Positions 1-64,000 of a stretch of DNA of 64,000 nt are shown here, piece after piece. Source of the DNA: Pelagibacteraceae bacterium (GTDB lineage: Bacteria; Pseudomonadota; Alphaproteobacteria; Pelagibacterales; Pelagibacteraceae); contig SHWS01000002.1 in NCBI GenBank assembly GCA_009693705.1, positions 1 through 64,000 on the forward strand. The letters run 5' to 3'. Under the pieces are notes generated by a model. It had not been told where the DNA came from, searched no databases, and saw only the letters and a list, made by a program, of their open reading frames with translations. Made by a program: the position numbers and the translations under genes. Positions within the stretch are counted from its first letter, which is position 1, and every line of letters begins with the position of its first letter.

Positions 1-501
1 ATCTAATTTTAACTTTTGTAAAAACTGTTTTTGTTTTTCAGCTTGTTCAATTCTTAAAATTGCTTGTTCTTTTCTTAAAAATAATTTTATATCCTTGGAT
101 CTTTCTTTTACTAATTTAATATCTTCTTTTAAAGACTGTTCTTTTAGCTTTATTTTTAATTCTTCTTCTTTTTGATTTTGTTTTTGTTTTTCAATTTTAT
201 CTTTTCGCTCTTTTTCGATTTGTTCTAATTTTAATCTTCTTTTTTCATCTTTTCTAAGAGTTTTATAATGACTTATAAAATTTTCAATTTTATCAAAAAA
301 ACCTTTAATATAATTTTCTAAAGAAAAATTAAATTTAAATTTAAACTCTGGATTAAAGTTAATTTGAAATCTAATAATTTTTGATATTAAACTGTTTTGA
401 TTAATATTTTTAGATTTTAAAGTTTTTTTATTTTTTTTTTTATCGTAAAATTTTTTTATTTTTAAATGAGTAATTTTTATTTTTTTTTTTATTTTTTTCA
501 T
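1..501 (-). CDS. Lys/Glu-rich coiled-coil hypothetical protein, C-terminus beyond window start
   Basis: Manual reverse-strand translation from ATG at 501 is open for 167 codons to base 1 (MKKIKKKIKITHLKIKKFYDKKK...KEQAILRIEQAEKQKQFLQKLKLD). Absent from the ORF track because no stop lies in the window. Confidence 0.6.
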   Translation of the reverse strand, partial: MKKIKKKIKITHLKIKKFYDKKKNKKTLKSKNINQNSLISKIIRFQINFNPEFKFKFNFSLENYIKGFFDKIENFISHYKTLRKDEKRRLKLEQIEKERKDKIEKQKQNQKEEELKIKLKEQSLKEDIKLVKERSKDIKLFLRKEQAILRIEQAEKQKQFLQKLKLD

Positions 502-530
502 TTTTAAAAGAAACTAATTATATCTATTAT

Positions 531-1721
531 TTATTGATAAATATAGTCTCTTGTAATTGGAGCAGAAGTATAATTTTTTGTTAATTGAAATTGATATACA
601 ACTTGTCCTCCCCATTTAAATGCCATTTCACATCCGGTTAAATAAAATTCCCACATTCTAAAAAATTTCTCATCAAACATTTTAATAATCCTTTCTTTGT
701 TATTAATGCAATTCTCTTTCCAGTGCCTAAGCGTATAAGCATAATGTAATCTTAACACTTCAATATCTGTCAATATTAATCCAGCATTTTCGATCGGAGT
801 GGTTACTTCACTCAAACTTGGAGTATATCCCCCTGGAAAAATATACTTTGTAATCCAGGGATGTGGATCTCTAGGTGGATTTGCTGATCCTATGGTATGT
901 ATTAATGAAACTCCGTTTTCTTCAAGTAATTTTTCAACTTGTGAAAAAAATTTTTTATAAAATTTTCTTCCGACATGCTCAAACATTCCAACACTTACTA
1001 TTCTATCAAATTTTTCATCTAACTCTCTATAATCCATTAATTTAAAAGTTACTTTATTTTCCAAATTAAGCTCTTTCACTTTATTATTACAATAATTAAG
1101 TTGATTTTCTGATAAGGTTATACCCGTAACTCTGCAATTAGTTGATTTAGCAATATCAATTGCTAAAGATCCCCATCCACATCCAATGTCTAAAACTTTT
1201 TGCTTAGGTTGTATATTAAGTTTTTTAATAATGTGTTGAATTTTATTATTCTGGGCTGTTTCTAAACTGTCATTTTTATCTTTAAAATATGCACAAGAGT
1301 ATTGCCGCTTTGGGTCAAGAAATAAATCATATAAACCATCTGAAATATCATAATGATGAGAAACATTCATTTTTGATTTTTTTATAAAATTGAAATTGGT
1401 AATATATCTGTAAGAACCTCGGAATTTATTTAATAAATAACTAAAAATATTAATTGGATTTCTTCCAATATTCATTAGAGCAAGATCTAAGAAATCACTA
1501 AGCGAACCATTTTCAATTACAATTTCTCCATTAGTGTAGCCTTCACCAAAATATAGATCTGGATGAATTAATAGCTTATAATTCAGACTCTTATTTAGTA
1601 TTTTAACTTTTATTGGATTATTTTTTTCAGGATTTCCTATAATGTAATTTTTTAAGTCTACATCAACTAAAATAAACCCACTTTTATTAAAAACTTTATT
1701 TAAGAATCTTGCTAAGTACAT
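531..1721 (-). CDS. cfa: Cyclopropane-fatty-acyl-phospholipid synthase family SAM methyltransferase
   Basis: VLDIGCGWGSLAIDIAK SAM motif, SHHYDISDGLYDLFLDPKRQYSCAYF and SVGMFEHVGRKFYKKFF motifs of the CFA synthase family. Confidence 0.9.
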   Translation of the reverse strand: MYLARFLNKVFNKSGFILVDVDLKNYIIGNPEKNNPIKVKILNKSLNYKLLIHPDLYFGEGYTNGEIVIENGSLSDFLDLALMNIGRNPINIFSYLLNKFRGSYRYITNFNFIKKSKMNVSHHYDISDGLYDLFLDPKRQYSCAYFKDKNDSLETAQNNKIQHIIKKLNIQPKQKVLDIGCGWGSLAIDIAKSTNCRVTGITLSENQLNYCNNKVKELNLENKVTFKLMDYRELDEKFDRIVSVGMFEHVGRKFYKKFFSQVEKLLEENGVSLIHTIGSANPPRDPHPWITKYIFPGGYTPSLSEVTTPIENAGLILTDIEVLRLHYAYTLRHWKENCINNKERIIKMFDEKFFRMWEFYLTGCEMAFKWGGQVVYQFQLTKNYTSAPITRDYIYQ

Positions 1722-1722
1722 T

Positions 1723-2604
1723 TTATAAAGATCTTATTGAAAAATTTAATTTATCTAGATTTTCTATTAATTCTTTTTCATCTTTTGAATTTAGAATACT
1801 TAAAGGAGGTAAAATATTTTTATAGATTTGATCTTTATTTACATTTGCATAATAAGTATGAAGTCCTGATATTAAATTATATTTATCAAAAACTTCTCTA
1901 ACATCACATAAAAGCTTATTTGATGTTGAATCAGATCCTAAAAAAAAATCATCAAAAACTTTTCTAGACAATTTAGCGGTAACATTGCATGTTGCTGTAA
2001 TAATACCACTGCAACCTAACTCTAAACCTTTTAATAACTTTAATTCAGATCCTGGAAATACTAAAAAATTTTCTATTTTTAAATTTTCGTACAAATTGTA
2101 TGTACTATCTTTAACTCCCACTATTTGTTTTGGAAACTTTTCTACTAACTTTTTTATACAGTCAATACTGAATTTATATCCAGAAAGTTTTTCAAAGTTA
2201 TAAAGTATTATTTTACAATCATATAATTTATTTATTATTTTTGAATAAAAATTAACAACATCTTCATCTTGATATTTATAGTAAGCTGGGGGCATTATTA
2301 AAAATTTATCAAAACCAAGCTGCATTGAAATTTGCATTAAATTAATTGTATCCCACAACGAATTGGTACCAGTTCCAATAATAAAATTTTCTCTGTAAGA
2401 ACTATTTGATAGTTCATTTATTAGTTGAATTTTTTCGCTTAAAGAAACTAACTGTGATTGACCAGTGCTTCCAAAAAAAACTACCCCGTGACAACCATAA
2501 TCAATAATATTTTCAGCATGTTTTATAGTTTTATCAATATTTAATGATAAATCATTATTGATTATTGATAGTGATGCCCCATAAATTCCTTTTATTAAGC
2601 TCAT
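1723..2604 (-). CDS. Dihydrodipicolinate synthase / N-acetylneuraminate lyase (DapA/NanA) family protein
   Basis: TIM-barrel family motifs: FFGSTGQSQLVSLSEK, LYNFEKLSGYKF, Schiff-base-like IVGVKDS. Confidence 0.8.
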   Translation of the reverse strand: MSLIKGIYGASLSIINNDLSLNIDKTIKHAENIIDYGCHGVVFFGSTGQSQLVSLSEKIQLINELSNSSYRENFIIGTGTNSLWDTINLMQISMQLGFDKFLIMPPAYYKYQDEDVVNFYSKIINKLYDCKIILYNFEKLSGYKFSIDCIKKLVEKFPKQIVGVKDSTYNLYENLKIENFLVFPGSELKLLKGLELGCSGIITATCNVTAKLSRKVFDDFFLGSDSTSNKLLCDVREVFDKYNLISGLHTYYANVNKDQIYKNILPPLSILNSKDEKELIENLDKLNFSIRSL

Positions 2605-2650
2605 AGAAATTAAATTAACATTATTATAAATATAAGAACTATATCAATAA

Positions 2651-3589
2651 ATGAATAAAATAAATCATAATTTAATTATTGGTTCTGGAGTTTTAGGAGC
2701 TTATTTATCTAAAGAGATTTTAAAAAAAAAAGAAAAAGTAATTGTCGCTTCTAGATCACTTAAAAAAAAATTTAAAAATTATAGTTTTCTAAATATACAT
2801 AATCAAATAAAATTCGAAAAATTAAATATTAAAAACAAAAAAGAAATAATAAGAATTATAAAAAAATATAATCCAGATAAAATTTATTATTTCAGTGGAC
2901 AAAGCTCTTTAACAAAATCCTATAAATTAAGAAATCAAACTTATACTTCACATTATATTGGTGTAAAAAATTTTCTGGATGTTATGAAAGAAAATAAATT
3001 AAAATTTAAATTTTTTAAAGCAAACTCTGGTTATATTTTTTCACCTAGAGATGGATTTATTAAAATAAATTCTAAATTTTCAAGTAATAAAAATCCTTAT
3101 ATTCAATCTCAACAAAAAACTTTTAAAATGATTAAGAGTTATAGAAGATTTGGCCTAAAAACATTTAATTTAGTATTTATGCAAATAGAGTCGCCTTTAA
3201 GAGACAATAATTTTTTCATTAAAAAAGTTTGTTTAAGTGCAAAAAATAAAAAAAAAATTACCGTTGGAAATTTAAATACCTTTAGAGACTATTCCTGGAT
3301 AACCGAAATTGTTAAAATTGTTAAACTAATTTCTGAATCAAAACCACAAGACATTATATTATCTGCAGGTAAAAAAATTTCAGGTAAGGAAATTTTGAAT
3401 ATAGCTTATGGGATTAACAAATTAAATTATAAAAAATATTTTTTTGTTAGCAATAAATATTATAGAAAAAATGAAAAAAAAATTTTAATCAGTCATAAAC
3501 AAAATAATAATTATTTGCAAAAAAAATATGGTTTTAAATTTAAAATTTATGGAAAAAAATTAATTGAAAAAATGTATAACAATATATGA
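2651..3589 (+). CDS. NAD-dependent epimerase/dehydratase (GDP-mannose 4,6-dehydratase-like SDR), divergent active site
   Basis: N-terminal IIGSGVLGAYL Rossmann motif, KANSGYIFSPRDG, VGNLNTFRDYSWI as in GMD family; YxxxK is YIQSQ. Confidence 0.7.
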   Translation: MNKINHNLIIGSGVLGAYLSKEILKKKEKVIVASRSLKKKFKNYSFLNIHNQIKFEKLNIKNKKEIIRIIKKYNPDKIYYFSGQSSLTKSYKLRNQTYTSHYIGVKNFLDVMKENKLKFKFFKANSGYIFSPRDGFIKINSKFSSNKNPYIQSQQKTFKMIKSYRRFGLKTFNLVFMQIESPLRDNNFFIKKVCLSAKNKKKITVGNLNTFRDYSWITEIVKIVKLISESKPQDIILSAGKKISGKEILNIAYGINKLNYKKYFFVSNKYYRKNEKKILISHKQNNNYLQKKYGFKFKIYGKKLIEKMYNNI

Positions 3590-4524
3590 ATACAGGTATT
3601 TATTTGAGTTATACTGGTCTTGGTGCAAATTTACTGCACCTTTCATACTGCCACCAAATAGCAAAAAAATATGGTGCAGTTACTATAATAACATTATGTA
3701 AAAATTTAGAAGAAACCCTAAAAGATGATCCTTTAATTAAAAAAGTTTACTATTTAGATAAATATCAAAAAAAATTTTTTGATTTGTTTAAGTTAAGTAT
3801 AGTCTTAAAAAAATTTAAATTCACTAATTTGTTAATTTTTTACCCTAGTATTAGAATATATTTTGCGGCAAAATTAGCGGGGATTAATAATATTAAAATC
3901 TATAATTTTTTTAAAAAAAAAAATTTAAATTTAGTACAGGCTGCAAAAAAGTTAACAGAAAATTTTCTTAAAATTAATAAATGTCCTACAGAAACAAAGT
4001 TTTTTATAAAAAAAGAAAAATTAAATGAAATAAAGAAAAAGTATAATCAAGATAAATTTAAAATAGTTATAGGTGCGGGCTCATCTGGCGCCACCACAAG
4101 ATGGGGAGCTAAAAATTTTTCAGAATTAATCAATAGGTTAAATGAAACAGAGGACTATTTTTTTTTTATTTTATGTGGGCCAAATGAAAAAGATATTGAA
4201 AGTGAAATTATATCTAAAATTAAAAAAAAAAATTTTACTACATTAAGCAATAAAAAAATTGTAGATGTAATTCCTTATCTTTGTTTTGCTGATATGTATG
4301 TAGGAAATGATTCTTTTGGATCTCATATCACTTCTCAATCAGGTATAAAAAGTATTGTAATTCTTTTAGACAGTCCAAAAGCTTATACTGATTATAGTGA
4401 AAACCATTATCGGATTTTACCTAACAACTTTGATATAAATGATGTAACTCATGGATCTAATATAGATCCAAATTTAATTACTGTTGAAATGGTAATTAAT
4501 AAAATTAAAAATTTAAAAAATTAA
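3586..4524 (+). CDS. Glycosyltransferase family 9 (heptosyltransferase-like)
   Basis: GAGSSGATTRWGAKNFSELINRL and YVGNDSFGSHITSQSG match the GT9 pattern. Confidence 0.75.
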   Translation: MNTGIYLSYTGLGANLLHLSYCHQIAKKYGAVTIITLCKNLEETLKDDPLIKKVYYLDKYQKKFFDLFKLSIVLKKFKFTNLLIFYPSIRIYFAAKLAGINNIKIYNFFKKKNLNLVQAAKKLTENFLKINKCPTETKFFIKKEKLNEIKKKYNQDKFKIVIGAGSSGATTRWGAKNFSELINRLNETEDYFFFILCGPNEKDIESEIISKIKKKNFTTLSNKKIVDVIPYLCFADMYVGNDSFGSHITSQSGIKSIVILLDSPKAYTDYSENHYRILPNNFDINDVTHGSNIDPNLITVEMVINKIKNLKN

Positions 4525-5030
4525 TTACAATCTTTTAAAACAATATCTTTTGCCTCATTAACAATTGTTGCAAGTCTACTCAGTTCTGGGCTTATATCGG
4601 GATGAATTTTTTTCATAATTTTTTTATATGATGCAAGAACCTCTTGTTTATTATATTTCTTATTTGGATTTAAATTAAAAATTTTATAAGCCTCATCTCT
4701 TGAAATAGACTTTGTATTTAAATTTAAATTTGAATTATTAAAATTGAATCTGCCAGAATTTTTTAAAATTCTAAGTAAACCCCACAATCTAAAAATTTGA
4801 AATAAAGTTATACCTGCCTTACTTTTTATTAGCGTCAAAATAGCTATAACAAACGGAATAGAAAAAATATATTTACCTACAAAAACTGCAATTAAAGAAA
4901 TTAAAATTAGCACAATGATTAGAAAATTTTTTAAAAATCTAGAAATTTTTTTTGATGAAGAATTTACAAACCAGTTTAACAAAAAATAAAAAATAATAGA
5001 AACAATTAGTATTAAAAAAAAAATATTCAT
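4521..5030 (-). CDS. Membrane protein with C-terminal J domain (DnaJ type III, Pam18/Tim14-like architecture)
   Basis: N-terminal TM segments, C-terminal YKKIMKKIHPDISP with HPD motif. Start placed at internal Met (MNIFFLILIV) rather than ORF-track start 5135, which would overlap ptrB. Confidence 0.8.
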   Translation of the reverse strand: MNIFFLILIVSIIFYFLLNWFVNSSSKKISRFLKNFLIIVLILISLIAVFVGKYIFSIPFVIAILTLIKSKAGITLFQIFRLWGLLRILKNSGRFNFNNSNLNLNTKSISRDEAYKIFNLNPNKKYNKQEVLASYKKIMKKIHPDISPELSRLATIVNEAKDIVLKDCN

Positions 5031-5048
5031 ATAATAAATTAAATAATA

Positions 5049-7124
5049 ATGAAAATACCACAACTCGTAAAAAAAAAAGAAATTAAATCTTGTCACAACA
5101 CCACTTGGGAAGATAATTATAGCTGGATTCATCAAGAAAACATTTTAGAAGTATTAAAAGATAAAAATAAGTTAGACCCTGAGGTAAGAAAATATCTTGA
5201 AGAAGAAAATTTATTTACTGAGCATCACCTAAAAGATACAGAAATTTTACAAAAAAAATTATTTGAAGAAATTAAAGGAAGAATAAAATTAGATGATGAG
5301 TCGCTTCCCTATAGAGATCATACTTATGAATATTGGAATAAAACTACAAAATTAGGAAATTACTCAATTAAACTTCGTAAAAAAATTAACTCAAACATAA
5401 TCGAAGAAATTTGGAATGGTGACAAAGAAAAAAAACTTTTAGGAGTTGAATATTTTGGAATTGGCAGTTTAGAAGTTAGTAATAATGATAAATATTTAGG
5501 CTACTCATTAGACGTTAAGGGATCAGAATATTATACAATCTATATTAGAGAAATTAAAACTAATAAAATTATTACTAGAGAAATTTCTGATACTTCAGGG
5601 TCTATCACTTTTTCTTTAGATGATAATTATTTTTTTTATTCAAAGCTTGATGCAAACCACAGAGCTAGAAAAATTTATCGTCATACGATTGGAGATTTTG
5701 AAAAGGACGATGAATTAATTTTCGAAGAAAAAAGCGAAGCTTTTACCGTAGGCATTGGTTTAAGCTCAGATGAAAAATATTATTTTATATCTACTTCGGA
5801 TCATAATAGCTCTGAACAATATTACTTTAACGTTGATGAAAAAAAACCTCTTCCTAAATTAATTTTAGAAAGAGAAAAGGGAATTTTATATTCAGTAAAT
5901 TCCTGGAACAACAGATTTTATAATCACACAAATAAAGAAGCTGAAGATTTTAAGATAGATGTTTCGGATAGCTTAGATGTTCAAAATTGGAAACCATTTA
6001 TTTCTCCTAAAGCGGAGGTTTTAATCGGTGGTTGCACTTTTTTAAAAAATTGGATTATTAGATCAGAGACTTCTAATGCATTAGATAAATTGTTTGTAAG
6101 AAATATATCAACTGGAATAGAGGAGGAATTAATATTTTCTAACGAAAATGTTTATGTACCAAGCGTTTCTTTAATTCAAAGAGATAAGAATACTGATGAA
6201 ATTTATTTGAGTTATGCTTCTCCAAAAACTCCTTCGAGAACTTATTTGTATAATTTATCCTCTAAATCAAAAAAATTAGTTAAAGAACAAGAAATACCTT
6301 CAGGTCATAATCCTGATAATTATATTGTTGAAAGAGTTGAATTCAAATCTCATGATGGAAGGATGGTGCCACTTACTATTACTAGACATAAAAAAACTAA
6401 GATCGATGGTAATGCAAATTTATTACTTTATGGCTATGGATCTTATGGAAATTCTATAAGTCCGAGTTTTTCCTCAACAAAATTAAGTCTAATCGATAGA
6501 GATATCATATTGGCAACAGTCCATACTAGAGGTGGAATGGAAAAAGGCATGAGGTGGTGGAAGGAAGGAAAACTTACAAACAAAAAAAATACTTTTGAAG
6601 ATTATATACATGCTGCAAAATATTTAATTGATAAAAAATATTCATCGAAAGGTAAAATAATTGGTATGGGAGGTTCGGCCGGAGGTTTATTGATGGGAGC
6701 GGTAGTTAATCAAGCTCCTGATTTATTTTTAGGAATTATAATGGCAGTGCCATTTGTTGACTCTTTAACTACAAATTTAGACCACTCTTTACCCTTAACT
6801 ATTGGAGAATTTGAAGAATTTGGTAATGCCAAAGAAAACAAAAAACATTTTGATTATATTTTTTCTTATGCGCCATATAATAATATAAAAAAAATGGATT
6901 ATCCTCATATGCTAATTACAACAAGTTTGAGCGATAATAGAGTTTTATTTGATGAACCTACAAAATTTACCGCGAAGTTAAGAGAATATAAAACTGATAA
7001 CAATTTATTACTTTTAAAAACAGAAATGAATGCTGGACACGGTGGCAAATCAGGTAGAGATAGTGCGATAGAAGAAATAGCATTTGATTACGCATTTGCC
7101 CTAAAAATATCTAATAAAATTTAA
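5049..7124 (+). CDS. ptrB: Oligopeptidase B, S9 family prolyl-oligopeptidase-type serine peptidase
   Basis: Beta-propeller N-terminus, GMGGSAGGLLMGAVVNQAPDLF nucleophile region, C-terminal MNAGHGGKSGR. Confidence 0.9.
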   Translation: MKIPQLVKKKEIKSCHNTTWEDNYSWIHQENILEVLKDKNKLDPEVRKYLEEENLFTEHHLKDTEILQKKLFEEIKGRIKLDDESLPYRDHTYEYWNKTTKLGNYSIKLRKKINSNIIEEIWNGDKEKKLLGVEYFGIGSLEVSNNDKYLGYSLDVKGSEYYTIYIREIKTNKIITREISDTSGSITFSLDDNYFFYSKLDANHRARKIYRHTIGDFEKDDELIFEEKSEAFTVGIGLSSDEKYYFISTSDHNSSEQYYFNVDEKKPLPKLILEREKGILYSVNSWNNRFYNHTNKEAEDFKIDVSDSLDVQNWKPFISPKAEVLIGGCTFLKNWIIRSETSNALDKLFVRNISTGIEEELIFSNENVYVPSVSLIQRDKNTDEIYLSYASPKTPSRTYLYNLSSKSKKLVKEQEIPSGHNPDNYIVERVEFKSHDGRMVPLTITRHKKTKIDGNANLLLYGYGSYGNSISPSFSSTKLSLIDRDIILATVHTRGGMEKGMRWWKEGKLTNKKNTFEDYIHAAKYLIDKKYSSKGKIIGMGGSAGGLLMGAVVNQAPDLFLGIIMAVPFVDSLTTNLDHSLPLTIGEFEEFGNAKENKKHFDYIFSYAPYNNIKKMDYPHMLITTSLSDNRVLFDEPTKFTAKLREYKTDNNLLLLKTEMNAGHGGKSGRDSAIEEIAFDYAFALKISNKI

Positions 7125-7134
7125 CTTTTTCAAT

Positions 7135-7162
7135 CTTGAAATATTTTACTAATTCCTAAATA
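7135..7162 (+). promoter_or_regulatory. Putative heat-shock sigma-32 (RpoH)-type promoter for hsp20
   Basis: CTTGAAA (7135-7141), 13-nt spacer, CCTAAATA (7155-7162); resembles CTTGAAA-N(11-16)-CCCCATNT. Confidence 0.6.
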
Positions 7163-7168
7163 TAATTC

Positions 7169-7230
7169 GTGAGTCGCCTAATGGGGCTTACATAAAATAA
7201 ACTTGCTAAACAAAGGAGGAGTATATTATG
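7169..7230 (+). promoter_or_regulatory. Candidate ROSE-like RNA thermometer in hsp20 5'UTR
   Basis: Hairpin I GTGAGTCGCC-TAAT-GGGGCTTAC (9 pairs, one bulged G). Hairpin II CUUGCU (7202-7207)/AGGAG (7214-7218) pairs the conserved ROSE UYGCU motif with the Shine-Dalgarno, leaving the G unpaired. Confidence 0.6.
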
Positions 7231-7674
7231 ACAAGTAAGGATCTATCTATATTTAACTCTCTTAGACCTTTTTCAATTGGTTTTGACGATATGTTTGACC
7301 AATTTGAGAATATGCTGGGAAATGGAAATTTAACAATGCATTCAAATTATCCACCATACAACATCAGAAAAACTGGCAAAAACAATTATGCTATTGAAGT
7401 AGCATTAGCTGGCTTTAACAAAAATGATGTTGAGGTTGAGTTTGAGGATCATTTGTTAACTGTAAGAACTAAACAAGTTAATAAATTAGAAAATACAGAT
7501 ACCGATGGAGAAATTATTCACAAAGGTATTTCTCAAAGACAATTTGCAAGAACATTTACAATTGCAGATGATATCAAAGTAAATGATGCTGCACTTAAAG
7601 ATGGTATTTTAACAATATCTTGTGAAAGAATTATTCCAGAACATAAAAAGAAAAAACTTATCGAAATTAAATAA
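7228..7674 (+). CDS. ibpA: Hsp20/alpha-crystallin family small heat-shock protein
   Basis: alpha-crystallin domain: YAIEVALAGFNKNDVEVEFEDHLLTV, RQFARTFTIADDIKVNDAALKDGILTI; strong SD aaaggagga. Confidence 0.93.
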   Translation: MTSKDLSIFNSLRPFSIGFDDMFDQFENMLGNGNLTMHSNYPPYNIRKTGKNNYAIEVALAGFNKNDVEVEFEDHLLTVRTKQVNKLENTDTDGEIIHKGISQRQFARTFTIADDIKVNDAALKDGILTISCERIIPEHKKKKLIEIK

Positions 7675-7682
7675 GTTTAGCC

Positions 7683-7712
7683 TTACTTGCAGGATAAATT
7701 CTCCGCAAGTAA
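7683..7712. terminator. Bidirectional hairpin between convergent hsp20 and lipoprotein genes
   Basis: TTACTTGC (7683-7690) / GCAAGTAA (7705-7712), perfect 8 bp, plus inner GGA/TCC with bulged A; little U-tract. Confidence 0.5.
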
Positions 7713-7715
7713 TTA

Positions 7716-8021
7716 CTAAAAACATCCGTTTGATACAAATCCAATAACCTTCGAATCTGAATTTATTTCAAATCTTCTTTCACAAGGAATAGTGTATTTT
7801 TTGGTATTATAGACAAACACCATATTTCCTTTTTCATTTCTGAAATCTTCATCTGGCTTACCTAAATTCATTTGTAAATCAGTAGAGGATTTGCCAATAA
7901 ACTTACTTAAGTTTTCATTCTCTTTTTCAACAATTGCATCAGTTTTTTTCTTAATAGTCTGACATCCTGTAATCACAGCCATCATGATCAAAGAGATAAA
8001 AATAAATTTTATTTTTTTCAT
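7716..8021 (-). CDS. Small lipoprotein
   Basis: Signal peptide with lipobox (MMAVITGC), 101 aa. Confidence 0.65.
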   Translation of the reverse strand: MKKIKFIFISLIMMAVITGCQTIKKKTDAIVEKENENLSKFIGKSSTDLQMNLGKPDEDFRNEKGNMVFVYNTKKYTIPCERRFEINSDSKVIGFVSNGCF

Positions 8022-8147
8022 AATTCAACAATTATAAATGAATTGTGGCATAAATATAAACTTTTGAGTTGAATAATGTGAATAAACTCAAGTTTAAAAG
8101 AGTAATTTACAATAGAATCAATTACTTATCCTTTAAAGGGAGGAAAA

Positions 8148-9458
8148 ATGCTTGAAAATTATTTTAATTATAAAAAACATAAAACAAATTTTAAAACTGA
8201 AGTAATGGCCGGAGTTGCAACTTTTTTGACAATGGCTTACATAATGTTTTTAAATCCATTTATACTATCCGGAGAATTTGCTGGTCCAGAAAAAGGATTT
8301 TTTGATTTTGGAGGGGTCTTCACAGCAACAATTCTTGCTACTTCATTTGCTTGCTTTGTCATGGGGTTTTACGGGAAAACATGGCCAATTGGTCTTGCGC
8401 CCGGAATGGGAATTAATGCATTTGTTGCATTTGGAGTTGTTGCAGGAATGGGTTACACACCACAAGCAGCGTTAGGAGCAACTTTAATTGCTGGGATATT
8501 ATTCTTAATTATTTCTTTAACACCAATTAGAGCTTGGTTAATAAATTCAATTCCCAAAAGCTTAAAGTTAGGTATCGGCGCAGGAATTGGTTTGTTCCTA
8601 TCTATTATTGGTCTAGAAATTATGGGAGTAGTTGCCGACCATCCTGTTACCTTAGTAACTTTAGGAAATATTAAAGATCCACTTATCATCTTAGGTTGCT
8701 TAGCTTTCGTTTCCATGATTGTGATGGAAAAATTAAATATTAAAGGAAATATCATTATTGGAATTATAGCATTCAGTATTATTGCTTGGGTTTCAGGTCT
8801 TGCCAAATTCAATGGGATCGTAGGAACTATTCCTCCAATGACACATCTTATGGATTTTGATTTATCTGCGGCTTTCACGGCGGGAATGTCTTCAGTGATT
8901 TTCACTTTATTGTTCATCGACTTTTTTGATACCGCAGGAACTCTAACTTCTGTAGCGAATGTTTCTGGTAAAGTTGATAAGCAAGGAAAAGTTGAGGATA
9001 TTGGTAAAGCAATGTTGTCAGATAGTGTTGCTACAGTTGCAGGAGCATTGCTAGGAACAACGACTGTAACAAGTTATGTAGAGTCAGGCGCTGGAGTTAA
9101 AGCAGGTGGAAGAACTGGTATGACGTCAATAGTTATTGGTATTTTATTTTTAGCTTGCTTATTTTTGTCTCCTCTTGCAACAAGTTTACCAAAACAAATT
9201 GATGGAGCCGCTCTTTTATACGTGGCTGTTTTATTTGTAAGAAATATTGTAGACATTGAATGGGATGATATTGCTGAGTCTGCACCCGCAGTGTTAGCGA
9301 TGATAGCAATGCCTCTAACTTATAGTATTAGTTATGGTATAGCTTTATCTTTCATTTCATATGCTTTAATTAAAATCTTTACTGGTAAATTTTCAAGCAC
9401 TTCACCAGCAATTTGGATTATAGCAATATTAAGCGTGATCAGTTTTGTTGTTGCTTAG
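8148..9458 (+). CDS. AzgA/PbuG-type NCS2 family purine (hypoxanthine/guanine/adenine) permease
   Basis: TEVMAGVATFLTMAYIMFLNPFIL, GLAPGMGINAFVAF, FIDFFDTAGTLTSVAN; strong SD aaagggagg. Confidence 0.9.
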   Translation: MLENYFNYKKHKTNFKTEVMAGVATFLTMAYIMFLNPFILSGEFAGPEKGFFDFGGVFTATILATSFACFVMGFYGKTWPIGLAPGMGINAFVAFGVVAGMGYTPQAALGATLIAGILFLIISLTPIRAWLINSIPKSLKLGIGAGIGLFLSIIGLEIMGVVADHPVTLVTLGNIKDPLIILGCLAFVSMIVMEKLNIKGNIIIGIIAFSIIAWVSGLAKFNGIVGTIPPMTHLMDFDLSAAFTAGMSSVIFTLLFIDFFDTAGTLTSVANVSGKVDKQGKVEDIGKAMLSDSVATVAGALLGTTTVTSYVESGAGVKAGGRTGMTSIVIGILFLACLFLSPLATSLPKQIDGAALLYVAVLFVRNIVDIEWDDIAESAPAVLAMIAMPLTYSISYGIALSFISYALIKIFTGKFSSTSPAIWIIAILSVISFVVA

Positions 9459-9469
9459 AAATATTTTTG

Positions 9470-9497
9470 ATAGGGCTAGTTTAAATACTGGCCCTAT
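9470..9497. terminator. Bidirectional intrinsic-terminator-like hairpin between azgA-type permease and phosphoribosyltransferase
   Basis: ATAGGGCTAGT-ttaaat-ACTGGCCCTAT, 11 bp with one G:U; overlaps the TAG stop of the minus-strand gene. Confidence 0.7.
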
Positions 9498-10015
9498 TGA
9501 TTTCTTTTAATAATTTTTTCAATAGTAAGTTCTTCATAATGTTCAGTTGGTTGAACTATCCATGGATCTGAGTTTAATCTTACAGGACAATAATCAGGTT
9601 CGAAGGTAGATGATTTTTTTTTCCACAAACACGCAGTTTTTACTTCATTAATAAAATTTTTTACTGGTTCGTAATTTTTTAACCAATCAATGCTTTTATT
9701 GAGAGTGAGCCCGGTATCTGAAAGATCGTCAATTAAAAGAACTTTATTAAAATCTTTTTCATTAGCTAGGGAACTTAGTTCTCTTGCAAACACTAATTGT
9801 CCTTGTTGATCTTCAGTTCCTTTGCCCGAGTAACTCTGAATTACAATATAAGCAATAGGTAATTTTAATATCCTTGATAGGATGTCTATAATTGGAGCTG
9901 CCCCTCTCATTATTCCAACAAGAACTGTTGGTTGGTAATTTTTATGAATTATGATTGCTAATTTTTCAACAATTTTGATATATTCGTCAAAAGTGATAAT
10001 TAATTTCTCTGCCAT
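9494..10015 (-). CDS. Purine phosphoribosyltransferase (xanthine/hypoxanthine type)
   Basis: PRPP-binding motif VLLIDDLSDTG, VGIMRGAAPIIDIL; start at MAEKLIITF. Confidence 0.8.
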   Translation of the reverse strand: MAEKLIITFDEYIKIVEKLAIIIHKNYQPTVLVGIMRGAAPIIDILSRILKLPIAYIVIQSYSGKGTEDQQGQLVFARELSSLANEKDFNKVLLIDDLSDTGLTLNKSIDWLKNYEPVKNFINEVKTACLWKKKSSTFEPDYCPVRLNSDPWIVQPTEHYEELTIEKIIKRNQ

Positions 10016-10058
10016 AAAAACTATTATCATATTAATTTTTATTTAAAAAGGAGATTTC

Positions 10059-10346
10059 ATGAAAGGTTATATTGTTTGTGTTTATGAAACTATAAATAAT
10101 AAAAATACTTTAAATGAATATGCTGTTAAAACTAAAGTGGCAGTTGAAAAATATAAAGGTAAATTTTTAGTTAGAGGAGGTCAAAAAATAACCACTGAAG
10201 GAAAAGATTTCGTTAGAACTGCATTAATAGAATTTGAATCTTTTGAGATTGCTAAAAAGTTTTTTTATTCAAAAGAATATCAAGAGGCTCATGATATATT
10301 AAAAGGTACAGTTGTTCGACATCATCAAATTGTTGAAGGATTTTAA
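10059..10346 (+). CDS. DUF1330 domain protein
   Basis: KGYIVCVYE...VRGGQK...TALIEFESFEIAKKFFYSKEYQEA; SD aaaaggagat. Confidence 0.8.
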   Translation: MKGYIVCVYETINNKNTLNEYAVKTKVAVEKYKGKFLVRGGQKITTEGKDFVRTALIEFESFEIAKKFFYSKEYQEAHDILKGTVVRHHQIVEGF

Positions 10347-10978
10347 TATTGTATTGGCTCTGGGTCAATACTTCTCCACAAATACCAAGTTGCTACTGAA
10401 CAATAGGGTGTAAATTTTTTTTGTAAAATATTAACAAATTTTTCAGAGGGTAAATATTTCTTCTTATAATTTTTAGATATAGCTCTTAAAAGACCTATAT
10501 CTTGTACTGGCCAGATATTTGGACGATTATAAGTGAAAAGCAAAATCATTTCAGCAGACCATCTTCCGATTTGTCTTAACTGAGACAAATAACTAATTGC
10601 ATCCTCATCAGACATTTTTGCTATAAGTTTTGGGTTAAAAGTTTTATCTAAAATTTGTTTTGCAAGATTTTTAATTCCTCTAACTTTTTGTTTACTTAAA
10701 CCACAGCTCTTTAATTGTTTTGTTGTAAGATTTTTTACAACATTAGCACTAATTTTATTTTTACATTTTTTTTCAAACTTAAGAAATACTGAGTTTGCAG
10801 CGGCTACACTTATTTGCTGACCAATAATACTTTTACATAATGAAAAAAAAACATCTTTTCTTGACGTCAAAATAGTTTCTGAAGGAGTTGAATATTTTTT
10901 TATTATTTTTTTCATAATATTATCTTTTTTAGATAATTTTTTTTTAGCTTGATACCAATATTTTGGAACTTTAGTCAT
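10343..10978 (-). CDS. alkA: DNA-3-methyladenine glycosylase II / HhH-GPD base-excision glycosylase
   Basis: IIGQQISVAAANSVF, LRQIGRWSAEMILLFTYNRPNIWPVQDIGL (HhH-GPD with catalytic Asp). Confidence 0.85.
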   Translation of the reverse strand: MTKVPKYWYQAKKKLSKKDNIMKKIIKKYSTPSETILTSRKDVFFSLCKSIIGQQISVAAANSVFLKFEKKCKNKISANVVKNLTTKQLKSCGLSKQKVRGIKNLAKQILDKTFNPKLIAKMSDEDAISYLSQLRQIGRWSAEMILLFTYNRPNIWPVQDIGLLRAISKNYKKKYLPSEKFVNILQKKFTPYCSVATWYLWRSIDPEPIQY

Positions 10979-11855
10979 GACGAATTGTTGAAGGAATTTT
11001 TTGTTTAAAATAAACTTCTCTTCTTAAAATTATTATAGATGCTAAAATTACTAAAGTTGAACCGATTAATGTTTTTATACTTGGGATTTCACTCCATATT
11101 AAATATCCAAAAAATATGGCAAATACCAATGACAAATATTTTAGTGGTGCAACCAGTGAGACTTCTGAAAGTTTATAAGATTGGGTTAAAAGTAAATTTG
11201 CAGCTCCACCAGTAATGCCCATAAAAGAGAGTAAAATAAAATCTTGCACACTTGGTAAAACCCAACCAAATGGAATAGTTATCATAGACAACAGAGTAAC
11301 ACTTAAGCTAAAAAAAAATGAGATTAACCAAATTGGTTCAGTTGTTGAAAGTCTTCTAATTGTAATAGTCACAAATGCCATGCCAATACAAAAAATAAGA
11401 GGCAACAAATAAAAATAATTCATTTGTTCAAAGCCAGGTTTAGAAATAATAATTACTCCAATAAAACCAATCGCTACCGCCATCCATCTGGTCATGCGAA
11501 CTTTTTCACCTAACATAAAAATTGATAAAACTGTAATAAATAACGGAGCAGCATATGAAAGGCTTACTACAATTGCTAGGGGCAATTCTCTCAGAGCAAT
11601 GACGATTGCAACTAATGCAATTGATCCACAAGAGCATCTAAAAAAATGTTCAAGTTTTCTATCTGTTTTGTAAAAATTTCTTAATTTGTTTTTTGGAATT
11701 AAAAAAAAATTTGGCAGTAATCCAAATAAACCTCTAAAAAAGAGTACTTCACCAGTTGGATATTCTTGAGACCATTTTACTATTAAATCCATAACAGAAA
11801 ATGCACATACTGAGAAAAACATGTACAAAAGGCCCAATTGATTTCTGGTTAACAT
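10971..11855 (-). CDS. DMT superfamily permease (EamA family)
   Basis: Ten-TM EamA-like protein, e.g. LPLAIVVSLSYAAPLFITVLSIFMLGEKV. Confidence 0.8.
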   Translation of the reverse strand: MLTRNQLGLLYMFFSVCAFSVMDLIVKWSQEYPTGEVLFFRGLFGLLPNFFLIPKNKLRNFYKTDRKLEHFFRCSCGSIALVAIVIALRELPLAIVVSLSYAAPLFITVLSIFMLGEKVRMTRWMAVAIGFIGVIIISKPGFEQMNYFYLLPLIFCIGMAFVTITIRRLSTTEPIWLISFFFSLSVTLLSMITIPFGWVLPSVQDFILLSFMGITGGAANLLLTQSYKLSEVSLVAPLKYLSLVFAIFFGYLIWSEIPSIKTLIGSTLVILASIIILRREVYFKQKIPSTIRHD

Positions 11856-11890
11856 AGAATTAATATTTAAATTAAATAAAACTTAAATCA

Positions 11891-12331
11891 ATGGAAATAG
11901 CTATTTTTGCACTTGGATGCTTTTGGGGTCCCGAAAAAAAGTTTAGTAGAATTAATGGAGTGATTAAAACTGAAGTTGGCTACTGTGGAGGAAAAAATAT
12001 TCCAGTTACTTACAGAGAAGTTTGTACAGGACAAACAAATCATGCTGAGGTTGTTAGAATAGAGTTTGATCCTTCAGAAGTTACATACGAATATTTGATT
12101 GAAAAATTTTTTGAATTTCATGATCCTACAACTTTAAATTCTCAAGGACCTGACTTTGGTACACAGTATCGAAGTGAAATATTTTATACAAATGAAGATC
12201 AAAAAAAAATTGCTGAGAAAGTATTTAATAATACAAATAGAAAATTATCAGGAAAAGTAGTAACTAAAATTTCTATATTACATAATTATTTTCGTGCTGA
12301 AGAATATCATCAAAAATATTTAGAAAAGTAA
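11891..12331 (+). CDS. msrA: Peptide methionine sulfoxide reductase MsrA
   Basis: ALGCFWGPEKKF, GYCGG, HAEVVRIEFDP, FFEFHDPTTLNSQGPDFGTQYRS. Confidence 0.95.
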   Translation: MEIAIFALGCFWGPEKKFSRINGVIKTEVGYCGGKNIPVTYREVCTGQTNHAEVVRIEFDPSEVTYEYLIEKFFEFHDPTTLNSQGPDFGTQYRSEIFYTNEDQKKIAEKVFNNTNRKLSGKVVTKISILHNYFRAEEYHQKYLEK

Positions 12332-12335
12332 CAAA

Positions 12336-13151
12336 ATGTTTTTAATCGAAACTGATGAACTTAAAGAAAAAATCGATCAAGTAAAAATTATTGATTGCTC
12401 ATGGCATATGCCACAAACTAAAAGAAATGGATTAGAAGAATATAAGCAAAACCATCTTCCAAATGCTATTTTTTTTGATTTAGAAAAAAATTCAAATAAA
12501 AATTCAAATTTACCTCATATGCTTACTGATAAAAATAGCTGGGAGATTATTGTCTCTGAAATGGGAATCAATAATAATGATGACATAGTGATTTATGATA
12601 ACTCAGATGTGCTAAGTGCATGTCGATGCTGGTATAATTTTATTTATTTTGGTCATAATCCTAGTCTGATTCACATTTTAAATGGTGGTATGAAAAAATG
12701 GAAACATGAAAATAAAACAACAACCAACGCAACATCAATTGTTAAAAAAACTAAATACTATCCAAATGAAATTGTTAATTTAGTTAAAAATAAAAAACTA
12801 ATTGATGAAAACATAACTTTACAAAATTTTACTGTTATCGATGCAAGAAGCAAAGATAGGTTTGAGGGAAAAGTTCCAGAACCAAGACAGGGGTTGAGAA
12901 GTGGTTCAATTCCAAAGTCATTTTGTATTCCTTTTGAAAAATTAATTAATGATAATAATGCTTTTAAAGATAAAGATGAAATAAAAAAAATTTTTAAGGA
13001 GATCTTAAAAGATATAACTTCATCTAACGTGGTTTTTTCTTGTGGATCTGGAATAACAGCTTGTGTTTTGGCTCTAGCATATTGTTTAATAAATGCTAAA
13101 TATATGCCGATTATCTATGATGGATCATGGGCTGAATATGGAAAAATTTAA
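12336..13151 (+). CDS. sseA: 3-mercaptopyruvate/thiosulfate sulfurtransferase (tandem rhodanese)
   Basis: Two rhodanese domains, catalytic loop CGSGITACV. Confidence 0.9.
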   Translation: MFLIETDELKEKIDQVKIIDCSWHMPQTKRNGLEEYKQNHLPNAIFFDLEKNSNKNSNLPHMLTDKNSWEIIVSEMGINNNDDIVIYDNSDVLSACRCWYNFIYFGHNPSLIHILNGGMKKWKHENKTTTNATSIVKKTKYYPNEIVNLVKNKKLIDENITLQNFTVIDARSKDRFEGKVPEPRQGLRSGSIPKSFCIPFEKLINDNNAFKDKDEIKKIFKEILKDITSSNVVFSCGSGITACVLALAYCLINAKYMPIIYDGSWAEYGKI

Positions 13152-13156
13152 TTTAA

Positions 13157-14026
13157 ATGAAAATATCTAAAAAAATTATATCTATAATATCAATTTTTTT
13201 TTTAGTTATCGTGACTGTTATTGTTGCAAGAACATTAATTGGCAATCATTTTAAAAAAAAATTTAGTAAATGGCCTGCTCCTGAAACATATATTGGTATT
13301 GTTAATGAAATAAATTTTGCAAATAGAATTAATACTTTTGGAACAGCAACACCCGCTCAAACTAGATCATACAAAGTAGAAAAATATGAAATTTTATCAC
13401 CTATAAACTTCAATCAAAAAATAAAAAAAGGTGAGGTAATCGCTAAGCTAAAAAATAGAAGCATAACTGCCCCATTTGATGGTGTGATTGGCAAAAGATT
13501 TTTTTCAGAAGATTTAGAAGTTTCAACAACATCCATTTTGATTAATGTTGAAGATGCATCAATAATTTATTCAGATGTAAATATTCCAGAAATATTTGCT
13601 CCATTTGTACAAATTGGTTTACCTGTGGATGTAAAAGTCTCAGGTTATAAAGACAGAATTTTTGTCGGAAAAATTGACTCTCATGGAAGTCGTATTAATG
13701 AAGATACAAGATCTCTAGAAGCCAGGATAATAATTGAAAATTTAAGTTTTGAGATATTACCTGGTTCTCTTCTTGAATTTTCAATACAGTATAATTTAAG
13801 AAAATCTTTAGGAATTCCTGATACAGCCATTTTAATAGAGGGTGACAAATCTTATGTCTTCAAGGTCACTGGGGGAAATAAAACAATAAAATCAGAAATA
13901 GTTACTGGAGACAGATTAGATGGATTTATAGAAATTATTAAAGGTATCGATAGTGGAGAAAAAATTGTTTCAGAAGGTTTAAAAAAAATAAGTCCTAATT
14001 CAGAAATTAAACCAATTATAAAATAA
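13157..14026 (+). CDS. RND efflux periplasmic adaptor (membrane fusion protein)
   Basis: Barrel-sandwich/beta-barrel MFP pattern (TAPFDGVIGKRFFSEDLEVS); immediately upstream of RND pump. Confidence 0.85.
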   Translation: MKISKKIISIISIFFLVIVTVIVARTLIGNHFKKKFSKWPAPETYIGIVNEINFANRINTFGTATPAQTRSYKVEKYEILSPINFNQKIKKGEVIAKLKNRSITAPFDGVIGKRFFSEDLEVSTTSILINVEDASIIYSDVNIPEIFAPFVQIGLPVDVKVSGYKDRIFVGKIDSHGSRINEDTRSLEARIIIENLSFEILPGSLLEFSIQYNLRKSLGIPDTAILIEGDKSYVFKVTGGNKTIKSEIVTGDRLDGFIEIIKGIDSGEKIVSEGLKKISPNSEIKPIIK

Positions 14027-14029
14027 AAC

Positions 14030-17000
14030 ATGTTTATTACCGATTTAAGCATTCGTAGACCAGTGGTTGCCTGGGTAATGTCTATAATATTAGTTGTTTT
14101 TGGAGTTTTTGTTTTTTGGGAACTTCCAATTAGAGAGTTGCCCGATGGTATTCAGCCACCAGTAGTTCAAGTAGAAGTTGGTTATAAATCAGCTTCTGCT
14201 GAAATTATTGATGAGGAAATAACTCAAAAAATTGAAGATGTGATAGGAGGAGCTGAAGGAATAAAAAATATCAACTCAACATCTCTTAATGGCAGAAGCA
14301 TAATCGATATAGAGTTTAATACAGATGTTGATTTAGATGATGCTGCAAATGATATTAGAGAAAGGGTATCCAGAGTGACAGAAAGTCTGCCTAGTGAAGC
14401 TGATGCTCCTCAAATCCTAAAACAATCCGCTGGTTTTGATACAACGATGTGGATTGCTTTATCTTCCCCTACTTGGAGTGATTTAGATCTTGGTGATTAT
14501 GCTGATAGATATTTAGTTGATATTTTTTCAAGTATACCCAATGTTGGAAGAATTTTATTAGGTGGATTAAGAGAATTAAGTGTAAGAGTTTGGATTGATC
14601 CCATCAAACTTGCTGCAAATGATCTAACCGTTCAAGAAGTTGAATCGGCTCTTAGAAATGAAAACATTAATGTTCCAGCAGGAAGTTTAGAAGCAATTAA
14701 TAAAGATCTTAATTTAAATATTGATAAATCTTACTCAAATATAGAAATCTTAAAACAATTGCTAATAAAAAAAAATAAAGAAAAAGTTATTTTACTTTCT
14801 GATGTTGCAGAAATAGAATTTGGACCACTATCTGAAAAGACTTTATTTACCGCTCAAAGAAAAAACGCTTTAAATTTAAATTCAGTAGGAATTGGAATTT
14901 ATGCTAAAAGCGGAGCTTCAACGGTAGAGCTATCAAAACAAATTAAAAAAAAATTATTAGAAATTAACAAATCACTTCCCGAAGGTTTGAAACTTGAAAT
15001 AGCCTTTGATCAGGCAACCTATGTAGGTACAGCTATTGAGGAGGTTTATAAAACATTAGCTGTTGCTTTTATCTTAGTCATTGTAATCATCTATCTTTTT
15101 TTAGGCAATATGAAAGCTGTTATAGTTCCTGCCATTGCTTTACCAATAAGTTTAATTGGATCTTTTTTAGGATTATATCTATTTGATTTATCTATAAACA
15201 TTTTTGTACTTCTTAGCTTTATACTTGCAATTGGTATAATTACAGACGACTCAGTAATCATGACAGATGCTATATATGCTCGTATGGAAAATGGCGAGTC
15301 TCCTTTAGTTGCATCATACAAAGGATCTAAACAAATAACTTTTGCAATTATAGCAACAACCTTAATATTGATCGCCGTTTTTTTACCTTTAGTTTTTATA
15401 AAAGGTATAGCTGGAACATTATTTAAGGAAACTGCAATTGCTCTGTCTTTTTCAATAATTGTCTCAGCATTTGTTGCTTTAACCCTTTCGCCTATGTTGG
15501 CAAGTAAATTGTTAATTATAAAACCTAAAAATAATATTTTTGTTTCAGGGTTTGACAAAGGTTTTAAAAGTTTTTGTAATTTTTATTTAGAAACATTAGA
15601 ATTTTGGATAAATAAAAAAAAAACAATTTCATTATTTATTATTTTAATATTATTTACTTCAATAATTTTGTTTAATTTTATAAATAAAGAACTTTTGCCT
15701 CAAGAAGATAGAGGCTCATATTTAATTATTGGCTCGACCGATGAAGGTAGTTCTTTTGAATATACTAGAGACAAAGCTCAGCAAATTGAGCAAAGGTTAA
15801 TCCCTCTTCTTGAGGCTGAAGATAGTCCTTATGAGAGACTAATTATGAGGGTTCCAGGATTTGGAAGATCTGAAACGACATATAATAGTTTTATAATAAT
15901 AGCACTATTAGATGAATGGAAAAATAGAAAAAAAGATAGTCAAACAGTAATGAGAGAAGCTATAGGAAAAATTGTTAGTCTTCCTGAAACTTTAGCTTTC
16001 CCAATATCACCTCAATCCATAAGAGTATCTAATTATAATAAACCACTACAAATGGTAATTTATGGAACAAGCTACGAAGAATTACAAGTTATAGCTGATA
16101 ATGTTATGAGCAAGTTAAGAGAAAATAGAAAGTTATCTAGGGTAGAATCTGATTACACTAAAAACAAACCAGCAGTTAAATTAATCATCAACAAAATCAG
16201 AGCAAATGACTTGGGCGTTTCAACAGAAAATATTGGAACAACACTTGAAACCCTTTATGGGGGTAAACGTGTTACAACATTTAATAAAATGGGAAAAGAA
16301 TATCCAATAATATTACAACAATACCTTTCGGATCGAAGAAATAAAGAGGACTTATCTAAAATTTATGTAAGATCAAACACTACAGGAAAGTTAGTTTCAA
16401 TTGTAAACATGGTTGATTTTAAAGAAGAAGGAACAGCTGAAGCATTATCACGATATAACAGACAAAGAGCAGTAACAATTTCTGCAAATATTGAAGAAAA
16501 TTATACTTTAGCAGAAGCTATAAAATATCTTGAAAACGTAATGACGGAAGTTGCTCCAAAAAATCAAATTACCTGGAAAGGAGAATCTGAAGAATTAAAA
16601 GAAACTACTAATGAAATTTTTATTATTTTTGGGTTAGCTTTATTAACTGCTTATTTAGTAATGGCAGCTACTTTTAATTCTTTTATTCATCCCTTTATTA
16701 TTATTCTAACCGTGCCATTAGCAGTATTTGGTGGTTTAGTTTTTATTCTATTTCTTAATAGCTCAATTAATATTTTTTCTCAAATTGCACTAGTAATATT
16801 AGTTGGTATATCAACCAAAAATAGTATTTTAATTGTAGATTACGCAAATCAAATTAGGACTACTGGAAAAAAACTTGAAGAGGCTGTTAAAGAAGCTTGT
16901 GCTTTAAGAATTAGACCAATAGCCATGACCTCATTAAGCACGATCATAGCTATGATACCTCTTGTAATTGGAAATATCGGCCCAAGCGCAGGTGAAGGAT

Positions 17001-17158
17001 CTCAATTGGCCGTAGGATCTACTATTTTAGGAGGAATGTTAATTTCAACTTTTTTTACACTTTACGTAACTCCTGCAATGTATATGGCATTAGCAAAAAA
17101 TACTAAAAGAATTGATGCTGTTGATCTAGAGCTTCAAAAACAATTGACTAAAAAATAA
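14030..17158 (+). CDS. RND (AcrB/HAE1-like) efflux transporter permease
   Basis: 1042 aa; SIRRPVVAWVMSIILVVFGVFVFWELPIRELPDG, duplicated TM bundles, GIITDDSVIMTDAIY. Confidence 0.95.
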   Translation: MFITDLSIRRPVVAWVMSIILVVFGVFVFWELPIRELPDGIQPPVVQVEVGYKSASAEIIDEEITQKIEDVIGGAEGIKNINSTSLNGRSIIDIEFNTDVDLDDAANDIRERVSRVTESLPSEADAPQILKQSAGFDTTMWIALSSPTWSDLDLGDYADRYLVDIFSSIPNVGRILLGGLRELSVRVWIDPIKLAANDLTVQEVESALRNENINVPAGSLEAINKDLNLNIDKSYSNIEILKQLLIKKNKEKVILLSDVAEIEFGPLSEKTLFTAQRKNALNLNSVGIGIYAKSGASTVELSKQIKKKLLEINKSLPEGLKLEIAFDQATYVGTAIEEVYKTLAVAFILVIVIIYLFLGNMKAVIVPAIALPISLIGSFLGLYLFDLSINIFVLLSFILAIGIITDDSVIMTDAIYARMENGESPLVASYKGSKQITFAIIATTLILIAVFLPLVFIKGIAGTLFKETAIALSFSIIVSAFVALTLSPMLASKLLIIKPKNNIFVSGFDKGFKSFCNFYLETLEFWINKKKTISLFIILILFTSIILFNFINKELLPQEDRGSYLIIGSTDEGSSFEYTRDKAQQIEQRLIPLLEAEDSPYERLIMRVPGFGRSETTYNSFIIIALLDEWKNRKKDSQTVMREAIGKIVSLPETLAFPISPQSIRVSNYNKPLQMVIYGTSYEELQVIADNVMSKLRENRKLSRVESDYTKNKPAVKLIINKIRANDLGVSTENIGTTLETLYGGKRVTTFNKMGKEYPIILQQYLSDRRNKEDLSKIYVRSNTTGKLVSIVNMVDFKEEGTAEALSRYNRQRAVTISANIEENYTLAEAIKYLENVMTEVAPKNQITWKGESEELKETTNEIFIIFGLALLTAYLVMAATFNSFIHPFIIILTVPLAVFGGLVFILFLNSSINIFSQIALVILVGISTKNSILIVDYANQIRTTGKKLEEAVKEACALRIRPIAMTSLSTIIAMIPLVIGNIGPSAGEGSQLAVGSTILGGMLISTFFTLYVTPAMYMALAKNTKRIDAVDLELQKQLTKK

Positions 17159-17747
17159 TATATTTATTACTATTAAGTGAGCTTTCACATTTTTGTAATT
17201 GTTCCTTGTAAATATTAGATTGTTTTTCTACTTTTTTTGCCAAATTAATAATTTTGTTATTTTTTTTATAATTTTTATAATTTCCCCATCCTTCATGATA
17301 AGCAATATACTGTTTAAAAGCATCTTTTTTTGAAATTTTTAAAATACTTTCGGTTTTATTTGTGTACCAACCTATAAAATCTACACTATCTTTAAATCTT
17401 GTTCTAACTGCTAAGTTGTTACCGGTTTCTTTTTTATATTGCTCCCATGTTCCTTTAACAGCCTGTGAATAACCAAAAGAACTAGAGGGTCTTTTATGTG
17501 GTAAAATTTTAAACAGTTTTTGCCTTGGTGGTTTAGCTAAGCTATCGAAATTTGACTCTATTTTAATTATAGCTAATTGAATATAAATAGGTGTACCCCA
17601 TTTTTGCTCAGATAATTTTGCATGCTTATACCAAAAATCCTTCTCACTAAATATAGAACAACTATTTGCAGTATTAGAAGGAATTGTTGAACAACCAGAA
17701 AAAATTAAAAAAAATATTATTAATAGATTAGTTTTGAGATTTTTCAT
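17148..17747 (-). CDS. Lipoprotein with lysozyme-like transglycosylase domain
   Basis: Lipobox IFSGCST; IKIESNFDSLAKP...SSSFGYSQAVKGTWEQYKKETG. Confidence 0.7.
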   Translation of the reverse strand: MKNLKTNLLIIFFLIFSGCSTIPSNTANSCSIFSEKDFWYKHAKLSEQKWGTPIYIQLAIIKIESNFDSLAKPPRQKLFKILPHKRPSSSFGYSQAVKGTWEQYKKETGNNLAVRTRFKDSVDFIGWYTNKTESILKISKKDAFKQYIAYHEGWGNYKNYKKNNKIINLAKKVEKQSNIYKEQLQKCESSLNSNKYIIF

Positions 17748-18123
17748 ATTTATTAAATAATAAAAAAATTATTAATGTAGTTAACACTCCCAAAAGATTT
17801 CCAAATAAATCTTTTACTTCAAAACTTCTATCGGGGATTATAAAATGAAATAATTCTAATATTATTGACAAAAATATTAAATATATAATCAAAATATTTA
17901 TATGCTTAGATCGTGAAAAAGTCATATAACCAATAACCGAGGTAATAAAAAAAATATAAAAGTGATCTGATGATATTATAAAATCATTTATTATTTTTGG
18001 TTGAATTTTACAATCATTATATAAAAAACATCCAATTAAACTTCCTGGAAATAAATATAAAATAATAAGAAGAACATTATTCGTGTAAAAAATATATTTA
18101 TATTTTGATAAAAATTTTATCAT
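17728..18123 (-). CDS. VanZ-like small membrane protein
   Basis: Four TM segments, FHFIIPDRSFEVKDLFGNLLG resembles VanZ family. Confidence 0.6.
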   Translation of the reverse strand: MIKFLSKYKYIFYTNNVLLIILYLFPGSLIGCFLYNDCKIQPKIINDFIISSDHFYIFFITSVIGYMTFSRSKHINILIIYLIFLSIILELFHFIIPDRSFEVKDLFGNLLGVLTTLIIFLLFNKYEKSQN

Positions 18124-18169
18124 TTATATGTATAGTTTTATTTATCAAATTAATCTAAAAGATAAATAT

Positions 18170-18883
18170 ATGAGTTATTTAATATTAGTACGACATGGAC
18201 AAAGTGTCTGGAATCTTGAAAAAAGATTTACTGGATGGGTTGATGTGGACTTAACTGAAAACGGACAATTAGAGGCTAAAAAAGCTGGTAGTTTAATTAA
18301 AGAGTATAATATTAAAATCGATATTTATTACTCTTCACTGCAATTAAGAGCTAAAAAAACCCTTAAATTAATTCAAGAAATTCTTAATGATAAAAAAGAT
18401 TATGAAGAGATTTGGCAGTTAAATGAAAGACATTACGGCGCTTTAACTGGATTAAATAAAGATGAAATGAAAGTTAAACTTGGTGAAGAAAAAGTACATC
18501 AATTTAGACGATCATGGGATTTGCGTCCAGAGCCTTTAGATAAAAATAATCCATATCATCCTATTAATATAAAAACTTACAAGAAAGTTCCAAAAGAATT
18601 TATACCTAGCACTGAGTCTTTAAAAGATACTTATGAAAGAGTTATTAATTTTTATGAAAAAAAAATTAAAAATAAAATTAATAATAAAAATATATTAATT
18701 TCAGCTCATGGTAATTCAATAAGAGCACTATGTAAGTATTTATTTAAATTAGATAATGATCAGGTTTCAAAATTAGAAATACCTACCGGAAATCCTTTGC
18801 TAATAACTTTAAACGAAGATGAAAAAATTATTCAATGCAAATATTTAGACAAGGAAAGAGCTAAAGATCTTGTAGCTTTTTAA
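18170..18883 (+). CDS. gpmA: 2,3-bisphosphoglycerate-dependent phosphoglycerate mutase
   Basis: LVRHGQSVWNLEKRFTGWVDVDLTENG, NERHYGALTGLNK, SAHGNSIRAL; start moved to ATG 18170. Confidence 0.95.
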   Translation: MSYLILVRHGQSVWNLEKRFTGWVDVDLTENGQLEAKKAGSLIKEYNIKIDIYYSSLQLRAKKTLKLIQEILNDKKDYEEIWQLNERHYGALTGLNKDEMKVKLGEEKVHQFRRSWDLRPEPLDKNNPYHPINIKTYKKVPKEFIPSTESLKDTYERVINFYEKKIKNKINNKNILISAHGNSIRALCKYLFKLDNDQVSKLEIPTGNPLLITLNEDEKIIQCKYLDKERAKDLVAF

Positions 18884-19550
18884 AAACTCTTAAATCTGTG
18901 AGGTGATAAAACTTATTTAAGCTTTTAAATCCAAATAATTTTTTTTTTTTAATTAGATCATTCCAAATTTTTACAATAGAAAAATTATGAACTTTATAAT
19001 TTTTAAATAGTTTTTTATTTAAAATTTGACAGCCAATATAAATCAAATCATTTTTAGTAGTTTTTGAAACTAAGTGATTTTGTAAAGTAAAATCACTATT
19101 TAATTTTTTATCAAAACTTAAATTTTTATTTACCAGCATTAAAATATTATTAATATTTTTAGAAAAATAAAATTTCTCCATTTTTATAATTTCTTCTTTA
19201 TAGTTTTTACTCCAAACCGTATCAGGGTTAAAAATTAAGAAATGTTCATCTAAAGATGTTCTAATCATATTTAAAATACCTCCTCCCGTATTTAAAATAA
19301 ACTTACCATCATCGATTATTTTAATTTCACTTTTAAATTTATTATTTTTTAAGTAATTGGCTATTTTTTTATTTAAATAAAAAGTATTTATTAAAATTTT
19401 TTTAATACCTAAATTTTCAATTAAATTAATGCATGATTTAAGCATGGTAATATTGTTCAATTTAAGTAATGGTTTTGGAGTTTTTAAAGTAAGGGGATTT
19501 AATCTTTTACCATAACCGGCACATAAAATTAAAGCTGTTTTTATTTTCAT
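18861..19550 (-). CDS. murU: Nucleotidyltransferase, likely N-acetylmuramate-1-phosphate uridylyltransferase (MurU)
   Basis: ALILCAGYGKRLNPLTLKTPKPLLKLNNITML; adjacent to AmgK-like kinase. Confidence 0.75.
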   Translation of the reverse strand: MKIKTALILCAGYGKRLNPLTLKTPKPLLKLNNITMLKSCINLIENLGIKKILINTFYLNKKIANYLKNNKFKSEIKIIDDGKFILNTGGGILNMIRTSLDEHFLIFNPDTVWSKNYKEEIIKMEKFYFSKNINNILMLVNKNLSFDKKLNSDFTLQNHLVSKTTKNDLIYIGCQILNKKLFKNYKVHNFSIVKIWNDLIKKKKLFGFKSLNKFYHLTDLRVFKKLQDL

Positions 19551-19551
19551 A

Positions 19552-20511
19552 TTATCTTTTAACTTGTTTGGAAAAATTTACTGTTAAAATTTTTTTCAAA
19601 TCTTCAAAAACTTTATTTTTATTAATTCTCAAGCTAATGAGTTTCCATGCATAAGGTATAAATTTTAAATAATTTTTCTTACCGTCTCTGTGTGCTAAAC
19701 GAGTAAAAATACCAATAATTTTAAGGTTTCTTAATACTGATAAAATTTCGAAATCATTTTTAAAATTATCACGTTTCACTTTATTATTGGTCTTAAGATA
19801 ATAATTATAAATTTTGTTTTTAAGATTATTTGCTGTTTTAAATCTGACATCGTCAATTAATGAAGCAAGATCATAAGCTTTATTCCCTATAAGAGCATCC
19901 TGACTATCAATTAATCCAATTTTTTTATTATGATACATCATATTTGAAACATGAAAATCCCTATGCACGAAAGTATCATTTTTTGAATTTATTTTTGAAA
20001 TTAAAAATTTTAATTGTTTTTTTAATTTACGGTTAAAAATAGAAATTTTATTTCTTGATAAATTTTTTGGAACATACCAGTCACAAAATAATTTTGCTTC
20101 TTCAAACAAAATCTTATGTTTATATGCTTTAATAGTATAAAATTTATTATAAAAATTATTAATTTTTTTATCTTTTATTAATTGAATTTTATTTAATAAA
20201 TTAATGACTTTTTTAAAAAAAAAAAACTTATTTTTTTTTTTACTTTTAAAAATTTGATAAATGGTCTTATTTCCGAAATCTTCAATTTCAATGAAATTAT
20301 TTTTAAAATTTTCTAAAAACAATTTAGGAGCATAAATTTTATTTTTAATCAAAATTTTATTAACAGCATCGTATGTTAATAAATTTTTTATTTTTTCTTT
20401 TTTGGCAAATACTATAATTGAACTTTTTTTTTTATCTTTTTTTCTATAAAATTTTCTAATTGAAGCATCCCCTTTAATTTGTTTTAAATTTTTAAAAAGT
20501 TTTAATTTCAT
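19552..20511 (-). CDS. amgK: Aminoglycoside phosphotransferase-fold sugar kinase, AmgK-like (MurNAc/GlcNAc anomeric kinase)
   Basis: FVHRDFHVSNMM and IGLIDSQDALIGNKAYDLASLIDD. Confidence 0.75.
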   Translation of the reverse strand: MKLKLFKNLKQIKGDASIRKFYRKKDKKKSSIIVFAKKEKIKNLLTYDAVNKILIKNKIYAPKLFLENFKNNFIEIEDFGNKTIYQIFKSKKKNKFFFFKKVINLLNKIQLIKDKKINNFYNKFYTIKAYKHKILFEEAKLFCDWYVPKNLSRNKISIFNRKLKKQLKFLISKINSKNDTFVHRDFHVSNMMYHNKKIGLIDSQDALIGNKAYDLASLIDDVRFKTANNLKNKIYNYYLKTNNKVKRDNFKNDFEILSVLRNLKIIGIFTRLAHRDGKKNYLKFIPYAWKLISLRINKNKVFEDLKKILTVNFSKQVKR

Positions 20512-20972
20512 AATAAAAATTTTAGGCCCTTTATTTTCAAAGATCTATTTTGAAAATTATCTTCATAATTAAAAAATAGTTTAATAGTTTTACTATAATA
20601 TTTTTTTTCAATTATTTGAGGCCATTCAATAAATAAAATATTATCTCGACTTTCTTCAAATAAGTTTAGCTCTTTTATCTCCGATTTATTTTTTAATCTA
20701 AATAAATCATAATGCTTTATGTTTAATCCATTAATTAAATATTCATTTAAAAGATTAAATGTTGGGCTAGTTACTTCAGTTTTTTTTAAATTTTTATTAA
20801 TTTGAAATTGATTTATTAAATATCTAACAAAAGTAGTTTTGCCCACTCCCATTTCCCCATATAAAAAAACAACGTCTCCCTTTTTAAAATATTTTGCTAA
20901 TTTTTCTGCTAATTGTTTTATTAATCTCTCAGAAGAAATATCTATTTTTCCACTATTAATAGCGGTAGGCAT
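20508..20972 (-). CDS. tsaE: tRNA t6A biosynthesis ATPase TsaE
   Basis: [18 protein letters not shown] Walker [19 protein letters not shown]; start at MPTAINSGK overlapping ahcY end. Confidence 0.9.
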
Positions 20973-22242
20973 TTGGTTTAAAAGGACCATTCACTTCAAC
21001 GCTAATGTAGTCCGCTTGTTCTTTTGATAATTTAGTCAGTTTTGCACCAACTTTTTTAAGGTGAAGAGTTGCAACTTTTTCATCTAAATATTTTGGTAAA
21101 ACATAAACTTTATTTTCATAATTCTTATAATTGTTCCAGAGTTCTATTTGGGCTATTACTTGATTAGTAAAAGATGCGCTCATTACAAAGCTTGGATGAC
21201 CAGTTGCACAACCTAAATTCACCAATCTGCCTTCGGCCAATAGAATAATTCTTTTGCCACTTGGTAGCTCTATTTCATGAACTTGGGGTTTTATTTCATT
21301 CCATTTATAATTTCTTAAAGCTTCAACCTGGATTTCATTATCAAAATGTCCAATGTTACAAAGTATTGCTCTATCTTTCATATCTCTCATATGATCTGCT
21401 GTAACAATGTCTTTATTTCCTGTTGCGGTTACAACGATATCTGCTCTTCCTATTGCTTCTTCCATTAAAACTACCTCATAACCCTCCATTGCAGCTTGCA
21501 AAGCACAAATTGGATCAATTTCTGTAATTAAAACTCTTGCCCCACTTTGTCTTAAGGAAGCTGCACTTCCCTTTCCTACATCACCAAACCCAGCAACAAT
21601 TGCTATTTTCCCAGAGATCATTACATCTGTGGCTCTTCTAATTCCATCTACTAGGCTTTCTCTACATCCGTATAAATTATCAAATTTAGATTTGGTAACA
21701 GAGTCATTAACATTTATAGCCGGAATCATTAGAGAATTATTTTTTTCCATTTTATTTAATGCTTTTACTCCAGTTGTAGTTTCTTCTGAAACTCCTCTAA
21801 TTTCTTTCATTAGGTGTTTATAGTCTTTGTGCATAATTGCTGTTAAATCTCCACCATCATCTAACAACATATTTGGTTTCCAATCTTTTTTTCCAACTAT
21901 AGTCTGTTGAATGCACCAAAGGTACTCTTCCTCGGTTTCTCCTTTCCATGCGTATACGGAAATTCCTGATTTTGCAATTGCTGCGGCAGCATGATCTTGT
22001 GTTGAAAAAATATTGCATGAAGACCATCTAACCTCTGCTCCTAATTTTACCAATGTTTCAATTAATACCGCTGTTTGGATTGTCATATGTAAACAGCCAA
22101 TAATTTTCGCACCTTTTAAAGGTAATTTTTTTGAATACTCTTCTCTCAACGCCATTAAACCTGGCATTTCAGTTTCAGCAATTGAAATTTCTTTTCTTCC
22201 AAAATCGGCAAGTGATAAGTCTTTAACTTTATAGTCTTTCAT
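20956..22242 (-). CDS. ahcY: S-adenosyl-L-homocysteine hydrolase
   Basis: [37 protein letters not shown]-terminus. Confidence 0.97.
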
Positions 22243-22285
22243 TAAGAGTTATCTAACAACTTAGAAATAATTAATCAACATAAGA

Positions 22286-23824
22286 TTAAATCTCTGGAAA
22301 AGTTATTATAATAATTGCACCAGTATTATTGTCTCTATTTTTAGCTTTAATGCTTCCCTCGTGCAAATCTACCAGATTTTTTACTATATTTAATCCAAGA
22401 CCCGAATGTTCCCCAAAATTTTCTGGTCTGTTACTGTAAAATCTTTTAAATATTTTCTCAGTATCTTTTTCTTTAAATCCTTGACCCTCGTCAATAATTT
22501 CAAATATAATTTTTTTATCTGGATTTTTATATACTTTTACATAAATATTTTTATTGTCGTCTATGAAAGATATTGAGTTATCCAATAAATTTGCAGTTAT
22601 TTGTTCAATTCTATTTTCGATACCATTAATAAAAAATTCATTATTTCCATCATTTTCATAACTAATATTGATACCCCTTTTCGTATTATAAATATTGTTA
22701 TAATCCTCAACTACTGACTGAATAATTGGTTGTATATTTATTTTTTTCATTCTTTCCGTGCTAAGGGCAACTTCATCTTTTAATATTTGTGAGTAATCGG
22801 TAATCAATCTCTCAATTCTCTGAACGTCATGACTTAAAATATTTAATAATTTTTTTCTTTGTTCAGTATTATTTGTATCTTGTAAAATTTCAGAAGCACT
22901 TTTTAAAGAAGCTAAAGGGTTTCTAATTTCATGAACAAGATCAGTTGAAAAGTTTTCTGCATGAAAGATTCTTTTTTGTAATTCATTTGTCATATCATCC
23001 AAAGAATTTGACAATAATCCCAATTCATCATTTCTGTTTTTTAAATTTTCAATATTGATTTTTTCAGAACTTTTGTTTTTTATGGTTTTTGTATAACTTA
23101 CTAGATTTTGAATAGGTTTTAAAAAATATCTATTTAAGACAAAGGAAAATATTAAAATTACAAATCCAACAACGATTACTGTTCTAATTACAAAAGTTTT
23201 TCTTTCATCAATTGCCACCTTAACATCATTTGCATTTTGAACAATTACTAGAAAACCAACGTTTTTTTCATTTAGGATAACATTTTTAATTGTTGTTAAT
23301 TGAAATTGATTTAAATTTTCCTGTGTAAATGTATATGGCTTTCCATAATCTTTCGAGGTTTGATAAATACTTATAATATCTTTTAAAAAAAATAACTTGT
23401 CATTTTCTGTATCAATTTTTTTTTCCTGTTTATTTTCAATTTTTTCTTCATTTAAAATTTCAAACTCTATATTGTCAAGTCTTGTTGAAAAAGATCTAGG
23501 ATCAAGATCTAATGTATCCGTATCACCAATCAAATTTAATTTATTATCAAAAAATATCACTCTATCTAAGTTTTGAAAAATAAATCTGGTAGAAAACAAA
23601 AACTTTTTAATATCTTCTTTAATAAATTTAATATTTAATCTTTTAATATTATCGATAGTATTATCTATAATATCTGTGTGATTGAAAGATTTTTTTTTAA
23701 TTAAATTAGGTTCAACATTATTTAGATAAATAATTGTAAAAGAACCAATAAAAATAAAAAAAATAAAATTTATAAATAAGAATTTTCTTAATATTGATAA
23801 TCTTTTTAGATATCCTTTGAACAT
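22286..23824 (-). CDS. chvG: Sensor histidine kinase, ChvG-like
   Basis: HAMP, DLVHEIRNPLASLKSASEIL H-box, GLGLNIVKNLVDLH; paired with OmpR-type regulator. Confidence 0.85.
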   Translation of the reverse strand: MFKGYLKRLSILRKFLFINFIFFIFIGSFTIIYLNNVEPNLIKKKSFNHTDIIDNTIDNIKRLNIKFIKEDIKKFLFSTRFIFQNLDRVIFFDNKLNLIGDTDTLDLDPRSFSTRLDNIEFEILNEEKIENKQEKKIDTENDKLFFLKDIISIYQTSKDYGKPYTFTQENLNQFQLTTIKNVILNEKNVGFLVIVQNANDVKVAIDERKTFVIRTVIVVGFVILIFSFVLNRYFLKPIQNLVSYTKTIKNKSSEKINIENLKNRNDELGLLSNSLDDMTNELQKRIFHAENFSTDLVHEIRNPLASLKSASEILQDTNNTEQRKKLLNILSHDVQRIERLITDYSQILKDEVALSTERMKKINIQPIIQSVVEDYNNIYNTKRGINISYENDGNNEFFINGIENRIEQITANLLDNSISFIDDNKNIYVKVYKNPDKKIIFEIIDEGQGFKEKDTEKIFKRFYSNRPENFGEHSGLGLNIVKNLVDLHEGSIKAKNRDNNTGAIIIITFPEI

Positions 23825-24531
23825 TAACTAACATTCCATCTATATCCACTACCATATCTGGTCTCAATAGCTGAAAAATTAGGATCAACTTTTTTAAATT
23901 TTTTTCTTATTCTTTTAACGTGGCTATCTATGGTTCTATCTTCAATATCAGTGTCTTCTCTATAAGCTATATCCATTAATTGAGCTCTTTCTTTAATAAT
24001 TCCAGGTCTTTTTGCTAATTCTTTAACAATTAAAAATTCAGTTGTAGTAAGTTTGTCTGGTAATTGCTTTCCATTCCACTCACACTCAAGTTGAGAAGAG
24101 TCCAACTTAAGCTTTCCATGAGAAATAATACTTTTATTTTCTTCAATAATATTATTTGAGTCTTTTTTTCGCAATTGAACTCTTATTCTTTCAATTAAAA
24201 CTTTAACTGAAAATCCTCCTGATTTTTTTACGAAATCATCTGCTCCAAGCTTCAAACCCAGCAATTCATCAATTTCATCATCTTTTGACGTTAAAAAAAT
24301 TACAGGTAAAGAAGTTTTCTTTCTTAACTTCTTTAATAATTCTTCTCCGTCCATTTTGGGCATCTTAATATCAATTACGGCTAAATCTGGTGGTGTCCGT
24401 GTTAATCCAATTAATGCACTTTCACCATCTATATAAGTTTGAATATTAAATCCTTCTTTTTCCAAAGCTATACTTAAACTTGTGAGTATATTTCTGTCAT
24501 CATCCACCAGTGCTATTGTTTGTTTATTCAT
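23824..24531 (-). CDS. chvI: OmpR-family response regulator, ChvI-like
   Basis: IALVDDDRNILTSLSIALEKEGF, DLAVIDIKMPKMDG, winged-helix C-terminus. Confidence 0.88.
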   Translation of the reverse strand: MNKQTIALVDDDRNILTSLSIALEKEGFNIQTYIDGESALIGLTRTPPDLAVIDIKMPKMDGEELLKKLRKKTSLPVIFLTSKDDEIDELLGLKLGADDFVKKSGGFSVKVLIERIRVQLRKKDSNNIIEENKSIISHGKLKLDSSQLECEWNGKQLPDKLTTTEFLIVKELAKRPGIIKERAQLMDIAYREDTDIEDRTIDSHVKRIRKKFKKVDPNFSAIETRYGSGYRWNVS

Positions 24532-24582
24532 AGTTAACTTTAAAAATACTAAATTGTTCTAAATTGGGCAATCTAATTAATA

Positions 24583-27357
24583 TTAATGAAGTTCACCCCA
24601 GTTATTACCAATATTTATATCAACTGTTAGAGGAGTAGAAAAAGAATGATATTGACTTTCAGCAACACTGGTCATTTCTTCTTTTATGAGTTTTATAATT
24701 TGTTTTACCTCATTTGTAGGAACTTCAAATAACAATTCATCATGTATTTGAAGTAATATCCTACAATTATTTTTTTTTCGCTCGGATAATCTTTTATCTA
24801 ACCTAATCATAGCTAATCTCATTATTTCTGAGGCGGAACCTTGAATTGGAGCGTTAATAGCTGCGCGTTCTTGAAAATTTCTAACATTAAAATTTTTATC
24901 ATTAATTGAAATAAAATGAGATCTACGTCCAAAAATATTATTAACATATCCGCTTTTTCTACAAAATTTAATTGTATTATCCATGTAGATTTTTATTTCA
25001 GGAAATTTTAAGAAATAAGCATTTAAAAATTCTTCTGCTTCGTATTTTGAAACATTGATTTGTTTAGCTAAACCATATTGGGAAATTCCATAAATAATTC
25101 CAAAATTGATCGCCTTAGCTTTTCTTCTTTTGTTTTCGTCAACTTTATTAATGTCTATGTTAAATATTTGGCTAGCCGTTAAAGAATGTATATCCTCATT
25201 ATTTTTAAATGCTCTTTTTAACTCTTTAACATCAGCTAAATCTGCCAAAATTCTCATCTCAATTTGGTTGTAGTCAGCGGAGACTAGCGTAAAATCTTTT
25301 TCAGTAATAAATGCCTTTCGAATATCTCTGCCCTCTTCTGTTTTAATTGGAATATTTTGTAAATTTGGATCACTGGAAGCAAGTCTACCTGTGGTAGTTG
25401 CGGCTAATAAAAAAGAAGTGTGAACTCTTTTAGTATTAAGATTGATATACTGTGGCAGAGAATCGGTATATGTATTTTTTAATTTTGAAACTTGTCTCCA
25501 ATCTAAAACTAATTGAGGAAATCTATCTCCCTTGAAAGCTAAGTCCTCTAAAACAGTTGCGCTAGTAGCAAATCCTCCTTTTTTAGTTTTTTTTAATCCA
25601 GCTATTTTAAGATCATTATAAATAATTTCTCCTAATTGCTTAGGGGAACCAATATTAAACTGTTTTTTTGAAATCTTAAAAATTTCTTTTTCTAATTGTT
25701 CAATTTTTTTTTCAAATTTTAAAGAAAGACTTTTTAAAAAATCACTGTCTACTTTAATTCCTTGTATTTCCATAAAAGCCAGAATTTTTATTAAAGGTTT
25801 TTCGAAAATTTCATAAATATTAATCATTTTTTCAAATTTTAAATTTTTGATAAATTTTTTATATAATCTAAATGTTACGTCCGCATCTTCAGCCGCATAA
25901 TCTTTTGCTTTATCTAACTCAACTTCACTAAAATTAATTTCTTTTTTTCCTGTACCAACTAAATCTTTAAATTTAATTGTTTTGTGCCCCAAGTGAATTT
26001 CTGACAATAAATCCATATTATGTCTATTTTTTCCAGCATCAAGAACATATGACATCAGCATAGTGTCTTCCATTGATGAAATCTCAATTCCTTGTTTAAA
26101 TAAAACTATAAAATCAAATTTTATATTTTGGCCAATTTTTTTTACACTAGGGTCTTCTAATAAAGGTTTTAACTTTTGGATTACTATATCTTTTTTAATA
26201 CATTTTCCAGAGAGATGTCCAATTGGAATATAACAAGCTTTGCCAATTTTTGAGCATAAAGAAATTCCTATTAATTTTGCCTGATGCGGGTCAAGTGAAC
26301 TAGTTTCAGTGTCAACCGCAACTTCACCAACCTCTTCTGCCTCTTTAATCCATTCGTCAATTTGATTTGGGTTTGAAATTAAATGATAGTCTTTATTGTT
26401 TATAGGCTTTTGTTTATCTAAATTTTTTATTTCAGAATCGCTACTATAAAGATTTGGTTCACCGTATGCTGAAATTGCAGAACTTAACAATCTATTAAAT
26501 TCCATTTCTCTTAAAAATTTATAAAGTTTATCTTTATCTATTTCTTTTAATTTAAATTCTTCTAAATCTTGTTTTATAGGAACGTTATGTTTTAAAGTAA
26601 CTAGCTGTTTGCTAAGAATTGCTTTATCTTTATTTGCAATTAAAGTTTCTCTTCTTTTATTTTGTGTAATTTCATGAGCTGATTTTAAAATATTTTCTAA
26701 AGTTCCATATTTGTTAATTAATTCAGCCGCTGTTTTAACTCCTATACCGGGTACTCCTGGAATATTATCACTACTATCCCCTGCTAAAGCCTGAACATCA
26801 ATTACTTTATTTGCTCCTACTCCAAATTTATTATGGATGTCCTCTTCAGAAATAAATTTCTTTTTCATTGGATCAAAAAGACGAACATCTTTTTTATAAA
26901 GTTGCATTAAATCTTTATCTGAAGATACAATAGTAACTTTTGAACCTTTTTTTAATATTTGGTCAACATAAGTAGCTATTAAGTCATCCGCTTCATAATT
27001 AATTAATTCAACAGATGGTAAATTAAAAGCTAAAACAGATTTTCTAATATATTCAAATTGAGGAGCCAAGTCATCTGGTGCTTCTATTCGATTTGCTTTA
27101 TAGTCACTAAAAATTTCGTTTCTAAAAGTTTTTCTTCCAGAATCAAAGATCACTGCAAAATGAGTGGGTTTCTGTAAATTTTGGTCTGATTTAGAGTCTT
27201 CTAGAAGTTTAAAAAGCATACTGCAAAAGCCACTTACTGCGCCTGTTGGTAGACCATCACTTTTTCTCGTTAATGGAGGTAATGCATAATAAGCCCTAAA
27301 TATATATCCTGATCCATCAATTAAATAAAAATGATCATTTTTTTGAATTTTATTCAT
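24583..27357 (-). CDS. polA: DNA polymerase I
   Basis: 5' nuclease, DnaQ-like exonuclease (VAVDTETSSLD) and polymerase (SADYNQIEMRILA, LLQIHDELLFEVP) domains. Confidence 0.97.
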   Translation of the reverse strand: MNKIQKNDHFYLIDGSGYIFRAYYALPPLTRKSDGLPTGAVSGFCSMLFKLLEDSKSDQNLQKPTHFAVIFDSGRKTFRNEIFSDYKANRIEAPDDLAPQFEYIRKSVLAFNLPSVELINYEADDLIATYVDQILKKGSKVTIVSSDKDLMQLYKKDVRLFDPMKKKFISEEDIHNKFGVGANKVIDVQALAGDSSDNIPGVPGIGVKTAAELINKYGTLENILKSAHEITQNKRRETLIANKDKAILSKQLVTLKHNVPIKQDLEEFKLKEIDKDKLYKFLREMEFNRLLSSAISAYGEPNLYSSDSEIKNLDKQKPINNKDYHLISNPNQIDEWIKEAEEVGEVAVDTETSSLDPHQAKLIGISLCSKIGKACYIPIGHLSGKCIKKDIVIQKLKPLLEDPSVKKIGQNIKFDFIVLFKQGIEISSMEDTMLMSYVLDAGKNRHNMDLLSEIHLGHKTIKFKDLVGTGKKEINFSEVELDKAKDYAAEDADVTFRLYKKFIKNLKFEKMINIYEIFEKPLIKILAFMEIQGIKVDSDFLKSLSLKFEKKIEQLEKEIFKISKKQFNIGSPKQLGEIIYNDLKIAGLKKTKKGGFATSATVLEDLAFKGDRFPQLVLDWRQVSKLKNTYTDSLPQYINLNTKRVHTSFLLAATTTGRLASSDPNLQNIPIKTEEGRDIRKAFITEKDFTLVSADYNQIEMRILADLADVKELKRAFKNNEDIHSLTASQIFNIDINKVDENKRRKAKAINFGIIYGISQYGLAKQINVSKYEAEEFLNAYFLKFPEIKIYMDNTIKFCRKSGYVNNIFGRRSHFISINDKNFNVRNFQERAAINAPIQGSASEIMRLAMIRLDKRLSERKKNNCRILLQIHDELLFEVPTNEVKQIIKLIKEEMTSVAESQYHSFSTPLTVDINIGNNWGELH

Positions 27358-27482
27358 TCAGATTTTGTTAATATTGCAATTTTATTAACATCTTTATATA
27401 AAAAAATATACTTTGCTTAATTAAGAAATAATTTTAAAAACATTAACTAGATAAACTTTTAAGATAAGTATAGTATAAATTT

Positions 27483-28034
27483 GTGGAACTAATTAAAAAT
27501 AATACACAAATAAAAATTATAAAATCAATTTTAATTATATTTCTGGGCTCAATTGCACTAACAATATCTGCAAAAATTAAAATACCTTTTTATCCAGTTC
27601 CAATGACTATGCAAACATTTGTGGTTTTGTTTTTAGGTATTAGCTTTGGTTATAAAATTGGATTAACAACTATAAGTTTATATCTTCTCGAAGGAATTGT
27701 AGGACTTCCTGTTTTCGCAAATTCCCCTGAAAAAGGAATAGGATTAATTTATTTTACTGGTCCTACCATGGGATATTTGCTTGGTTTTTTAACAGCTGTT
27801 TTTTTGTCCTCTAAAATAAATTCTAAAGACAATTTTTTTATAGTTTTAATAAAGCTTATATTTGCAGTTTCAACAATTTATATTTTAGGAATTTTATGGC
27901 TCGGAATATTAATTGGATGGGAAAAACCTATTTTTGAATTGGGTGTAAAACCTTTTTTATTAGCTGAAATCTTTAAAATTATGTTGTTGGCACTTATTGC
28001 AAAAAAAATAATTAAAATTAGAAATTTTATTTAG
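27483..28034 (+). CDS. bioY: BioY-family transporter (biotin ECF substrate component)
   Basis: PFYPVPMTMQTFVVLFLG, LLEGIVGLPVFA, GPTMGYLLGFL; GTG start. Confidence 0.85.
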   Translation: MELIKNNTQIKIIKSILIIFLGSIALTISAKIKIPFYPVPMTMQTFVVLFLGISFGYKIGLTTISLYLLEGIVGLPVFANSPEKGIGLIYFTGPTMGYLLGFLTAVFLSSKINSKDNFFIVLIKLIFAVSTIYILGILWLGILIGWEKPIFELGVKPFLLAEIFKIMLLALIAKKIIKIRNFI

Positions 28035-28599
28035 GAGATCTTTTAGAAAGAATTCTTTGAAGAGTTCTTCTGTGCATCTTAAGTCTTCTTGCTGTTTCTG
28101 AAACATTTCTATCACATAATTCAAACACTCTGTGAATGTGTTCCCATTTAACCCTATCAGCTGACATCGGATTTTCAGGTGGCGCAGCCTTTGTCGATGA
28201 ATTTGCAAGTAGAGCTTTTTCTACATCATCAGCATCTGCAGGTTTTGCAAGATAATCTATTGCCCCTTCTTTAATTGCAGCAACAGCGGTTGGTATATTT
28301 CCATAACCTGTGAGCATTATAATTTTACTATCTGGATTTGATAACTGTATCTCTTTTACAACTTCTAAACCATTTCCATCAGCTAATCTTAAATCAACAA
28401 CAGCAAAAGCAGGTCTATTTAATTTGACCGATTCGATACCTTTTTCGACACTTTCAGCTTGAGAAACTTCAAAACCTTTTTTCTCCATTGCTCTTGCCAA
28501 TCTTTCTCTAAAAGGATTGTCGTCATCAACAATGATTAGTGATTTATTGACATAATCACTAAGTTTTTTAACTATTGTTTGTTCCTTCATAGAGTTCAT
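28027..28599 (-). CDS. regA: RegA/ActR/PrrA-type response regulator with Fis-type HTH
   Basis: SLIIVDDDNPFRERLARAMEKKGF, AVVDLRLADGNGL, NVSETARRLKMHRRTLQRIL. Confidence 0.88.
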   Translation of the reverse strand: MNSMKEQTIVKKLSDYVNKSLIIVDDDNPFRERLARAMEKKGFEVSQAESVEKGIESVKLNRPAFAVVDLRLADGNGLEVVKEIQLSNPDSKIIMLTGYGNIPTAVAAIKEGAIDYLAKPADADDVEKALLANSSTKAAPPENPMSADRVKWEHIHRVFELCDRNVSETARRLKMHRRTLQRILSKRSPK

Positions 28600-28755
28600 G
28601 TGGTTATTTTTTAAAATTTTACAAGTGCATTAACTTATTTTTCATTAATTATTTACTTTACATTAGTTATCGATTCCATTAATTGCATAAAAAAAAAGTT
28701 TTTTTACAAGTTTAAAAAAATTTTTTTTATTAAATTTTTTTTGGAGGCATTATTA

Positions 28756-29940
28756 GTGCAGAAATTTAAATCAGTTGAAGATCTGGTAAATCAACTGAAA
28801 CCTGAAAAACCTGTATATTGCATCAGAAAGCATTCTGTTCAAACAGCTGTAAAATACTTTAAAAGTAATTTTCCTGGAAAAGTTTTGTATGCTGTTAAAA
28901 CAAATCCTTATCCAGAAGTTATTAAAACGATAATTGAGAGTGGTATTGATCAATTTGACGTAGCATCAATTAATGAAATAAAAAATATTAGACAATTCAG
29001 CTCAACTGCAAAATGCAATTATATGCATACTGTTAAAAGTCGAGAAAGTATTAGCGAAGCATATTTTAATTATGGAGTTAAAATATTCTCACTGGACACA
29101 AAGGATGAATTAATAAAAATAATTCAATCTACAAAAAACGCAAAAGATTTAGAATTATTTGTTAGGATCGCTGTGTCAAATGAACATGCTGAAATAGATT
29201 TATCTAAAAAATTTGGTGCACTTAATTCGGAAGCTGTTGGTTTACTAAGATTAACAAAACAATTTGCGAATAAAGTTGGTTTGAGTTTTCATGTTGGATC
29301 ACAATGTATGCATCCTATTTCTTATAAAAAGGGAATAATTGAAATTGGAAATGTAATTAAAAGATCTAAGATTGTTCCAGATTTCATAAATGTAGGAGGA
29401 GGCTTTCCAGCAATTTATCCTGATTTAGTTCCTCAAACATTAGAAAACTATTTTAATGAAATTAAAGCTGGTTTAGAAAATTTGAAACTTGAAAAATTAC
29501 CTCAAATTATATGTGAACCTGGTAGAGCTATAGTTGCTGAAAGTGGTTCAACTATAGTAAGAGTTAACCTTAGAAAGAAACAAAAGCTTTATATAAACGA
29601 TGGAACATACGGAACTCTGTTCGATGCTGGCACTCCGAATATAGTTTACCCTTCTAGAATGATTAAAGATAATTCAAGTAAAATTATTTCAAAAAAATTA
29701 ACTGCTTTTGATTTTTTTGGGCCAACATGTGATAGCATGGATTATATGAAAGGTCCTTTTCTCCTCCCAAACAATATTAAAGAAAATGATTATATTGAGT
29801 TGGGTCAATTAGGAGCTTATGGTTTAACATTTAGAACCGGATTCAATGGATTTTATTCAAATGAAGTGTATGAAGTCGAAGATAATCCGATTATGAGCAT
29901 GTACGCTAAAGATCATAATAAAGCTACATTAGTAGCTTAA
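28756..29940 (+). CDS. Ornithine/lysine/DAP decarboxylase family 2 (fold III PLP) enzyme, probable ornithine decarboxylase
   Basis: YAVKTNPYPEV PLP lysine motif, HVGSQC, EPGRAIVA, FFGPTCDSMDYM. GTG start at 28756 is preceded by GGAGG at 28743; ORF track starts at a TTG that overlaps the SD. Confidence 0.85.
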   Translation: MQKFKSVEDLVNQLKPEKPVYCIRKHSVQTAVKYFKSNFPGKVLYAVKTNPYPEVIKTIIESGIDQFDVASINEIKNIRQFSSTAKCNYMHTVKSRESISEAYFNYGVKIFSLDTKDELIKIIQSTKNAKDLELFVRIAVSNEHAEIDLSKKFGALNSEAVGLLRLTKQFANKVGLSFHVGSQCMHPISYKKGIIEIGNVIKRSKIVPDFINVGGGFPAIYPDLVPQTLENYFNEIKAGLENLKLEKLPQIICEPGRAIVAESGSTIVRVNLRKKQKLYINDGTYGTLFDAGTPNIVYPSRMIKDNSSKIISKKLTAFDFFGPTCDSMDYMKGPFLLPNNIKENDYIELGQLGAYGLTFRTGFNGFYSNEVYEVEDNPIMSMYAKDHNKATLVA

Positions 29941-30983
29941 TGTTAGAAAATAAAAGCTTAGGCCATAATAGCAAAAAAGACTTCTTAAAAGATCCCGTTG
30001 AACATATTGATATTACTTCCTTTGATGCTCGAAAAATTATCTCATCTATGGAAAAAATGTCTTTTGTTTCTAGAGAAACAGCTAAAGCTGCTAATATTTA
30101 TAATGAAATGCTCAAGGATAACGATTGTACTATCTTTCTAACACTTGCAGGATCTACTTCTGCGGGTGGTTGTATGAATATTTATAAAGATCTTGTTAAA
30201 TATAATATGGTTGATGCAATCGTTGCTACTGGAGCATCTATTGTTGATATGGATTTTTTTGAAGCCTTAGGTTTTAAACATTATCAAGGCTCGCAGTTTC
30301 AAGATGATACTGAACTTAGAAAAAATTATATAGATAGGATTTATGACACTTACATTGATGAAGAAGAACTACAAATGTGTGATAAAAAAATTTGTGAAAT
30401 TGCTGATACGTTAGAACCTAAAAGTTATACCTCAAGAGAATTTATATATGAAATGGGAAAATACCTTAAAAAAAATTCTATTAAAAAAAACTCCTTAATA
30501 GAAACCGCATATGATAATGATGTGCCAATTTTTTGTCCTGCTTTTACAGATTCAAGTGCTGGATTTGGTCTTGTAATTCACCAAGAAAAAAATCCAAAAA
30601 AACATATCACGATAGACTCCATTCGAGAATTTAGAGAACTTACTGAAATCAAAATACAATCTAAAAGATCAGGATTATTTATGATTGGTGGTGGAGTTCC
30701 AAAAAACTTTATTCAAGATACTGTTATATGTGCTGAGCTTCTTGGTAAAGAAGTTAGTATGCATAAATACGCTGTACAAATAACTGTAGCTGATTCTAGA
30801 GACGGAGCCTGCAGCAGTTCCACTCTCAAAGAAGCAAGCTCTTGGGGAAAAGTTGATGTTACTAAAGAACAAATGGTTTTTGCAGAAGCAACCAGTGTAT
30901 TACCTTTAATTGCCAGTGATGTTTATCACAGAGGTGAATGGAAAAGTAGAACAAGAAAAAATTTTACAAAAATTTTCGGATAA
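29940..30983 (+). CDS. Deoxyhypusine synthase-like protein (probable homospermidine synthase)
   Basis: LTLAGSTSAGGCM, VATGASIVDMDFFEALGF, EASSWGKVDV with DHS-type active-site Lys. Confidence 0.85.
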   Translation: MLENKSLGHNSKKDFLKDPVEHIDITSFDARKIISSMEKMSFVSRETAKAANIYNEMLKDNDCTIFLTLAGSTSAGGCMNIYKDLVKYNMVDAIVATGASIVDMDFFEALGFKHYQGSQFQDDTELRKNYIDRIYDTYIDEEELQMCDKKICEIADTLEPKSYTSREFIYEMGKYLKKNSIKKNSLIETAYDNDVPIFCPAFTDSSAGFGLVIHQEKNPKKHITIDSIREFRELTEIKIQSKRSGLFMIGGGVPKNFIQDTVICAELLGKEVSMHKYAVQITVADSRDGACSSSTLKEASSWGKVDVTKEQMVFAEATSVLPLIASDVYHRGEWKSRTRKNFTKIFG

Positions 30984-30986
30984 AAA

Positions 30987-31862
30987 TTGAAATATCTCTC
31001 AAATAAAAACGGATTTCTTGGAATAGATGATAATATTAAATTTAAAGAAAAAGTTATAATAATTCCATTTGGTTTAGAAAAAACAGTAAGCTATGGAGGT
31101 GGAACAAAAAATGGTCCTAAAGAAATAATAAAAGCATCCCATCAAGTTGAATTGTATGATGAAGAGTTAAATTGTGAACCTTATAAGAAAATTGGTATCA
31201 AAACATTAAAACCCTTTAAAATTGATAAAAATATAAAAAAAGCTCTTGGAAAGATGTCTAAAATTAATGAGGAGATTTTAAATAAAAATCTTTTTCCATT
31301 AACCTTTGGTGGAGAACATTCAATAACACCCGGATGCATAGAGCCATTTACTAAGAAATTTAAAAAAATATGTCTTTTACACTTTGATGCACACGCTGAT
31401 CTTCGTGAAAGTTACAATGGAGAAAAATTTTCTCACGCATCTGCCATAAGAAGATGCCTTGATTATTCTAATGTTTCTGTAATTTCTTTTGGTATTAGAA
31501 ATATCTCAGAAAGTGAAATTCCATTTTTAAAAAAAAATTCTTATAGAATAAAAATATTTTGGGCAAAGGATAAGGCTAAATGGGATCTCAAAAAATTCAA
31601 AAAAATGATAAAAGATAAAACAGTTTATCTTACATTTGATGTTGATGGTCTAGATTCAAGTATTATGCCAGCAACAGGCACACCTGAGCCTGGAGGTTTG
31701 CTTTGGCAGGAAACGTTGGATATAATTAAAATTGCTGCAAAAAATTCTAAAATAGTTGGCGCTGATATAAACGAACTATCTCCAATAAAAGGATTTGATT
31801 CATATAACTTTTTAGTGGCAAAATTAGCTTATAAAATTTTATCTTATAAATTTTTATATTAG
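30987..31862 (+). CDS. speB: Agmatinase/arginase-family ureohydrolase
   Basis: FGGEHSITPG, LHFDAHADLRESYNG, TFDVDGLDSSIMPATGTPEPGG. Confidence 0.92.
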   Translation: MKYLSNKNGFLGIDDNIKFKEKVIIIPFGLEKTVSYGGGTKNGPKEIIKASHQVELYDEELNCEPYKKIGIKTLKPFKIDKNIKKALGKMSKINEEILNKNLFPLTFGGEHSITPGCIEPFTKKFKKICLLHFDAHADLRESYNGEKFSHASAIRRCLDYSNVSVISFGIRNISESEIPFLKKNSYRIKIFWAKDKAKWDLKKFKKMIKDKTVYLTFDVDGLDSSIMPATGTPEPGGLLWQETLDIIKIAAKNSKIVGADINELSPIKGFDSYNFLVAKLAYKILSYKFLY

Positions 31863-32413
31863 TTTTTGATAGGTTTAAGTAAAACTAATAATAATCTAAA
31901 AGGGATTAACATTACTAATGCTACAAAAATTTTGACAGCCAAGTCTCCCAATGAAAGAGTAATCCAAGGCATCTCTGTTCCATAAAAAGATATGGAAAAA
32001 AAAATAAAAGTATCAATGACTGAGCCAACCAATGAAGAAGTAAATGGCGCTATAAACCATTTTTTTTTTCTAAAATAATCAAAAATCTGAATATCTATTA
32101 GTTGAGCAATTAAAAATGCAGTTCCTGAGCCAATAGCAATTCTGATCGAAATTAAATCTTCAAAATTAGTGGAAAAAAAAAGAGTAAAACTAACTCCTAT
32201 CACAAATCCAATATAAACAATTTTTCTAGCAATTAACTTACCATAAAATCTATTGGCTATATCAGTAATCAAAAATGCGATTGGGTAGCTAAAAGCACCA
32301 TAAGTTAGTATTTCCTCTAATTCATAATAGCCAACTGGAAACTGGACTAAATAATTTGAGGCTAGAACAACTACTCCCATTAAAAATGGGAGTGTTATTA
32401 ATAACTTTGTCAT
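31859..32413 (-). CDS. Queuosine precursor transporter, YhhQ/VUT family
   Basis: AFSYPIAFLITDIANRFYG, AFLIAQLIDIQIFDYFR, SSLVGSVIDTFIFF. Confidence 0.85.
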   Translation of the reverse strand: MTKLLITLPFLMGVVVLASNYLVQFPVGYYELEEILTYGAFSYPIAFLITDIANRFYGKLIARKIVYIGFVIGVSFTLFFSTNFEDLISIRIAIGSGTAFLIAQLIDIQIFDYFRKKKWFIAPFTSSLVGSVIDTFIFFSISFYGTEMPWITLSLGDLAVKIFVALVMLIPFRLLLVLLKPIKN

Positions 32414-32724
32414 TATACAGATTTAACTACAGATATTTTCTTAAATGGAGACTTAATTAAAATACTTTTTTTTAGTTTTTTTAGTCTTGGTGATAAGTTT
32501 TTATTTTTGACGGCTTTTAAAAATTCATCAAAACTTCCCTTTTTATCAACTGATCTTACACCCGCAACACTTACTCTTAATTTTAAACTTCTTTTTAAAA
32601 GTTCACTTGTAAATTTTACTCTTTTAAGATTCGGCAAAAATCTTCTATGAGTCTTGTTGTTAGCATGACTAACATTATGACCATACATTGGAATTTTTCC
32701 AGTTAATTCACATTTTTTTGACAT
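32413..32724 (-). CDS. rpmB: 50S ribosomal protein L28
   Basis: [29 protein letters not shown]. Confidence 0.97.
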
Positions 32725-32736
32725 AATAACAGTGCC

Positions 32737-32765
32737 TATATAAGACCAGTTATCGATTGCGTCAA
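32737..32765 (-). promoter_or_regulatory. Sigma-70 promoter for rpmB
   Basis: Minus strand TTGACG-N17-TATATA, -10 ends 12 nt before ATG. Confidence 0.65.
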
Positions 32766-32776
32766 GTTTATTAGAT

Positions 32777-33829
32777 TTAAGATAAAGTTTTATTTCCTAT
32801 AATTTCTGTAAAATTCTTTACTCCAACTCTCAATAATAATTCACTAAGCTCTTTTTTAATCATGTAAGTAATATTTGGACCTTTAAAAACCATCCCGGTA
32901 TAAATTTGAATTAAATCTGCTCCTGCTAAAAATTTAGCATATGCACTTTTTCCTGAGTCTACACCGCCTACTCCAATTATTTTTATTCTGCCTTTAAGTA
33001 ATTTATAAAATTTACTAATTAAAATATTTGACTTATTTTCAATTGGCTTACCTGACAATCCTCCTTTTTGAATTTTTTGGATGTCTATAAGTTCATTTCT
33101 AGTTGACTCAGATGAATTAGAAATAATAATTCCCTCAATATTATTTTCTAATAATATCTCAGAGATTTGATTTATTTGATTTTCAGTAATATCTGGGGAA
33201 ATTTTTACAACTATAGGAATTGTTGTTTCTAAGATTTTTTTTTCTTTATTAATAGATTTTAATAATTCTTCAAGTTTACTCTGTTGATGAAAATTTCTTA
33301 GATTTTCAGTATTTGGTGAAGAAATATTAATTGTAATATAATCTGCTACTTCATAAAAAGTTTTTAAACCTATCAGATAATCTTTCAGTCTGTCCTCTGA
33401 ATCTTTGTTTGGACCAATATTAATTCCTAGTAAACCAATTTTTTTATTTAATTTAATTCTATTAATAACTTCTTCAGCGCCATGATTATTAAAACCAAGT
33501 CTATTAATTAAGGCTTGATCTTCAATAAGTCTAAAAACTCTAGGCTTGGGGTTTCCATATTGTTGAATAGGAGTAATTGTTCCAACCTCTACAAATCCAA
33601 AACCAAGTTTAAATAAAGAATTGTATACTTCAGCATTTTTATCAAACCCTGCTGCCATTCCAATTGGATTATTTAATTCTTTATTAAAAATTTTTGTTTT
33701 AAAAAAAGACTCATCGATGTTTTGATCAAAAATATTAGAAACCAAATTTAATTTTAAAGATTTAATTGCTAGACTATGGGCTGTTTCAGGATCTAGTTTA
33801 AAAATTAAAGATCTAAGCTTTGAAAACAT
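32777..33829 (-). CDS. pyrD: Dihydroorotate dehydrogenase (class 2, quinone)
   Basis: [39 protein letters not shown]. Confidence 0.96.
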
Positions 33830-35391
33830 TATTTTAATTTATTTATTATAAGTTCTTTAGTCTCTTTAACACCAAAAAAGCTTATAAAAAAACCCATTCT
33901 TGGTCCATTCTCGTCTCCAAAAACAACTTCGTAAATTAATTTAAACCAATTTCTTAAATTTTCGGCATATCCATTTTCTTTACCTGTGGAATAAATCAAT
34001 GTTTGAATATCTTCTGGAGACATAGTATCGTTACATTTTTCAAGAGTCTTTACTAAAGCTTTAAGTGCTAGTTTTTCAATATCATTTGGTGATTTATATT
34101 TTTTCTGAGATTTTATTACGTCATTAAAATATTTAATTGCATACCCAACTAAACTATCAAAAACAGGAAAATTTTTTTCTAATATATCAGGCTTATATTT
34201 TTTTATAAATTTCCATAGAAGTTCCTTACTATTAGCATTGCTTGCCTCTACTAAATTAAGCAACATTGAAAATGTCATAATTGTTGCCTCTCTTGGAATT
34301 TTACCGTTATGGACATGCCAAACAGGATTCATTAACAATTCTAATTCATCTTGCTGCTTTGCTTTTTCAATGCAATCTAAGTATTCATCAACAGCTTTTG
34401 GAACTATCTCTTTATAAAGTTTTTTTGCTCTTTTAGGATTTTGATACATGTATAAAGATAGACTTTCAGGGGAGGCATAGCTCAACCACTGGTCAATAGT
34501 AATACCATTACCTTTAGATTTTGAAATTTTTTCACCTTTTTCATCTAAAAAAAGTTCATAAGCAAAACCAGATGGACTTTTTTTTCCAATTAATTTTATT
34601 ATTTTTGCAGATAAAATAGCGCTTTCAATTAAATCCTTGCCATACATTTCAAAATCAACATCAAGCGCATACCATCTCATTGCCCAGTCAACTTTCCACT
34701 GTAATTTACAATTTCCATCAAAAATACTTTTTTCTGTTTTTTTTCCATTATTGTCAAAAATAATTTTTGATTTCTTTTTGTCAATTTCTAAAACTGGAAC
34801 TTCTAATACTCGATTAGTATCCGGGCAAATTGGTAAAAATGGGCTATAAGTTTTTTGACGTTCTTTTCCTAAAGTGGGTATTATAACATCCATAATACTT
34901 TCATAATTATCTAAAATAATTTGTAATGTTGGATTGAAAAAACCACTTTTATAAAGTGAAGTAGAGCTTTTAAAAGTATATTTAAAATTAAAATTATTTA
35001 AAAAAACTTTTAACATTTCATTATTATGTTCTCCAAAACTAGTAAATTTTTTAAAAGGATCCGGAACTTGACTAAGAGGTTTGTGAAGATTTAATCTTAG
35101 CAATTCTTGATTTGGCACATTTTCTGGAACTTTTCTTAAACCATCCATATCATCAGAAAATGTAATAATTTCTGTTGGAAGATCACTTAATTGATTTAAA
35201 GCATTAACCATCATAGAAGTTCTTGCGACTTCACCAAAAGTCCCAATATGCGGTAGACCACTGGGACCATAACCTGTTTGGAGTGTTACTTTTCCTTTTT
35301 TCTCAATAAAAGATTTTCTTTCATGAAGCAATTTTTTTGCTTCAACAAAAGGCCATGCACTTGTTTTATCTAAATTCTCCTTTTTAATCAT
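33829..35391 (-). CDS. lysS: Class I lysyl-tRNA synthetase
   Basis: TGYGPSGLPHIGTFGE and KISKSKGNG class I signatures; archaeal-type LysRS. Confidence 0.93.
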   Translation of the reverse strand: MIKKENLDKTSAWPFVEAKKLLHERKSFIEKKGKVTLQTGYGPSGLPHIGTFGEVARTSMMVNALNQLSDLPTEIITFSDDMDGLRKVPENVPNQELLRLNLHKPLSQVPDPFKKFTSFGEHNNEMLKVFLNNFNFKYTFKSSTSLYKSGFFNPTLQIILDNYESIMDVIIPTLGKERQKTYSPFLPICPDTNRVLEVPVLEIDKKKSKIIFDNNGKKTEKSIFDGNCKLQWKVDWAMRWYALDVDFEMYGKDLIESAILSAKIIKLIGKKSPSGFAYELFLDEKGEKISKSKGNGITIDQWLSYASPESLSLYMYQNPKRAKKLYKEIVPKAVDEYLDCIEKAKQQDELELLMNPVWHVHNGKIPREATIMTFSMLLNLVEASNANSKELLWKFIKKYKPDILEKNFPVFDSLVGYAIKYFNDVIKSQKKYKSPNDIEKLALKALVKTLEKCNDTMSPEDIQTLIYSTGKENGYAENLRNWFKLIYEVVFGDENGPRMGFFISFFGVKETKELIINKLK

Positions 35392-35481
35392 TAATTATAC
35401 TTACAAAAAATCTAATATTGGCCCTTTTATTAATTCTTATAGAGTTGAAATTTATTTACCATAAAATAATGTTCTCTCAAA

Positions 35482-36921
35482 ATGTCTAATTATAAAACAG
35501 TTTTTTTTACACTTGGAATTTTACAAATAATTCTTGGTCTGTTTATGTTGTTGCCAATAATTACTCAATTTACTTATTCAGAAATAGATCCATCCTTCGT
35601 TGGTGCGTCTCTTATAACAATAGTTATGGGAACTTTATTTTATATAACAAACTTAGATCATGATAAAAAATTAAATTTACAACAAGCATTTTTATTAACT
35701 GCTTTATCTTGGTTAACCGTAGCTATCTTTGGATCCTTGCCATTCATATTTTCCAGTATGGAGTTCTCAGTTACTGACTCTTTTTTTGAAAGTATGTCGG
35801 GTATTACTACAACAGGATCAACTATTATTTCAGATTTAGAAAATGCCCCTAAAAGTATTTTACTTTGGAGAGCAATACTTCAGTGGTTAGGTGGAATTGG
35901 TATTGTTGTGATGGCGATTACACTAATGCCAATTATGAATGTTGGTGGAATGCAATTATTTAAAATTTCCAACAATGATTCTTCAGAGAAAATTATGCCA
36001 AAATCAAAAGAAATTGGTTTAAGGTTAATTTATATTTATTTGGGTTTAACAACACTTTGTGCTTTAACTTATAAAATTTTTGGCTTAGGAAATTTTGACA
36101 GTTTAACTCACTCAATGACAACTGTAGCTACAGGTGGTTTTTCAAATTATAATGAGTCTATAGGCTACTTTAATAATATTTATATAGAAATCTCATCAAT
36201 GATTTTTATGATTTTGGGTAGTCTGCCCTTTATTGCTTACATAAAATTCATTAATGGAGACAAAAAAATTTTAATTTCTGATGTTCAAATAAAAACTTTT
36301 TTAAAGATAATTGTTGGAGCAGTTTTTGTTTTATCTATTTATTTAATAGTTAACAATGATTACCAATTAAATTTAAGGTCAGTCTTTTTTAGTGTTATTT
36401 CAATTATAACCGGCACTGGATACGTCAATGCTGAATTTGATCAATGGGGAAGTTTTCCTTTAACTTTGTTTTTAGTGTTAATGTTTATAGGTGGTTGTGC
36501 TGGCTCAACTTCTTGCGGTATTAAAATATTTAGAATTCAGATTCTATATTTATATATTATAAAACAACTTAAAAAAATTATTTATCCAAACGGCATTTTT
36601 ATAATTAAGTATAATAAAAACTTTGTCGATGATAGATTTATTGCCTCTATTATTTCTTTTATCTTTTTATATTTTGTAATTTTCCTATTATTAACTGCTA
36701 TATTATCTTTGACTGGTCTAGATTTTATTACGGCAATATCTGGCGCAGCTTCCTCAATTTCTAATGTCGGTGCAGGTTTAGGATCTACAATTGGATCTAG
36801 TGGAAATCTTTCCTCATTACCTGATATTGCAAAATGGGCTTTAACTTTAGGGATGATTTTAGGTAGACTTGAGCTTTTTACAATATTAGTATTATTCTTA
36901 CCTTCTTTTTGGAGAAATTAA
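35482..36921 (+). CDS. trkH: TrkH-family potassium uptake protein
   Basis: FESMSGITTTGSTI, LQWLGGIGIVVMAITLMP, FIGGCAGSTSCGIKIFR. Confidence 0.93.
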   Translation: MSNYKTVFFTLGILQIILGLFMLLPIITQFTYSEIDPSFVGASLITIVMGTLFYITNLDHDKKLNLQQAFLLTALSWLTVAIFGSLPFIFSSMEFSVTDSFFESMSGITTTGSTIISDLENAPKSILLWRAILQWLGGIGIVVMAITLMPIMNVGGMQLFKISNNDSSEKIMPKSKEIGLRLIYIYLGLTTLCALTYKIFGLGNFDSLTHSMTTVATGGFSNYNESIGYFNNIYIEISSMIFMILGSLPFIAYIKFINGDKKILISDVQIKTFLKIIVGAVFVLSIYLIVNNDYQLNLRSVFFSVISIITGTGYVNAEFDQWGSFPLTLFLVLMFIGGCAGSTSCGIKIFRIQILYLYIIKQLKKIIYPNGIFIIKYNKNFVDDRFIASIISFIFLYFVIFLLLTAILSLTGLDFITAISGAASSISNVGAGLGSTIGSSGNLSSLPDIAKWALTLGMILGRLELFTILVLFLPSFWRN

Positions 36922-36922
36922 A

Positions 36923-38341
36923 ATGCTAGAAATAAAAAAACAATCTTTATCTGAAACTTTTTCTGTTTATTTTGATAGTAGAATGTCAAAAATTTTATTG
37001 TTGGGTGCTATCTCTGGATTTCCTTGGGTTTTAATTGGAAGTAGTCTGACTCTTTGGCTTCAAGAAAATGGGTTAGATAGAACAACTATTGGATGGGCTG
37101 GTTTAATTTTTGTAGTCTATTCATTTAATTTTTTGTGGGCACCTTTAATTGATAGAATAAAAATTCCATATTTGACAAAAAAAATTGGACATAGAAAAAG
37201 TTGGATACTATTAATGCAATTATTAATATTAATTTCCCTTTTTATGTGGAGTATTATAAATCCAACAGAAAATTTAATATTAAAAGTTTCAAATTTAGAA
37301 TTATCCATATCTCAATTTTCTTTAATAATTGCTGTAGGTTTATTGATAGCAGTAACCTCTGCAACTCAAGATATTACTGTTGATGCATTAAGAATTGAAC
37401 AAATTGGAAAAAGTGAGGGAAAATCAATGGCTGCGGGTGCTGCAATAGCTGTTGTTGGGTGGTGGAGTGGATATAAATTAGGCGGTGTAGTTGCATTATT
37501 TTCAGCTGAATATTTGGAAAGTTTAGGCTTTAAAAATTATTGGCAACTAACATTTTTAATTTTAGGTGGAATTATAATATTTATGAATATTGGTCTAATA
37601 TTTATCAAAGAATCAGATGATTTTAAAAGAGAGAGTTCCCAAAAAATAAATGATCAATTGATTTCTAATAAATTTAAAAATCAAAATGTTTTAACAAATT
37701 TTTTTACTTGGATCGGTGGAACTATAAGTGGACCAATTATAAGTTTTTTTAAAAAAAATGGTTTTTCAGTTGCAATAGGGATACTAGGGTTTGTTTTTTT
37801 ATTTAAGATTGGAGAGGCTTTTCTGGGTCGGATGTCAATTGTTTTCTACAAAGAACTAGGATTTAGCAAAACCGATATAGCCATTTATTCAAAAACATTA
37901 GGTTGGATCACAACTGTAATTTTTACATTATTGGGCGGATTATTTGTAATTAGATCAGGTGTTTTAAAAGCAATGTTTTTAGCTGGTATATTTATGGCTA
38001 GTACAAATTTATTGTTTAGCGTCCTTGCCTGGAGTGATAAATCTGAATTACTATTTGCTATTGCTGTAATTTTTGATGATATTGCTGCAGCATTTGCAAC
38101 GGTTGCTTTTGTTGCTTTTATTTCATTGCTAGTAGATAGAACATATACCGCAACACAATATGCATTATTAGCTTCACTTGGTACCGCCGGAAGAACTACT
38201 TTAGCGTCATCCTCAGGTGCAATGGTTGATTGGTTAAATGGAAATTGGGGTATTTTTTTCATTATAACAGCTGTTATGGTTATACCGTCATTAATATTAT
38301 TATGGTCGCTAAGAAAAAAAATAAAATTAAGTGAAAAGTGA
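36923..38341 (+). CDS. ampG: AmpG-like MFS (PAT family) muropeptide transporter
   Basis: GAISGFPWVLIGSSLTLWLQENGLDRTTIGW, SATQDITVDALRIE. Confidence 0.8.
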   Translation: MLEIKKQSLSETFSVYFDSRMSKILLLGAISGFPWVLIGSSLTLWLQENGLDRTTIGWAGLIFVVYSFNFLWAPLIDRIKIPYLTKKIGHRKSWILLMQLLILISLFMWSIINPTENLILKVSNLELSISQFSLIIAVGLLIAVTSATQDITVDALRIEQIGKSEGKSMAAGAAIAVVGWWSGYKLGGVVALFSAEYLESLGFKNYWQLTFLILGGIIIFMNIGLIFIKESDDFKRESSQKINDQLISNKFKNQNVLTNFFTWIGGTISGPIISFFKKNGFSVAIGILGFVFLFKIGEAFLGRMSIVFYKELGFSKTDIAIYSKTLGWITTVIFTLLGGLFVIRSGVLKAMFLAGIFMASTNLLFSVLAWSDKSELLFAIAVIFDDIAAAFATVAFVAFISLLVDRTYTATQYALLASLGTAGRTTLASSSGAMVDWLNGNWGIFFIITAVMVIPSLILLWSLRKKIKLSEK

Positions 38342-39086
38342 TTTTTATTTCAATAAAAGTTTAAATAATATTTATTTAAAACCTTCAATGAAGTCTGAGG
38401 TTAGTTCACAAATTTTATATGGGGAAAAATTTACTATCCTAAATAAAAATAAAAATTGGCTAAAAATCAAAACTAGCTATGATAAATATACTGGTTATAT
38501 AAAAAATAATAATTTTATAAAAAATTTCAAAGCTACTCATAAAATTTTTAAATTAAAATCTCAAATCTATAAAAAATTAAATAGTAAATTCATACCAATC
38601 ATAAAATTTATATATTTTGGGTCTAAAATTATGGTGATTGATCAATATAAAAATTTCGTAGAATTAGAAAAAAATATATGGATTAAAAAAGAAGATATAA
38701 AAAAATTTAATCATATTGAAAAAAACTTTTCTAAAATATTTAAATTATTTGTTAATACTAAATATTTATGGGGTGGTAAAAGTTGTAAAGGGATTGATTG
38801 TTCTGCCCTTGTTCAAATGTATTTCTATTATAATAACTTTTTTTTTCCTAGAGATTCGAAGGATCAAGTAAAATATTGTAAAAAAATATCAAATGATAAT
38901 TATAAAGTTGGCAATATAATTTACTGGAAGGGACACGTTGGAGTTTGTTTAAAGAATCAAAAATTTATTCATGCTTATGGACCTAAAAAAAAAGTAGTAA
39001 TAATGAACACCATACCAACTATCAAACTAATAAAAAAAAATGCTCATTTAAATGTTAAAAAAATTAGTAATATTAAAAATTATTAA
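38331..39086 (+). CDS. NlpC/P60 peptidase with N-terminal SH3-like domains, no signal peptide
   Basis: KYLWGGKSCKGIDCSALVQ catalytic Cys, WKGHVGV catalytic His; GTG start overlapping upstream ampG-like gene. Confidence 0.85.
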   Translation: MKSDFYFNKSLNNIYLKPSMKSEVSSQILYGEKFTILNKNKNWLKIKTSYDKYTGYIKNNNFIKNFKATHKIFKLKSQIYKKLNSKFIPIIKFIYFGSKIMVIDQYKNFVELEKNIWIKKEDIKKFNHIEKNFSKIFKLFVNTKYLWGGKSCKGIDCSALVQMYFYYNNFFFPRDSKDQVKYCKKISNDNYKVGNIIYWKGHVGVCLKNQKFIHAYGPKKKVVIMNTIPTIKLIKKNAHLNVKKISNIKNY

Positions 39087-39979
39087 CTTCTTCCAAAGTC
39101 AGGTTTATTAATATCTTGTTTTAATCTGATTATCTGAGATCTTACTTTTTTAGTTTGAATTAACTTTTTCAGAATTGATTTATTATTTTTTGAATTAATA
39201 TCTTTTTTAAAGGAATTTAAATTTTTAATAAACAAGTTGATGGCTGTTGACATATTTTTGTTGTTGTTAAAAAAAATATCTCTCCACATTATTTCATTGG
39301 AAGCTGCTATTCTTGAAAAATCTCTTAAACCTCCTGCGCTATATTTAATTAAATCATAATTTTGTTTTTTTTCAAAATCTTGTGCTGACTTAACCAAATT
39401 ATAAGCAATTAAATGAGGCAAATGACTTGTCATCGAAAAAATCTTATCATGTTTTTCTGAGTTCATTAAAACTACCTTTGATCCAATTTTTTTCCAAAAC
39501 TTACTTAAGGCGCTTAAGTGATTTTTTTTTGTGTTTTTTTCTCTTATTAAAACACACCATTTATTTTCAAATAAATCAGATTTTCCATATTCAGGTCCAC
39601 TTACTTCTGAGCCAGCTATTGGATGACCAGAGGTCCAAAAAATATCTTTTCGTAAAAATTTTTTAATTATTTTTAAAGATTCTGACTTAGATGAGCCAAC
39701 ATCTGTAATTATAGTTTTTGATGATAGAAAATTATTTATTTTAAGAATGAGATTTTTGTACTCGCTCATAGGTGTACATACAATAATTAAATCTACATTT
39801 GAAATACGTTGGTCTAATTTATTTATAATAATTCCAGGAAGTTTAAGTTTTTTTATTTTTAAAACATTTACTTTGGATTTTTCATAAATGAAAATTTGTT
39901 TTGATATTTTTTTCTTTTTTATTACACGCAGTAAAGAGGAGCCCAATAAACCGCAACCTATAATTAAAATATTTTTCAT
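39083..39979 (-). CDS. tyrA: Prephenate/arogenate dehydrogenase
   Basis: LIIGCGLLGSSLLRVIK, TDVGSSKS, GHPIAGSEVSGPEYG, LPHLIAYNLV. Confidence 0.92.
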   Translation of the reverse strand: MKNILIIGCGLLGSSLLRVIKKKKISKQIFIYEKSKVNVLKIKKLKLPGIIINKLDQRISNVDLIIVCTPMSEYKNLILKINNFLSSKTIITDVGSSKSESLKIIKKFLRKDIFWTSGHPIAGSEVSGPEYGKSDLFENKWCVLIREKNTKKNHLSALSKFWKKIGSKVVLMNSEKHDKIFSMTSHLPHLIAYNLVKSAQDFEKKQNYDLIKYSAGGLRDFSRIAASNEIMWRDIFFNNNKNMSTAINLFIKNLNSFKKDINSKNNKSILKKLIQTKKVRSQIIRLKQDINKPDFGRS

Positions 39980-39980
39980 T

Positions 39981-41063
39981 TTAATTTAATATTTTTTTTA
40001 CTGCACTCATAAATTTTGAATTTTCATTTTTAGAACCAATCGTTATTCTAAGTTTATTTTTAATTTTATATCCTTCTTCTGTAGACCTTAAAATAATATC
40101 TCTTTTTTTTAATTCGTCATAAAAGTAGTTGGCTTTAACGCTGCACTGAGAAAAATCTAACATTAAAAAGTTACCGGAAACATCATTAGAAAAAATTTTA
40201 TAATTTTCTAAAAATTTTTTTATTTTATTCCCATAAATGATGTTGTGTTTTACAGATCGATCAATAAAATTTTTATCTTTCAATGACTCAGTCGCAGCTA
40301 TTTGAGCAACTTGGCTAACATTAAAAGGAGGCTTAATCACGTTTAGAGCATTAATTATTTTTTTTGAACCATAACCCCAACCCACCCTTAATGACGCCAA
40401 GCCATGAATTTTAGAAAATGTTCTTATAATGAAAACATTATCCTTTTTTTTAAATAATTCTAATCCAGATTTATAATCTAAATTTTTCATATATTCGTAA
40501 TATGCATCATCAACTACTAACAAAACACTTTTATTTAGTTTTTTTCTGAGCTCTAAGAGTTCTAATTTAGTTAAAAATGTTCCTGTTGGATTATTTGGAT
40601 TTGCTAAAAAAACTATTTTTGTTTTTTTTGTTATTTTTTTTAAAATCTCTATAATTGAAATTTTAAAATTTTTTTCTTTTGCAAATACAACTTTTGCTCC
40701 GGCTATACTTGCGTATATTCTGTACATTAAAAAGCTATATTCCGGAACAACAACTTCATCTTTAGGTTTAAGATATAATTGACACAAAATCTGAATAACC
40801 TCATCTGAGCCAGCTCCACATATAATTTTATCAAAATTACATTTATATTTTTTTGATATTTCTTTTCTCAAAAGAATTGATTTACTATCCGGATATCGAT
40901 AAAAACTTATTTTCTTATCAGATAAAACTCTAATAACTTTTGAACTTACTCCTAACGCAGATTCGTTTGCAGATAATTTAATTACGTTTTTATTTTTTTT
41001 AATCTGGGATTTTCCAGGTTTATAGGCCTCAATATTAAATTTTTTGAATGATGGTGTACTCAT
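39981..41063 (-). CDS. hisC: Histidinol-phosphate aminotransferase
   Basis: KLSANESALG, GAGSDEVIQILC, FLANPNNPTGTF, RTFSKIHGLASLRVGWG. Confidence 0.94.
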   Translation of the reverse strand: MSTPSFKKFNIEAYKPGKSQIKKNKNVIKLSANESALGVSSKVIRVLSDKKISFYRYPDSKSILLRKEISKKYKCNFDKIICGAGSDEVIQILCQLYLKPKDEVVVPEYSFLMYRIYASIAGAKVVFAKEKNFKISIIEILKKITKKTKIVFLANPNNPTGTFLTKLELLELRKKLNKSVLLVVDDAYYEYMKNLDYKSGLELFKKKDNVFIIRTFSKIHGLASLRVGWGYGSKKIINALNVIKPPFNVSQVAQIAATESLKDKNFIDRSVKHNIIYGNKIKKFLENYKIFSNDVSGNFLMLDFSQCSVKANYFYDELKKRDIILRSTEEGYKIKNKLRITIGSKNENSKFMSAVKKILN

Positions 41064-41134
41064 ATTTTAATTTTATGCTTCTTTATAAATAAAATAATAA
41101 ATTTTTATACAGAATAAGTCTTTTTTTTAAAAAA

Positions 41135-41163
41135 TTGACATATTAAATAACTTCTAGTACAAA
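41135..41163 (+). promoter_or_regulatory. Sigma-70 promoter for metX transcript
   Basis: TTGACA-N17-TACAAA ending just upstream of the SAM-II aptamer. Confidence 0.5.
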
Positions 41164-41167
41164 ATTT

Positions 41168-41219
41168 ATGCGCTGATTTATCTGAATTGCGAGCGCTATA
41201 AAAAAACTGCTAAAATTGT
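41168..41219 (+). ncRNA. SAM-II riboswitch upstream of metX
   Basis: GCGCUGAUUUAucugaAUUGCgAGCGCuauaaaaaaacuGCUAAAauug: P1 GCGCU/AGCGC and the conserved UGAUUUA, AUUGC and GCUAAA blocks of SAM-II, immediately 5' of metX. Confidence 0.9.
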
Positions 41220-41253
41220 TTTTTTCTCTCAATTCAAATATTAGCTTTTACAT

Positions 41254-42369
41254 ATGAGCACTTTAAATATTAAAACTATGATAGTTAGAAAACCATTAAA
41301 GTTGGACTGCGGAAAAACTATTAATAATTTTCCAATAGCTTATGAAACATATGGTTCTTTAAATAATAAAAAAGATAATGCAATATTGGTTTTTCACGCA
41401 TTAACTGGTGATCAATATGTTACCGGGATAAATCCTGTTACTAATAAAGATGGTTGGTGGTCTCACGCTGTTGGACCAGATAAATCGGTCGATACTAATA
41501 AATATTTTATTATTTGTGCAAATATAATTGGTGGATGCATGGGTTCTTACGGTCCAGGACATCAAGATCCTGATACACAAAAAATTTTTGGAACTAATTT
41601 TCCAGTAATAACCATCAATGACATGGTTAATGCTCAATATAATTTGCTAGATCACTTTCAAATAAAAAAACTTTTTTCTGTCATTGGTGGATCAATGGGG
41701 GGTATGCAGGTTTTACAATTTGTAAGTAATTTCCCTGATAAAACTAAAACTGCTGTACCTATAGCTTGTTCATCAAGCCATTCAGCACAAAATATTGCTT
41801 TCAATGAACTTGGAAGACAAGCAATAGCAGCTGATAATAATTGGAATAATGGAGAATATTTTTCAAAAAATATTAGTCCAGATAAAGGATTAGCTGTAGC
41901 AAGAATGGCAGCACATATTACTTATCTCTCAAAAAAAAGCTTACAAGAAAAGTTTGGAAGAAAACTTCAGAAAAGAGAACATCTTAAGTTTGGCTTTGAT
42001 GCTGATTTTCAAATTGAAAGCTATTTAAGATATCAAGGTTCAATTTTTGTTGATAGGTTTGATGCGAACAGTTACTTGTATATTACTAGAGCAATGGACT
42101 ACTTTGATTTGCCAGGCCAATTTAAAGGAAATTTATCTGATGCGTTTAAAGAAACTAAAACTAAATTTTTTATTATATCATTTACGTCTGATTGGCTTTA
42201 TCCAACTCAAGAAAATAAAGATATAGTTATTGCTTTAAATGCCATTGGTGCAGATGTTGGTTTTGTGGAAATTGAGTCTGATAAAGGACATGATTCATTT
42301 CTATTAGATGTGCCAGATTTTTTAAAAGCTCTTAAGAACTTTCTAGAAAAATCATATTCTGATAACTAA
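41254..42369 (+). CDS. metX: Homoserine O-acetyltransferase
   Basis: AYETYGSLN, HALTGDQYV, GGSMGGMQVLQF, DKGHDSFLLD. Confidence 0.95.
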   Translation: MSTLNIKTMIVRKPLKLDCGKTINNFPIAYETYGSLNNKKDNAILVFHALTGDQYVTGINPVTNKDGWWSHAVGPDKSVDTNKYFIICANIIGGCMGSYGPGHQDPDTQKIFGTNFPVITINDMVNAQYNLLDHFQIKKLFSVIGGSMGGMQVLQFVSNFPDKTKTAVPIACSSSHSAQNIAFNELGRQAIAADNNWNNGEYFSKNISPDKGLAVARMAAHITYLSKKSLQEKFGRKLQKREHLKFGFDADFQIESYLRYQGSIFVDRFDANSYLYITRAMDYFDLPGQFKGNLSDAFKETKTKFFIISFTSDWLYPTQENKDIVIALNAIGADVGFVEIESDKGHDSFLLDVPDFLKALKNFLEKSYSDN

Positions 42370-42371
42370 CT

Positions 42372-42968
42372 ATGAAAAATGAATTTAAAGCAATCGTAGA
42401 TTTAATTGATAAAAATACAAGAGTATTAGATGTTGGTTGTGGAGATGGAACTTTAATAGAATTTTTAAAAAAAAATAAAAACATAAATATTAGAGGATTA
42501 GAAATTTCGAAAGAAAATGTTCAAAAATGTATAGCTAAAGGACTAACTGTTATTGAAGGAAATGCTGAAACAGATTTAAAGCAATTTCCAAACAATTCAT
42601 TTGATTATGTTGTTTTAAGTCAAACACTTCAAGCATTTTTAAACCCTGAATTAGTAATTATTGAGTTATTACGAGTAGGTAAAAAAGTGATAATAACTAT
42701 TCCTAACTTTGGAAATTGGAAACTAAGACTTCATTTATTAATAAAAGGCACTATGCCAATCACTAAAAACTTACCCTACCAATGGTATGACACTCCGAAT
42801 ATACACATGTGTACAATTAAAGATTTTTATCACTTTATTAGATCTAAAAATTTTAAAATATTCAAATCATTAGCTATAAACAATCAAAACGTTTCTTTAA
42901 TAAATGATTCAAATATCGAAATTAAAAATTTATTTGCTGAACTAGGAATTTTTTTAATTGAAAAATAG
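42372..42968 (+). CDS. metW: Methionine biosynthesis protein MetW
   Basis: VLDVGCGDGTLIEFL, VVLSQTLQA, LPYQWYDTPNIHMCTIKDF; directly downstream of metX. Confidence 0.94.
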   Translation: MKNEFKAIVDLIDKNTRVLDVGCGDGTLIEFLKKNKNINIRGLEISKENVQKCIAKGLTVIEGNAETDLKQFPNNSFDYVVLSQTLQAFLNPELVIIELLRVGKKVIITIPNFGNWKLRLHLLIKGTMPITKNLPYQWYDTPNIHMCTIKDFYHFIRSKNFKIFKSLAINNQNVSLINDSNIEIKNLFAELGIFLIEK

Positions 42969-42969
42969 T

Positions 42970-43689
42970 ATGAGAATTAAAATTATTCCATGTTTAAAGG
43001 ATAATTATAGCTATTTAGTAATTGATGAAATTAGAAATGTTGCGTGTGTAATTGACCCTAGTGAATCAAAACCAATAATAAAATTTATTGAAAAAAATAA
43101 AATAACTTTAAAATATATACTAAATACTCATCATCATTTTGATCATGTTGGAGGAAATAAAGAATTAAAAATTAAATATAATGCTACCGTTATAGGCTTT
43201 AAAAATGATCACGACAGAATTCCTGAAATTGATTTTGGAGTTGAGGATGGTCAGATTTGGAAAAAGGACAATTTCGAAGTAAAAATTATTCATATACCTG
43301 GTCATACAAGCGGTCATATAAGTTTTTATTTTTTTAAAGAAGGAATAATTTTTACTGGCGATACACTCTTTTCTCTAGGTTGTGGAAAAATATTTGAAGG
43401 TACTTATGATCAAATGTTTTCTTCCTTAAAAAAAATAAAAAGTTTACCACTAAATACAAAAATTTATTGTGGTCATGAATATACTCTTAATAATTCAAAA
43501 TTTTGCATAAAATATGATTCAAAAAATGTAGATTTGAAAAATAAAATTTTCGATATGAATAAAAAACTAAAAAATGGTTTACCGACAGTTCCTACAATTC
43601 TAAAAGATGAAATCAACTGTAATATATTTCTAAAAGCCAATGACGTAAAAACTTTTGCTAAACTAAGAGATTTAAAGGATAATTTTTAG
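42970..43689 (+). CDS. gloB: Hydroxyacylglutathione hydrolase (glyoxalase II)
   Basis: NTHHHFDHVGGNKEL, IPGHTSGHISF, FTGDTLFSLGCGKIFEG, CGHEYT; ATG 42970 preferred over ORF-track TTG. Confidence 0.94.
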   Translation: MRIKIIPCLKDNYSYLVIDEIRNVACVIDPSESKPIIKFIEKNKITLKYILNTHHHFDHVGGNKELKIKYNATVIGFKNDHDRIPEIDFGVEDGQIWKKDNFEVKIIHIPGHTSGHISFYFFKEGIIFTGDTLFSLGCGKIFEGTYDQMFSSLKKIKSLPLNTKIYCGHEYTLNNSKFCIKYDSKNVDLKNKIFDMNKKLKNGLPTVPTILKDEINCNIFLKANDVKTFAKLRDLKDNF

Positions 43690-43699
43690 TTTATTCGAC

Positions 43700-43727
43700 T
43701 TGACTAAAAGAAGACTAGAACTATATT
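43700..43727 (+). promoter_or_regulatory. Sigma-70 promoter for rplU-rpmA-obgE
   Basis: TTGACT-N16-TATATT in the 69-nt gap before rplU. Confidence 0.6.
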
Positions 43728-43758
43728 GCTGATACAAAAAAAAACTAATTAACATTTT

Positions 43759-44160
43759 ATGTCATACGCAGTAATTAAAACAGGTGGAAAGCAATATAAG
43801 GTTAAATCAGGAGAGATCCTTAAAGTTGATAGATTGCATGATTCTAAACCTGAAACGAAAATAGAATTCAATGAAATTTTGGCTTATGGAGATGATAAGT
43901 CAATAGAAATAGGAACTCCAATGGTATCTGGAGCAAAAGTAGAAGCAGATTTAATCGAAAATGGTAAAAATAGAACAATTTTAATTTTCAAAAAAAGAAG
44001 AAGACAAAATTCTCGAAGAAAAAATGGACACAGACAACAATATTCATTAATTAGAATAAATAAAATTTTTTCAAAAGATGGCAAAGTTTTATCCGAAGCT
44101 GAAAAAATTTCTAAACCCTTAAAAAAAATTGAGGATGATAAGAAAGTAGCTAATAAATAA
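43759..44160 (+). CDS. rplU: 50S ribosomal protein L21
   Basis: YAVIKTGGKQYKVKSGEILKVD, KKRRRQNSRRKNGHRQQYSLIRI. Confidence 0.97.
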   Translation: MSYAVIKTGGKQYKVKSGEILKVDRLHDSKPETKIEFNEILAYGDDKSIEIGTPMVSGAKVEADLIENGKNRTILIFKKRRRQNSRRKNGHRQQYSLIRINKIFSKDGKVLSEAEKISKPLKKIEDDKKVANK

Positions 44161-44171
44161 TTAGGTAAATT

Positions 44172-44426
44172 ATGGCAACAAAAAAAGCAGGTGGATCATC
44201 TAAAAATGGAAGAGATAGTATTGGTCGTAGACTTGGAGTTAAAAAATATGCTGGAGAAGCAGTAGTGCCTGGAAATATCATTGTTAGACAAAGAGGAACT
44301 AAAATTTTCCCTGGGGAAAATGTAGGAATGGGTAAAGATCATTCAATTTTTTCAGTCATTAAAGGCAAAGTTGTATTTAAAAAATCAAAATTAGACCGAA
44401 CTTTCGTTTCAGTAAAACCCAATTAA
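44172..44426 (+). CDS. rpmA: 50S ribosomal protein L27
   Basis: [25 protein letters not shown]. Confidence 0.98.
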
Positions 44427-44444
44427 TAGTACAACTAAAATTAA

Positions 44445-46533
<2,089 letters not shown>

Positions 46534-46534
46534 A

Positions 46535-47785
46535 ATGAGCCAACACATGAATTCCATTGGAAAAAATGCAAGAAATGCATCAAAAATTAAAATTAATACA
46601 AAAATTAAAAATAAAATTTTAAATGATTATGCATCATTACTAGATAAAGAAAAAAAATTAATTCTTAAGGAGAATATAAAAGATATAAAATTTGCGACAA
46701 ATAAAGGATTAACAGAAAATTTAATTGAAAGGCTGACAATTGACGAAAAAAAACTTAGCGATATCAGAAATACTGTAAATAAGATTACTCACTTAAAGGA
46801 TCCGGTTGATAAAGTTTTGGAAAAATGGAAACAACCAAGTGGTTTAAATATTAAAAGAGTTACTATACCAATTGGAGTTATTGGAGTGATATATGAAAGT
46901 AGACCCAATGTAACATCTGATGTTGCAAGCTTATGTTTTAAATCTGGTAATGCCGTAATTCTAAAAGGTGGATCTGAAGCAATAAATACAAATAAAATTT
47001 TAGCTAATTTATTTCGTAAAGCGCTTAAAGATAATAAAGTTGATCAAAATTATATTCAATTTATTAACTCAAAAGATAGAAAAATTGTCAATTTTATGCT
47101 TTCAAAAATGAAAGATTATATTGACATAATCATACCTAGAGGTGGAAAATATTTAGTAAAAAAGGTTCAAGAATTTTCTAAAATTCCTATAATTGGACAC
47201 TTAGAGGGACTTTGTCATACTTATATTGATAAAGATGCTGAATTAAAGATGGCAACAGACATTGTGTACAATGCAAAATTAAGAAATACCAGTATATGTG
47301 GAGCTACAGAAACAATTTTGTTTCACAAAAAAATTGTCAAAAAATTTTGTAATCCAATTTTAAAAAAACTTGAAGATAATAATTGTAAAATATATGGAGA
47401 TTATCTCTTAAACAAATATTACAAAGGGGAAATATATCATGCAACGGAAAAAGATTGGTCTACCGAGTATTTGGCACCAATTGTTTCAGTTAAAACAGTT
47501 AAAGATTGTGACGAAGCAGTCAATCATATTAATAAATATGGAACAATGCATACAGACTCTATAATTACTAAAAATATAAAAACTGCAAAAAAATTTCTAA
47601 AAAACGTAAAAAGTTCAATTGCAATGCACAATACATCAACCCAATTTGCTGATGGTTATGAGTTTGGATTTGGAGGAGAGGTAGGAATCTCAACAAATAA
47701 TCTACCACCAAGAGGACCAATTGGATTACAACAGTTAGTATCATATAAATATGAAGTAAGTAGCAACGGCAGTACTAGGAAGTAG
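46535..47785 (+). CDS. proA: Gamma-glutamyl phosphate reductase
   Basis: IPIGVIGVIYESRPNVTSDVASLCFKSGNAVILKGGSEA. Confidence 0.97.
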   Translation: MSQHMNSIGKNARNASKIKINTKIKNKILNDYASLLDKEKKLILKENIKDIKFATNKGLTENLIERLTIDEKKLSDIRNTVNKITHLKDPVDKVLEKWKQPSGLNIKRVTIPIGVIGVIYESRPNVTSDVASLCFKSGNAVILKGGSEAINTNKILANLFRKALKDNKVDQNYIQFINSKDRKIVNFMLSKMKDYIDIIIPRGGKYLVKKVQEFSKIPIIGHLEGLCHTYIDKDAELKMATDIVYNAKLRNTSICGATETILFHKKIVKKFCNPILKKLEDNNCKIYGDYLLNKYYKGEIYHATEKDWSTEYLAPIVSVKTVKDCDEAVNHINKYGTMHTDSIITKNIKTAKKFLKNVKSSIAMHNTSTQFADGYEFGFGGEVGISTNNLPPRGPIGLQQLVSYKYEVSSNGSTRK

Positions 47786-47786
47786 T

Positions 47787-48305
47787 TTGATTTTAAAAAA
47801 AAAAATTGGTGTTTTAGGAGGATCGTTTGACCCAGCACACAAAGGACATTTAGCAATCTCTAAAGAGGCTAAAAAAAAATTTAAATTAAAAAATATTATT
47901 TGGGCAATTACAAAAAAAAACCCTTTTAAATCCAAAAGTAGTTTAAATGTTAAAGAAAGAATTCTATTTTGTAAAAAAATTATTCGTTCAAATAAATTTA
48001 TAAAGATTAAATTTTATGAAAATATTATAAAATCTAATAAAACAATTGATTTAATAAATTTTTTAAGAAAAAATAAAAATATTGAAATATATTTTTTAAT
48101 GGGTGCTGATAATTTAATAAATTTTCATAAATGGTATAAATGGCGATCAATTTCACAAAAATGCAAGATCATAGTTTTCGATCGGCACGGATATAAAAAA
48201 AGTTCATTAAAATCAAAGACCTATAAGTCATTAAATCAAAAAAATTTAGCCTTTGTTAAATTTAATAAAGTCAACATTTCATCTTCTCAATTAAGAAAAA
48301 TTTGA
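47787..48305 (+). CDS. nadD: Nicotinate-nucleotide adenylyltransferase
   Basis: IGVLGGSFDPAHKGHLAIS, FLMGADNLINFHKW, SSSQLR; TTG start. Confidence 0.94.
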   Translation: MILKKKIGVLGGSFDPAHKGHLAISKEAKKKFKLKNIIWAITKKNPFKSKSSLNVKERILFCKKIIRSNKFIKIKFYENIIKSNKTIDLINFLRKNKNIEIYFLMGADNLINFHKWYKWRSISQKCKIIVFDRHGYKKSSLKSKTYKSLNQKNLAFVKFNKVNISSSQLRKI

Positions 48306-48322
48306 TATTGTTAATTTAATTA

Positions 48323-48673
48323 ATGAATAAAATTTTAGACTTAAAAAAAATCATTGTTAAAACCCTCGATATCAACAAAGCTCAGGATATAATAAGTATT
48401 GATCTTAAAGGTAAGAGCTCAATGGCCGATTACATGATTATTGCAAGCGGAACTTCTTCAAGACATATTCAGGCATTATCAGAGCAGGTACTTGAAAAAT
48501 TTAAAAATAATGGAATTAAAAATTCTAAAATTGAAGGAATAGAAAGTACTGAATGGAAGCTTGTAGATGGAATAGATTTAATCGTCCATATATTTCATCC
48601 TGAAAAAAGAAAATTTTATGAGCTAGAAAAAATTTGGTCTGAGTTAATTCCAAAAGAAAAAGTTATTATATGA
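48323..48673 (+). CDS. rsfS: Ribosome silencing factor RsfS
   Basis: SSMADYMIIASGTSSRHIQALSEQV, EWKLVDGIDLIVHIFHPEKRKFYELE. Confidence 0.95.
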   Translation: MNKILDLKKIIVKTLDINKAQDIISIDLKGKSSMADYMIIASGTSSRHIQALSEQVLEKFKNNGIKNSKIEGIESTEWKLVDGIDLIVHIFHPEKRKFYELEKIWSELIPKEKVII

Positions 48674-49809
48674 AAAAAATTCAGAGCTATATATTAATTT
48701 TTTTAGCTCAGTTTTTTTTTATTGAAGTTTTATATTCAGATGAAAATGATATTTATAAAAAAATAGATCTTTTTGGTGAAGTTCTTGAAAAAATAAATAG
48801 AGAATACGTTGAAGAAATTAATCAATCCGAAAGCATGGATGCAGCAATTAATGGTCTCCTTCAATCACTAGACCCTTATTCGGCATATATGTCACCCAAA
48901 ACCTTAATGGAAATGCAAGAGGACACCAGTGGCGAATTTGGCGGTCTTGGAATTGAAGTGAGTATGGAAGCTGGAGTAGTTAGGGTTATTTCACCAATCG
49001 ATGATACTCCTGCAGCAAAAGCTGGTTTAAAAGCTGGCGACTACATTGTTAAAATTAACGATACTCAAGTTCAGGGAAAAACTCTAATTGAAGCGGTAGA
49101 TTTAATGAAAGGTCCTGTTGGTACAAGCATTGAACTTACCGTAAGAAGAAAAGGCGAAAAAAAAGCTTTAACATTTAATATAACAAGAGAAATAATAGAA
49201 ATTCAATCCGTTAAATCAGATCTCTTAGATAACAACATTGGTTATTTAAGGTTAACTTCTTTTAATGATAACAGCAGCGATCAAATAAAAAAAAAAGTTC
49301 AAGAATTAAAAAAGAATAATGATTTAAAGGCTTATATTTTAGATTTGAGAAATAATCCTGGAGGATTATTAACACAAGCAATTGAAATCTCTGATTATTT
49401 CCTCGAGAATGGTGAAATTGTATCAACAAAAAGCAGAACACCTTCTGAAAATAAAAAATGGTTTGCAAAAGAGGGAGACATTACAGACGGAAAAACTTTA
49501 ATTGTTCTAATAAATAATGGTTCGGCATCTGCATCTGAAATTGTCGCAGGAGCATTAAAAGACCATAAAAGAGCAATTATTCTTGGAGAAAATAGTTACG
49601 GCAAAGGTTCCGTTCAATCAATAATTCCTTTGAGAAATAATGGGGCAATAAGATTAACTGTTGCTAAATACTACCTTCCATCTGGCAAATCTATTTCAGA
49701 GGTTGGAGTAATACCAGATATAGAGCTAATAGAAGATGGTGATAATTTTCTAATTAAAACTGAAACAGACAATCAACTAAACTACGCGATTAAATTACTT
49801 AACGGGTAA
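48670..49809 (+). CDS. ctpA: S41 family carboxyl-terminal processing protease
   Basis: PDZ domain, LDLRNNPGGLLTQAIEI, NNGSASASEIVAGALKDH, GKGSVQSI. Confidence 0.95.
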   Translation: MKKIQSYILIFLAQFFFIEVLYSDENDIYKKIDLFGEVLEKINREYVEEINQSESMDAAINGLLQSLDPYSAYMSPKTLMEMQEDTSGEFGGLGIEVSMEAGVVRVISPIDDTPAAKAGLKAGDYIVKINDTQVQGKTLIEAVDLMKGPVGTSIELTVRRKGEKKALTFNITREIIEIQSVKSDLLDNNIGYLRLTSFNDNSSDQIKKKVQELKKNNDLKAYILDLRNNPGGLLTQAIEISDYFLENGEIVSTKSRTPSENKKWFAKEGDITDGKTLIVLINNGSASASEIVAGALKDHKRAIILGENSYGKGSVQSIIPLRNNGAIRLTVAKYYLPSGKSISEVGVIPDIELIEDGDNFLIKTETDNQLNYAIKLLNG

Positions 49810-49810
49810 A

Positions 49811-50287
49811 ATGGAGAAAAAATATCAAAATTTACCGCTAAGGAGGGGTGTTGGAATAATTTTATTAAATAAAGATAATAAAGTTTTTGTAGCCAGAAGA
49901 ATAGATAATCCTAAAAATTTTTGGCAGATGCCTCAAGGAGGTATCGATGACGGTGAAGATTTTTTAGCAGCAGCTTATCGAGAGCTAGAAGAGGAAACTA
50001 GTATAAATAATATTCAGTTAATTAAAGAAATTGATGGAATGATAACCTATCTACTTCCTGACCATTTATTAGGAATTATTTGGAAAGGAAAATATAAAGG
50101 CCAAAAACAAAAATGGTTTTTAATGAGGTATCTTGGTGAAGATAAAGACATTGATATTAAAACAAAAAAGCCAGAATTTTTAGAATGGAAATGGATTGAT
50201 TTAGACGAAATTGATAAAGTTGTGGTGAGTTTTAAACTGCATGTTTACAAAGAACTTAAAAAACAAGTTCAAAAAATAATTAATTAA
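49811..50287 (+). CDS. rppH: RNA pyrophosphohydrolase (Nudix)
   Basis: WQMPQGGIDDGEDFLAAAYRELEEETSI Nudix box. Confidence 0.94.
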   Translation: MEKKYQNLPLRRGVGIILLNKDNKVFVARRIDNPKNFWQMPQGGIDDGEDFLAAAYRELEEETSINNIQLIKEIDGMITYLLPDHLLGIIWKGKYKGQKQKWFLMRYLGEDKDIDIKTKKPEFLEWKWIDLDEIDKVVVSFKLHVYKELKKQVQKIIN

Positions 50288-50671
50288 GAGATTTCAAAAC
50301 GTCAATTTTTTGATCAATTAAATATTTTGATTGATCACTAATTTCAGAGTTCATTGTTTCCTCTTCTGCTGTTTTTAGTAAATCTTGTAATTTTGATTTG
50401 TCCATATTTTTAATATTGTCAATTGAGCTGGTCAAAATAGATAGGTTATTATTTTTAAATTCAACAATTCCATCTTCAACATAATAATTTTCTTCTCCTG
50501 ATCTAGAATAAATTTTTATAATACCTGGCTTTAAAAAAGATATTATTGGAATATGATCTTTCAATATCCCCATTTCTCCTTCAAAAGCTGGTATCACAAC
50601 CTCTAAAACATCCTCTTTTATTAAAAAAGATTTTTCAGGATTAACTATTTCAATTTTATACTCTTCGCTCA

Positions 50672-50672
<1 letters not shown>
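50280..50672 (-). CDS. atpC: F1 ATP synthase epsilon subunit
   Basis: VVIPAFEGEMGILKDHIPIISFLKPG; downstream of atpD. Confidence 0.94.
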
Positions 50673-52968
<2,296 letters not shown>

Positions 52969-52975
52969 TGATTAA

Positions 52976-54511
52976 CTAGGATTTAAAATTTTCTTTAAAC
53001 TGAACAATCACACTAATGAGTAATTTTTCTATATCGCTCTCAAGTTTTCCTGAACTTAAAATTGAATTTATAATCTCAGGTTTGTCAGATTTGCATTTTT
53101 CAATAATCTTAGTTTCAAACTCTGCAATATCTTTTAAATCAATATTATCCAAGTAACCTTTTACACCACAAAATACTGAGATAACCTGTTCGGCTACTGT
53201 CATTGGAGTATATTGTTTTTGTTTCAGAAGTTCGGTTAATTTTGAACCTCTATTTAAAAGTTGTTGAGTTGAAGCATCTAAGTCTGATCCAAATTGGGCA
53301 AAAGCAGCCATTTCTCTATATTGAGCCAATTCTAATTTCATCGAACCTGAAACTTTTTTCATTGCTTTAGTTTGAGCAGCTGAACCAACCCTAGAAACAG
53401 ATAAACCTACGTTAATTGCCGGTCTTATTCCTTGGTTAAATAATTGAGTTTCTAAAAATATCTGACCATCTGTAATTGAAATTACGTTGGTTGGAATAAA
53501 TGCTGAAACGTCGCCACCTTGCGTTTCAATAATTGGAAGAGCCGTTAAAGAACCTCCTCCATGTTTATCACTTAATTTTGCAGCTCTCTCTAAAAGTCTA
53601 CTATGTAAATAAAATACATCGCCAGGATAAGCCTCACGTCCCGGAGGTCTTCTTAACAATAAAGACATTTGTCTATATGCTACTGCCTGCTTAGATAAAT
53701 CATCATAAATTATTAGAGCGTGCATTCCATTATCTCTAAAATATTCTCCCATTGTGCATCCTGTGTATGGAGCTAAAAACTGCAGAGGGGCAGAATCTGA
53801 TGCTGTCGCAGCAACAATAATCGTATATTCCATAGCACCCGCTTCTTCTAAAGTTTTCTGAATTTGTCTCACAGTTGATCTTTTCTGACCAATTGCTACA
53901 TAAATGCAATATAATTTTTGTTTCTCATCACCTGACTCATTAATTTTTTTTTGATTAATGATTGCATCAATTGCAACTGCAGTTTTTCCAGTTTGTCTGT
54001 CTCCAATAATTAATTCTCGTTGACCTCTTCCAATCGGAACTAAACTATCAATTGATTTCAGTCCTGTTTGCATGGGTTCACTTACAGACTGTCGTGGAAT
54101 AATTCCTGGAGCTTTTACTTCTACTCTGCTTCTTTGAATACTTTTATCTAGGGGTCCTTTGCCATCTATAGGATTACCCAGTCCATCTAGAACTCTACCT
54201 AACAACTTTTTGCCAACTGGAGTATCAACAATCTTACCTGTTCTTTTAACAATATCACCCTCTTTAATTCGTCTATCGTCACCAAAAATTACTACTCCAA
54301 CATTTTCACTTTCTAGGTTTAAAGCCATACCTTTAGAACCATCAGCGAACTCAACCATTTCTCCAGCTTGAACATTATCCAAACCATAGATTCTAGCAAT
54401 ACCATCTCCTACTGATAATACCTGACCAACCTCGGTGACTTCTGCCTTGCTACCAAAATTTTTAATTTGTTCCTTTAAAATTTTAGTTACTTCTGAAGGA
54501 TTTATTTCCAT
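52976..54511 (-). CDS. atpA: F1 ATP synthase alpha subunit
   Basis: [44 protein letters not shown]. Confidence 0.99.
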
Positions 54512-55069
54512 TTATGTCTCCATCATTTTATTTTGGATTTGTTGTAATTTATTTTTAATAGATGTATCAACCATTGTACTACCTACTTGGACGACAAGTC
54601 CTCCAATTAAACTTTTATCCTGTTTGTAGTTTAATTTTATTTTAGAGCTAAAATTTTTTGAAAGATCATCAGTAATTTTAGTAATTTCTTCGTTCGAAAG
54701 ATTTTTTGCTGATCTAAGTTCAGCTTTCAATTCTCCTCTTTTTTGTGAACATATCTCTATAAAACTTTTAAGTATTTGTTCTAGATAAAAAAATCTTTTT
54801 TTAGTTATTAAAAGACTTAAAAAATTCTTTAATAAACTTTCAAACTTATATTGTTCTGAAATCTTATTAATAACATTTAATAATTCTTGTTGGATACTTG
54901 TAGGATTTTTAATTAAGTTGGAAAAATCTATACTAGATTGTATTAATTTTAAAATTTTAGAAGATTGTTCCTCTATTTTTAGAAGAAGATTAGTCTCATT
55001 TGCAAGTTCATAAAGGGCTAATGAATACCTGCTTGAAGATGTGTTTGAAAATCCCTTATTTTTACTCAA
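54512..55069 (-). CDS. atpH: F1 ATP synthase delta subunit
   Basis: SRYSLALYELANE N-terminus, C-terminal LIGGLVVQVGSTMVDTSIKNKLQQI. Confidence 0.95.
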   Translation of the reverse strand: MSKNKGFSNTSSSRYSLALYELANETNLLLKIEEQSSKILKLIQSSIDFSNLIKNPTSIQQELLNVINKISEQYKFESLLKNFLSLLITKKRFFYLEQILKSFIEICSQKRGELKAELRSAKNLSNEEITKITDDLSKNFSSKIKLNYKQDKSLIGGLVVQVGSTMVDTSIKNKLQQIQNKMMET

Positions 55070-55175
55070 TTAATTACCTATATTTTTATTAGATTATTTA
55101 AAAAACAGGTTTTAATTAACATATGAAGATAATGTCTTCAAGTAACACATTGCCTTAAAATGCTTTTTTTTCCTT

Positions 55176-57131
55176 TTAATTAAAGTTTATTGGATCGACA
55201 TCAACTGAAAGTTTTATTTCTGAGGGGAATTTATAATTTTGAATAATTTTAGCGATAGAATTCTGCAATTTAAGAGATTTTGATCCTCTAATTAGTAATC
55301 TAATTCGATATTTTCTTTTTAACCTGAATATAGGTGCGCTAACAGGACCTAAAACTTTGGCTTCTACATTTTTTTCAATAAAATTTTTAAAGTTAAAAGC
55401 TTCTTTTTCCAATTTTAGATCATTATTACCTGTAAGAATTAATGATATAAATCTTTCAAAAGGAGGTAGTTTGTTTAGTTTTCTTATTTCTAATTCTTTA
55501 TCTAAAAATATATCAGGATTACTATTGGTAATGTCTGAAATCATTTTTGTATTAGTATGATAGGTCTGAAAATATACAGTTGCAGGTTTTCCAGTTCTTC
55601 CCGCTCTGCCTGAAAGCTGATGGTATAATTGTAAATTTTTTTCAGCACCTCTTAAATCATGACCTTGAGAAGATAAATCAATATCCACTACTACTATGCA
55701 ATTTAAACTTGGAAAATGAAAACCTTTAGAAATTAATTGAGTTCCAACCAATATTTGTATTTCATTATTAATTATTTTTTCTAATATATTATTAGAATTT
55801 TTTTTATTCATAGTATCACTTGAAAAAATTTCAATTTTTTTATTAGGAAAATTTTTTTTTACCTCTTCAGATATTCTTTCTACTCCTGGTCCACAGAAGA
55901 CAAACTCACAATTTCCTTCTTTTGAACAAACTCTATTTAGTAGACTTTTAAAACCACAATAGTGGCAAAGTAAATTGTTTTTATTTTTATGATAAACTAA
56001 ATTAATTGAACAGTTTGGACAAGAGTAACTAACAAAACATTTATTGCATAAAACATTTGGTGCAAATCCTCTTCTGTTTAAAAAAAATAAAACTTGATCT
56101 TTTTTTTCTAAATGTAAATTCACTTTTTCAATTATTTTTTTTGATAGCCATGACTGCTTATCTAATTTATTTTCATTTAAATTAATTATTTCATATGTGG
56201 GCAAAGAAGCATTTTTGTAGCGTTGCTCCAATCTTGAAATAGTATATTTTCCTTTTTTAATATTTTCATAAGTTTCTATAGATGGCACAGCAGTTATTAA
56301 ATTTATTGGAATATTTTCAAATGAAGCTCTAGATATTGCCATGTCTCTAGCGTTATAGCTGATACCTTCATCTTGTTTGTAAGATTGGTCGTGTTCTTCA
56401 TCAACAATAATTAATCCTAATTTTTTAAAAGGTAAAAATAATGAAGATCGAGCACCAATAATAACTTTAATTTTATCGTTAGCTATCCCACTCCAGATAA
56501 TCTCTTTATTTTTTTTTGTAACCCCTGAATGCCATACAGCTGGTTTAAAACCAAAAAATTCAACAAACTTTTGCTCAAATTGTCCTGTTAAACCTATTTC
56601 TGGCAATAAGATTAATCCTTGGTAGCCCTTATTGATAATCTCTTTTAATGCTTCAAAGTAAACAATAGTTTTTCCTGATCCTGTTGTGCCTTGAAGAACA
56701 TGAACTCTAAAATTCTGATTAAATAAATTCATTTTTTTTAGAGCATTTTTTTGCTCTTCAGAAAGTTTAATTGAATTGTTTTTAATATTGAACTCAAAGG
56801 TCTGATAAAAGTCATTAGTAAATTTCTCGACCGCATTACCACCTAGCAAAAAAAGCTTTAATGCCATTCCTTTTGGAACAATATTGTATTCAGCAAACCA
56901 ATTAATAAATTTTATTATATTTTTATTTAATGGTGGGACATCTAATTTTTTTAAAATACTTTTAATTTTAAAATTTCTATTATTTTTCTTTTCAAACTCA
57001 TCCCAAACAATTCCAGTTTTTTTTGATTTACCAAAAGGTACAACAACATAATCTCCAAGTTTTAATTTTAAATCACTTTCATAAGTAAAGGGGTGATTAA
57101 AAATATTTGGTAGAAGAATAGAAACTTTCAT
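55176..57131 (-). CDS. priA: Primosomal protein N' (replication restart helicase)
   Basis: LLQGTTGSGKT-like motif, VDEEHDQSYKQDEGISYNARDMA, zinc-binding Cys pairs. Confidence 0.96.
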   Translation of the reverse strand: MKVSILLPNIFNHPFTYESDLKLKLGDYVVVPFGKSKKTGIVWDEFEKKNNRNFKIKSILKKLDVPPLNKNIIKFINWFAEYNIVPKGMALKLFLLGGNAVEKFTNDFYQTFEFNIKNNSIKLSEEQKNALKKMNLFNQNFRVHVLQGTTGSGKTIVYFEALKEIINKGYQGLILLPEIGLTGQFEQKFVEFFGFKPAVWHSGVTKKNKEIIWSGIANDKIKVIIGARSSLFLPFKKLGLIIVDEEHDQSYKQDEGISYNARDMAISRASFENIPINLITAVPSIETYENIKKGKYTISRLEQRYKNASLPTYEIINLNENKLDKQSWLSKKIIEKVNLHLEKKDQVLFFLNRRGFAPNVLCNKCFVSYSCPNCSINLVYHKNKNNLLCHYCGFKSLLNRVCSKEGNCEFVFCGPGVERISEEVKKNFPNKKIEIFSSDTMNKKNSNNILEKIINNEIQILVGTQLISKGFHFPSLNCIVVVDIDLSSQGHDLRGAEKNLQLYHQLSGRAGRTGKPATVYFQTYHTNTKMISDITNSNPDIFLDKELEIRKLNKLPPFERFISLILTGNNDLKLEKEAFNFKNFIEKNVEAKVLGPVSAPIFRLKRKYRIRLLIRGSKSLKLQNSIAKIIQNYKFPSEIKLSVDVDPINFN

Positions 57132-57153
57132 ATTTTTATAATATGAAAATTTA

Positions 57154-58554
57154 TTAAGAGTGTATTGCTCTTTTATCTACTGCTAATGCTGCCTCTTTAA
57201 CTGCTTCTGAAAAAGTTGGATGTGCATGACATGTTCTTGCTATATCTTCCGAACTCGCACCAAATTCCATTGCAATACCGATCTCAGCAATTAGTTCACC
57301 AGCATGTGGGCCAATTATTTGTGCGCCTAAAACTTTATCTGTAGTTTCGTCAGCTAAAATTTTTACAAAACCTTCTGTTTCATCAATGGCTTTAGCTCTT
57401 GAATTTGCCATAAATGAAAATTTACCTACTTTGTATTTTTGATTTAATTCTTTAAGCTGTTCTTCTGTTTGTCCAATACAAGCAACTTCTGGCTTTGTAT
57501 AAATTACACTTGGTATTGTATTATAATTTACATGCCCAGATTGACCCACTATATTTTCAGCGACTGCAATAGCTTCATCTTCGGCTTTATGTGCAAGCAT
57601 TGGTCCTTGAATAACATCCCCAATTGCATAAATATTATCTACATTCGTTTTAAAATTTTTATTTGTTTTAATTCTTTTTTTTTCATCAAGTTTAATACCA
57701 ATCTTTTCTAAATTTAAACCCTCGGTATTAGGTTTTCTACCAACAGAAATTAAAACTATATCACATTCATGTTGATTTTTATTTCCTTCATTGTCAGAAG
57801 TGATCACAATCGCACCTGTCTTATTTTTTTGAATAGTTTCAACTTTATTTTGCATATGAAAATGGATGCCTTGTTTTTTTAAAATTTTCATAAATTCTTT
57901 TGAAATTTCTTTATCCATTCCAGGACTAATGTGATCTAAAAACTCTATAATATGAACCTCTGCACCTAATCTTGACCAAACAGATCCCATTTCTAATCCT
58001 ATGTAACCTCCACCCACCACAATCATTTTTTTCGGAACTTTTTCTAATTTTAAAGCTCCTGTTGAAGATACAATTATTTTTTCATCAATTTCAATTCCTG
58101 GCAAAGAAACGGCCACTGAACCTGTCGCAATAATTGTTTTTTCGGATTGGATAGTGATTTCATTATTTTGATGATCTTTAATCAAAATTTCATTTCTAGA
58201 TTTAAAACTTCCAGTGCCTTTAAAATAGGTCACTTTGTTTTTTTTTAATAAAAACTCAACGCCTTTTGTTAAAACTGTTACCGCTTTATCTTTGCTCTGC
58301 ATCATTTTTCCAAGATTTAATTTTACATCTCCAACTTCAATGCCCTTACTTGAAAGATTTTTTACTTTATGAAATTCTTCTGACAAATTTAATAAACTTT
58401 TTGAAGGTATACAACCAACATTTAAACAAGTGCCTCCAAGTGAATCCCTTGAATCTATGCATGCAGTTTTAAGACCTAATTGAGCCAACCTAATTGCACA
58501 GATATAGCCAGCTGGTCCACCACCAATTACTACTGCTTGAAATTTTTCTGACAT
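57154..58554 (-). CDS. lpdA: Dihydrolipoyl dehydrogenase
   Basis: GGGPAGYICAIRLAQLG, GGTCLNVGCIPSKSLL, HAHPTFSEAVKEAAL. Confidence 0.97.
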   Translation of the reverse strand: MSEKFQAVVIGGGPAGYICAIRLAQLGLKTACIDSRDSLGGTCLNVGCIPSKSLLNLSEEFHKVKNLSSKGIEVGDVKLNLGKMMQSKDKAVTVLTKGVEFLLKKNKVTYFKGTGSFKSRNEILIKDHQNNEITIQSEKTIIATGSVAVSLPGIEIDEKIIVSSTGALKLEKVPKKMIVVGGGYIGLEMGSVWSRLGAEVHIIEFLDHISPGMDKEISKEFMKILKKQGIHFHMQNKVETIQKNKTGAIVITSDNEGNKNQHECDIVLISVGRKPNTEGLNLEKIGIKLDEKKRIKTNKNFKTNVDNIYAIGDVIQGPMLAHKAEDEAIAVAENIVGQSGHVNYNTIPSVIYTKPEVACIGQTEEQLKELNQKYKVGKFSFMANSRAKAIDETEGFVKILADETTDKVLGAQIIGPHAGELIAEIGIAMEFGASSEDIARTCHAHPTFSEAVKEAALAVDKRAIHS

Positions 58555-59874
58555 TTAAATTTCTAAAAATAACCTTCGTGGGTCTTCTAAATTTTCTTTT
58601 ATCATTTTTAAAAATGAAACAGACTCTTTTCCATCAACAATTCTATGATCATAAGAAAGAGCTAAATACATTATTGGTCTAATTTTAATTTCGCCATTAA
58701 TAACAACTGGTCTTTCAACAACATTATGCATTCCCAAAACCCCAGATTGTGGCAAATTTAATATTGGTGTTGAAAGCATTGAGCCATAAACACCACCATT
58801 GCTTATTGTAAATGTTCCGCCCTGAAGATCTTCAATAGCAAGTTTACCATCTCTTGCTTTTTCAGAAATTTCTTTAATTTTTTTTTCAATATTAGCAAAA
58901 GATAATTCATCAGCATTTCTTAAAACTGGGACAACTAAACCTTTATCCGTACCTACCGCAAAACTAATATTGTAGTAATTTTTATAAACTATTTCATCTC
59001 CATCAATTTCTGCATTCACTACTGGAAAACTTTTTAAGGCGACTACGCAAGCTTTGACGAAAAAAGACATAAAGCCTAATTTAATTCCATATCGACTTTC
59101 AAAATCTGCCTGATTTTCTTTTCTCATTTCCATAATACTTGACATATCTACTTCATTAAATGTTGTTAGTAATGCCGCATTTTCTTGTGCTTGTTTTAAT
59201 CTTCTTGCAATAGTCTGTCTCAATCTGGTCATTTTAATCCTCTCCTCTTGGCCATATTGAATTTTTCTTTGTGAGGGTTGAGGACTTGCTCCCATTAAAC
59301 TAACTAAATCACCTTTTAAAATTCTTCCATCTTTTCCAGATCCTTTAATAGACTTGAGGTCAATATTATTTTCAGCAACTATTTTTCTTACTGAAGGTGA
59401 CAAGGTTTCATCTGCAATTGATTTAAAAATATTTTTTTTTGGTTTTATTTCAGCTGTCAAAACTAATGGATCTAATTCATTAGTTAAAACTAAAGGTTCT
59501 TCTTCAACAATTCTTTCTGATTTTTTTTCTTCAAATATTTTTGGCTCTTTTTTTTGAACTTCTAGATTTATTACGTTATTTTTTTTTAATGCAGGTTCAA
59601 TTTTTTGAATTTCCTCTTTTTTGTCTAGCTCTAATTTATTTTCGCTTATAGAGCCTAGAAGCCCACCAACCTCAACTGTCATACCATCTTTTGAGGCTAT
59701 ATGTGTTAAAACTCCAGCAATAGGAGATGGAACTTCTAAATTTACTTTATCAGTCTCAAGCTCGACAATTGGCTCATCTGCTTCGACTTTATCCCCTTCC
59801 TTTTTTAACCACTTTGCTACAGTTGCTTCTGTAATGCTTTCACCAAGAGCTGGGACTAAAATTTTTTCAATCAT
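58555..59874 (-). CDS. sucB: 2-oxoglutarate dehydrogenase E2 (dihydrolipoyl succinyltransferase)
   Basis: [15 protein letters not shown] lipoyl domain, E3-binding domain, [19 protein letters not shown]. Confidence 0.97.
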
Positions 59875-59883
59875 TTTAATTAA

Positions 59884-62781
59884 TCATTCAAAAACTTTGT
59901 TTATAATTTCTTGCTGCTCAGAAATATGCCTCTTAGCGTATCCAGTTGCAGGAGAAGCATCCGAGTTTCTTCCTATGTAAGAAATTTTATCATTATTAGC
60001 TTTAATAGTATCTAATGTCCATTGTATATAATCTCTTACTGAAAACCAAGCTCCCATATTTTTTGGTTCTTCTTGACACCAATAGAATTTAGCAGATTTA
60101 GCATAGGGTTTTATTTCTTTAGCTAAACTTTTTGCTGGGAAAGGATACAATTGTTCAATTCTATAGAAAATTACATCATTTACTTTTAGTTTTTCTCTTG
60201 CTTCGAGTAAATCAAAATATATTTTACCAGAACAAATTATAACTTTTCTTATTTTTGAACTTTCTTTTAATTTTATAAAACCTTGAACTTTAGAGTCAAT
60301 TGCGTGATCCCCCAAAACTCTATGGAAATAATTTTTTTTACTAAAATCTGCTAGATTAGAAACACAATATTTATTTCTTAAAAGTGATTTAGGTGTCATA
60401 ATTACTAATGGCTTTCGAAAATCTGTGTGAATTTGCCTTCTCAATGCATGAAAATAATTAGCAGGTGTTGTACAATTTAATACTTGCATATTATCATTCG
60501 AACAAAGCTGCAGAAATCTTTCTAATCTTGCTGAAGAATGCTCGGGACCCTGCCCTTCATAACCATGGGGCAATAACAATACTAATCCTGAAGCTCTTGA
60601 CCATTTTCTTTCCCCAGACGATATGAACTGATCAATTATAACTTGAGCACCATTTGCAAAATCTCCAAATTGTGCTTCCCATAACGTAAGTGTGCTGGGT
60701 TCAACTAAACTATAACCATATTCAAAACCAAGCACTGCTAACTCTGATAAAAAACTATCAATTACTTCAAATCTTTTTTGATTTTTCGATATATTGTTTA
60801 AAGGGATATATCTTGAACTATCATTTTGATTTTTTAGCACTGAATGTCTTTGACTAAATGTTCCCCTAGCAGAATCTTGGCCAACTAATCTAACTGGATA
60901 ACCTTCTTCCAACAAAGTCCCAAAAGCTAATGTTTCAGCTGTTGACCAGTCAATATTTTTTCCTTCAAAAATAGATTTTTTTCTTATATTAATTATTTTA
61001 AGAATAGTTTTGTGTATATTTTTATCCTCAGGAATATTATGAATTTTTTCAGAAATTTCTAATATTTTACTTTCATCAACTCCTGTAACTCCTATTTTAT
61101 CTTTGCCTTTTATTGGTTTATACCTTGACCATGTTCCTTCATACCATTCAATTTTAGATTTATAATCTTTTGCATTTTGATAATGCTCATCAAGCAAATT
61201 TTTAAAATTTTTTATTAAATTAACCAATTCTTCTTCTGTGACAGTTTTTTCTTCAATCAATTTTCTTCCATAAATTTGGACAGTGGTTGGATGAGATCTA
61301 ATTTTTTTATACATTAAAGGTTGAGTAAAAGAAGGTTCATCACCTTCGTTATGACCAAATCTTCTGTAACAAGTTAAATCGATAACAACATCTCTATTAA
61401 ATTTTAATCTAAATTCCGTTGCAATTGTTGCGGCATAAACTGTAGCTTCTGGATCATCTCCATTCACGTGGATTATTGGTGCCTCAACCATCTTTGCAAT
61501 ATCAGATGGGTAAGGAGAAGATCTGGCGTATTCTGGACTTGTTGTGAATCCGACTTGATTGTTAATAATAATATGTATTGCTCCACCAGTATTATGACCA
61601 GGCAAACCTGACATAGCAAAACATTCAGCAACAACTCCTTGGCCTGCAAATGCTGCATCACCATGAATGAGAATTGGGATAACCTTATTTCTTTCTATAT
61701 CTTTATGAAAAAATTGTTTTGCTCTCGTTTGACCTAAAACAACTGGATTAACAGCTTCTAAATGAGATGGATTATCCGTTAAACTTACATGAACAGAATT
61801 TCCATCAAAAACACGATCTGAGGATGCGCCAAGATGATATTTTACATCTCCTGCACCATTTTTATTATCAGATTCAATTTCTCCACTAAATTCATTAAAA
61901 ATTTTTTTATAGGATTTCTGTAAAACATTTGCCAAAACATTCAATCTACCTCGATGAGACATCCCAATTTTAACTTCTTTAATTTTAGATTGACTGCCTA
62001 TTTTAATTATTTGCTCTAAAGTAAGAATTAAACTTTCACTTCCATCTATACCAAATCTTTTTGTGCCAATATACTTTGAAGCTAAAAATTTTTCAAAGCC
62101 CTCTGTTTGGATTAATTTATTTAAAAATACCTCTTTATCTTTTTTTGTAAACTGTATTGCTTTATCATCTTGCTCTATTCTGTCTCTAAACCATTTTCTT
62201 TCTGTCGGGTTTGAGATATGCATAAATTCATAACCAATATTTTTGCAATACGTTTTTTTTAAAAAAGTTAATATTTCTTTAATATTTGAATATTCTTTAT
62301 TGATTACACCGTTTAAGAAAATTTTTTTTTCATAATTTTCTTTCACAAAACCATAAAATTGTGGATGTAATTCATCTATATAATCAGATTGCCTCATTCC
62401 TAATGGATCAAGATTTGCTAATAGATGTCCTTGAGTCCTATATGCTCGAATTAATGTTACTGCTTTAATAGAATCTTTGTTTGAGTCTATCGGTAACTGA
62501 GTGTTCAATTTTTCTGATATATCTATTTCTTTATTTTCTAAGTTATTTTTTTCATATTGATTAACATTAATATTAATTTTTTTAGGACTCCATGACGGTC
62601 CTTTGATCTCATTTGCTATTATATTTAGTTCATCACCAATTTCAGTAAAATATTCCTTCCAACTACTTGGTAATGCCTTATCTTTATTAATAAACTTAAG
62701 ATACATTTCGTCAATAAATTCACTATTGGATTTATTGAGAAATGAAGTTTTTTCGAATTCAGAGTTTTTTGATAATGACAT
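59884..62781 (-). CDS. sucA: 2-oxoglutarate dehydrogenase E1
   Basis: EIKIGMSHRGRLNVLANVL-type region, HGDAAFAGQGVVAE, RRFGHNEGDEPSFTQPLMY; start moved to MSLSKNSEF (ORF-track start overlaps sucD). Confidence 0.97.
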   Translation of the reverse strand: MSLSKNSEFEKTSFLNKSNSEFIDEMYLKFINKDKALPSSWKEYFTEIGDELNIIANEIKGPSWSPKKININVNQYEKNNLENKEIDISEKLNTQLPIDSNKDSIKAVTLIRAYRTQGHLLANLDPLGMRQSDYIDELHPQFYGFVKENYEKKIFLNGVINKEYSNIKEILTFLKKTYCKNIGYEFMHISNPTERKWFRDRIEQDDKAIQFTKKDKEVFLNKLIQTEGFEKFLASKYIGTKRFGIDGSESLILTLEQIIKIGSQSKIKEVKIGMSHRGRLNVLANVLQKSYKKIFNEFSGEIESDNKNGAGDVKYHLGASSDRVFDGNSVHVSLTDNPSHLEAVNPVVLGQTRAKQFFHKDIERNKVIPILIHGDAAFAGQGVVAECFAMSGLPGHNTGGAIHIIINNQVGFTTSPEYARSSPYPSDIAKMVEAPIIHVNGDDPEATVYAATIATEFRLKFNRDVVIDLTCYRRFGHNEGDEPSFTQPLMYKKIRSHPTTVQIYGRKLIEEKTVTEEELVNLIKNFKNLLDEHYQNAKDYKSKIEWYEGTWSRYKPIKGKDKIGVTGVDESKILEISEKIHNIPEDKNIHKTILKIINIRKKSIFEGKNIDWSTAETLAFGTLLEEGYPVRLVGQDSARGTFSQRHSVLKNQNDSSRYIPLNNISKNQKRFEVIDSFLSELAVLGFEYGYSLVEPSTLTLWEAQFGDFANGAQVIIDQFISSGERKWSRASGLVLLLPHGYEGQGPEHSSARLERFLQLCSNDNMQVLNCTTPANYFHALRRQIHTDFRKPLVIMTPKSLLRNKYCVSNLADFSKKNYFHRVLGDHAIDSKVQGFIKLKESSKIRKVIICSGKIYFDLLEAREKLKVNDVIFYRIEQLYPFPAKSLAKEIKPYAKSAKFYWCQEEPKNMGAWFSVRDYIQWTLDTIKANNDKISYIGRNSDASPATGYAKRHISEQQEIINKVFE

Positions 62782-62815
62782 TGTTAATCTAATATATTCT
62801 TTGAGAAAGGGTTTT

Positions 62816-63691
62816 TCAATTAGACAACTTATCAAAGAGAGTTTTTCCAATTATCCCAGGTGATTTTGCAATGGTAATACCGCATTCTTCCATCTTTCTA
62901 ATTTTATTTTCAGCACCACCTTTTCCACCAGAAATTATCGCCCCTGCATGACCCATTCTTCTACCTGAAGGGGCTGTTATTCCTGCAATAAATCCTACTA
63001 TTGGTTTTTTTATTTTATGATTTTTAATAAATTCAGCTGCTTCTTCTTCTGCTGTTCCTCCAATTTCACCAATCATTAAAATAGATTGTGTTTCTTCATC
63101 ATTTAAAAATAATTCTAAACAGTCAATAAAATTTATTCCATTTATCGGATCTCCACCTATCCCTATACATGTCGATTGTCCTAATCCATTTTCAGTAGTC
63201 TGGGCGACTGCTTCGTAGGTTAAAGTTCCTGATCTTGAAACAATTCCCACTGATCCTTTTTTGTGAATATTGCCTGGCATAATTCCAATTTTACATTCTC
63301 CTGGCGTAATAATTCCAGGACAATTTGGGCCTATTAATCTACTTTTAGAGCTATTTATTTTTTGTTTAACTTTGAGCATATCTTGAATAGGTATGCCTTC
63401 AGTAATGCAAACTATTAATTCAATTGAAGATTCAATAGCTTCAATGATTGCTGTAGCTGCAAATTTTGCAGGCACATAAATCATTGTAGCATCAGCACCA
63501 ACTTTTTTTTTTGCTTCAGCCACAGAGTCAAACACTGGTCTACCTAAATGTTGTTGACCACCTTTTTTTGGAGTTACACCTCCAACTATATTTGTGCCAT
63601 ATTTAATAGCTTGATCAGAATGAAAAGTTCCTTGTGCACCAGTAAAACCCTGACAAATAACTTTTGTATTTTTGTTTATAAGAACAGACAT
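62816..63691 (-). CDS. sucD: Succinyl-CoA ligase alpha subunit
   Basis: [51 protein letters not shown]. Confidence 0.98.
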
Positions 63692-63692
63692 A

Positions 63693-64000
63693 TTATTTTA
63701 TCGCTTCAACAATTTTTTTAGCTGCATCATCTAAATTTTCTGCTGTAATCAATTTTAAGCCTGAGCTTTCTAAAATTTTTTTTCCTTCTTCAAAATTTGT
63801 TCCAGCTAATCGAACCACTAAAGGAATATTTATATTTATTTCTTTTGCTGCATCTACTACACCTTGAGCAAGTATATCGCATCTCATAATTCCACCAAAA
63901 ATATTGATTAAAATTCCTTTGACATTTTGATCTGACAAAATAATCTTCATCGCCGCATATATTTTTTCTTTTGAAGCTCCTCCCCCAACATCTAGGAAAT
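63693..64000 (-). CDS. sucC: Succinyl-CoA ligase beta subunit, 5' part beyond window end
   Basis: Reading frame stays open to base 64000: [47 protein letters not shown]. Confidence 0.96.

Follow-up and report, generated by a model that had tools for sequence, protein, structure and literature searches.

The window, by which we mean the whole 64,000-nucleotide stretch of DNA analysed, carries a small heat-shock gene with a short and strongly conserved structured leader. The 148-residue product contains an Hsp20 domain (Pfam HSP20 PF00011, 62.9 bits). The IbpA model scores 99.9 bits against this protein, under the equivalog cut-off of 212. Its nearest Hsp20 relatives are found in uncultured Pelagibacteraceae and Candidatus Pelagibacter ubique records. 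The window derives from a Pelagibacter (SAR11) genome, which holds a single hsp20 copy. In several SAR11 genera a permease gene lies near hsp20 (7228-9458 in the window; loci L307-L335). Hence, the neighbourhood seems old. The features of the locus are listed below.

7135-7162, forward strand: predicted RpoH/sigma32-type heat-shock promoter, CTTGAAA-N13-CCTAAATA (from sequence)
7169-7191, forward strand: hairpin I, GUGAGUC-(bulged G)-CC-UAAU-GG-GGCUUAC, 9 bp (from compensatory changes)
7202-7207, forward strand: anti-Shine-Dalgarno (anti-SD) strand CUUGCU, comprising C7202 and the ROSE motif UUGCU at 7203-7207 (from conservation)
7214-7218, forward strand: Shine-Dalgarno (SD) sequence AGGAG (from invariance, register shift and Vienna fold)
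7228-7674, forward strand: hsp20, an IbpA-like small heat-shock gene encoding 148 amino acids, with its ATG at 7228-7230
7231-7239, forward strand: codons 2-4, ACA AGT AAG, synonymously invariant in 130 distinct coding sequences

The promoter can be read directly. CTTGAAA occupies positions 7135-7141 and is followed by a 13-nt spacer, then CCTAAATA at 7155-7162. Among 143 relatives, 136 have CTTGAAA as the -35 box and the -10 element is mostly CCCATAT or ACCATAT. The genome encodes rpoH (357.7 bits, above the cut-off). A promoter of the same type precedes groES, both here and in many relatives. In the present genome the groES promoter reads CTTGAAA...CCCCATAT (locus L206; G000:C33:2402-2429, reverse strand). 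The site thus combines a CTTGAAA -35 box and a CCCATNT-like -10 element, shared with other heat-shock genes, in a genome that has rpoH. Since rpoH is present and groES uses the same promoter type, we strongly infer from sequence that hsp20 transcription depends on RpoH. In 123 of the 143 relatives the -35 box stands at one and the same distance from the bulged G of hairpin I. Such fixed spacing implies that hairpin I opens at the expected start of transcription, and the mRNA 5' end is predicted at, or just before, this hairpin. An earlier note on this DNA had proposed an RpoH-type promoter; the rpoH gene, the similar groES promoter and the constant spacing all bear this out.

The leader spans 59 nt (7169-7227) and its fold has a z-score of -2.5 relative to shuffled sequences. 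Our comparative set held about 150 leaders from many genera. All 79 hsp20 loci of Pelagibacteraceae whose upstream region is intact conserve the leader, and the same leader, with its architecture intact, precedes hsp20 in many genera of the SAR11 family. When the genome was searched with a covariance model of the leader, the sole convincing match was this site (71.9 bits, E 7e-13). No further copy was convincing, the second-best match scoring 21.6 bits (E 0.14). The earlier note had placed the promoter, hairpin I, UUGCU, AGGAG and ATG correctly, base for base. It had also named an unconserved UUGCU or hairpin I as grounds for giving up its reading. We found the opposite: both are conserved in relatives. 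An AATA/TATT extension of the SD helix, suggested in the same note, does occur in the fold of the window. However, relatives show free variation in the bases that follow the SD (GATAT, TAAAT, GAAACA, AATATT). We rejected the extension as a conserved part of the element.

Hairpin I is formed by GTGAGTCGCC (7169-7178) and GGGGCTTAC (7183-7191), separated by TAAT (7179-7182). The bulged G (G7176) and the CC/GG pairs at the tip are almost invariant. Compensatory changes were found at five of the nine pairs in the first 49 leaders and at eight of nine in 92 distinct leaders, where 98.8% of cells were paired. Double-changed cells numbered 92, whereas shuffles gave 20.0 and sliding of the partner strand gave no more than 30; of our two alignments, A2 had been fitted to the model and is therefore biased toward structure, but A1 (MAFFT) had not. 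ROSE elements have at least one stable 5' hairpin ahead of the sensor hairpin, and hairpin I takes this place. An ordinary leader with a strong SD might resemble a ROSE element by chance, and an Rfam score under the gathering cut-off (see below) would fit that idea. Yet conservation across the family, and covariation exceeding both shuffled and slid controls, exclude it in practice. Moreover, the groES leader, in this genome and those of relatives, is short and lacks any ROSE feature despite the same promoter type. We consider chance resemblance extremely improbable.

The sensor helix lies between hairpin I and the start codon. The anti-SD strand is separated from the SD by AAACAA (7208-7213). 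The pairs are C7202-G7218, U7203-A7217, U7204-G7216, C7206-G7215 and U7207-A7214, with G7205 bulged. Hence, the ROSE signature, U(U/C)GCU upstream of and complementary to the SD with one G bulged, is present. Among close relatives, CTTGCT and AGGAG each occur in 49 of 49 distinct leaders. More widely, T[TC]GCT faces GGAG in every SAR11 Hsp20 leader that we examined, apart from L261 and L266. These two, which have no T[TC]GCT, belong to very divergent Hsp20 paralogues of two Pelagibacteraceae genomes. The other ROSE form, UCGCU, appears in genus g3, in one g4 genome and in the sister family f2.

The SD helix is nearly invariant, with one double change in each of two of its five pairs (92 distinct leaders). 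Consequently, there is almost no base-pair covariation to score, and covariation supports hairpin I far better than the SD helix. A different kind of evidence comes from the two main leader classes. One has CUUGCUU with AAGGAG and the other, an insertion class, has CCUUGCUA with AGGAGG. Both hold a six-pair helix, each in a different register. A G follows GGAG in 37 of 37 leaders of the CCUUGCUA class versus 91 of 110 of the CUUGCUU class (Fisher 0.004, ignoring shared ancestry). CUUGCUU leaders do not need this G for pairing. Likewise, AA precedes GGAG in 110 of 110 CUUGCUU leaders versus 34 of 37 of the CCUUGCUA class (Fisher 0.015, again with shared ancestry ignored). As the flanking bases follow the class, the SD helix appears to survive the register shift. 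The window itself has CUUGCUA, as do L037 and L245, and its helix has five pairs. We base the pairing of CUUGCU with AGGAG on its invariance, on the shift of both strands seen in the insertion class, and on homology.

No Rfam ROSE family matched the window at its gathering threshold. ROSE_3 (RF02523) scored 19.6 bits at 7168-7233 against a threshold of 43 bits (E 0.068, corrected for 4227 families); all 69 positions were aligned. Another Pelagibacter hsp20 leader reached 28.3 bits. Across the order, the ROSE_3 gathering score was attained in none of 147 genomes. The order-wide RF02523 matches were mostly due to chance: among nine of the best loci that we inspected, only the strongest, L082, shows the hsp20 leader. 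To place these scores in context, E. coli ibpA passes a ROSE cut-off but 19 further hsp20 loci from Alphaproteobacteria all fall short of every Rfam ROSE cut-off, although most of them carry the motif. Because Rfam also misses these loci, failure at threshold is uninformative. We conclude that Rfam's ROSE models are too narrow to call the SAR11 leader. In most sampled alphaproteobacterial hsp20 leaders, T[TC]GCT faces the SD and GC-rich hairpins lie upstream; the leader of sister family f2 is longer and has UCGCU. Separately, the window's only Rfam match at a gathering threshold was to RF02800 (Rp_sR47; 49345-49643, reverse strand, 61.2 bits). It sits antisense within a gene at 48670-49809 that is, by eye, a ctpA-like C-terminal processing protease. 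The match probably reflects coding-sequence similarity and not an sRNA.

Below the threshold, the likeness to ROSE_3 is extensive. Both hairpins align end to end, including the bulged G and CUUGCU/AGGAG, but loop and linker lengths differ in SAR11. E. coli ibpA, represented by ROSE_2 (RF01832), belongs to the same gene family and has UCGCU facing AGGAG. Its leader forms three to four hairpins (PMC3669281). By eye, a GCGCC-UGAU-GGGUGUU stretch in E. coli resembles hairpin I, and our SAR11 leader model (R1) found no match in the E. coli ibpA leader. ROSE-G offers a further comparison (PMC12857270). In its SD helix two G residues face each other, and this is also the register predicted by Vienna in the window. 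Unlike the SAR11 leader, the ROSE-G motif is CUGCU and precedes ABC transporter genes. Furthermore, the register with a single bulged G is available in nearly all SAR11 leaders, whereas the extra G needed for the G-G register is absent from 19 of 110 CUUGCUU leaders.

The closest parallel is the short ROSE element of Pseudomonas ibpA. This has two hairpins, is experimentally proven and requires sigma32 for transcription; only hairpin II melts (PMC3669281). Like the SAR11 leader, it has a conserved 5' hairpin with compensatory change, a sigma32 promoter and a small heat-shock gene, and its U(U/C)GCU pairs with the SD in hairpin II (PMC3669281). The SAR11 leader differs in its host, an alphaproteobacterium with an AT-rich genome, and in the invariance of codons 2-4. 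In addition, most SAR11 leaders lack a G-C clamp on both sides of the sensor helix, and the CUUGCUU class has loop-side U-A pairs. The earlier note took the short leader to be a departure from classical ROSE, and the union of sigma32 with ROSE to be unusual. Neither view holds, since Pseudomonas ibpA already provides a short two-hairpin ROSE and sigma32 with ROSE is the usual arrangement (PMC3669281).

By the sequence and structural criteria examined, which include a small heat-shock gene starting at 7228 directly 3' of the ROSE-like leader, the SAR11 leader is a ROSE element. Its motif, SD pairing and hairpin I are conserved across the SAR11 family, and the earlier note's core reading, a ROSE-type thermometer, stands as the one to which the sequences point. 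We consider it very likely that the 59-nt Pelagibacter hsp20 leader is a two-hairpin ROSE-type RNA thermometer, and that it would sense temperature as follows. RpoH would make the hsp20 mRNA, as the promoter suggests. Hairpin I, supported by covariation, would stay folded as a stable structural or mRNA-protecting 5' element, a role suggested by Pseudomonas. At normal temperature CUUGCU would pair with AGGAG, with one G bulged, and so keep the ribosome off. Warming would melt the weak SD helix and allow Hsp20 to be made.

Folding models are consistent with the closed state. In the Vienna fold of the window the SD helix is closed at low temperature. Modelled opening of the SD then rises smoothly with temperature, giving a shallow melting curve. 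For the bulged-G helix alone, nearest-neighbour energies are near zero at 25 C, and in many relatives the anti-SD is predicted to pair preferentially with codons 3-5; both points weigh against the thermometer reading. The nearest-neighbour model has the window SD half open near 46 C and the E. coli ibpA SD never opening, but its parameters describe the non-canonical pairs of ROSE-type helices poorly, so that neither a melting midpoint nor the tuning to cold seawater suggested in the earlier note can be read from it.

The structure could also be real without sensing temperature. Hairpin I might then protect the 5' end or bind a protein, and pairing of UUGCU with the SD would merely fix translation at a constant rate, leaving heat control entirely to RpoH. 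Such a leader would account for covariation that is far stronger in hairpin I than in the SD helix, and for the shallow modelled melting curve. It would not account for the preservation of anti-SD/SD pairing through the helix shift. This class of motif is an experimentally proven thermometer in other members of the gene family (PMC3669281). On balance, we regard a leader that does not sense temperature as unlikely, and favour the ROSE-type thermometer.

The first codons of hsp20 show an unexpected constraint. Of 105 conserved codons compared across 130 distinct coding sequences from Pelagibacter and sister genera, codons 2-4 alone show no synonymous change. The median conserved hsp20 codon is 71% uniform. 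The codons used are among the rarer ones: AGT accounts for 85 of 1198 serine codons and AAG for 323 of 1787 lysine codons. In subsamples of 30 genes, codons 2-4 were invariant in 500 of 500 draws and the next codon in 95 of 500 (19%). No synonymously invariant run was detected in the first codons of groES or the neighbouring permease, both sampled across the same family.

In the window AGUAAG (7234-7239) could pair along its whole length with CUUGCU (7202-7207). In most relatives the complement extends to 7 nt, and 7 bp are kept in both anti-SD classes: AAGUAAG complements CUUGCUU and AGUAAGG complements CCUUGCU, with one G-U pair each. Because codons 3-5 complement the anti-SD, this strand has two potential partners, these codons and the SD. 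It is therefore possible, if doubtful, that in Pelagibacter and sister genera a bistable ROSE element reaches into the gene. The anti-SD would switch partners, from the SD to AAGUAAG of codons 3-5 (AGUAAGG for CCUUGCUA leaders) and back, and the balance of the two hairpins would set translation. This would explain the absence of synonymous change at codons 2-4, a feature that the first codons of groES and the permease do not share. Consistent with it, one K4R variant retains the complement through wobble, and Vienna predicts codon pairing as the dominant fold in several relatives. In the window, however, codon pairing does not dominate, and in the model SD pairing wins up to 37 C. The complementarity is also confined to MTSKD-type genes of g1, g5, g6, g149, g150 and g153. 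Genera with a different N-terminus (g2, g3, g151, g149b, f2) showed none, and neither did other Alphaproteobacteria, bar one exception at chance level. Variant L195 (AGTAGA) breaks the complement. Leaders of the CCUUGCUA class offer no partner to the last A of ACA, yet ACA does not vary there either. Finally, the complement was sought after the fact, with a synonymous-null P of about 0.01-0.05 per sequence (0.10-0.18 for two S3G genes). We note that g4 locus L242 has a different N-terminus and a six-pair complement to the anti-SD. We conclude that an RNA-level constraint on codons 2-4 is much better supported than its cause.

The element has perhaps been noticed before. A 'possible RNA thermometer' is mentioned among intergenic regions of HIMB5, also SAR11, in a report whose main text does not name the gene (PMC6429828). 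That candidate could be this very hsp20 leader. This mention aside, we found no description of a Pelagibacter hsp20 thermometer in the literature searched. What is new is a SAR11 leader of the known ROSE kind, together with the constraint on the first codons of hsp20. SAR11 are among the most abundant bacterial groups and have few regulators. Hence, an mRNA leader that senses temperature is a plausible means for them to follow ocean warming, and the hsp20 leader provides a ready sequence marker for such direct sensing. The set of about 150 leaders would allow us to ask whether thermometer stability tracks habitat temperature. To our knowledge, extension into the coding sequence is no recognised part of the ROSE family so far. 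Judging from the invariant first codons, ROSE-type control may reach that far.
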